Below, one piece after another: positions 1 to 34,197 of a stretch of 34,197 nucleotides of DNA. The DNA lies in the NCBI GenBank assembly GCA_012517825.1, contig JAAYUG010000082.1, positions 1 to 34,197 of the forward strand, written 5' to 3'. Each line of letters begins with the position of its first letter. Within the stretch, counting starts at the first letter, position 1. The notes beneath the pieces were generated by a model. The model did not search any database. It had not been told where the DNA came from and was given only the letters and a program-made list of their open reading frames with translations. Made by a program: the position numbers and the translations under genes. Source of the DNA: Bacteroidales bacterium (GTDB lineage Bacteria; Bacteroidota; Bacteroidia; Bacteroidales; JAAYUG01).

Positions 1-401
1 GCCGGCACGGCATCAATCACAATACCCGATACCTCTTTGCGGTCGCCGTTTCCCATAACAATTCCCTTTCCAAGGATCGAATAAACCTCCGGCGTCAATA
101 CCACCTGGGTTTCCGGTTTGCGAACCGCTGCAATGGCAGTGGTATCAAAATGATCACGATGCCCGTGAGTGATAAGTACAATGTCAGCTTTAGGCAAAGT
201 TGAATAGTCAGCCAGTCGGGACCAGGGATCGATATGCAGGATCGTTTTATTATACTCCAGCATGAGGGTTCCATGACCTATGAACGTAATAATGATATCA
301 CCTTTTTCGGCCGGAATGCGATCCCTGATAAAATTTTTCTGTGCCATGATGAGAATATTTGTTAAAACAAGGAGAATTATCAGGAAGGTTTTTTTACTCA
401 T
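1..401 (-). CDS. MBL-fold metal-dependent hydrolase, secreted (5' part only)
   Basis: The first 133 codons are visible; the rest runs off the left edge of the window. The ATG at 401 opens a hydrophobic signal peptide (about residues 4-20, ending near MAQ), so the product is probably exported to the periplasm. Residues 36-60 form the first beta strands of the fold (IIITFIGHGTLMLEY, then HIDPW). The metal-binding motif THGHRDHFD lies at residues 78-86, with H79, H81, D83 and H84 as expected zinc or manganese ligands. The layout resembles the UlaG/L-ascorbate-6-phosphate lactonase-like branch (DUF or COG2220 type), but the substrate cannot be named. The gene is divergent from the 5'-nucleotidase gene that follows. 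Family assignment is firm; specific function is unknown. Confidence 0.85.
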   Translation of the reverse strand, partial: MSKKTFLIILLVLTNILIMAQKNFIRDRIPAEKGDIIITFIGHGTLMLEYNKTILHIDPWSRLADYSTLPKADIVLITHGHRDHFDTTAIAAVRKPETQVVLTPEVYSILGKGIVMGNGDRKEVSGIVIDAVP

Positions 402-674
402 AACTATATGGTTTCAAAATGGTTAATAAATATACCATTTTTTCTGATACCTTCATCATCCTACCAGACAAAAAAGAGAAAACTATCTATAAGGCGTAAA
501 GTGCAGAGCGTAAGGCGAAGAGCAATTGGCGAGCAGCGAACAGCAAAAAAGATCCAGCACACCCTCTGCACGCACCCTCAACCCGGCGCATAACGAACAT
601 TATAAAAAAACTCCTGTTCTTTCCCGAACTTGGCTTATTTTTACAGTACTGTTTTCTCCTTTCAATTTTTTACC
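402..674. other. Divergent intergenic region with short GCGTAA/GCGAA-type repeats
   Basis: No gene is seen here. Between about 490 and 550 there are degenerate short repeats (GGCGTAAAG, GAGCGTAAGGCG, GGCGAGCAGCGAACAGC). They resemble the repeat units at about 7390-7480 and 7806-7860, so the two stretches appear to share one family of low-complexity sequence. A weak TATTTTTA at 636-643 could be a -7 box for the 5'-nucleotidase, but no matching -33 element was found. Short open frames here carry no family signal. Confidence 0.5.
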
Positions 675-2489
675 ATGAAACGATTCCTTCTCCTTTCCAT
701 GCTGGCGTTCTTCCCGGTGCTGTACTCGAGCGCCCAGGAAGAAAAACTGATTATCCTGCATACCAATGACCTTCACAGCCGGCTCAACGGCTTTTCCCCT
801 GAAGCGGAATACAGCCCCTTCAGCCTGAATGACGACCATACCCTGGGCGGTTTTGCCCGCCTGGCAACCCTGATTCAGCGGGAAAAAATGCGTTCGGGAA
901 ATTCCCTTCTGGTGGTGGATGCAGGCGACTTCCTCATGGGAACCCTTTTTCAGAATCTGGAAGAATCTTCGGGATTCCAGCTCCGCCTTATGCGTGACAT
1001 GGGCTACGATGTAGTCACGCTCGGAAACCATGAATTTGACTTCGGCCCCATGGCCATGGCCCATACCATACAAAATGCCGTTCACGACGGTCCCATCCCG
1101 AAAATTGTCTTTTCCAGCCTTGACCTTAAACCCGGAGACAGCGTCACCAGGGCCTTTAAAAAACTTTTCGACCAGCACCTGATCGAAGGATGCCACGTTG
1201 CCGAAGTGAACGGCCTCCATGTAGGCTTCTTCAGCCTGCTGGGCAAGGATGCCGTCAGTGTTGCCCCCGCTGCCCGGCCGTTGCAATTTAAAGATCAGAT
1301 TAAGACGGCCAGGGAATATGTAAAATACTTGCGGGAGGCTCAGAAAGCCGATCTGGTTATCTGCCTTTCCCACAGCGGAGTTAAACTTATGCCCGATGGG
1401 ACCTGGGGAGGTGAAGACGTGGAACTGGCCCGCAAAGTGCCTGGAATTGACGTCATCATCAGCGGGCATACCCACACTTACCTCGAAAAGCCTCTTGTTA
1501 TCAACAACATACCCATCGTGCAGACCGAATGTTACGGCATGTACCTGGGGCGACTCGAACTCACCCTCCGCAACCGCAAAGTTGTTAATACAAGCTACTC
1601 CATCTTTCCTGTCAATGATACCATTCAGGGCGACTCTCTCATTCAGGCACGCATCGATGCCCAGGAAAAACGGCTGGAAGAGCGTTTTCTGAAACCCGCA
1701 GGACTTACTTATAAAATGCCCGTGGTGCAGACGTCTTTCCCTCTGTTCTGCCGGCAGGAAATCCATCCCGAAACCAGCAACCTGGGAATGCTGATTGCCG
1801 ACGCCCTGCATGCCTACATTAACGCACACGATTCCCTCGGGGCTGACATTGCCATGTTCTCGGCCGGCATGGTGCGCGACCAAATCGAACCCGGAATGAA
1901 AGGCATTCAAACAGTACCCGATATTTATAATACGGTCTGCCTCGGCCGTGGTAAAGACGGAAGCCCGGGATACCCTATGGCCCGGGTCTATGTTACCGGA
2001 AAGGAACTGAAAGGAATTCTGGAGGTTCTGTACATTGCTCCGTCCAGCAGTTCCGACTACTACATCTATTTCGGCGGCCTCAGGGCAAAAGCCGATCCAT
2101 CCAGAGGCCTCCTCAGGAAAATCGTCGACATCCAGGTGGGTGACGATGTACACGGATTCCGCAAAGTGGACGTTTCGCGGAAAAACAAAACTCTGTACAG
2201 CCTCACAGCCGATTCGTACATGCTCGAATTTGTCAGCATCATCGGAAAGATGAGCAAAGGACTGGTACGCGTTAAAATCAAAAACGAAAAGGGAATCCCC
2301 ATCCGTTCCTTCAACGAAACCTTCATCGATGCCGATCCCTCCACCCCCGGACTTCAGGAAATGAAAGAATGGCAGGCCATGATATGGTACCTCCGCCAGT
2401 TCCCCGATACCGACGGCAACGGAATTCCCGATATACCTGACAAGTACCGGACCGGAAGCCCCAGACTTTACAAAATCGAGAAGAACTGA
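675..2489 (+). CDS. Secreted bifunctional metallophosphatase/5'-nucleotidase
   Basis: This 604-residue protein belongs to the UshA/5'-nucleotidase family, which hydrolyses extracellular nucleotides or related phosphate esters using two metal ions. I start it at the ATG at 675 because that ATG opens a good signal peptide (residues 1-20, LLLSMLAFFPVLYSSA). An in-frame upstream TTG would put charged and aromatic residues ahead of it. N-terminal metallophosphoesterase motifs are NDLHSR (31-36), VDAGDF (81-86), GNHEFD (117-122), LSHSG (231-235) and SGHTHT (263-268). The remainder matches in length the C-terminal substrate-binding domain. The last 30 residues carry DTDGNGIPD (578-586), an acidic, calcium-loop-like segment unusual for the family. 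The helicase gene follows after 19 bases, so the two may be co-transcribed. Confidence 0.92.
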   Translation: MKRFLLLSMLAFFPVLYSSAQEEKLIILHTNDLHSRLNGFSPEAEYSPFSLNDDHTLGGFARLATLIQREKMRSGNSLLVVDAGDFLMGTLFQNLEESSGFQLRLMRDMGYDVVTLGNHEFDFGPMAMAHTIQNAVHDGPIPKIVFSSLDLKPGDSVTRAFKKLFDQHLIEGCHVAEVNGLHVGFFSLLGKDAVSVAPAARPLQFKDQIKTAREYVKYLREAQKADLVICLSHSGVKLMPDGTWGGEDVELARKVPGIDVIISGHTHTYLEKPLVINNIPIVQTECYGMYLGRLELTLRNRKVVNTSYSIFPVNDTIQGDSLIQARIDAQEKRLEERFLKPAGLTYKMPVVQTSFPLFCRQEIHPETSNLGMLIADALHAYINAHDSLGADIAMFSAGMVRDQIEPGMKGIQTVPDIYNTVCLGRGKDGSPGYPMARVYVTGKELKGILEVLYIAPSSSSDYYIYFGGLRAKADPSRGLLRKIVDIQVGDDVHGFRKVDVSRKNKTLYSLTADSYMLEFVSIIGKMSKGLVRVKIKNEKGIPIRSFNETFIDADPSTPGLQEMKEWQAMIWYLRQFPDTDGNGIPDIPDKYRTGSPRLYKIEKN

Positions 2490-2508
2490 AAGGACTGAAC
2501 CATAAAAG

Positions 2509-4668
2509 ATGAACCCCGAAGAAAGCAAACGGCAATTTCTGGAAGAATTTCTGGCCCAGGTAGCCCGCGACAGCACCCTCATGAAACCGGAGGAATCTTC
2601 CTACGCGGTGCAGGACCTTACTGCCGTGACCCCCGATGATTACCCTCCGGTTGAAATAACCGAAGATATTCAGCGAAAAATCGATGAAATTTCAGCTATT
2701 GCCCGTTCCATCGAAACCCGGCCTGCTCTGTCAGAACCTTCCCTTCCCGATAAGCCGTTCCGTATCGATTACCGGCGAAATCTCAATCCTGCTCAGCTCG
2801 CCGCCGTCACCACCACCGAAGGGCCTGTGCTGGTAATCGCCGGCGCAGGAAGCGGAAAAACCCGCGTCATCGTTCACCGGGTAAGCTACCTCCTTGAACT
2901 GGGCGTTGACCCGTCCGACATCCTCCTGCTTACCTTCACCCGCAAAGCAGCCAAAGAAATGCTCGACCGCGTGCAGGAACTCCTCAGCGACGCCCGCGTC
3001 GGTAAAGTAATGGGCGGAACTTTCCATTCCTTCGCCAACCACATCCTCCGCAAATACAGCAACCTCCTCGGCCTTCCTCCCAACTTTACCATCCTCGATA
3101 CAGGCGACTCAGAAGATACCATCGACCTCCTGCGCAGTGAGATGAAGCTCGATAAAACCGACAAAGCCTTCCCCAAAAAGAACCGGATCTACGAAATCAT
3201 TTCTTCCGCACGAAACCGCAATAAAACAGTCCGCGAAATCATCCAGACCGACTTCTCGGGCCTGATGAAGTATGCCAGAGATATCGAAATGCTCTTCGAC
3301 GGATACACCCGGTACAAGAAAATCACCGGCACCTTCGATTATGACGACCTGATGGAAATCCTCCGGAACGCCCTGCGCGACCATATCCCCTTCCGGAAAA
3401 AAATGCAGCAGGAATACCGGTACATCATGGTCGATGAGTTTCAGGACACCAACATTCTTCAGAAAGAAATTGTTGACTTCCTCGCCGCCGCCCACCGCAA
3501 CATCATGGTGGTCGGAGATGATGCCCAGAGTATTTATGCCTTCCGCGGAGCCAACTACGAGAACATCCTGCGCTTTCCCCAAACCTATCCCGACTGCCGG
3601 GTAATCCGTATTGAGCAGAATTACCGCAGTAATCAGACCATCCTCGACTTTACCAACGAAATCGTTAAAAACGCACGCCTCGGCTACCGCAAAAACCTTT
3701 TCTCGGCCAACACACGAAAGTTCCTGCCGGTCATCAGAAAATTTTACGACCAGGAAGAGGAAGCTGTATTTATTGTTTCCAAAATCCTCGAACTCCGCGA
3801 ACGGAATATATCGCCCGGTGAAATTGCCGTGCTTACACGGGCTGCCTGGCACTGGCAGTTCGTGGAAATGGAACTGCGGAAACGCAATATCCCTTACGTT
3901 ACAGTGGGCGGTCTCGCCTTCCATGAGAAGATGCACATCAAGGACATGATCGCCTACCTGAAAGTCCTCCTCAATCCGTATGATGCCATTGCCTGGCACC
4001 GGATCCTGAAACTTCTCCCCGGGGTGGGACAGGTGTCGGCTACGGCTATCATCCGCGATATCCGTCAGCACGACGGAAAAATTCCTCTGGGAGAATATGA
4101 AAAAAAGAAGTTTTTCGAACCCCTGAAGGAACTGATGGAAACCCTGAACCGTGCCGCCGGCGAACACCTGTCAGTAGCCGCCAGAATCCAGATTATCCGC
4201 GATTACTACTCCCCCATCCTTGCTTCAATGGAAAGCGATGCCCAGGTAAGAATGCTCGATATTCACGTACTTACAGAAATGGCCGCCAAATATGAAAAGC
4301 TCGAGAAGTTCCTGAGCGATTTCACCCTCGAACCTCCTTCCCGCAGTTTTGCCGGTGCCCCCACCCCCCTCATTGACGAAAGCGAAGACAAACCCGTAAC
4401 CCTCTCCACCATTCATTCGGCCAAAGGTCTTGAATGGTATGCCGTCTTCATTCCCCATGCCCTCGACGGACTCCTGCCTTCATCCCGTGCCCTGAAAAAC
4501 CTCGAGGAAGTAGAAGAAGAACGGCGCCTTTTCTATGTGGCCTGCAGCCGGGCAAGGGAAGAACTTTACATTACCATGCCTTCGTTTGTCCGCAGTTACC
4601 AGGGATTCTGCTCCTACCCCTCCCGCTTTCTTGTTGAAATCGACAGAAATAAATATGAATATTTATAA
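2509..4668 (+). CDS. UvrD/PcrA/Rep-family ATP-dependent DNA helicase
   Basis: This is a 719-residue superfamily 1A helicase that would unwind DNA 3' to 5' in repair or replication restart. Motifs appear in the expected order: Q motif LNPAQLAAV (92-100), Walker A AGAGSGKT (111-118), motif Ia LTFTRKAAKE (141-150), motif II VDEFQDTN (308-315), motif III GDDAQSIYAFRGA (336-348), motif IV QNYRSNQTIL (370-379), motif V LSTIHSAKGLEW (632-643) and motif VI RRLFYVACSRAREEL (672-686). About 85 residues precede the Q motif, and this extension (rich in Glu and Pro) has no recognised domain. The C-terminus ends soon after motif VI, so a UvrD-type Tudor-like tail is absent. It may be a second UvrD paralogue rather than the main PcrA. 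It starts 19 bases after the nucleotidase gene. Confidence 0.95.
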   Translation: MNPEESKRQFLEEFLAQVARDSTLMKPEESSYAVQDLTAVTPDDYPPVEITEDIQRKIDEISAIARSIETRPALSEPSLPDKPFRIDYRRNLNPAQLAAVTTTEGPVLVIAGAGSGKTRVIVHRVSYLLELGVDPSDILLLTFTRKAAKEMLDRVQELLSDARVGKVMGGTFHSFANHILRKYSNLLGLPPNFTILDTGDSEDTIDLLRSEMKLDKTDKAFPKKNRIYEIISSARNRNKTVREIIQTDFSGLMKYARDIEMLFDGYTRYKKITGTFDYDDLMEILRNALRDHIPFRKKMQQEYRYIMVDEFQDTNILQKEIVDFLAAAHRNIMVVGDDAQSIYAFRGANYENILRFPQTYPDCRVIRIEQNYRSNQTILDFTNEIVKNARLGYRKNLFSANTRKFLPVIRKFYDQEEEAVFIVSKILELRERNISPGEIAVLTRAAWHWQFVEMELRKRNIPYVTVGGLAFHEKMHIKDMIAYLKVLLNPYDAIAWHRILKLLPGVGQVSATAIIRDIRQHDGKIPLGEYEKKKFFEPLKELMETLNRAAGEHLSVAARIQIIRDYYSPILASMESDAQVRMLDIHVLTEMAAKYEKLEKFLSDFTLEPPSRSFAGAPTPLIDESEDKPVTLSTIHSAKGLEWYAVFIPHALDGLLPSSRALKNLEEVEEERRLFYVACSRAREELYITMPSFVRSYQGFCSYPSRFLVEIDRNKYEYL

Positions 4669-4685
4669 ATAAGTACATTTTTACT

Positions 4686-4693
4686 TATATTTG
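4686..4693 (+). promoter_or_regulatory. Putative Bacteroidota -7 box (TATATTTG) for the aldo/keto reductase
   Basis: TATATTTG matches the TAnnTTTG consensus. It lies 24 bases upstream of the ATG at 4717. A TTTA at 4662-4665, 20 bases upstream, is a weak candidate -33 element and overlaps the end of the helicase gene. Confidence 0.5.
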
Positions 4694-4716
4694 TTCAACC
4701 ATCAAAAACTACACCT

Positions 4717-5658
4717 ATGGACCGGCGAACCTTTCTTACCGCCTCAGCTGCTGCAGCAGCTGCTTTAGGCACAGGCTGCCAGGGGAAAAACGAACTTCCC
4801 CGGCGCGAGTACAAAAACGGAATTAAACTTTCCGTCATTGGCTTCGGTGGTATTGTGGTAGTTGGAATGGAACAAAAAGATGCCAATAATACCGTGGCCG
4901 AAGCATGGGATAACGGAATCAATTATTACGATGTTGCTCCTTCGTACTGGGACGGAGAAGCGGAAACCAAGCTGGGCGAAGCGTTGAAACCTTATCGTAA
5001 AAAAGCCTTTCTTGCCTGCAAAACAACCCGGCGCGACGCGGAAGGTGCTGCGCGGGAAATGGAGGAAAGCATGAAACGCCTGCAAACCGATTATTTCGAT
5101 CTTTACCAGCTTCATGCCGTTACCTCCATGGAAGACGTGGAAAAAATCTTCGCCCCTAAAGGAGCTATGGAAACTTTTCTTAAAGCAAAGCAGGAAGGAA
5201 AAATCAGGCACATCGGGTTTTCAGCCCATTCGGTTGAAGCTGCCCTGGCACTGCTCGACCGGTATTCCTTTGATTCGGTTCTCTTTCCCATCAACTTTGT
5301 TTGTATAGCCCAGGGAAATTTCGGAAAACAGGTTATCGAAAAAGCCATGGAAAAAGGAGCCGCACGGCTTGCCCTCAAAGCCCTGGCACATCATCCGTGG
5401 CCTGAAAATATGAAAGAGGAGGAAAGACCTTACAGGAAATGCTGGTACCAGCCCGCCGACCAGAGGGAACTGGCTGAAAAAGCCCTGCGTTTTACCTTAT
5501 CCCAGCCGGTAACCGCTGCAATTCCCCCGGGCGAAGAACGCCTCTTCCGCCTTGCCGTCTCCATTGCCAAAGATTTTACTCCCATGACGGAAAAGGAACA
5601 GCAGGAACTGCTGGCATCAACCGCCGGAACAGCCCCTCTTTTCAGGTATCCAGCCTGA
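4717..5658 (+). CDS. Aldo/keto reductase with Tat signal and lipobox
   Basis: The 313-residue protein is an NAD(P)H-dependent oxidoreductase of the aldo/keto reductase superfamily. The classic catalytic tetrad is visible: D72 and Y77 (in NYYDVAPSYWDG), K102 (in LACKTT) and H133 (in LYQLHAV). The N-terminus MDRRTFLTASAAAAAALGTG carries a twin-arginine motif followed at once by LGTGC, with C21 as a likely lipidation site. The protein is therefore predicted to be exported folded, cofactor loaded, and anchored as a lipoprotein. A few envelope-facing Bacteroidota reductases share this form. Substrate is not predictable. It probably has its own promoter just upstream and is not clearly in an operon. 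Confidence 0.9.
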   Translation: MDRRTFLTASAAAAAALGTGCQGKNELPRREYKNGIKLSVIGFGGIVVVGMEQKDANNTVAEAWDNGINYYDVAPSYWDGEAETKLGEALKPYRKKAFLACKTTRRDAEGAAREMEESMKRLQTDYFDLYQLHAVTSMEDVEKIFAPKGAMETFLKAKQEGKIRHIGFSAHSVEAALALLDRYSFDSVLFPINFVCIAQGNFGKQVIEKAMEKGAARLALKALAHHPWPENMKEEERPYRKCWYQPADQRELAEKALRFTLSQPVTAAIPPGEERLFRLAVSIAKDFTPMTEKEQQELLASTAGTAPLFRYPA

Positions 5659-5807
5659 ATAGCTGAAAGGAAACCTACGGTTTCATACACCATGCATTTT
5701 CACTCATTGCCTGCAGACTTACTTCTTTAATTTTATTAACTTTCCGGAACAATTTTTGTCTTCATACGTATATACTTACGATTCAATCCATAAATCAAAC
5801 CTTTTCT

Positions 5808-6650
5808 ATGAAAAGAGCCGTTGTTTCCTTTCTCATGCTTGCCCTTGCAGTAGTTCTTTTCGGGCAGGCCGAAGTATATAACATCATTAAAGTGGATGGG
5901 GAAATCATCAATCGTTCAACCGGAAAACCTCTCACTCCGGGCGATGTAATTAAGCCTACTGATCAGCTGGAATTTAAAAGCAATTACGCCATGGCCATCG
6001 CCATCAGCAGCACGAGAGGGAAGTTTACCATCCGGCTCCCGGAACAGGACCAGGACCTCTTCGATAATTCCCAGTTGCTGGCTATGGCAAACACAGCCGC
6101 CTCTCCCATAGAAAGCCGTGCCCAGCTGAGTGTTCGGGCCGTCGGCGTTATGGAAGTCAAAGACCTCAAAAAATACCTTGGTACCGATAACTTTTATATC
6201 CTCGGCGATAAACTTTCGGTCAGGCTGAGCAAAACGTTCTACCCCCTCGACGAAAACAACTTCATTGTACTCACTTACCAGGGAAAAGATAAAACCGTTT
6301 CCAAGAAGCTGGGATTCACAGGTCAGACAATCGATATTGACAAAAATCAGATTGTATCTTCCCCCGAAGACCTCGTCAATGGCACCACGCTTCCGAAAGT
6401 ATCGGTTTTCAAATACGATAACCTGAAGAAATCTTCTTCCCTCATCACCCAGGTAAACCTTGTTTTCCTCAATTCCGACCAGGTGAAAAAAGAATTTGAA
6501 GTCATCATTCCCCTGCTGAAGGAAGACAAAAAAAGCAGAAGCGAGGCCGCTGATTACCTGAGAAATTACTTCTACGACATTTACGGAGCAACCGACCCGG
6601 ATGCCTTGTTCCTCCTTGTTAACATGGCATTGAAAGATTACAGTTCCTGA
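5808..6650 (+). CDS. Secreted protein of unknown function
   Basis: I do not recognise a named family in this 280-residue protein. Residues 1-20 form a clear signal peptide (hydrophobic stretch VVSFLMLALAVVLFGQA). The start of the mature part, VYNIIKVDGEIINRSTGKPL (24-43), followed by LTPGDVIKPTDQLEF, resembles an envelope protein with a beta-rich, SH3- or FecR-like opening, but that is only a resemblance. The middle is beta-strand rich, and the C-terminal 100 residues look helical and charged. No catalytic motif is seen. The 3' end overlaps the end of folK on the other strand by 13 bases. Confidence 0.75.
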   Translation: MKRAVVSFLMLALAVVLFGQAEVYNIIKVDGEIINRSTGKPLTPGDVIKPTDQLEFKSNYAMAIAISSTRGKFTIRLPEQDQDLFDNSQLLAMANTAASPIESRAQLSVRAVGVMEVKDLKKYLGTDNFYILGDKLSVRLSKTFYPLDENNFIVLTYQGKDKTVSKKLGFTGQTIDIDKNQIVSSPEDLVNGTTLPKVSVFKYDNLKKSSSLITQVNLVFLNSDQVKKEFEVIIPLLKEDKKSRSEAADYLRNYFYDIYGATDPDALFLLVNMALKDYSS

Positions 6651-7135
6651 CCATCCTTCGGATAAACCCTGCCCCGATCGCTACATTCCCTGTATAGCTG
6701 CCAGACAGTTTTATCGAATACCGGATGAACCAGGGCAGGGTGAACTTCGATGAGGGGAATCAGACAGAAATTTCGCAGATGAAGCCTTGGATGCGGAATC
6801 ATGAGCCCCTCTTCCTCGATAATGTCATTTCCGTAAAAAAGGATATCAATATCGATGGTGCGGGGGGAGTTTTGTTCATTACTGCGAACCCTTCCCAGCA
6901 TTTTCTCGGTTTCGAGGCATGTATCCATAAGTTCCCTGGCGGTTTTTCCGGTTTCGATCACAACCAGCTGGTTCAGAAATTGCTGTTGATCGGCATTGCC
7001 CCATGGATCAGAGACATAGATTCCGGAAAGGTATATAACCTTACCCGCCCTTCTGGCTATCTCTTCCATGGCTTTTTGCAGATTTTCCTCCCTGTTGCCC
7101 AGGTTACTCCCTGTCATTAAATGAGCTATAGGCAT
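6638..7135 (-). CDS. folK: 2-amino-4-hydroxy-6-hydroxymethyldihydropteridine diphosphokinase (HPPK)
   Basis: HPPK transfers pyrophosphate from ATP to 6-hydroxymethyl-7,8-dihydropterin in folate synthesis. The 165-residue product is of normal length. It has the N-terminal TGSNLGN (8-14), the magnesium-binding PRTIDIDIL (91-99, with D95 and D97) and the signature IPHPRLHLRNF (113-123). I start it at the ATG at 7135. The in-frame TTG at 7156 lies inside a likely -7 promoter box (TACATTTG) and would add residues not normal for the family. The gene converges on the secreted-protein gene, with a 13-base overlap of the 3' ends. A folK, sppA, lpxK neighbourhood is known from other Bacteroidota, although here sppA is on the opposite strand. 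Confidence 0.95.
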   Translation of the reverse strand: MPIAHLMTGSNLGNREENLQKAMEEIARRAGKVIYLSGIYVSDPWGNADQQQFLNQLVVIETGKTARELMDTCLETEKMLGRVRSNEQNSPRTIDIDILFYGNDIIEEEGLMIPHPRLHLRNFCLIPLIEVHPALVHPVFDKTVWQLYRECSDRGRVYPKDGQEL

Positions 7136-7153
7136 AAACTGATTTTCCTGAGG

Positions 7154-7161
7154 CAAATGTA
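7154..7161 (-). promoter_or_regulatory. Putative -7 box (TACATTTG) for folK
   Basis: Read on the minus strand this is TACATTTG, a full match to TAnnTTTG. It places transcription start about 13 bases upstream of the ATG at 7135, which is the main reason to prefer that start. No convincing -33 element was seen. Confidence 0.55.
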
Positions 7162-7347
7162 ACGAAGTTATTATTTATCCGGTGAAAAGGCTTTGTCCTT
7201 CGCAGAAATGGTCCGTCAAACCATCCGACCGGACTCATTATTCTATATAAGGAATCAATGGAAAAATATCGCAACGTTGAGTTCAGAGCCTAAAACGCAG
7301 AGAGAAGTCATGAACTCCGTTTCTTTACGCTTTACGCTCAGTTACAG

Positions 7348-7394
7348 GGTTCCATAGTTCCAATGTTCCAATGTTCCAGAGTTCCAAAATTCAA
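7348..7394. repeat. TTCCA-rich direct repeats, block 1
   Basis: Units of the form GTTCCAATGTTCCAGAGTTCC repeat with period about 8-9 bases: GGTTCCATAG, TTCCAATG, TTCCAATG, TTCCAGAG, TTCCAAAA. The same series recurs at 7587-7628. Confidence 0.75.
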
Positions 7395-7482
7395 GCGTAG
7401 AGCGTAAAGCATAGAGCGTAAAGAGGAGTATTGGGTTTAGAGTGCAGAGCATTTTTTAATTAGCGTAGAGCGTATAGCGAAT
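7394..7482. repeat. AGCGTAGAGCGTAAAGC-type short tandem repeats
   Basis: Seven- to eight-base units GCGTAGA and GCGTAAA alternate (GCGTAGAGCGTAAAGC, then AGAGCGTAAAG, later GCGTAGAGCGTATAGCG). Related copies lie at about 490-550 and 7806-7850. No coding content is apparent. Confidence 0.7.
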
Positions 7483-7500
7483 GGCAAAAGATCTTTCCAT

Positions 7501-7526
7501 TTCCCCGTTAGGGGATGAAGGACAAT
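7501..7526. repeat. Palindromic repeat element, copy A
   Basis: The core is TTCCCCGTTAGGGGAT followed by GAAGGACAAT. CCCC and GGGG can pair as a small hairpin. It matches copy B at 7553-7577 with one base inserted and one substitution. Confidence 0.6.
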
Positions 7527-7552
7527 AGATTGAAGGATCAAAAACCAACAAA

Positions 7553-7577
7553 TTCCCCGTAGGGGATTAAGGACAAT
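7553..7577. repeat. Palindromic repeat element, copy B
   Basis: The core is TTCCCCGTAGGGGAT followed by TAAGGACAAT. Start-to-start distance from copy A is 52 bases. Only two imperfect copies are present, with no nearby cas gene. Confidence 0.6.
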
Positions 7578-7586
7578 GGAATCGAG

Positions 7587-7628
7587 GTTCCAGTGTTTCA
7601 GGGTTCCAATGTTCCAGAGTTTCAAGGA
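7587..7628. repeat. TTCCA-rich direct repeats, block 2
   Basis: A second run of the block-1 units (GGTTCCAGTGTTTCAGGG, then TTCCAATGTTCCAGAG). The 18-base core CCAATGTTCCAGAGTTTC differs from block 1 by one base. Confidence 0.7.
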
Positions 7629-7634
7629 TTTCTG

Positions 7635-7655
7635 ATTTCCCATTTCCCATTTCCC
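7635..7655. repeat. ATTTCCC microsatellite, three units
   Basis: Three perfect tandem copies of ATTTCCC, followed by ATTAATG. Confidence 0.85.
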
Positions 7656-7900
7656 ATTAATGTGTTTTAGCTCTCGTAGCGTAATCTCTTATAGGAAATT
7701 GGAAATAGAAAATTCTCGGGGATTTTTGATTTGTGCGTTGTGATTTCTGATTTGTGATTTAATGGGTTTGTGTTCCAAATCAAAAATGACAATTCAAATT
7801 GAACCTTGGAACCATGAAAGTGAGCGTAAAGCCCTGAGCGCAGGGCGAACAGCAAGCAACGAAATCCTCACCACTTAATGCATAATTGCACTGAAATACA

Positions 7901-7908
7901 TATCTTTG
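7901..7908 (+). promoter_or_regulatory. Putative -7 box (TATCTTTG) for sppA
   Basis: TATCTTTG fits TAnnTTTG and lies 22 bases before the sppA ATG at 7931, giving a short leader. No clear -33 TTTG at 19-21 bases spacing was found. Confidence 0.55.
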
Positions 7909-7930
7909 GTACATTGATACCTCAAGCAAT

Positions 7931-9697
7931 ATGAAAACATTCCTGAAAATGCTCCTGGCCACCATCGTCGGAGGCCTTGTTGTTGTTCTGCTCGTATTCT
8001 TTATCTTCATGGGAATCCTGGGAATCATAGCTACCTCTTCCCGGCAGCCCGTTCAGGTGAAACCCAATACTGTCCTTCTTCTCAATCTCAACCAGACCAT
8101 TACCGACCGGAGTTCGAAAAATCCCCTTGAAGGATTTTCATTCCCCGATTTCAAACCCTCTCCGGCTCTCGGCCTGAACGATATTCTGGCCTCCATCAAA
8201 AAGGCAAAAGATGACCCCAACATCAAAGGCATCCTGCTCGACCTGACGGTTATCCCTGCCGGCAACTCAACAGTCGACGAAATCCGGGAAGCACTTACCG
8301 ACTTCAAAACCTCCGGCAAATTCGTCATCAGCTATGCCGATTCCTACCTGCAAAAATCCTATTATCTTGCTTCGGCCGCCGATAAGGTCTACCTCAACCC
8401 GGCAGGAAATCTGCTGTTTGTCGGCCTCCGCGCCGAAGTGATGTTCTATAAAAACATGCTCGAAAAAATCGGCGTGGAACCCCAGATCATACGGCACGGA
8501 AAATTCAAAAGCGCTGTGGAGCCTTTTATGCTTGACAAAATGAGCAAAGAAAACCGGGAACAGCTTTCTGTTTTTCTGAACTCTGTATGGCAGCATATGC
8601 TGGAAAAAATTTCAGAGGCGCGCCATATACCGGTGGAAGAGCTCAATGCCATGGCCGACGGACTAAAGCTTCGTACAGCACAGGATGCCCTTCAGATGAA
8701 AATGGTGGACAGCCTTATTTATCGCGACCAGCTTCTGCTCCTGCTCGACAGCCTGTCAGGAAAAAAACCTGTCGGTAAACCGGAACTGTTGTCCATTGCC
8801 TCTTACATAAAAGCACCTGCCGTGAAACCCCACAAATTCGTGCGGGAAAAAATTGCCGTTGTGTATGCCTCGGGAGAAGTTGTTTCCGGCGAAGGACAGG
8901 AAGGCTCGGTAGGTTCCGACAGGATTTCGGAAGCTATCCGCAAGGCGCGGAAAGATTCGCTGATAAAAGCCATTGTGTTCCGTGTCAATTCACCCGGAGG
9001 AAGCGCCCTGGCATCGGAAGTTATCTGGAGGGAAGTTAAGCTGGCCGCAGAAACCAAGCCAGTGGTGGTCTCTATGGGCGATGTTGCCGCTTCAGGAGGA
9101 TATTATATCGCCTGTCCGGCCGGAACTATTGTCGCAAATCCCACAACCATTACCGGATCTATCGGTGTATTCGGGCTTTTGCTGAATGCAAAACCTTTAC
9201 TGGAAAAGAAAATAGGGATAACCACTGATGTGGCCCGCACCAACAGCTATAGCGACTTTGGCTCTTTTTACCGCCCTCTTTCGGAAGCAGAAAAAGAAGC
9301 TCTTCAGACCGAAATTGAATTCATCTATTCCACCTTCGTCAGCCATGTGGCCGAAGGCAGAAAAATGAAATACGAGTCTGTTGATTCCATTGGCCAGGGA
9401 AGAATCTGGAGCGGCCTTTCCGCTTCCCGACTGGGACTTGTGGATGAACTGGGTGGACTGGAAAAAGCCATCCAGCTGGCCGCCCGGAAGGCAAACCTCA
9501 GCGAATACCGCGTGGTAAACCTCCCCGAACTGGAAGACCCGCTGACCCAGCTGATGAAAATGCTCTCTGAAAATACTTCTGCCAAAGTTCTGGAAAAAAC
9601 CCTGGGCGATTCCTGGCCGTTTTTCAGAGACCTGAATCAGATCCTGTCCATGCAGGGAGTTCTTGCCCGAATGCCTTTCAGCCTGATGATTTACTGA
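7931..9697 (+). CDS. sppA: Signal peptide peptidase SppA, long (67K) type
   Basis: SppA is a membrane-anchored serine/lysine protease that degrades cleaved signal peptides and membrane-protein fragments. The 588-residue product has a single N-terminal membrane anchor (about residues 8-34) and two tandem S49-type halves, as in Escherichia coli SppA. The catalytic lysine is K193 in HGKFKSAVEPF, and the nucleophilic serine is S388 in GDVAASGGYY. The downstream TTITGSIGVFG (405-415) is also conserved. The ATG at 7931 follows a TATCTTTG -7 box. lpxK begins 72 bases after the stop, so the two are probably co-transcribed. Confidence 0.95.
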   Translation: MKTFLKMLLATIVGGLVVVLLVFFIFMGILGIIATSSRQPVQVKPNTVLLLNLNQTITDRSSKNPLEGFSFPDFKPSPALGLNDILASIKKAKDDPNIKGILLDLTVIPAGNSTVDEIREALTDFKTSGKFVISYADSYLQKSYYLASAADKVYLNPAGNLLFVGLRAEVMFYKNMLEKIGVEPQIIRHGKFKSAVEPFMLDKMSKENREQLSVFLNSVWQHMLEKISEARHIPVEELNAMADGLKLRTAQDALQMKMVDSLIYRDQLLLLLDSLSGKKPVGKPELLSIASYIKAPAVKPHKFVREKIAVVYASGEVVSGEGQEGSVGSDRISEAIRKARKDSLIKAIVFRVNSPGGSALASEVIWREVKLAAETKPVVVSMGDVAASGGYYIACPAGTIVANPTTITGSIGVFGLLLNAKPLLEKKIGITTDVARTNSYSDFGSFYRPLSEAEKEALQTEIEFIYSTFVSHVAEGRKMKYESVDSIGQGRIWSGLSASRLGLVDELGGLEKAIQLAARKANLSEYRVVNLPELEDPLTQLMKMLSENTSAKVLEKTLGDSWPFFRDLNQILSMQGVLARMPFSLMIY

Positions 9698-9769
9698 TAA
9701 GCATTTGCTAAAACGTCGGCAATTGCCCGCCATTCATAACGAATTGTTACCCGAAACACGCACCGGCCC

Positions 9770-10873
9770 ATGCTCCGGCACCTGAGAAAATACCTTCTGC
9801 CCTTTGCCCTGATGTACGGCCTCGTCGTAAGAATACGAAATTTTCTGTACGACATGGAAATTTTGCGTTCCGTAGAATTCGACATCCCCGTAATCGGCGT
9901 TGGCAATATTACTGTCGGTGGCACCGGCAAAACTCCCCAGGTGGAATACCTCGTCAGGTTTCTCAAAAAACAATACCGCACTGCCGTGCTGAGCAGAGGC
10001 TACCGGCGACTTTCGGGAGGCTTTGTGTCGGCCTCTCCGGATGTGACAGCGGCCCAGATCGGTGATGAACCGCTTCAGATTTACAGAAAATTCCCCGACA
10101 TTGATCTTGCCGTTGATGCCGACCGGATCAGAGGAATCCGGCTTCTGCTGGAAAAAAACCCTTCCCTTGAAGTAATTGTTCTCGACGATGCCTTTCAGCA
10201 CCGGAGGGTCAAACCCGGACTGATGATCCTGCTGATCGACCACAACCGGATGATTACCGATGACCTGCTTCTGCCGGCAGGAAATCTGCGCGAACCGGTT
10301 TCGGGAATCCAGCGCGCACATATTATTATTGTTACCAAATGTCCTCCCGACATGAAGCCTGTTGACTGCAGAATCATTGAATCAAAACTCCGCCCGCTCA
10401 CCCACCAGAAGGTCTTCTTTTCCTTTCTCCGCTATGGCGATCTGCTGCCTGTTTACAAAAATGCCGCCCCAGCTCTGCCTCCTGAAAAGCTCAAAGCAAA
10501 AAATGCACACGTATTCCTGGTTTCAGGAATCGCCAACCCGGCACCGCTCGAACACTTTATGGAACAATACGCCGCCAGGCTTACCCGCTTCGTTTTTCCC
10601 GATCATCACCGGTATTCACCCCGCGATCTCATAAAGATCTTCAAAGCATACGACCAGTCGGACGCCCCGGAAAAGTACATTATTACCACTGAAAAAGATG
10701 CTATGCGCCTGCAGGCACTGAACGACATTGATGATGACATCCGCAGGCGCTTCTATTACCTCCCTGTTGAAGTCGGATTCTCCGGAGAAGATGAAAAGCT
10801 TTTTCAGAAAGAAATTACCGGATTCATTCACCGTATGCAGCAGAGCCGCATTATCAGCACCTACCGGAAGTAA
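9770..10873 (+). CDS. lpxK: Tetraacyldisaccharide 4'-kinase
   Basis: LpxK phosphorylates the 4' position of the lipid A disaccharide at the inner face of the cytoplasmic membrane, so this organism makes LPS. The 367-residue product has an N-terminal hydrophobic/amphipathic segment (about 9-28, LLPFALMYGLVVRIRNFLY). The family's Walker A is GNITVGGTGKTP (45-56), with K54 and T55 binding ATP. DDAFQHR, with its catalytic aspartate, lies near residues 139-145. The ATG at 9770 gives the usual start. The gene converges on the lamin-tail gene, with 19 bases between the stops. A CCGGGC/GCCCGG inverted repeat at 10886-10907 could be a weak bidirectional terminator but lacks a T run. Confidence 0.95.
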   Translation: MLRHLRKYLLPFALMYGLVVRIRNFLYDMEILRSVEFDIPVIGVGNITVGGTGKTPQVEYLVRFLKKQYRTAVLSRGYRRLSGGFVSASPDVTAAQIGDEPLQIYRKFPDIDLAVDADRIRGIRLLLEKNPSLEVIVLDDAFQHRRVKPGLMILLIDHNRMITDDLLLPAGNLREPVSGIQRAHIIIVTKCPPDMKPVDCRIIESKLRPLTHQKVFFSFLRYGDLLPVYKNAAPALPPEKLKAKNAHVFLVSGIANPAPLEHFMEQYAARLTRFVFPDHHRYSPRDLIKIFKAYDQSDAPEKYIITTEKDAMRLQALNDIDDDIRRRFYYLPVEVGFSGEDEKLFQKEITGFIHRMQQSRIISTYRK

Positions 10874-10892
10874 ACAGGCTCCCTGCCGGGCT

Positions 10893-13544
10893 TCATCTTC
10901 TGCCCGGAATGTACAACACACAGGCCTTCCTGAATTCTTCGCTCCGGCCCTGCAGATCCCACCGGCGTATCAGAATAATGTAAATGCCGTTATAGCATAA
11001 ATTTCCGTTGTCGTTCGTACCGTCCCAGAAAATCCTTGAAAACGTTCCTGCCAGCCTGCTTTCTGCCAGATGACGAACCGGCCGGCCCGACATTTCAAAT
11101 ATTCTGACATCAGTTACCCACCCCGGATGATCATCGGTAAAACCTATTTCCAGCAGATCGTTCATGCCGTCATTATCTGGCGAAAAAACTTCAGGAGAAA
11201 CCCTAATCTTCTCCCCTCCATTCAATGAATCAGTGTACTGGGAATTTTTGCGGCCCGGGGTGGCATAGCCTTCAAGCGACGAAGCCGAATGCCAGCTCAT
11301 TGGGTCATCCGAAGGTGCTGAAGGATGAATCCTTTCAAGCGCTACACCCTTCGGACTGTGCAATAAGGCAAACTGCATGTCATCCGACCAGGAAACGGCG
11401 TCAACCACCTCCATTCCCCTGTTAAGAATGGCCATACGGCCTCCGCCGTCATTCAGCGCAGGCATGCTCTCCATTTCCACGCACGACCAGGTAAAAGGCA
11501 ACCTGTAGGCAGCAGAAAGCTTCCGGCAATCACGGCAAATAACGAGATAATCGTCAGGGAAGATTATCCGCGGTGAGGCAGAGATCACTTTTTTTGATTG
11601 AAATTCCTCTGTTCCCTCAGAATAAATTGCAAGGTACAGTTTCGCCAGATCAAACGGCCGGGAGGAATTGTTGTAAAGCTCAACATATTCCGTTGACGAA
11701 TCGTCAGGATGATACATGATTTCGTTGATGACAATATCTCCGGGGGCCGGGTCAGACGGAACGGCAAAACGAACCGAGCGGTCAAGTGAAGCACGATTGC
11801 CGGCACAGTCACAGACATTTCGGCTCACCCGCAGTTCATAGGTTGTTCCTGCCTGAACCGGTTTGTTAAAAAACAGGCTTACTGACGAACTTTTCGGCTG
11901 GGCCTGCAATGCCTTTGAAGGAAATATCAGTTGACCGGAAGCACGGTATTGCATGGGCGCTGATGCTGACACACTGTCAACCGGTTCGGAAAATACCAGG
12001 TCAATTCGTTGTGAATCGGTAACAAAGGCGTACAGCGGCACAGGTGCTTCCCGGTCGGGATTCGATGCCGAAACGGAATTACGGTAACCGGGTGTTCCTC
12101 CGTACATACTCTTTGAAGCAATCCAGTTGGATATCCCGCCACAGGGATTCCGGATATCCACCATTTCCAGTGACCAGCCCCCGTCTTTTTTATACGAGTC
12201 CTGATACCAACGGTCGGAATATTCCACTGCATCGATCCACTCCCCTGAAGCATTCCTCAAAATGATCCGCGTACCCGTATTGGTAAGGACCGATGTGGAC
12301 GAAAAGACCGGAGCAACCCGGACACTGTCGCCAAACAACTGTGCCGCATTCTTATGCGTCAGAAGAAGGTATGCCCCGGGCTCCAGCTTGTATCCGCTTA
12401 AATCGAACCTGCTACTGCCTGCTTCCATTTTCCAGCCTGTGAGGTCGGCCGCACAGGAAGAAGCATTGTAAAGCTCAACATACTCAAATTCGGGTAATCC
12501 AACCGGTGGGGAAGGATCGGCCATGATTTCAGTAATCAGAATATCGAATCGGCGAAAATGATGGTAAAAGGCAATGATTTCCGCCCTGCCTGCATTACCG
12601 GCTCTGTCGGCCATTCCTTCCAGCCTGATCTTCACTGTATCTCCGTCAGGCAGTTCCTTTTCAAACTGAAGCACAACGGCATCATTGACTGAACAGGCAC
12701 TCACCTTTGCTTTCACAACCTGCCCCCTGTATTCAAAAAATGCTTGCATACTGTCAGTGGCCGCCAGATTTTCCGAGAACTGCACCCATACCTCCCGGGA
12801 AGAAATTATCCTGAACCCCGCAACAGAAGGAGGAACCGTATCGGTAATGATCCGGCCGGTTATCTGCAGATCGTCGGCCCAGAAAAGTCGGTCCTTTGTA
12901 GCAGTGTAAACAAAGCAAAAACCGGTATGCCAGGCATGCAGAAATTCAGCATCAAACGTGCCGCCCAGTGAGATAATATTCCCCGAACCATTGGTGGTAT
13001 CAATGGAAATATCCCAGAAACCCGCCGCAGAGCGCTTTACCAGTATGCGCGGAGCCTTTACCGTGCCAGCAAACTGTTCCCAGTTAAAGCCCGTGTTGAA
13101 AATGTCAATGCAGGCCCCGTTTCTAAGCTTATAGAGGTGAAGGTTATCGTCGTTTCCGGTAAAATTAATCCCCACCATATACCCGTTGATTTTCCCTCCC
13201 GGTGTCATGGAGACGGCAGGAGCATCCGCAAAAAGATACCAGCCCCAGCGGTTTGACGAAGAAGGAGCATATCCATGCCTGATCCTGCAGGAAAATGTCA
13301 TCTCTCCTGAATCGGGAGCAAAGGAAGGAAGGGCATGACTGATAGCGTCCGCGCCCGATTCGGAATTGTCATATACATGGTGCAGCGAAAAACAGCCTGA
13401 AATAGCTCCCACGCTGTCAGCCGACCAGCGGCCCGATACGTTTTCCAGCCATCCCGGAAGAAACCCTTCTTCAAAATCGGCCGAAAACTGGGCAAAGCCC
13501 ATACTGAGCCGGAGGAGGAAAAGCAGGAAAAAATACTTTCGCAT
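10893..13544 (-). CDS. Secreted lamin-tail-domain protein with CHU_C/FlgD-like C-terminus
   Basis: This 883-residue protein starts with a signal peptide (1-19, ending GFAQ). A beta-rich, lectin- or LamG-like segment follows (about 20-232). Next are an Ig-like SbsA-type domain (236-328, DTVPPSVAGFRIISS), a first lamin-tail domain (333-440, ILITEIMADP and EYVELYNAS), a second Ig-like domain (498-595) and a second lamin-tail domain (602-740, IVINEIMYHP and EYVELYNNSS). The C-terminus (793-880) begins VSPEVFSPDNDGMNDLLEI and resembles gliding-motility/CHU_C or FlgD-like domains, which in this phylum go with type IX secretion. I infer a cell-surface protein; ligand and role are unknown. It is divergent from asd. 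Confidence 0.88.
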   Translation of the reverse strand: MRKYFFLLFLLRLSMGFAQFSADFEEGFLPGWLENVSGRWSADSVGAISGCFSLHHVYDNSESGADAISHALPSFAPDSGEMTFSCRIRHGYAPSSSNRWGWYLFADAPAVSMTPGGKINGYMVGINFTGNDDNLHLYKLRNGACIDIFNTGFNWEQFAGTVKAPRILVKRSAAGFWDISIDTTNGSGNIISLGGTFDAEFLHAWHTGFCFVYTATKDRLFWADDLQITGRIITDTVPPSVAGFRIISSREVWVQFSENLAATDSMQAFFEYRGQVVKAKVSACSVNDAVVLQFEKELPDGDTVKIRLEGMADRAGNAGRAEIIAFYHHFRRFDILITEIMADPSPPVGLPEFEYVELYNASSCAADLTGWKMEAGSSRFDLSGYKLEPGAYLLLTHKNAAQLFGDSVRVAPVFSSTSVLTNTGTRIILRNASGEWIDAVEYSDRWYQDSYKKDGGWSLEMVDIRNPCGGISNWIASKSMYGGTPGYRNSVSASNPDREAPVPLYAFVTDSQRIDLVFSEPVDSVSASAPMQYRASGQLIFPSKALQAQPKSSSVSLFFNKPVQAGTTYELRVSRNVCDCAGNRASLDRSVRFAVPSDPAPGDIVINEIMYHPDDSSTEYVELYNNSSRPFDLAKLYLAIYSEGTEEFQSKKVISASPRIIFPDDYLVICRDCRKLSAAYRLPFTWSCVEMESMPALNDGGGRMAILNRGMEVVDAVSWSDDMQFALLHSPKGVALERIHPSAPSDDPMSWHSASSLEGYATPGRKNSQYTDSLNGGEKIRVSPEVFSPDNDGMNDLLEIGFTDDHPGWVTDVRIFEMSGRPVRHLAESRLAGTFSRIFWDGTNDNGNLCYNGIYIILIRRWDLQGRSEEFRKACVLYIPGRR

Positions 13545-13782
13545 GAACTTTTTTCTGTTAATACCCGATCCTGCCGTTTTCTCGCAGGTACATCCTTTCT
13601 TTTTACTTCCTCAGTGGCTTTCTGATGGCTTTACAGATGATAACCGAAGATTTTTCACCGTAGAAAAAGCATGGAACATTTTTCAGCTTTCTTATAATTT
13701 TCCTTCTGATAAAAGGCGGTGAACCATCCGCATATCAATGTTTTTTATATCTTTACAGCTCTTATGTTATAAAACATATTTT
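13545..13782. other. Divergent intergenic region between lamin-tail gene and asd
   Basis: No supportable gene. A TATCTTTA at 13748-13755 is a candidate -7 box for asd (last base differs from TAnnTTTG), without a clear -33 element. The in-frame ATG at 13738 upstream of asd is judged not to be the start. Confidence 0.45.
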
Positions 13783-14790
13783 ATGAAAGTTGCTGTTGTT
13801 GGCGTAAGCGGAGCTGTTGGCCAGGAATTTTTAAAGGTGCTGGAACAGCGGAATTTTCCGCTCGATGAAATCGTTCTGTACGGATCGGCCAGAAGTGCCG
13901 GCCAGACGTATTCCTTCAGAGGAAAGCCTGTTGCAGTGAAGGAACTGAAACACAACGACGATTTCAAAGGGATTGATATTGCCCTGGTTTCAGCCGGTGC
14001 CAATGTTTCCAGAGAATTTGCCCCGACCATCACCAAGTTTGGGACAGTAATGATTGACAATTCCAGCGCATTCCGCATGGATGCTGATGTTCCTCTGGTG
14101 GTGCCCGAGGTAAATCCGGAAGATTGCAAAAACCGGCCCAGAAATATCATTGCCAATCCCAACTGCTCCACCATTATTATGGTTGTTGCCCTGAAACCCC
14201 TTCACGATATTTCTCCCATAAAAAGGATTCATGTGGCCACCTACCAGGCTGCCAGTGGTGCCGGTGCACAGGCCATGGCCGAGCTGATGGAACAGACCAG
14301 GCAGGTGCTGAACAACGAACCGGTACACATTGAAAAATTCAAATACCAGCTTGCGTTCAACCTCATCCCTCAGATCGATGTTTTCCTGGAAAATGGCTAT
14401 ACCAAGGAAGAAATGAAAATGTACCATGAGACCAGGAAAATGATGCACGCTGAAATCGAAGTTAGTGCCACTACAGTCAGGGTTCCTGTGCTGAGAAGCC
14501 ATTCCGAAGCAGTATGGGTGGAAACCGAAAAGGAAATCAGTCTTGCCGAAGCCAGGAAAGCATTTGAAAAAGCCGAAGGAGTTATTCTTCAGGATGACCC
14601 TTCCACCTTCACCTATCCGATGCCCTGGTTCACCTCCGATAAGGATGAAGTATTTGTTGGCCGCCTGCGGAAAGACATTTCCCGTCCGAATGCCCTTACT
14701 TTCTGGTGTGTGGGCGACCAGTTGCGGAAAGGTGCTGCCCTGAATGCAGTTCAGATTGCTGAATACCTGGTTAAAAACAGGCTCTTGTAG
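13783..14790 (+). CDS. asd: Aspartate-semialdehyde dehydrogenase
   Basis: This enzyme reduces aspartyl phosphate to aspartate semialdehyde with NADPH, the branch point to lysine/diaminopimelate, threonine and methionine. I start it at the ATG at 13783, so the protein (335 residues) begins [16 protein letters not shown] as the family does. The in-frame ATG at 13738 would add 15 hydrophobic residues and put a likely -7 box inside the gene. The nucleophilic cysteine is C128 in NPNCSTI. The acid/base histidine is H240 in [11 protein letters not shown], with R238 as a substrate-binding arginine. The gene is monocistronic by position and convergent with hflX. Confidence 0.95.
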
Positions 14791-14820
14791 AATGTCCTCC
14801 CAGGTTTTCTGTGCTCCATT

Positions 14821-16035
14821 CTATTCCAATGTTTCAATATCTGGGTACAGAAAATTGTCATAGGGATAACGTTTGCGGTGGATTTCCTTTACTTCGCGGT
14901 AAAGCAATTCTTTAAGTGTTTCGATGTTTTGTTTCTTCAGAGCTGAAATGAAAACCGCCGGGGCATTTTCTCTGGCAATCCACATTTTCTGAAGGTTTTC
15001 CATTGATTGTCCGGCCGGTTCGCCCGGGTTATCAGCAGTGCCGGCCAGATCTTCGGGTTTGTAGGCATCAATCTTGTTGAAAACCATGATCATTTTCTTA
15101 TCGCCGGCCTGAATTTCCTTCAGTGTTTCCTGCACTATGGCAATTTGCTCCTCATAACCGGGATGGGATAAGTCGACCACATGCAGAAGAATATCCGATT
15201 CGCGCACTTCATCCAGGGTCGACTTAAAGCTTTCAACCAGTGAATGCGGCAATTTTCGGATAAACCCAACGGTATCGGACAACAGAAACGGCAGGTTTTT
15301 AATCACCACCTTCCTTACCGTCGGGTCAACGGTGGCAAACAATTTGTTTTCGGCAAAAACATCGGCTTTGGCCAGCAGGTTCATCAGGGTTGACTTACCT
15401 ACATTGGTATAGCCAACCAGGGAAACACGCACCAGCCGCCCCCGGTTTTTGCGCTGGGTAGCCATTTGCCGGTCTATGCGTTTCAGCTCTTCCTTAAGAT
15501 TGGCAATCCGGTTTCGGATAGCCCGGCGGTCGGTTTCAATTTCCTTTTCACCCGGGCCCCGAAGGCCTATTCCACCCCGCTGACGTTCCAGATGCGTCCA
15601 CATCCTGGCCAGCCGCGGCAGAAGATATTCATACTGGGCCAGTTCTACCTGGGCTTTGGCATAGGCAGTATGCGCCCTCTGGGCAAATATGTCGAGAATA
15701 AGATTGGTCCGGTCGAGAACCTTTCTTCCCAGTTCCCTGTCAAGATTCCGCAACTGGGTTGGTGAAAGTTCATCATCGAAAACCACCAGATCAACCTGGT
15801 GAAAATCAATATACGCCCTGATTTCATTCACCTTCCCCTGCCCGATGAAGGTACGGGGATTCGGCGCTTCCATCCGCTGAATAAACTTCTTTACCGCCCT
15901 GGCTCCTGCTGTTTCCACCAGAAAGGCCAGCTCCTCCAGATAATCTGCCACCACTTCCTCTTCCTGCCAGGGAAAGGCAACTCCCACAAGCACGGCTCGT
16001 TCTGCCTTCCGGGCAGTAACATAATAATTCCCCAT
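14821..16035 (-). CDS. hflX: Ribosome-associated GTPase HflX
   Basis: HflX is a GTPase that binds the 50S subunit and helps split or rescue ribosomes under stress. The 404-residue product has the N-terminal HflX domain (about 15-190) with the hallmark GGIGLRGPGEKEIETDRR (154-171). The G domain has G1 GYTNVGKST (208-216), a G2 threonine in TVDPTVRK, G3 DTVGF (254-258), G4 NKID (320-323) and G5 SALKK (364-368). The start at 16035 gives MGNYYVTARKAERAVLVGV, slightly short of the longest family members but normal. A TATCTTTG -7 box and a 6-bp hairpin lie in its leader. Confidence 0.95.
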   Translation of the reverse strand: MGNYYVTARKAERAVLVGVAFPWQEEEVVADYLEELAFLVETAGARAVKKFIQRMEAPNPRTFIGQGKVNEIRAYIDFHQVDLVVFDDELSPTQLRNLDRELGRKVLDRTNLILDIFAQRAHTAYAKAQVELAQYEYLLPRLARMWTHLERQRGGIGLRGPGEKEIETDRRAIRNRIANLKEELKRIDRQMATQRKNRGRLVRVSLVGYTNVGKSTLMNLLAKADVFAENKLFATVDPTVRKVVIKNLPFLLSDTVGFIRKLPHSLVESFKSTLDEVRESDILLHVVDLSHPGYEEQIAIVQETLKEIQAGDKKMIMVFNKIDAYKPEDLAGTADNPGEPAGQSMENLQKMWIARENAPAVFISALKKQNIETLKELLYREVKEIHRKRYPYDNFLYPDIETLE

Positions 16036-16057
16036 AGGTGAAATGCATATAAACTTC

Positions 16058-16075
16058 CGGACAAAATGGTCCGGT
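16058..16075 (-). promoter_or_regulatory. Small hairpin in the hflX leader
   Basis: CCGGAC (16058-16063) and GTCCGG (16070-16075) form a perfect 6-bp stem with a 6-base loop, lying between the hflX -7 box and start codon. There is no T run after it, so it does not look like a terminator for the upstream lipoprotein gene. It could affect hflX translation or mRNA stability. Confidence 0.4.
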
Positions 16076-16089
16076 TAAAATCTGCGGGG

Positions 16090-16097
16090 CAAAGATA
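16090..16097 (-). promoter_or_regulatory. Putative -7 box (TATCTTTG) for hflX
   Basis: On the minus strand this reads TATCTTTG, a full match to TAnnTTTG, about 55 bases upstream of the hflX ATG. No TTTG was found at the expected -33 distance, and the region overlaps the end of the upstream lipoprotein gene. Confidence 0.5.
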
Positions 16098-16113
16098 CAA
16101 TCTGCAGAAGAAT

Positions 16114-17289
16114 TTACTTTATCAGATGCTTGTTACGGTACACAACGTCCCTCACTGCATTGGACAGGTTTTCCGTACACCTACCGATCATTTCAAAGTC
16201 GGTCGGGAAGGGAACCGGCTTGGTTTGTATTTTCTTCAATTGTTCTTCCGAAAGGGCCTTAACATCTCCAATCGCTCTGGCTGAAGTGAAGGTGAATCTT
16301 GATTCCGCCCCTATCGGCTCTTTCTTCAAAAGCCTTTTGTCGGGGTTGAGCATCATGAATTCCACTTCTCCCCTCAGGCTGACACTTTTTTCCTGAATGC
16401 TCTCAATCAGGCTGCAACTGATGGTTTTGGTCTTTTTTATCTTGATGTCATTCCCGGCCGAATCCTTCATTACATTGCCCCTTGCATCGAGCACATACTG
16501 AAATCCGTCATCCACCTCCTTCGTCACATGCTGGTCTTTTTCGGTTACCCGGTCAGGAGATATATCAATGTACAGCAAATTCACCTGGATCAGGTAATCA
16601 AAATCAATGCTCTGATCCCGGTCGGTAAGATAATATTCCACCCATTCCTGTCGCAGATAATCGGTATTGAAACTCAGAACATTGCCGATGAAATCGGGGG
16701 GCAAACGAAATTGGGTACGGTTTTCAATTTCGATCAGTGCCCTGGAAATGCCCTTCCGGCGTGCTTCAACAATCATCTGGTCCAGGTCAGGGTAGGCTCC
16801 TCCGCTGTAATCCCTTGCCTTAGTGAGTTGATACCAGGCCGTACGGTACCCTTCTTTGGTGTTTTCAGCCATCAGGCGTTTCCCGTTATTATAAAAATAT
16901 TCTGCCGCACTTTTTTTGGCTGTGATCATCTCAGCATCATAATCTGTATAGGGAAGAGATACTGTGCGCCCGTCAAAATGAAGCGGATTCACAGGCCTGA
17001 CCCTTTCCTGCCTGTATTTTAAGGCCGAGTACAGGCTAAACATCTCGTCATAATTGTTCGGATTGCCTTCTTCCTTCAGATATTTAATGCGCGAAAGATC
17101 CCGTTCATTCGCCAGCCGGTATGCCTGGTCAAGTTGCCGGGCACTTTCCTCATCACCGGGGTCCTTAATAAGGCTTTTGACACAACGTTCAATCACTTCA
17201 TCATATCGTTGCTGGGTAAGCAGTTTCTTCCGGCTTGCACACGAGGTGAACACCAGAACCATAATGAGCAGGGTAGCCAATCTGTTCAT
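16114..17289 (-). CDS. Lipoprotein with TPR-like N-terminal repeats, unknown function
   Basis: The ATG at 17289 begins MNRLATLLIMVLVFTSCASRKKLL, a clear lipoprotein signal with the lipidated cysteine at residue 17. A longer frame starting at 17358 would precede this with a tyrosine-rich segment and is judged wrong. The 391-residue product has helical, TPR-like character from about residue 25 to 170 (RYDEVIERCVKSLIKDPGDE, later YDEMFSLYSALKYRQERV). The rest is beta-rich with no catalytic motif known to me. It is probably anchored to the inner face of the outer membrane. It lies downstream of the TonB gene, from which a strong terminator separates it. Confidence 0.8.
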   Translation of the reverse strand: MNRLATLLIMVLVFTSCASRKKLLTQQRYDEVIERCVKSLIKDPGDEESARQLDQAYRLANERDLSRIKYLKEEGNPNNYDEMFSLYSALKYRQERVRPVNPLHFDGRTVSLPYTDYDAEMITAKKSAAEYFYNNGKRLMAENTKEGYRTAWYQLTKARDYSGGAYPDLDQMIVEARRKGISRALIEIENRTQFRLPPDFIGNVLSFNTDYLRQEWVEYYLTDRDQSIDFDYLIQVNLLYIDISPDRVTEKDQHVTKEVDDGFQYVLDARGNVMKDSAGNDIKIKKTKTISCSLIESIQEKSVSLRGEVEFMMLNPDKRLLKKEPIGAESRFTFTSARAIGDVKALSEEQLKKIQTKPVPFPTDFEMIGRCTENLSNAVRDVVYRNKHLIK

Positions 17290-17346
17290 AGGGATGCTTT
17301 TAAAATTTTCATAAAAATACGAATAATATGATATGATGTTATACCT

Positions 17347-17382
17347 AATAAAAAACAACAGGCAGGATGGATTTCCTGCCTG
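17347..17382 (-). terminator. Rho-independent terminator downstream of the TonB gene
   Basis: A 9-bp stem, CAGGCAGGA (17359-17367) with TCCTGCCTG (17374-17382), closes a 6-base loop. On the minus strand it is followed by TTGTTTTTTATT. It lies 25 bases past the TonB stop codon and ends that transcript before the lipoprotein gene. Confidence 0.88.
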
Positions 17383-17406
17383 CTGCTTTGTATTTTAAAA
17401 AAACTG

Positions 17407-18093
17407 TTACTGCAAAACAAATACAATGGGGAAGGTAAACTGCACCTTTACCGGTTTACCTCTTTGTTTTCCCGGGGTCCATTTAGGGCTTGACATAACC
17501 ACCCTGAGGGCTTCCTTATCGAGCGCCGGGTCAACGCCTTTTACCACTTTGGCATCAACTACTTCTCCCTTTGAGTTGACGGCGAACTGGACAAATACGC
17601 GGCCCTGAATTCCGTTTTCAGCAGCTACCGGCGGGTACTGAAGGTTTTTCTGGATCCATTCCCTGAAACCTTCCTGCCCTTTACCCATGAAACTGGGCAT
17701 TTCTTCCACAATGAAAAAGACTTCTTCCTCGGCTGCTTCTTCTTCCGGCTGATCGACATAATCCTTTATCTGAAAGGAAGCATTCTGGTTCACATCCGAA
17801 TCTTCAATCTTCAGTTCATCATCAATATTCACATCGTCATTAACAATGTTCAGCACCTCAGTAACCTTAGGTGGCGGCGGCTGTTCAACCGGTTGCTGTT
17901 CCTGACGGGTAACCGGAATAATATCCTGTTCAACAGCCTGCTGTTCAACCTGATATACTGACTTGACATTCGAAGGCTTGGTGGTCCATTCGAAGGCAAC
18001 CAGCATCAGTCCGAGTGTTATTACTAACCCCAGCTGAAGGAAAATACCTCTCTGCTTCTCAAGGTTTGCTTTATCCGATTTCTTAACTTCCAT
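17407..18093 (-). CDS. TonB-family energy transducer
   Basis: TonB-type proteins carry energy from the ExbB/ExbD motor to outer-membrane receptors. The 228-residue product has a short cytoplasmic N-terminus, one membrane segment (about 17-35, IFLQLGLVITLGLMLVAFEW) and a periplasmic linker. The linker contains QPPPPK (71-76) and is strongly acidic (about 85-135, DDVNIDDELKIEDSD). A C-terminal TonB domain (about 145-228) has YPPVAAENGIQGRVFVQFAV and SSPKWTPGKQRGKPV. The acidic, glutamate-rich linker is common in Bacteroidota versions. It is one of probably several TonB paralogues; no exbB or exbD is adjacent. Confidence 0.92.
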   Translation of the reverse strand: MEVKKSDKANLEKQRGIFLQLGLVITLGLMLVAFEWTTKPSNVKSVYQVEQQAVEQDIIPVTRQEQQPVEQPPPPKVTEVLNIVNDDVNIDDELKIEDSDVNQNASFQIKDYVDQPEEEAAEEEVFFIVEEMPSFMGKGQEGFREWIQKNLQYPPVAAENGIQGRVFVQFAVNSKGEVVDAKVVKGVDPALDKEALRVVMSSPKWTPGKQRGKPVKVQFTFPIVFVLQ

Positions 18094-18190
18094 GGCATTT
18101 AGAAATTGAGGCTGTAAAGTTAATATATTTTTGCCGTTTTTGATTCACCTTCTGTCAATTTTTAAGAAGAAATGTTAAATAATACAGCCA

Positions 18191-18224
18191 ACCTGGAAGA
18201 AGATCGGCCGGCTCCTTTCCAGGT
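18191..18224. other. Unexplained 34-base inverted repeat
   Basis: ACCTGGAA (18191-18198) pairs with TTCCAGGT (18217-18224) around an 18-base centre that contains the palindrome GCCGGC. No T run follows on either strand, so it does not look like a terminator. It could be a regulatory stem-loop, a protein-binding site or part of a small RNA. Confidence 0.5.
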
Positions 18225-18343
18225 CGGCACGAAATGATTTATCGGTTCCATAGTCTTTCATTTTTTAGGTTATCCCTTCCCGACTATTCCACCTTTTATT
18301 AATTTAAACGTAAATACAGGTGGTCTTATTGCCAAAAAAGCCT

Positions 18344-18374
18344 TTTGCAGGTAAGAAAAAATGTTTTAAATTTG
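18344..18374 (+). promoter_or_regulatory. Bacteroidota-type promoter for tRNA-Ala
   Basis: TTTG (18344-18347) and TAAATTTG (18367-18374) are separated by 19 bases, an essentially ideal match to the -33/-7 consensus of this phylum's main sigma factor. Transcription would begin near 18380, giving a leader of roughly 65 bases before the tRNA. Confidence 0.85.
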
Positions 18375-18446
18375 CAGCGCATCTGTTGATGGGACTTTAT
18401 TGAAAAATAACTGACATTCAACAAGATGCTACCAGGGTTCTTTCAC

Positions 18447-18520
18447 GGGGAATTAGCTCAGCTGGCTAGAGCGTTTGCATGGCATGCAAAAGGTCATGGG
18501 TTCGACTCCCATATTCTCCA
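18447..18520 (+). tRNA. tRNA-Ala (anticodon GGC)
   Basis: The 74-base sequence folds as a full cloverleaf: acceptor stem GGGGAAT with ATTCTCC, D arm GCTC...GAGC, anticodon stem TTTGC/GCAAA with loop ATGGCAT (anticodon GGC), and T arm ATGGG/CCCAT with loop TTCGACT. The third acceptor pair is G3-U70 (18449 with 18517), the identity element of alanine tRNAs. The discriminator base is A at 18520. The CCA end is not encoded and must be added. Confidence 0.97.
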
Positions 18521-18526
18521 CATCAG

Positions 18527-18554
18527 GGTATCAGTCATGGCTGATACCTTTTTT
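18527..18554 (+). terminator. Rho-independent terminator after tRNA-Ala
   Basis: GGTATCAG (18527-18534) pairs perfectly with CTGATACC (18541-18548) across a 6-base loop and is followed by six T. It lies 6 bases after the tRNA and ends its transcript before the AlbA-domain gene. Confidence 0.92.
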
Positions 18555-18609
18555 ATTTTCTTTCGCTCATTTGTTTCCCTTTTATTATTTTCGGACTGAT
18601 TTTTATTCT

Positions 18610-19242
18610 GTGGCTACTTATATACAAAGACTTATAGAGCAAGGGGAAAGTCAGCAACTTGATTTCAAGTTCGAGATCAGTGATTCCCGCAAGATTGCCC
18701 GCACGCTCTGTGCATTCGCCAATACCGACGGAGGGATTCTCCTGATTGGAGTAAAGGACAACGGTCGGATTGCCGGTGTAAGAACAGATGAAGAATATTA
18801 CATGGCCGAAGCAGCCGCCCGGATGTACTGCCGGCCGGAAGTTCCTTTTATTACCGAAAAATGGACTGTGGAAGGAAAAACGGTTCTCGAAATCCGCATT
18901 CCTCCCGGTTCTGATAAACCCTACTATGCCCTCACTGACGAAGGGAAATGGCGCGCTTACCTGCGCATTAAGGACCAGAATATCCTGGCGCATCCCGTCT
19001 GGGTAAAGGTCTGGAAAAGAAAATCCAGCCCGAAAGGAATCATCATTCGCTATTCCGCTGAAGAAAAAATGCTCTTGTCGTACCTGAGGGAAAACGATTA
19101 CATTACCCTGTCAAAATTTACCCGCATTGCCCGTTTGAGAAGATTTGAAGCGGAAAATATCCTTGCAAACCTCATCATTTCAGAAATCCTTGGCATTGAA
19201 CAAACCGAAAAACAAACCCATTTCTTTCTGAAACCCTTATAA
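18610..19242 (+). CDS. AlbA_2/Schlafen-type putative DNA-binding, ATP-binding protein
   Basis: The 210-residue protein has an N-terminal AlbA_2 (Schlafen AlbA-like) domain. QQLDFKFEIS (15-24) and FANTDGGILLIGVKDNG (36-52) are its hallmarks, with later GSDKPYYALTDEGKWRAYLR. A C-terminal segment (about 150-205, KMLLSYLRENDYITLSKFTR) looks like a small winged-helix. The open frame extends upstream through the tRNA gene, which cannot be coding there. I therefore place the start at the GTG at 18610, giving MATYIQRLIEQGESQQLDFK; this is an inference. Such proteins are usually viewed as transcriptional regulators or nucleic-acid binders, but the role is unknown. It lies just downstream of the tRNA terminator. 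Confidence 0.82.
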   Translation: MATYIQRLIEQGESQQLDFKFEISDSRKIARTLCAFANTDGGILLIGVKDNGRIAGVRTDEEYYMAEAAARMYCRPEVPFITEKWTVEGKTVLEIRIPPGSDKPYYALTDEGKWRAYLRIKDQNILAHPVWVKVWKRKSSPKGIIIRYSAEEKMLLSYLRENDYITLSKFTRIARLRRFEAENILANLIISEILGIEQTEKQTHFFLKPL

Positions 19243-19282
19243 CCCTGCCTGCAATCTATCTTACAGGGATTGCCCAGAAATT

Positions 19283-19981
19283 TTACTCGATCTTGGTCAG
19301 CACAGTATATCCTGTAAGCCTGCCTTTTGAATCGAAGGTCTCGGATTTTACCAGTCCTGCATTTTTACTGTAATATTCCACCCCGTGCGCACGTACCGTA
19401 AAGAGCATTTTTGCCTCACTGTCATACGAAATTTTAATGCATTCGAATGTCCCGGCCGGAGTGGAAACCGGTTCAATTGCTTCCACCTTGCGGTTACTGA
19501 TCTTCGTTGTCATCTGCATGATCTGCATGCCAGATTCATTGACAATTTTCACTGACAAAACCCCTCCCTTCAGCATATCTCCCGGCTTCGGATTGGAAGG
19601 AAGATCAAGCTGGTCGCCACTCACTTCCACCTTCATGTTCTCAAAACCGGCCATGGACTCTCCGTTCATATAATTTTTCATATCAATGGTTGCCTGACCA
19701 TTGACGCAATGAATGGTGTATTCATTTGAGTAAGCCTGCTCACCTTTTTTTCTGGGAGGAAATTCATTCCGGGCAGTAACCTCTATTCCCCCGGGAATTT
19801 CCCGGCTGCTCACTATTACTGTCCTGGAAGTTCCGGTTTCCTTTCCTTTGGCATCATAATGTTTCATTTCCAGAACGGTACCTGCTTTTGCAGGATAATA
19901 CAAATCACAGGCCTGTGCTTTCAGCCTGGCCGGAGCAAATACCCCCGTAAAAATTGTCAGAAGCAAAAAATAAGTTTTCAT
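19283..19981 (-). CDS. Secreted DUF3108/TapB-like protein
   Basis: The 232-residue protein begins with a signal peptide (about 1-22, ending LKAQA). The first mature residues, CDLYYPAKAGTVLEMKHYDA, resemble the DUF3108/TapB-like family, followed by a beta-rich fold with alternating strands. Near the C-terminus VSTPAGTFECIKISY is typical of the same group. C25 is not in a good lipobox, so I treat the protein as soluble periplasmic or surface. Function is not known. A TACCTTTG -7 box lies 18 bases upstream. Its 3' end faces the AlbA-domain gene across 40 bases. Confidence 0.72.
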   Translation of the reverse strand: MKTYFLLLTIFTGVFAPARLKAQACDLYYPAKAGTVLEMKHYDAKGKETGTSRTVIVSSREIPGGIEVTARNEFPPRKKGEQAYSNEYTIHCVNGQATIDMKNYMNGESMAGFENMKVEVSGDQLDLPSNPKPGDMLKGGVLSVKIVNESGMQIMQMTTKISNRKVEAIEPVSTPAGTFECIKISYDSEAKMLFTVRAHGVEYYSKNAGLVKSETFDSKGRLTGYTVLTKIE

Positions 19982-19998
19982 ACGGCTGCGTTTTTTAT

Positions 19999-20006
19999 CA
20001 AAGGTA
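19999..20006 (-). promoter_or_regulatory. Putative -7 box (TACCTTTG) for the DUF3108-like gene
   Basis: On the minus strand the bases read TACCTTTG, matching TAnnTTTG, 18 bases upstream of the ATG at 19981. No good -33 element was seen. Confidence 0.5.
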
Positions 20007-20101
20007 AAGGATAATCTGAACCTGCACCTCGCTTTCGTTCCTGATTTTTATGAAAGAAATACTACCTTTGACCAACAGGCCTGATTGCTTATCCGACAGA
20101 A

Positions 20102-20109
20102 TAAATTTG
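20102..20109 (+). promoter_or_regulatory. Putative -7 box (TAAATTTG) for the MuiA-family gene
   Basis: TAAATTTG matches TAnnTTTG and lies 26 bases upstream of the chosen ATG at 20136. A second match, TACCTTTG at 20063-20070, is an alternative start region. Neither has a convincing TTTG at -33. Position inside the longer reading frame supports the start at 20136. Confidence 0.5.
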
Positions 20110-20135
20110 TCCGTCTTATAAAATCAATCCGATCC

Positions 20136-21788
20136 ATGAAAAAACAAACACTTCTACCGGCAGGAATCCTGATGATTGCAATCGTCTTCCATTTTCGGGC
20201 AATGGCACAACAACCGGTTCCTGTGGCATCAAACCTTACTGACGTTACTGTCTTCCTTAACGGAGCTCTGGTTTCCAGGGAAGGAAGCGTTTCGCTGGAG
20301 CCTGGAACCCGGGAACTTTTGTTCAGCGGCCTTCCCGCTGAAATCAATGCACAAAGCGTTCAGGTTCAGGGAACAGGGAACATTACCATCCTCTCGGTAA
20401 ATTACCAGATCAACTATCTGAAAAGCCCGGAAGAAAACCAACAGATAAAAGTCCTGAAGGATTCTCTTCAGCTTCTCCAGAATATGGTGAACCTGAAAAA
20501 ATCAGCCCTGACTGTCTGTGATGAGGAAGAAGCTTTTCTGAAATCCAATCGCTCCATCGGTGGAACCAATACCGGCGTTAACATAGCCGACCTGAAAGCC
20601 GCTGACGAATTTATCCGGGCCCGGTTTGCCGAAACCGGCCGCCTTCGCATCAGTCTTTCGAAGGAGATCAGCGATCTCAACGAACAGATTACCCGTATTT
20701 CAAACCAGCTGAATAACCTCAGCAACCTGAATCAACCCACAGGCGAGGTACGGGTTAAAATCATGTGCCCGTCAAAAACAAAGGCTTCCCTCCGTCTGAG
20801 TTACCTTGTAAATAATGCATCATGGACTCCTGAATACGATCTGAGAGCCGAAGACCCTTCAAAACCGGTTGAACTGGTGTACAAAGGATCCATAGTACAG
20901 AACACCGGCGAAGACTGGAACAATGTACATCTTACCCTCTCAACCGGAAATCCCTCGCTTGGCGGTGCCAAACCGGAACTGAATATCTGGTTTCTTGATT
21001 TTTATTATCCCCAGCCGGCCAGGATTCTTAAATCGGCTAAAGCTGAAGCAGTTCCTGAAACTTCTGAAATGGTTATAGAAAACGACGAGGTAGTAGCCAG
21101 AGGATATGGAACAATGCACAAATTGACTGGAACAGAGCCTGCTGTAACAGGTTCATCGTACACTGAATTTTCCGAAAACCAGACCATGGCTCTTTACTCC
21201 ATCAATCTCCCCGCCACGGTGCCTTCCGACGGAAAACCCCAGCTGGTTGAGATCAGAAAGGAAAAACCGGACGCCATGTTCATCCATTATGCTGCGCCCA
21301 AACTCGATCCCGATGCATTTCTGGTTGCCAGAATTACCGGGTGGGAGAAACTGAATCTGCTTCCCGGAAATGCCAATGTATTTTTTGAAGGAACCTATAC
21401 CGGACAATCCTACCTCAATCCCGGAGCTATAGGCGATACGCTCGATGTTTCCCTGGGCCGCGATAAGGGAATCAACCTGCGCCGCGAACGCATCAAAGAA
21501 TTTACCAGCCGCCAGTCGTTGGGTAGTTCCCGGAAGGACACCCGGGGATTTGAGATTACCGTGCGCAACAACAAAAAAGTACCCGTGAGCCTCATGCTCC
21601 AGGACCAGATTCCTGTGCCCGTAAACAAGGATATTTCAGTCGACCCTGTTGAAATTTCAGGAGGAAACCTGGAAAAGCAAACCGGAAAAATTACATGGAA
21701 CCTGAAGCTGGCTCCCTCGGAATCAAAAACCTTGCGGCTGGTATACGAAGTGAAATACCCGAAAAACCGTCAGGTGATTCTGGAATAA
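20136..21788 (+). CDS. MuiA-family protein (DUF4140 + DUF4139), secreted
   Basis: The 550-residue protein has a signal peptide (1-25, ending RAMAQ). Next comes a DUF4140 domain (about 32-130, LTDVTVFLNGALVSREG), a coiled-coil stretch (about 98-200, rich in L, Q, N and S) and a long C-terminal DUF4139 domain (about 220-550). VNNASWTPEYDLRAED (225-240) and QNTGEDWNNVHLTLSTGNP (255-273) are its standard signatures. The family is named from mucoidy inhibitor A, but its biochemical role is not established. I start at the ATG at 20136, because the upstream in-frame start at 20085 would place 17 basic residues ahead of the signal peptide. The gene is divergent from the DUF3108-like gene. Confidence 0.9.
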   Translation: MKKQTLLPAGILMIAIVFHFRAMAQQPVPVASNLTDVTVFLNGALVSREGSVSLEPGTRELLFSGLPAEINAQSVQVQGTGNITILSVNYQINYLKSPEENQQIKVLKDSLQLLQNMVNLKKSALTVCDEEEAFLKSNRSIGGTNTGVNIADLKAADEFIRARFAETGRLRISLSKEISDLNEQITRISNQLNNLSNLNQPTGEVRVKIMCPSKTKASLRLSYLVNNASWTPEYDLRAEDPSKPVELVYKGSIVQNTGEDWNNVHLTLSTGNPSLGGAKPELNIWFLDFYYPQPARILKSAKAEAVPETSEMVIENDEVVARGYGTMHKLTGTEPAVTGSSYTEFSENQTMALYSINLPATVPSDGKPQLVEIRKEKPDAMFIHYAAPKLDPDAFLVARITGWEKLNLLPGNANVFFEGTYTGQSYLNPGAIGDTLDVSLGRDKGINLRRERIKEFTSRQSLGSSRKDTRGFEITVRNNKKVPVSLMLQDQIPVPVNKDISVDPVEISGGNLEKQTGKITWNLKLAPSESKTLRLVYEVKYPKNRQVILE

Positions 21789-21898
21789 GCCGGCTCTTTT
21801 TAAGTCCTTCCGTGTAAGTAATATTTTTTCTGCCTCCACATCTCAGCTGAACAAAATAATAGTATAACCCTTTTTGCATTAATCTTACGATGAGAATA

Positions 21899-22043
21899 TG
21901 TTAAGCCCGGATTGCACATCAGGAGCGAAAACGAACTGATGCGCAGTGGGCTGTCCTTGCGCGCAGGCATCCGGGCAAATCCCGCTGGAACGAAGTGGAA
22001 GCGGCCCTTGCGGCACATGGCGCGGTTTTTAGTGCGCAATGTG
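21899..22043. repeat. 145-bp element, copy 1
   Basis: Outer stem 21905-21912 with 21969-21976. The terminal hairpin is 22014-22023 with 22034-22043 and has one mismatch (CACATGGCGC). The inner hairpin also carries one A-C mismatch. Confidence 0.85.
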
Positions 22044-22151
22044 GATTAAGCCCGGATTGCGCATCAGGAGAGCAAGCGAACTGATGCGCAGTGGGCTGTC
22101 CTTGCGCGCAGGCATCCGGGCAAATCCCGCTGGAACGAAGTGGAAGCGGCC
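22044..22151. repeat. 145-bp element, copy 2, lacking the terminal hairpin
   Basis: Outer stem 22050-22057 with 22114-22121. The copy runs through the CCGCT...AGCGG hairpin to GCGGCC, then copy 3 begins at once. Exactly the final 37 bp, which hold the third hairpin, are missing. Confidence 0.85.
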
Positions 22152-22296
22152 GATTAAGCCCGGATTGCGCATCAGGAGAGCAAGCGAACTGATGCGCAGT
22201 GGGTTAGCCTTGTGCGCAGGCATCCGGGCAAATCCCGCTGGAACGAAGTGGAAGCGGCCCTTGCGGCACATTGCGCGGTTTTTAGAGCGCAATGTG
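22152..22296. repeat. 145-bp element, copy 3 (best paired)
   Basis: Outer stem 22158-22165 with 22222-22229; inner hairpin 22166-22175 with 22189-22198; terminal hairpin 22267-22276 with 22287-22296. All three are perfectly paired. Confidence 0.88.
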
Positions 22297-22441
22297 GATT
22301 AAGCCCTGATTGCGCATCAGGAGAGCAAGCGAACTGATGCGCAGTGGATTAGCCTTGTGCGCAGGCATCCGGGCAAATCCCGCTGGAACGAAGTGGAAGC
22401 GGCTATTGCGGCACATTGCGCGGTTTTATGAGCGCAATGTG
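22297..22441. repeat. 145-bp element, copy 4
   Basis: Outer stem 22303-22310 with 22367-22374 has one mismatch (GCCCTGAT). The terminal hairpin 22412-22421 with 22432-22441 is perfect, with loop GGTTTTATGA. Confidence 0.85.
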
Positions 22442-22593
22442 GACAAACCAAAAAATGCTACTGAAAATGTTTTGCAAATTTTATGTTACAGAAGCATTAG
22501 CTTTTTTTTAAATAATTTGTACTTTCAACTTTCAGGAAGTAACCGTTATTTATTGAACCAGTTACGTTGGAAAAAATTTTTGTAAGTTTCTCA

Positions 22594-25263
22594 ATGACAG
22601 AGAGTACCTCTCCTGCTGCAGGGAAATTTGGGCCGTCCTTTTTCAGAAGATCAGCCTTATTTTTTCTTGCACTGATCCTGTTTAATATCAGTTATGCCCA
22701 GGAATCCTCTGTTCATTCTTACCCGGCCTCCCGTTCCGTGAACCCGGTCATACTGGATGGGAAAGATAACGACCCTGCCTGGGCCCAGGCTCAGTGGGCT
22801 GACGGATTCACCCAGTACGAACCATACGAGGGCCGTCAGCCTACCCGACAAACTGCCTTTAAAATTGCCTATGACGACAACAACTTCTACGCTCTGGTCC
22901 GCTGCTTTGACCATCCCGACAGTATTCAAACCCGCCTTACCCGCAAGGACGACATGGACGGAGACCTTGCTGCCCTTCAGATTGACAGTTATTTTGATCA
23001 TCGGACAGCATTTGTTTTCATGGTCAGTGCTGCCGGCGTAAAGACGGATTATATCATCAGTGAAGACGGACAAAAGGAAGATTACACCTGGGACCCCATC
23101 TGGTACGTCAAAACAACCATTGATGCCGATGGCTGGATGGCAGAAATAAGAATCCCCCTCAGTCAGCTTCGTTTCGGGTCCCAGAGCGAGCAAATCTGGG
23201 GACTTCAGGTGGTCAGGTATTTGTACCGCAAACAGGAACTTTCCCTCTGGCAACCCGTGCCGCGTGATGCCTCAGGATGGGTAAGACGCTTCGGCCGACT
23301 GGAAGGGATAAACCATATTAAACCGCGCCGCCAGATTGAAATTGCGCCTTACGTAGTAGCCTCAGCCGAAACCTACCCCGCTGAAAAAGATAATCCCTTT
23401 TCCAAAGGCAAAGACTACAGAGGCAAATTTGGGGTCGACGGTAAAATCGGCCTGACAAACAACATGATTATGGACCTGACTATCAACCCCGATTTCGGTC
23501 AGGTGGAGGCCGATCCCTCCGAAGTTAACCTCACTGCCTACGAAACCTATTTTGTCGAAAAAAGACCCTTTTTTATCGAAGGAAAAAATATTTTTGATTT
23601 CCCCGTTATCGCCGACGAAGGAAGTTCTTCAGAGGAAAATCTCTTTTACAGCAGACGCATTGGACGCCCTCCCCAGCGTAAACTGGACCTTTCTTCTGAT
23701 ATGTATGCCTCTGTACCCGATTATACAAAAATTCTCGGAGCAGCAAAAATTACCGGCAAAACCGCCAACGGCCTGTCGCTGGGAATACTGGAAAGTGTTA
23801 CCTCAGAAGAGTATGCCGAAGTCGATTCATCCGGAATACGAAGAAAAGAACCTGTTGAACCCCTGACAAACTATTTTGTGGCAAGATTGCAGAAAGATTC
23901 CGACAGGGGGAACCTTATATGGGGAGGGATGTTCACAGCCGTCAACAGAAATACCGATCATCCGGCACTTTCTTTTCTTCCTTCTGCAGCATATTCCGGA
24001 GGCGCAGACGTTACACGTTACTGGAAAAACAAGGAATACTATGTTAAAGGCCGCATACTCTTTAGTCATATCAAAGGTTCTGCTGATGCCATGCTGGGTG
24101 TTCAGATTTCCTCAACCCACTACTTTCAGAGACCTGATATGGATTATGTCCGGTTTGATTCAGCCCGTACCAGCCTTGCCGGAATAGCCGGGCGCTTTGA
24201 AATAGGAAAGGAAGGAGGAGGCCACTGGAGATGGTCGGGGACACTCACCTGGAAGTCGCCTGGCTTCGACGTAAATGATGCAGGATATGTGCAATTAACC
24301 GACCTCATTGATGAAACAATATGGGTCAGCTACCGTATCTGGGAACCTTTCTCATTCTTCAGAAAACTCAGCCTGAATGCCAGTCAGTATTCCGAGTTTG
24401 ATTTCGGTGGCAACAATGTGGTTAACGGAATCAATTTCAATCTTTCAACCCAACTGAAAAATTACTGGAATCTGTATGCCGGAATTACATTACAATCTCC
24501 AACAAGGGCTAATTATTTCCTGCGCGGAGGTCCGGCATTCCTCGTACCGCCGTCTGTTAACTCCTGGCTGCAGATTGCTACCGATCAGAGAAAAAAATTC
24601 TATGTTACCTTTCAGGATGTCAACCGCTTCGGAGGGAACCACTGGCTGCGACAGTACGATATGAGCATGGCCTTCACCTTCCGGCCCTCTGACGTCATCA
24701 TGGTTTCTGCCATACCGGCTTATACATCCAACCAGCGGGAACTTCAGTACGTTGCACACAAAATCCTTGCGGCAGGTGACAGGTATGTTTTTTCTTCCGT
24801 TAGTCAGCAGATCCTGAGAATGTCCGTCCGCCTCAACCTGAGCTTTACCCCCAACCTCAGCCTCCAGTTCTGGGGACAGCCCTTCCTGGCGGCAGTCAAC
24901 TATTCCCGTTTCAAACAAATTACCAACCCCCTGGCAAAGGATTACAATAACCGCTTCCGGCTGTATGATGAACATTCTGAAATATCCTTTTCCGGCGGGT
25001 ATTATTTGGTTGATGAGAATCGTGACGGAAATACCGACTTTCAGTTTTATAACCCCGACTTCAACCTGAACGAATTCAAATCCAACCTCGTGTTCCGCTG
25101 GGAATATACCCCCGGATCAACCTTATACCTCGTCTGGTCTCATTACCGGGAATACAATACAGGATCAGGAAAATGGGATTTCCGGGGAAATGCCGGAAAC
25201 CTCTTCTCTGTTATGGCCCATAACGTCTGGCTGATCAAGTTTTCGTACCGGTTCAGAAACTGA
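22594..25263 (+). CDS. DUF5916 outer-membrane protein with CBM9-like N-terminal domain
   Basis: The 889-residue product begins with a long n-region and a signal peptide ending near residue 36 (FFLALILFNISYAQ). A carbohydrate-binding family-9-like domain follows (about 48-215: VILDGKDNDPAWAQAQW, LAALQIDSYFDHRTAFVF, WMAEIRIPLSQLRFG). The rest (about 240-889) matches DUF5916, whose alternating strands and aromatic-ended terminus (LIKFSYRFRN) suggest an outer-membrane beta-barrel. The likely job is binding or moving a glycan or other ligand at the surface, but this is inference. I use the ATG at 22594; the in-frame TTG at 22567 is less likely. It converges on the next gene with 27 bases between the stops. 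Confidence 0.88.
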   Translation: MTESTSPAAGKFGPSFFRRSALFFLALILFNISYAQESSVHSYPASRSVNPVILDGKDNDPAWAQAQWADGFTQYEPYEGRQPTRQTAFKIAYDDNNFYALVRCFDHPDSIQTRLTRKDDMDGDLAALQIDSYFDHRTAFVFMVSAAGVKTDYIISEDGQKEDYTWDPIWYVKTTIDADGWMAEIRIPLSQLRFGSQSEQIWGLQVVRYLYRKQELSLWQPVPRDASGWVRRFGRLEGINHIKPRRQIEIAPYVVASAETYPAEKDNPFSKGKDYRGKFGVDGKIGLTNNMIMDLTINPDFGQVEADPSEVNLTAYETYFVEKRPFFIEGKNIFDFPVIADEGSSSEENLFYSRRIGRPPQRKLDLSSDMYASVPDYTKILGAAKITGKTANGLSLGILESVTSEEYAEVDSSGIRRKEPVEPLTNYFVARLQKDSDRGNLIWGGMFTAVNRNTDHPALSFLPSAAYSGGADVTRYWKNKEYYVKGRILFSHIKGSADAMLGVQISSTHYFQRPDMDYVRFDSARTSLAGIAGRFEIGKEGGGHWRWSGTLTWKSPGFDVNDAGYVQLTDLIDETIWVSYRIWEPFSFFRKLSLNASQYSEFDFGGNNVVNGINFNLSTQLKNYWNLYAGITLQSPTRANYFLRGGPAFLVPPSVNSWLQIATDQRKKFYVTFQDVNRFGGNHWLRQYDMSMAFTFRPSDVIMVSAIPAYTSNQRELQYVAHKILAAGDRYVFSSVSQQILRMSVRLNLSFTPNLSLQFWGQPFLAAVNYSRFKQITNPLAKDYNNRFRLYDEHSEISFSGGYYLVDENRDGNTDFQFYNPDFNLNEFKSNLVFRWEYTPGSTLYLVWSHYREYNTGSGKWDFRGNAGNLFSVMAHNVWLIKFSYRFRN

Positions 25264-25290
25264 CGGAAACCCACTATTTTCTTCCATCCT

Positions 25291-26409
25291 TTATCTTCCG
25301 GTATTCCAGACCTTCTGACTTGCCGAAAACCTCAGAAAAAGCCCATAGGAATAATCCGGATCTTTAAAGTAAATATCATAAAAGAAATCCCCCCGAAGAC
25401 CAATGATCAGATAGGGAGATATTTGCTTCCCGATGAACAAACGGCTTACCAGCATTCTTCTGCTTTGCTGATATTGGTCTTTATCAAATGCCCATGACCA
25501 GAAGATCGGGTCACCTTTGGGCGCATAAAAGTCTTCAGCCAGCCAGAAACCATTTTCCCATTCAATTCCTGAACCGGATAAAGAAACAGAAGGGAACACC
25601 GCATACCCTTTTTTCATGGGTAACTGCGAGGTTGGCGAAACATCGGAAAATCCGATAGCTGTAAAACCTGCAGTAAACTTCTGTATGAGAGAATGATCGG
25701 TGCTGAAGGAAACATAACCCCCTCCTCCGTAATGAAACAGGGTTTGTATAGGCAGATGACTGACATCAATCTGGCCTCCTCTGTGGGTTGCCAGAATGTA
25801 AAGAGGAAACCTGATTTCCTGCCTGCCCTGCCCAATATGACCGGTCAACCAACCTGAATAACCAAAAGTCAATCGCTCCTGATTATCTTCATATCGTTCC
25901 AGAAAACGGTCCCACTGAAGCCATACATCGGAAAAGCAGGCAGGCGAAACATAACGAATCTGTATTCCATCCTCAAGTACCTCATTCAGGTTCCGTTCCG
26001 TTCCGTAAAGTGCTTCCGGCAGCCGGTGTTCTCCGGCTCCCCGGATGGTTCCGGCCATCAGACTGATCCTGTCATTTAAATTGGTCTGTAAGGAAATGAC
26101 GGGAAAAATCTTCTTGACTTGTTCTTGCCCGCTGTATTTCAAAACATGAAAACCGCCGAAAAATGAAACGTGCTGGTCTGCTTTCCATTCAAGAACCGGG
26201 GTAAGGTGGATTCCGATCAGGGTATATCCTTTGTAAAGCGGGTTGAAGTACTCATTGTTCCTGAAAAAAGCGGTGGAATTCAAACGGAGGGTAAGAGCCC
26301 CGCTGTCAGACGGAGGAGCAAAATCCCCCTGCCGGAAAAACGGGTCAGATACCTGGGAGTAACCAGAAAAACTGATTAACAGAAAAAGGATAATATACGT
26401 TCTGTACAT
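25291..26409 (-). CDS. Predicted outer-membrane beta-barrel protein, unknown function
   Basis: The 372-residue product has a signal peptide (1-18, YIILFLLISFSGYSQ). The mature part has alternating hydrophobic strands with aromatic belts, such as ISLMAGTIRG, QIRYVSP, LFHYGGGGYVSFS and LIIGLRGDFFYDIYF. The C-terminal strand ends YGLFLRFSASQKVW rather than in a classic terminal F. This pattern fits an outer-membrane barrel of the sort widespread and unnamed in Bacteroidota. I do not recognise a specific family. It is convergent with the DUF5916 gene and divergent from the DUF2723 gene, from which 115 bases separate it. Confidence 0.7.
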   Translation of the reverse strand: MYRTYIILFLLISFSGYSQVSDPFFRQGDFAPPSDSGALTLRLNSTAFFRNNEYFNPLYKGYTLIGIHLTPVLEWKADQHVSFFGGFHVLKYSGQEQVKKIFPVISLQTNLNDRISLMAGTIRGAGEHRLPEALYGTERNLNEVLEDGIQIRYVSPACFSDVWLQWDRFLERYEDNQERLTFGYSGWLTGHIGQGRQEIRFPLYILATHRGGQIDVSHLPIQTLFHYGGGGYVSFSTDHSLIQKFTAGFTAIGFSDVSPTSQLPMKKGYAVFPSVSLSGSGIEWENGFWLAEDFYAPKGDPIFWSWAFDKDQYQQSRRMLVSRLFIGKQISPYLIIGLRGDFFYDIYFKDPDYSYGLFLRFSASQKVWNTGR

Positions 26410-26524
26410 ACAGCAAAAGCCATTCTCAAAGAATGTTAAAAATACTCTTTTTTCAGATTTTTCTGCTTAATTTGCCGGCTGATTTCATTCAAACTGATAA
26501 CGACACGTTTATTGTCTCCGCTAT

Positions 26525-29500
26525 ATGATGAAAAAATATGCACTGATTAATAATATCACCGGCTGGGTGATATTTGCCGTTGCCGCAGTTGTGTACCTGC
26601 TTACCATGGAACCCACAGCCAGTTTCTGGGATCCGGGGGAATTTATCGCCACAGCTATGAAACAGCAGATCGGACATCCTCCGGGAGCCCCGTTCTTTAT
26701 GATCATGGGAAGATTTTTCACCCTTTTGGCCGGAAATGATCTGAGCAAGGTTGCTGTGTGTATGAATGCCATGTCGGCTCTGGCCAGTGCCTTTACCATT
26801 CTGTTCCTTTTCTGGAGCATTACACATCTGGCAAGGAAAATTCTGATAAAGGAAGAATCTGATCTTTCCGCCGGAAACATTATTGCCATTATGGCTGCCG
26901 GCATGGTCGGTGCCCTGGCCTATACATTCTCCGATTCGTTCTGGTTTTCCGCAGTGGAAGCCGAAGTATATGCTACTTCCTCGCTGTTCACCGCCCTGGT
27001 TTTCTGGCTTATGTTGAAATGGGAAGAGGCAGCCGACAAACCCCATTCGCACCGGTGGCTCATTCTGATTGCTTTTCTGATGGGATTGTCCATTGGAGTT
27101 CACCTCCTCAACCTCCTCGCCATTCCGGCGCTGGTTTTTATCTATTACTTCAAAAAATACACCGTTTCGCGCTGGGGCATTGTTAAGGCACTCGGCGTCA
27201 GCATCCTCATTCTTGGAGCCATTTTGTATGTTATTATCCCTGGAATCCCCTGGCTCGCGTCCATCTTCGAACTGATTTTTGTCAATGGCTTCGGGCTCCC
27301 GTTCAACTCGGGCCTTATATTCTATGTTATTTTACTCAGTGCATTGACTATCTGGCTGATATGGCTGACCTACCGGAAAAAAATGGTGGGGTTAAATACC
27401 ATCCTTACCGGCGTGGCGGTTATTCTACTCGGGTACTTTTCCTATGGAATGATTGTCATCCGCTCTTCGGCAAATCCCCCTCTGAATGAAAACAACCCTT
27501 CCAATGTTTTCTCCCTCCTTTCTTATCTTAACCGTGATCAGTACGGCGACAGACCTCTTTTTAAAGGACAGTACTATAACGCACCCCTGATTGAATCAAA
27601 ACAGGGCAAAGCCATTTACACACCCATCGGGCGTAAATATGTAAAAACAAGCTATAAACCAGAATACGTCTACGATGAACGCTTTACAACCATATTCCCG
27701 CGCATGTACAGCGATGATCCTCGACATATTGAAGCCTACAAACACTGGGCAGGTATAAAAGGCAAACCGGTGAGGATTACCGGCAACGACGGAAAAACCA
27801 AAACCGAGTATGTCCCCACCTTTGGCGAAAACCTGAAATTTTTCTGGAGATACCAGCTTGGCTGGATGTACTTCCGTTATTTCATGTGGAATTTTGCCGG
27901 CCGCCAGAATGACATCCAGGGAAATGACGGCTCCATAATCGGCGAAGGAAATAAGCTCTACGGAAACTGGATATCGGGCATCAAATTCCTGGATGAAGCC
28001 CGGCTGGGACCGCAGGATAATCTTCCTTCAACGCTTGCAACGAACAGGGGAAGAAACACGTACTATCTTCTCCCTCTCCTGCTCGGTTTGGTTGGATTGG
28101 TTTACCATTACCGCCGGAATCCGAAAGATACGGTGGTTGTATTCTGGCTCTTCTTCATGACCGGAATAGCCATTGTCCTCTATCTGAACCAGAAACCCCT
28201 TGAGCCAAGAGAAAGGGATTATTCCTACGCTGGTTCATTTTATGCGTTCGCCATCTGGATAGGCTTGGGAGTTCTCGCTCTCTATGAACTGCTGCGGAAA
28301 TACCTCCCTTCAGTGGCAGGTGCTTCTATCAGCCTTGCCCTTTGCCTCTTTGCGGTACCGATGATAATGGCCGCCGAAAACTGGGACGACCATGATCGTT
28401 CAGGCCGCTATACTGCCCGCGATTTCGCCATCAATTACCTTGAGTCGTGCGATTCCAATGCGGTCGTTTTTACCAACGGTGACAACGACACATTCCCCCT
28501 CTGGTACGTTCAGGAAGTGGAAGGAGTCAGGACAGACGTCCGCGTGGTAAATCTGAGCTATCTGGGTGCCGACTGGTACATTGACCAGATGAAACGGAAA
28601 GTCTATTCTTCAGATCCCCTGCCGATTCGTTTTACCAGCGATCAGTACCGGCAGGGACGAAGAGATGTTGTCTATATTGTTGAACGCACCCAGGATAAAA
28701 TTCCCCTGAACGAAGCCCTCTACAACTGGCTGGGCAGTGATGACCCACGTACCAAAAGCATACCCGGGTACCAGGGATCATTCGACTACCTGCCGGCCAA
28801 AAATTTTACATTGCCCGTTGACACTTCTGCCATCAGAAGCGCAGGAATTCTTACAAGCCGCGAACTGCCCTCTATGGTGTCCTCAATCGACATCAAAATT
28901 GACAAAAACTATATCACAAAGAGCGACATGCTGGTGCTGGATATGCTGGCCACCAGCAACTGGACAAGACCTCTGTATTTTGCCGTTACTGTTTCGCGCG
29001 ACAACTGGCTTGGGCTGGATCCTTACCTCAGGCTCGAAGGACTCGCCTACCGGATTGTTCCCGTTAAAGGTTCTACGGATATTGCCCGTCCCGGAACCGT
29101 TGCCGCCGACATTATGTACGACAACATGATGAATAAATTCCGCTGGGGCGGTATCGATAACCCCCATGTATACCTTGATGAAAACAACCAGAGAATGCTG
29201 CTCAATATGCGGAACAATTTTGCCCGGCTCGCTGAGGCGCTCCTGGCGTCAGGAAAAAACGATTCAGCCCGCAAGGTACTCGATCGCTGCATGGAATTGC
29301 TCCCTTCTTCCAGGGTACCCCACAACTTCTTCAGCCTGCCTCTCATTGAAATGTTTTACCGGACCAACCAGCCCGAAAAGGCCGGAGCGGTTGTCACTGA
29401 CCTTCTGAAAACTCTCTCGGAAGAACTCCATTACTACTACCGCCTTAACCAGAAATTCCCCAATGAAGCAGACTATGAACGAAGACTCGATTTCTACCTG

Positions 29501-29611
29501 ATGAGTGAACTCGATGCCTTAACAAGAAAATATGACCAGAAGGAACTGAACAAAAAAATTCAGGAAGAATTAAAGAATGTTTCCATTCTCTATGGAATTC
29601 CCAGTGAATAA
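26525..29611 (+). CDS. DUF2723-family polytopic membrane protein (TMEM260/GT-C-like)
   Basis: The 1028-residue protein is a large integral membrane protein of the DUF2723 family. The first luminal/periplasmic loop carries the family signature FWDPGEF (34-40; acidic residues D36 and E39) and QIGHPPGAPFFMIMGR (48-63). Around ten membrane segments follow to about residue 620. A long soluble C-terminal part (about 630-1028) includes NGDNDTFPLWYVQEVEG and ends in TPR-like helices. Eukaryotic TMEM260, of the same family, is a protein O-mannosyltransferase, so a lipid-linked-sugar glycosyltransferase is plausible. The bacterial substrate is unknown. The deacetylase gene starts 3 bases after its stop, so they share an operon. 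Two ATGs lie in tandem (26525 and 26528); either may be used. Confidence 0.9.
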   Translation: MMKKYALINNITGWVIFAVAAVVYLLTMEPTASFWDPGEFIATAMKQQIGHPPGAPFFMIMGRFFTLLAGNDLSKVAVCMNAMSALASAFTILFLFWSITHLARKILIKEESDLSAGNIIAIMAAGMVGALAYTFSDSFWFSAVEAEVYATSSLFTALVFWLMLKWEEAADKPHSHRWLILIAFLMGLSIGVHLLNLLAIPALVFIYYFKKYTVSRWGIVKALGVSILILGAILYVIIPGIPWLASIFELIFVNGFGLPFNSGLIFYVILLSALTIWLIWLTYRKKMVGLNTILTGVAVILLGYFSYGMIVIRSSANPPLNENNPSNVFSLLSYLNRDQYGDRPLFKGQYYNAPLIESKQGKAIYTPIGRKYVKTSYKPEYVYDERFTTIFPRMYSDDPRHIEAYKHWAGIKGKPVRITGNDGKTKTEYVPTFGENLKFFWRYQLGWMYFRYFMWNFAGRQNDIQGNDGSIIGEGNKLYGNWISGIKFLDEARLGPQDNLPSTLATNRGRNTYYLLPLLLGLVGLVYHYRRNPKDTVVVFWLFFMTGIAIVLYLNQKPLEPRERDYSYAGSFYAFAIWIGLGVLALYELLRKYLPSVAGASISLALCLFAVPMIMAAENWDDHDRSGRYTARDFAINYLESCDSNAVVFTNGDNDTFPLWYVQEVEGVRTDVRVVNLSYLGADWYIDQMKRKVYSSDPLPIRFTSDQYRQGRRDVVYIVERTQDKIPLNEALYNWLGSDDPRTKSIPGYQGSFDYLPAKNFTLPVDTSAIRSAGILTSRELPSMVSSIDIKIDKNYITKSDMLVLDMLATSNWTRPLYFAVTVSRDNWLGLDPYLRLEGLAYRIVPVKGSTDIARPGTVAADIMYDNMMNKFRWGGIDNPHVYLDENNQRMLLNMRNNFARLAEALLASGKNDSARKVLDRCMELLPSSRVPHNFFSLPLIEMFYRTNQPEKAGAVVTDLLKTLSEELHYYYRLNQKFPNEADYERRLDFYLMSELDALTRKYDQKELNKKIQEELKNVSILYGIPSE

Positions 29612-29614
29612 GGA

Positions 29615-30238
29615 ATGACCGATAGATGGATTCTGAAAGCTGGTATGCGGGTTTATCCCGGGGCTGTCTGGAAGCTGAATCCTGCCCGGAAAGAAATTGC
29701 CCTTACATTTGACGATGGCCCCGAACCGGAAGTAACCCCAAAAGTGCTGGACATCCTTGCACAATATGCCCTCCAGGCAACTTTCTTCTGTTTGGGAAGC
29801 AAGGCCGAAAAATTGCCTTCCATCGTCCGGCAGATCAGAGATCAGGGACATACCATCGGAAATCATTCCTACAGCCATCCCAACGGATTTCTTACCGGGT
29901 TGAAAACATACACCGCAGATGTGGAAAAAGCGCATGCAATCCTCCAGACTTCCCTGTTCCGTCCGCCGTATGGACGCATCAGACCTTTGCAGTACAAGCT
30001 CCTTTCAGAGAATTTTCTCATCATATTCTGGAATGTAATGTCGTACGATTTTCATCCCGGATTTACTCCTGAAAAATGCCTGAACCACTGCCTGCAAAAC
30101 CTTGAAAATGGCGCTGTGTTCGTCTTTCACGACACCCTCAGGGCTTCCCGAAATCTCCTGACTTTTCTGCCGGTATTTCTGGATACATTAGCAAAACAGG
30201 GCTATCGGTCTGTTATACCCGGTAATGCGATCAAGTAA
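29615..30238 (+). CDS. Polysaccharide deacetylase (NodB/CE4 family)
   Basis: CE4 enzymes remove N-acetyl or O-acetyl groups from glycans such as chitin or peptidoglycan. The 207-residue protein has the full motif set: TFDDGP (31-36, D33 and D34), HSYSH (84-88, metal ligands H84 and H88), RPPYGR (116-121), D145 within MSYDFHP, and VFHDT (170-174). No signal peptide is visible, so it acts in the cytoplasm or needs another route out. It sits 3 bases after the DUF2723 gene, and its TAA overlaps the next ATG by one base (base 30238), suggesting translational coupling with the HprK-like gene. Confidence 0.92.
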   Translation: MTDRWILKAGMRVYPGAVWKLNPARKEIALTFDDGPEPEVTPKVLDILAQYALQATFFCLGSKAEKLPSIVRQIRDQGHTIGNHSYSHPNGFLTGLKTYTADVEKAHAILQTSLFRPPYGRIRPLQYKLLSENFLIIFWNVMSYDFHPGFTPEKCLNHCLQNLENGAVFVFHDTLRASRNLLTFLPVFLDTLAKQGYRSVIPGNAIK

Positions 30239-31137
30239 TGTACCATTATACCACTTTCGGACTTCGTATCCGTTCAGACATCGAATTACCTGAACTCGGA
30301 GAACCGGGCAGGGAAGAAAAACCCGACCTTACCATCACCTTCAGACCTATCCCCGGCGAACTGCCGGAGGCCTTATACCGGGGAAAAAGTTTCCAGATCA
30401 GCCCCTCACAGGTACTGATCCGCATTGAACAGGTAGCCGGATACCTGGTCAGAAACGGGCAGGAAATCATTATAGACCCTTCCCATACTGCCGAAATGGA
30501 TCTGGTCAGAGTATTTCTGCTCGGACCTGTCATCGGAATTGCCCTTCATCAGCAAGGATTTCTTGTTTTGCACGGCAGTTCTGTCCTATGGAACCATCAG
30601 GCCATCATCTTTGCAGGGGCTTCGGGCAGCGGAAAATCAACCATTGCAGGAGCTCTCATCCGCCGCGGCTTCCCTTTCCTGGCTGACGACCTTTGCCCCC
30701 TCCGCATGGAAAACAACATGCCCCTTTTGCTTCCTTCTATTCCCCAGCTGAAACTTATGGAAGATGTACTGCCGGAACTTGATTTTTCCCCCGAGTCCGC
30801 TGTCAGACTTTCCTCCGTCACAGCCAAATACGGCATATCCTTTGCAGAGAAAATTTCCGCAGAACCTCTTCCCGTTCGTATGATTTTTATTCTTCAGTCT
30901 GAACCAACGGAAAAAGATATCCGTATGGAGCAGTTGTCGGGGGTTGAGAAATTTCATGCCCTGAAAGACAACACCTACCGGTTCCCTCTTTTGCATTATA
31001 TGAATCTTACAACCAGGCATTTCGGCCTTGTTACCAGCGTGGCTAAACAGGTAACCGTTTACCGGATCATCCGGAATACCGGAATTTCAGTTGAAAAAAC
31101 TGCCGCTACTGTCACTGAATTCCTTTCCCGTTTGTGA
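30238..31137 (+). CDS. HPr-kinase-like ATPase (HprK C-terminal-domain family)
   Basis: This 299-residue protein has an N-terminal domain (1-105) of unknown fold, then a HprK/P-type P-loop kinase domain. Walker A is GASGSGKST (127-135), preceded by HGSSVL (112-117). The acidic motif LADDLCPL (148-155) resembles the Walker B/magnesium site. Regulated HPr kinase normally acts with HPr, but this is a stand-alone divergent copy. Such HprK-like proteins occur in lasso-peptide and other RiPP clusters and in the HPr-rel-A-type systems, next to PqqD proteins, which is the case here. It overlaps the deacetylase stop by one base. Whether it phosphorylates a peptide, a protein or nothing is not known. 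Confidence 0.85.
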   Translation: MYHYTTFGLRIRSDIELPELGEPGREEKPDLTITFRPIPGELPEALYRGKSFQISPSQVLIRIEQVAGYLVRNGQEIIIDPSHTAEMDLVRVFLLGPVIGIALHQQGFLVLHGSSVLWNHQAIIFAGASGSGKSTIAGALIRRGFPFLADDLCPLRMENNMPLLLPSIPQLKLMEDVLPELDFSPESAVRLSSVTAKYGISFAEKISAEPLPVRMIFILQSEPTEKDIRMEQLSGVEKFHALKDNTYRFPLLHYMNLTTRHFGLVTSVAKQVTVYRIIRNTGISVEKTAATVTEFLSRL

Positions 31138-31160
31138 ACCAGAGTGAAATTTTTCCTGTG

Positions 31161-31168
31161 TATCTTTG
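31161..31168 (+). promoter_or_regulatory. Putative -7 box (TATCTTTG) before the PqqD-like gene
   Basis: A full TAnnTTTG match lies in the 69-base gap between the HprK-like stop and the ATG at 31207. A TTTG at 31131-31134 is 26 bases upstream, longer than the usual 19-21. If active, PqqD-like and B2-like genes could be transcribed independently of the upstream genes. Confidence 0.45.
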
Positions 31169-31206
31169 TGGCAGAAATCAATAACTGAAAAACCAATACC
31201 TGCAGA

Positions 31207-31485
31207 ATGACCATTCAGGAAAACACCTTCTTCCGCCGCAATCCCGACCTGCTTTTCAGCGACATGGACGGCGAAACGGTAATGATGAGCATACAGAACG
31301 GAGAGTATTACGGCCTGGATGAAGTAGGTTCCCGTATCTGGCAATTGCTTGAAAACCCGGAATCTGCGGAAACACTCACGGATAAACTCATCGAAGAGTA
31401 TGAAGTTACTCGGGAAACCTGTCTCTCGGATGTGATGGAATTTCTGAACATGCTGGCCGAAAAACAACTTATTATCCCTGCCTGA
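31207..31485 (+). CDS. PqqD-family peptide-recognition (RRE) protein
   Basis: PqqD-type proteins are small winged-helix recognition elements that hold the leader of a RiPP precursor for a modifying enzyme. The 92-residue product matches that class in size and pattern: NGEYYGLDEVGSRIWQLLEN (31-50), TLTDKLIEEYEV (57-68) and C72 followed by SDVMEFLNMLAEKQLII. In lasso-peptide clusters the same protein is called B1. The stop at 31485 is followed after one base by the B2-like gene start at 31487, which is the typical B1-B2 pairing. No signal or membrane segment is seen. Confidence 0.9.
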   Translation: MTIQENTFFRRNPDLLFSDMDGETVMMSIQNGEYYGLDEVGSRIWQLLENPESAETLTDKLIEEYEVTRETCLSDVMEFLNMLAEKQLIIPA

Positions 31486-31486
31486 C

Positions 31487-31939
31487 ATGCCGGGAAAGAA
31501 TCCTCGTCCGTTTTTGGTCCGTATCCTGCGGGTTCCGCTAAATGACTGGATTCTTTTCGCAGAAGCTTTTTTTCTCCTGTTGCTCTGGCGGCTTGTAACC
31601 GCTCTTGCACCGCTTCGTTGTTACAGCAAATACCTGGGAATACCGCAGAAAGACTATTCTCCCACCCGTATGCCTTCCTCTGATAAAGTTGACAGAATAT
31701 GCCTGGCGTTGAGAAGAGCCAAAAAATATTCCGTAATCCCGGTGAAATGCCTCACAGAAGCAATCACTGCAAAAAGAATGATGGCCCGGAGAGGAATTCC
31801 TTCAGCCCTGTATCTTGGAGTATTTCATGAAAAAAACAGCAGCAAACTGAAAGCCCATGCATGGCTCCGATATGGCAATCAGTTTATAACAGGCCGGAGA
31901 GGGCATGAAAAATTCACCGTCGTTTCGGTATTTGTATAG
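31487..31939 (+). CDS. Lasso-peptide-biosynthesis-B2-type transglutaminase-like cysteine protease
   Basis: B2 (McjB-like) proteins cut the leader from a RiPP precursor with a cysteine-histidine-aspartate site. The 150-residue product is a typical size and carries IPVKCLTEAITAKRMMARRG (84-103), with C88 the expected nucleophile, and KAHAWLRYGNQFITG (122-136), with H124 the expected base. The usual acidic third residue is not obvious; N131 lies nearby. A hydrophobic stretch (about 21-41) precedes the core. The gene starts one base after the PqqD-like stop. It ends four bases before the nitroreductase stop on the other strand. Because no macrocyclase gene is present, I call this lasso-like rather than lasso-making. 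Confidence 0.85.
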   Translation: MPGKNPRPFLVRILRVPLNDWILFAEAFFLLLLWRLVTALAPLRCYSKYLGIPQKDYSPTRMPSSDKVDRICLALRRAKKYSVIPVKCLTEAITAKRMMARRGIPSALYLGVFHEKNSSKLKAHAWLRYGNQFITGRRGHEKFTVVSVFV

Positions 31940-31943
31940 CGGG

Positions 31944-32561
31944 TTAGTCTTTCCAGATGATCAATTCATCCAACTCTTTCCTGCTCTTCGGAAGAGGGTT
32001 ATGAGCCGGTTTCCCGACGGCTGCAAATGCAACGATGCGGTAAGGTTTTTCAACTTCCAGCAATTGGGCAAGCTCATCGCCCGCCATAAGAGGAGCACTC
32101 AACCAGCAGGCCCCGTACCCCATATCTACGGCCGCAAGCAGTAAATTTTCGATGCACGCACCGGCACTTTGCAAATCAGGGAAATTCCTCTCCCTGTTGA
32201 TTTCCTCGTGGGTCAGCTGAACACCTTTTTCAAGAACCGTTTCATATTCCTCCATCAGCAAAACAACCAGGGCAGGAGCATCCCTGAAAAAAGTGGCAAA
32301 AAACTCCACCTGCGATTTGATATTTTCTGCCGCGAGCGATTCATTCACAGGAAGCGATTGTATTTTTTCCGAAACAATATTGGCCATTTTCCCCAATAAT
32401 TCCCGCGAAGTAATTACCATAAACTTCCAGGGCTGGAAATTGTTGACGCTTGGCGCCATGGCGGCAATCCGGATCATTTCCCGCAAATGATCAGGCGGAA
32501 CGGGCTCATTCCTGAAACTCCGAACACTGCTCCGCTTTTCAACTACTTCCCTGAATTCCAT
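31944..32561 (-). CDS. Nitroreductase family protein
   Basis: The 205-residue product is a flavin (FMN)-dependent oxidoreductase. Its N-terminal RSSVRSF (10-16) and MAPSVNNFQPWKFMVITS (35-52) are nitroreductase-family signatures. GYGACWLSAPLM near residue 150 is a second conserved segment. I start it at the ATG at 32561. A TATCTTTA on the minus strand (32596 to 32589) is a candidate -7 box within the longer frame from 32618. It is convergent with the B2-like gene (4 bases between the stops), so it is not clearly part of the same unit, although flavin oxidoreductases do occur in RiPP clusters. Confidence 0.88.
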   Translation of the reverse strand: MEFREVVEKRSSVRSFRNEPVPPDHLREMIRIAAMAPSVNNFQPWKFMVITSRELLGKMANIVSEKIQSLPVNESLAAENIKSQVEFFATFFRDAPALVVLLMEEYETVLEKGVQLTHEEINRERNFPDLQSAGACIENLLLAAVDMGYGACWLSAPLMAGDELAQLLEVEKPYRIVAFAAVGKPAHNPLPKSRKELDELIIWKD

Positions 32562-32765
32562 ATCGAATTGGTTTAGGTTTATTATATGTAAAGATATAAA
32601 AAGCCGGCCTTTTGTCATATACTATGCAACAAAACCGATGCAAAACAATAAACATCTGTTCCGGAATACGAAACATGCAACATACCATACCGAACATGCA
32701 TCAATTTAAAACAAAATGTCTATATTTAACCGGATAATTATCTGCCCGTGTTATCTTCACTTACA

Positions 32766-33617
32766 ATGGAAGTATCGGACCAGGAACTTGGCATGTTCAT
32801 CAATACATTGCGCCAGGCTTCAGATTATGACTTTTCAGAATATTCCGACAAATCGCTTCGGAGAAGAATTGCCAAAATACTGGTAGATCATAAAATGTCG
32901 CTTCCGCAATTGCTTCAGACCATTGAACAGGAAAAAGATTTTGCCGAAAAAATTGTACGCGAAATAACCGTCAATACAACGGAACTCTTCCGCGATCCCC
33001 AGGTCTGGCACATGCTTCGGTACAAGGTGCTTCCTCTTTATGCCCATCTTCCCGTCATCAACATATGGGATATCGGATGTTCCACCGGTCAGGAAGTTTA
33101 CTCCCTGCTCATCCTTCTTAATGAACTGGGATTGTTTGAAAAGACAAATGTCTATGCTACCGATATTAATTCGGAAGTACTGACAGCTGCTTCGAAAGGG
33201 GTTTACAGGTACCGCTTTAACATCAATTACCTGGATAATTTTGATAAGGTAATCAGGGAAAACCCTTACAATACGGCTATCCATTACGATGTTCCCTATG
33301 AAAAATACTTCGAAATTGATAAGAACCGCGACCTCATCCGTATGAAACCTTTTCTTACTTCCAAACCCGTATTCCGTAAACACAACCTGGTTCAGCAGGG
33401 AAACATCTGGCTCCGTAAATTCGATCTCATTTTCTGCCGGAATGTAATAATCTACTTTAATTTCAACCTGCAGAACAAAGTATTCAAAACGTTTCATGAT
33501 TCCCTGCAGGAAGCCGGCTGCCTGGTGCTTGGCCTTCATGAAAGCATTCTCGGCCCCTTCTCTTCACATTTCGAAAAGAAAGATATGGTGTATTTTATTA
33601 AAAACCCGCTACCATAA
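32766..33617 (+). CDS. CheR-type protein-glutamate O-methyltransferase
   Basis: CheR transfers methyl groups from S-adenosylmethionine to glutamates of chemoreceptors. The 283-residue product has the N-terminal helical CheR domain (about 5-75, KSLRRRIAKIL) and TVNTTELFRDP (68-78). The SAM-binding motif WDIGCSTGQEVYS lies at 101-113, ATDINSEVL at 131-139 with D133, and FCRNVIIYF at 223-231. The chosen ATG at 32766 fits the family start; a GTG at 32748 is in frame but less likely. No CheB or classical chemoreceptor is visible, and a membrane sensor-like gene follows 37 bases after the stop. A non-chemotactic signalling role is therefore plausible. Confidence 0.9.
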   Translation: MEVSDQELGMFINTLRQASDYDFSEYSDKSLRRRIAKILVDHKMSLPQLLQTIEQEKDFAEKIVREITVNTTELFRDPQVWHMLRYKVLPLYAHLPVINIWDIGCSTGQEVYSLLILLNELGLFEKTNVYATDINSEVLTAASKGVYRYRFNINYLDNFDKVIRENPYNTAIHYDVPYEKYFEIDKNRDLIRMKPFLTSKPVFRKHNLVQQGNIWLRKFDLIFCRNVIIYFNFNLQNKVFKTFHDSLQEAGCLVLGLHESILGPFSSHFEKKDMVYFIKNPLP

Positions 33618-33654
33618 TCCTGTTACTGGCTAAACACTTATCTCTTTCCATCCG

Positions 33655-34197
33655 ATGAGACACACAATGGTCAGGAAGGTAAAATCGCTTTCTTTCAGGA
33701 ACCTTACCCTTGCTATTTATGCCATATTTGCTGTAGCCTTTGTCCTTCTTACCGCCCTTTTTCTGAATTCGCTCAACCGGCTTGAAGAACTGCAGAAAAT
33801 TGACCGTTCGTTGCAGAAAATGAAAAAAGACCTGGCCGGAATTTATCTGGCATTAAAAAAGGAAGAAAAACCTTCAGCCCCCCATGCAACGAAAATTATA
33901 ACCCTGCATGATCCAAACTATGATGAATTGCCCGATCTTCTCGGTTCGGTTGATAAAATCCTGGCTCAGCCTGAAATACAGGAAGGGATTGTCCGATTTC
34001 CCGCTCTTTATAAGCAATTCAATGCATTTAAGGATCATTACACCAACTTTCGCTCAGAATTTGTAAAGGTCCTTCCTGATATTATCGAAACAGAATCCCT
34101 GGCAACACGATTAGCCAGGAAGCTTGACAGCCTGGAAAATTTTATCATTCAGACAATCCCCGACAAAAATACAACCGCCGGGTACCTCACTGGCTAC
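33655..34197 (+). CDS. Membrane sensor protein, N-terminal part (incomplete)
   Basis: The window ends inside this gene after 181 codons without a stop. The ATG at 33655 is followed by a basic segment, one membrane span (about 17-38, LTLAIYAIFAVAFVLLTALF) and then a helical, charged region (about 40-180, including KKDLAGIYLALKKEEKP and LDSLENFIIQT). This fits the sensing, periplasmic half of a histidine kinase or chemoreceptor-like protein, but no kinase or HAMP motif is in view. Its place right after a CheR gene agrees with a signal-transduction role. I would not name it more exactly. Confidence 0.6.
   Translation, partial: MRHTMVRKVKSLSFRNLTLAIYAIFAVAFVLLTALFLNSLNRLEELQKIDRSLQKMKKDLAGIYLALKKEEKPSAPHATKIITLHDPNYDELPDLLGSVDKILAQPEIQEGIVRFPALYKQFNAFKDHYTNFRSEFVKVLPDIIETESLATRLARKLDSLENFIIQTIPDKNTTAGYLTGY

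Follow-up and report, generated by a model that had tools for sequence, protein, structure and literature searches.

A lasso-type kinase, PqqD-type RRE and leader peptidase beside a deacetylase in a Bacteroidales genome: the probable half of a split lasso-peptide pathway

The window is a 34,197-nucleotide stretch of Bacteroidales DNA, contig C82 of a metagenome-assembled genome (MAG). Toward its right end, on the plus strand, is a polysaccharide deacetylase gene (PDA; 29615..30238; Polysacc_deac_1, Pfam PF01522, 9.2e-28). It is followed on the same strand by K, an HPrK-like kinase (30238..31137); B1, a discrete PqqD-type RRE (31207..31485; PqqD, PF05402, 2.3e-21; NF033536 lasso_PqqD_Bac, 99.2 bits against a cut-off of 80); and B2, a transglutaminase-like leader peptidase (31487..31939; Transglut_core3, PF13471, 7.4e-21; NF033537 lasso_biosyn_B2, 78.6 bits against a cut-off of 33). 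The open reading frame coordinates bear out the head-to-tail order, strands and spacings given in an earlier note on this DNA: PDA and K overlap by 1 base (TAATG), K and B1 are 69 bases apart, and a single base separates B1 from B2. The families named in that note are confirmed by Pfam and NCBIfam, the kinase through matches that are both below cut-off (Hpr_kinase_C, 1.4e-5; NCBIfam HprK_rel_A, 7.1e-11). Two features were missing from it. The gene for a TMEM260-like (DUF2723) membrane protein (26525..29611, plus strand; Pfam PF11028, 1.2e-75) is directly 5' of PDA, with 3 bases between its stop and the PDA start, and a pattern scan located a -7-like element, TATCTTTG (31161..31168, plus strand), inside the 69-base gap. 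On the minus strand, positions 25291-26409 match the LpxZ family model at 163 bits (cut-off, 460) and are divergent from the TMEM260-PDA unit.

K keeps the H...GxxGxGKS...DD kinase motif when aligned and compared with the motif in PMC10368454, and it is predicted to be a lasso-precursor kinase. The nearest solved chains to B1 are 9x90, a lasso PqqD chaperone, and 5v1u, TbiB1. In B2, the Cys (VKCLTEA) and the His (HAWLRYG) are retained, and conservation of a third triad residue was not seen in the alignment used. B2 is the sole B2 family match in its own genome; as a single-protein query against the named genomes it found no relatives. PqqD-family matches in the same genome number three, of which the window B1, at 76 bits, is the sole strong one; the others score 43 and 22. 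A PqqD-like protein on contig C108 was rejected as a lasso B1 because it is a weaker match and adjoins an ATP-grasp-looking gene. This short, 82-aa protein lies upstream of the ATP-grasp-looking gene and of two more that resemble a PLP decarboxylase and a large membrane/M23 peptidase, all on one strand (L052:3254-5949; names by eye), and the group is possibly a second, different RRE-bearing cassette.

Discrete B1, B2 and HPrK-like K proteins are also found in the systems for paeninodin (PadeK) and the bsf system of Bradymonas (PMC10368454), and the kinases of both carry the same H-G-G-G-K-S-D-D motif as the window K. In the bsf system, the discrete B1 is the leader-binding protein and B2 the leader-cutting one, and the HPrK-like K phosphorylates the precursor with the help of B1 (PMC10368454). 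In the Paenibacillus case, as cited in PMC7533575, the kinase acts on the C-terminal Ser. Lasso clusters with an HPr kinase and a sulfotransferase were noted in 2014 (PMC4289311). By sequence, K, B1 and B2 are the phosphorylating and leader-processing half of a lasso-peptide pathway. The remaining parts of such a pathway were sought nearby. Family searches found no cyclase (C) in the window, and a small-ORF motif scan found no convincing precursor (A) in the window or in the sister species G001. Neither a sulfotransferase nor a nucleotidyltransferase is present beside the window K, and no dedicated ABC exporter (D) was seen among the annotated pieces.

The deacetylase is a neighbor of this set. 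It carries the NodB-type motifs TFDDGP, NHSYSH, RPPYG and FHD, seen by eye. Of the 198 genomes of the order, 158 have a PDA homologue (E 1e-30 or better) and 23 have a B2 above cut-off. Among the 30 best PDA loci, 22 have a TMEM260 gene directly upstream (some of the remainder are too short to judge), and 13 of these 22 are in genomes without B2. PDA thus pairs with TMEM260, and TMEM260-PDA is a separate conserved unit, a neighbor outside the lasso machinery. The same pair stands upstream in the window, though across the order it is common in genomes without any B2. The coupling of the deacetylase to K, B1 and B2 as one system, proposed in the earlier note, is not supported by these counts. 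A single functional cassette of all four genes, for example one for glycan-linked RiPP maturation, is very improbable. The 1-base overlap of PDA and K would suit it, and so would the closeness of the two genes in nine of the 24 genomes with B2, where at most 14 kb separates PDA from B2 and B2 is in every case 3' of PDA, against 0.18 such genomes expected when genomes are treated as independent. These nine genomes (G000, G001, G009, G098, G119, G126, G154, G157 and G168) belong to seven families; G154, whose B2 scores below the Pfam cut-off, is the 24th. Against a shared cassette, the other 15 of the 24 have no PDA within 14 kb, the lasso genes vary in how far away they lie and in how they are oriented, and the TMEM260-PDA pair occurs in genomes without lasso genes. 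The placement of lasso genes 3' of PDA is a real conserved position and not evidence for shared chemistry; the adjacency accords better with a long-standing lasso site 3' of TMEM260-PDA than with shared function.

In relatives, the site downstream of TMEM260-PDA holds full clusters with a cyclase, precursor, sulfotransferase and nucleotidyltransferase. In locus L040, TMEM260-PDA is followed by a nucleotidyltransferase and a lasso-like cyclase on the opposite strand, then K, sulfotransferase, B1, B2 and precursor. L041, L050 and L051 have cyclase, K, B1, B2 and precursor close to PDA in arrangements that differ from L040. The full clusters L034, L040, L050 and L051 share the K, B1 and B2 families of the window, and the last three are likewise near TMEM260-PDA. 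Each of these four clusters of the order has its own C and A, in most cases along with a sulfotransferase, while the window is missing all three, and its K-to-B1 interval consists of the 69-base gap alone.

The window genes could be read as the remnant of such a complete locus, from which C, A and the sulfotransferase have been lost. The full cluster at the equivalent site in relatives such as L040 agrees with this reading, as does the equally reduced set in G001, which belongs to the same genus and is the single close relative compared. The four-gene order pointed out in the earlier note thus recurs in a second species: G001 keeps TMEM260-PDA-K-B1-B2, with a convergent nitroreductase, at 71-92% protein identity for the four genes. 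At a synonymous divergence (dS) of about 0.7-1.0 between window and G001, dN/dS is 0.20 for PDA, 0.18 for K, 0.054 for B1 and 0.25 for B2, the highest of the set. All four are under purifying selection. Because dN/dS is 0.05-0.25, no gene of the four is a decaying pseudogene, and K, B1 and B2, for which dS is about 0.7-0.8, have intact frames with zero frameshifts between the two species. These values argue against a remnant, which we consider unlikely, as we do its corollary that K-B1-B2 would persist without a lasso product and be either disappearing or reused for an unknown peptide.

The TATCTTTG box in the K/B1 gap is common to both species and resembles the Bacteroidota -7 element. In pattern scans, no -33 element was located at the expected distance from TATCTTTG, and the TANNTTTG pattern was not enriched across the window. 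For these reasons, a separate promoter for B1-B2 in the 69-base gap is put forward as possible.

A candidate for the other half of the pathway was found on a second contig of the same genome, C67. A search for Asn synthases identified a 610-aa protein (L062:8728-10560) that scores highest in NCBIfam against the lasso cyclase model NF033535, at 315 bits. This is below the cut-off of 525, as is the 372 bits of a full-cluster cyclase. In this order, lasso cyclases cannot be told from other amidotransferases by family score alone, so a tree, the N-terminal Cys and the neighboring genes were used instead. In the tree, the C67 cyclase groups with cluster-borne lasso cyclases and is split 100/100 from the cyclases of genomes without B2. 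The C67 and cluster-borne cyclases lack the N-terminal Cys that is present in 9/9 of the no-B cyclases of the tree and in both other Asn synthases of the genome, and the C67 protein keeps SGGYDS. Those two Asn synthases, on C163 and C92, start with MCG, fall outside the lasso clade and were rejected as lasso cyclases. Relatives of the C67 cyclase occur in Chloroflexi, delta-proteobacteria and other groups, often with a precursor directly downstream. Among these loci in other phyla, B1, B2 and/or K adjoin the cyclase in 38 of 44, with all three in 16. Two delta-proteobacterial/Geobacter MAG loci, L176 and L185, have repeated B1-C units with two cyclases and three B1 genes. No B2 was detected near these units, and it may be absent, divergent or elsewhere. 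Misbinning of C67 is unlikely, as its tetranucleotide signature matches the window (r of 0.84, the value for the sister species, against 0.29-0.66 for other genomes). Four tests, namely the best NCBIfam match, the tree, the missing N-terminal Cys and the genes beside its relatives, support the prediction that the C67 Asn synthase is a lasso-type cyclase.

One nucleotide after the cyclase stop, a 44-aa precursor-like ORF begins (L062:10562-10696), which reads MKKENYIEKNFRKVWIKPALIVGKAKKTE / EAADNGDDGILNFGS. It has the family leader motif, in which W, P and T are spaced as in the cluster precursors, and it conforms to the pattern of a W/YxxPxL leader, Thr at -2 and Asp/Glu at 7-9. A local full-sensitivity profile search with all filters off placed it 4th among 1,128 small ORFs with an E of 0.028; the three ahead of it were one training-set member and two other cyclase-linked precursors. 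The whole-genome precursor-profile search did not recover it, a negative that is uninformative because the cyclase-linked precursor of G168 was missed too. Its C-terminal residue is Ser, as in 10 of the 11 precursors used for the model. Glu as core residue 1 would be unusual. The ORF shares the xxxPxL leader motif of paeninodin and bsf, and its Ser is a candidate for the phosphosite, which is a Ser in those systems.

The C-A pair on C67 is of the matching kinase-linked subfamily, and its presence in the genome is a further point against K-B1-B2 as a remnant. The earlier reading of K, B1 and B2 as lasso or RiPP genes is also strengthened by the location of C and A on another contig. K-B1-B2 (30238-31939) is probably half of a split lasso pathway, with A-C on C67 as the other half. 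We infer that the two loci act together: the C67 pair would be served in trans by the only B2 of the genome and by the lasso-type B1 and K of the window. In this mechanism, B1 would bind the WxxPxL part of the leader, and K, with the help of B1, would phosphorylate the precursor, most likely at the C-terminal Ser. B2 would cleave following Thr-Glu to give the predicted core EAADNGDDGILNFGS. C would then join residue 1 to Asp7 or Asp8, for a ring of 1-7 or 1-8. The roles of K, B1 and B2 are assigned from characterized systems, in which B1 binds the leader, B2 cuts and K phosphorylates; the cut site, ring and phosphosite of the C67 precursor are predictions from its sequence. In the known paeninodin and bsf systems (BsfA/B1/B2/C/K/N), A, C, K, B1 and B2 are in one cluster, whereas in this genome the A-C pair is on C67 and K-B1-B2 on C82. 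The dispersed arrangement of the core lasso genes would be what is new; the type of pathway is already known.

C82 and C67 are fragments of a MAG in 207 pieces, and the split might be apparent, with the lasso genes linked on the chromosome. In favor of this, C82 stops 2.3 kb past B2 and C67 stops 1.5 kb past A. Synteny with G001 runs beyond the right end of the window, though, and the parts of G001 that were read, including about 50 kb around the cassette on the syntenic 80-kb contig, contain neither C nor A. The failure to find C or A in a search of the G001 genome would tell against a split pathway, but that assembly has a completeness of 76%, and cysS, the neighbor of A-C, is missing from it. 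Other genomes also speak against linkage, which is highly improbable.

Unlinked lasso parts occur in five further genomes of the order. In G168, K-sulfotransferase-B1-B2 is on one contig and A-C on another. G148 has C, B2 and K-B1-sulfotransferase on three separate contigs of 150-208 kb. In G035, C, A, B2 and two B1-sulfotransferase pairs are on separate contigs. G039 has a C with a broken open frame about 25 kb from K-B1 and its B2 on another contig. G165, which is assembled in 6 contigs, has a full cluster on one of them and a further A-C pair on another. Since the contigs of G148 and G165 are long, fragmentation hardly accounts for the separation in these two. The G039 lasso-type cyclase (L099:7542-9528) is broken, and a short tandem repeat lies close to the point where its two open frames meet. 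G054 is possibly a further split case, with B1-sulfotransferase on one contig and B2 plus a precursor-like truncated ORF on the other (L165, L046).

A broader and more tentative idea, which we consider possible but doubtful, is that the lasso enzymes of the order are unlinked trans-acting modules, one set of which serves A-C pairs elsewhere in the genome, possibly several. With the same reserve, the modules may be K-B1-B2, or B1-sulfotransferase plus B2, and may also serve cyclase-less precursors. If this is true, the rule of one cluster for one product would no longer hold.

In the literature searched, which took in few subscription papers, no description of core lasso genes divided among loci came up. 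The citrulassin pathway similarly needs an enzyme from elsewhere in the genome, as its PAD tailoring enzyme is encoded outside the cluster (PMC12971885). There, the tailoring enzyme alone is unlinked, whereas in the present genome the precursor and cyclase are apart from two core proteins, the leader peptidase and the RRE. Mining for lasso peptides depends on the adjacency of C, B1, B2 and A, and a split pathway would therefore be overlooked by the usual cluster searches. The discrete lasso RRE model of RRE-Finder retrieved almost 8,000 proteins, of which about 4,000 co-occur with a leader peptidase and cyclase and the remainder were treated as possible false positives (PMC7470986). Split systems may account for some of these proteins. 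Unlinked pairs of precursor and enzymes are now concrete and testable, and they raise the question of how a RiPP pathway keeps its integrity when its parts are inherited separately.
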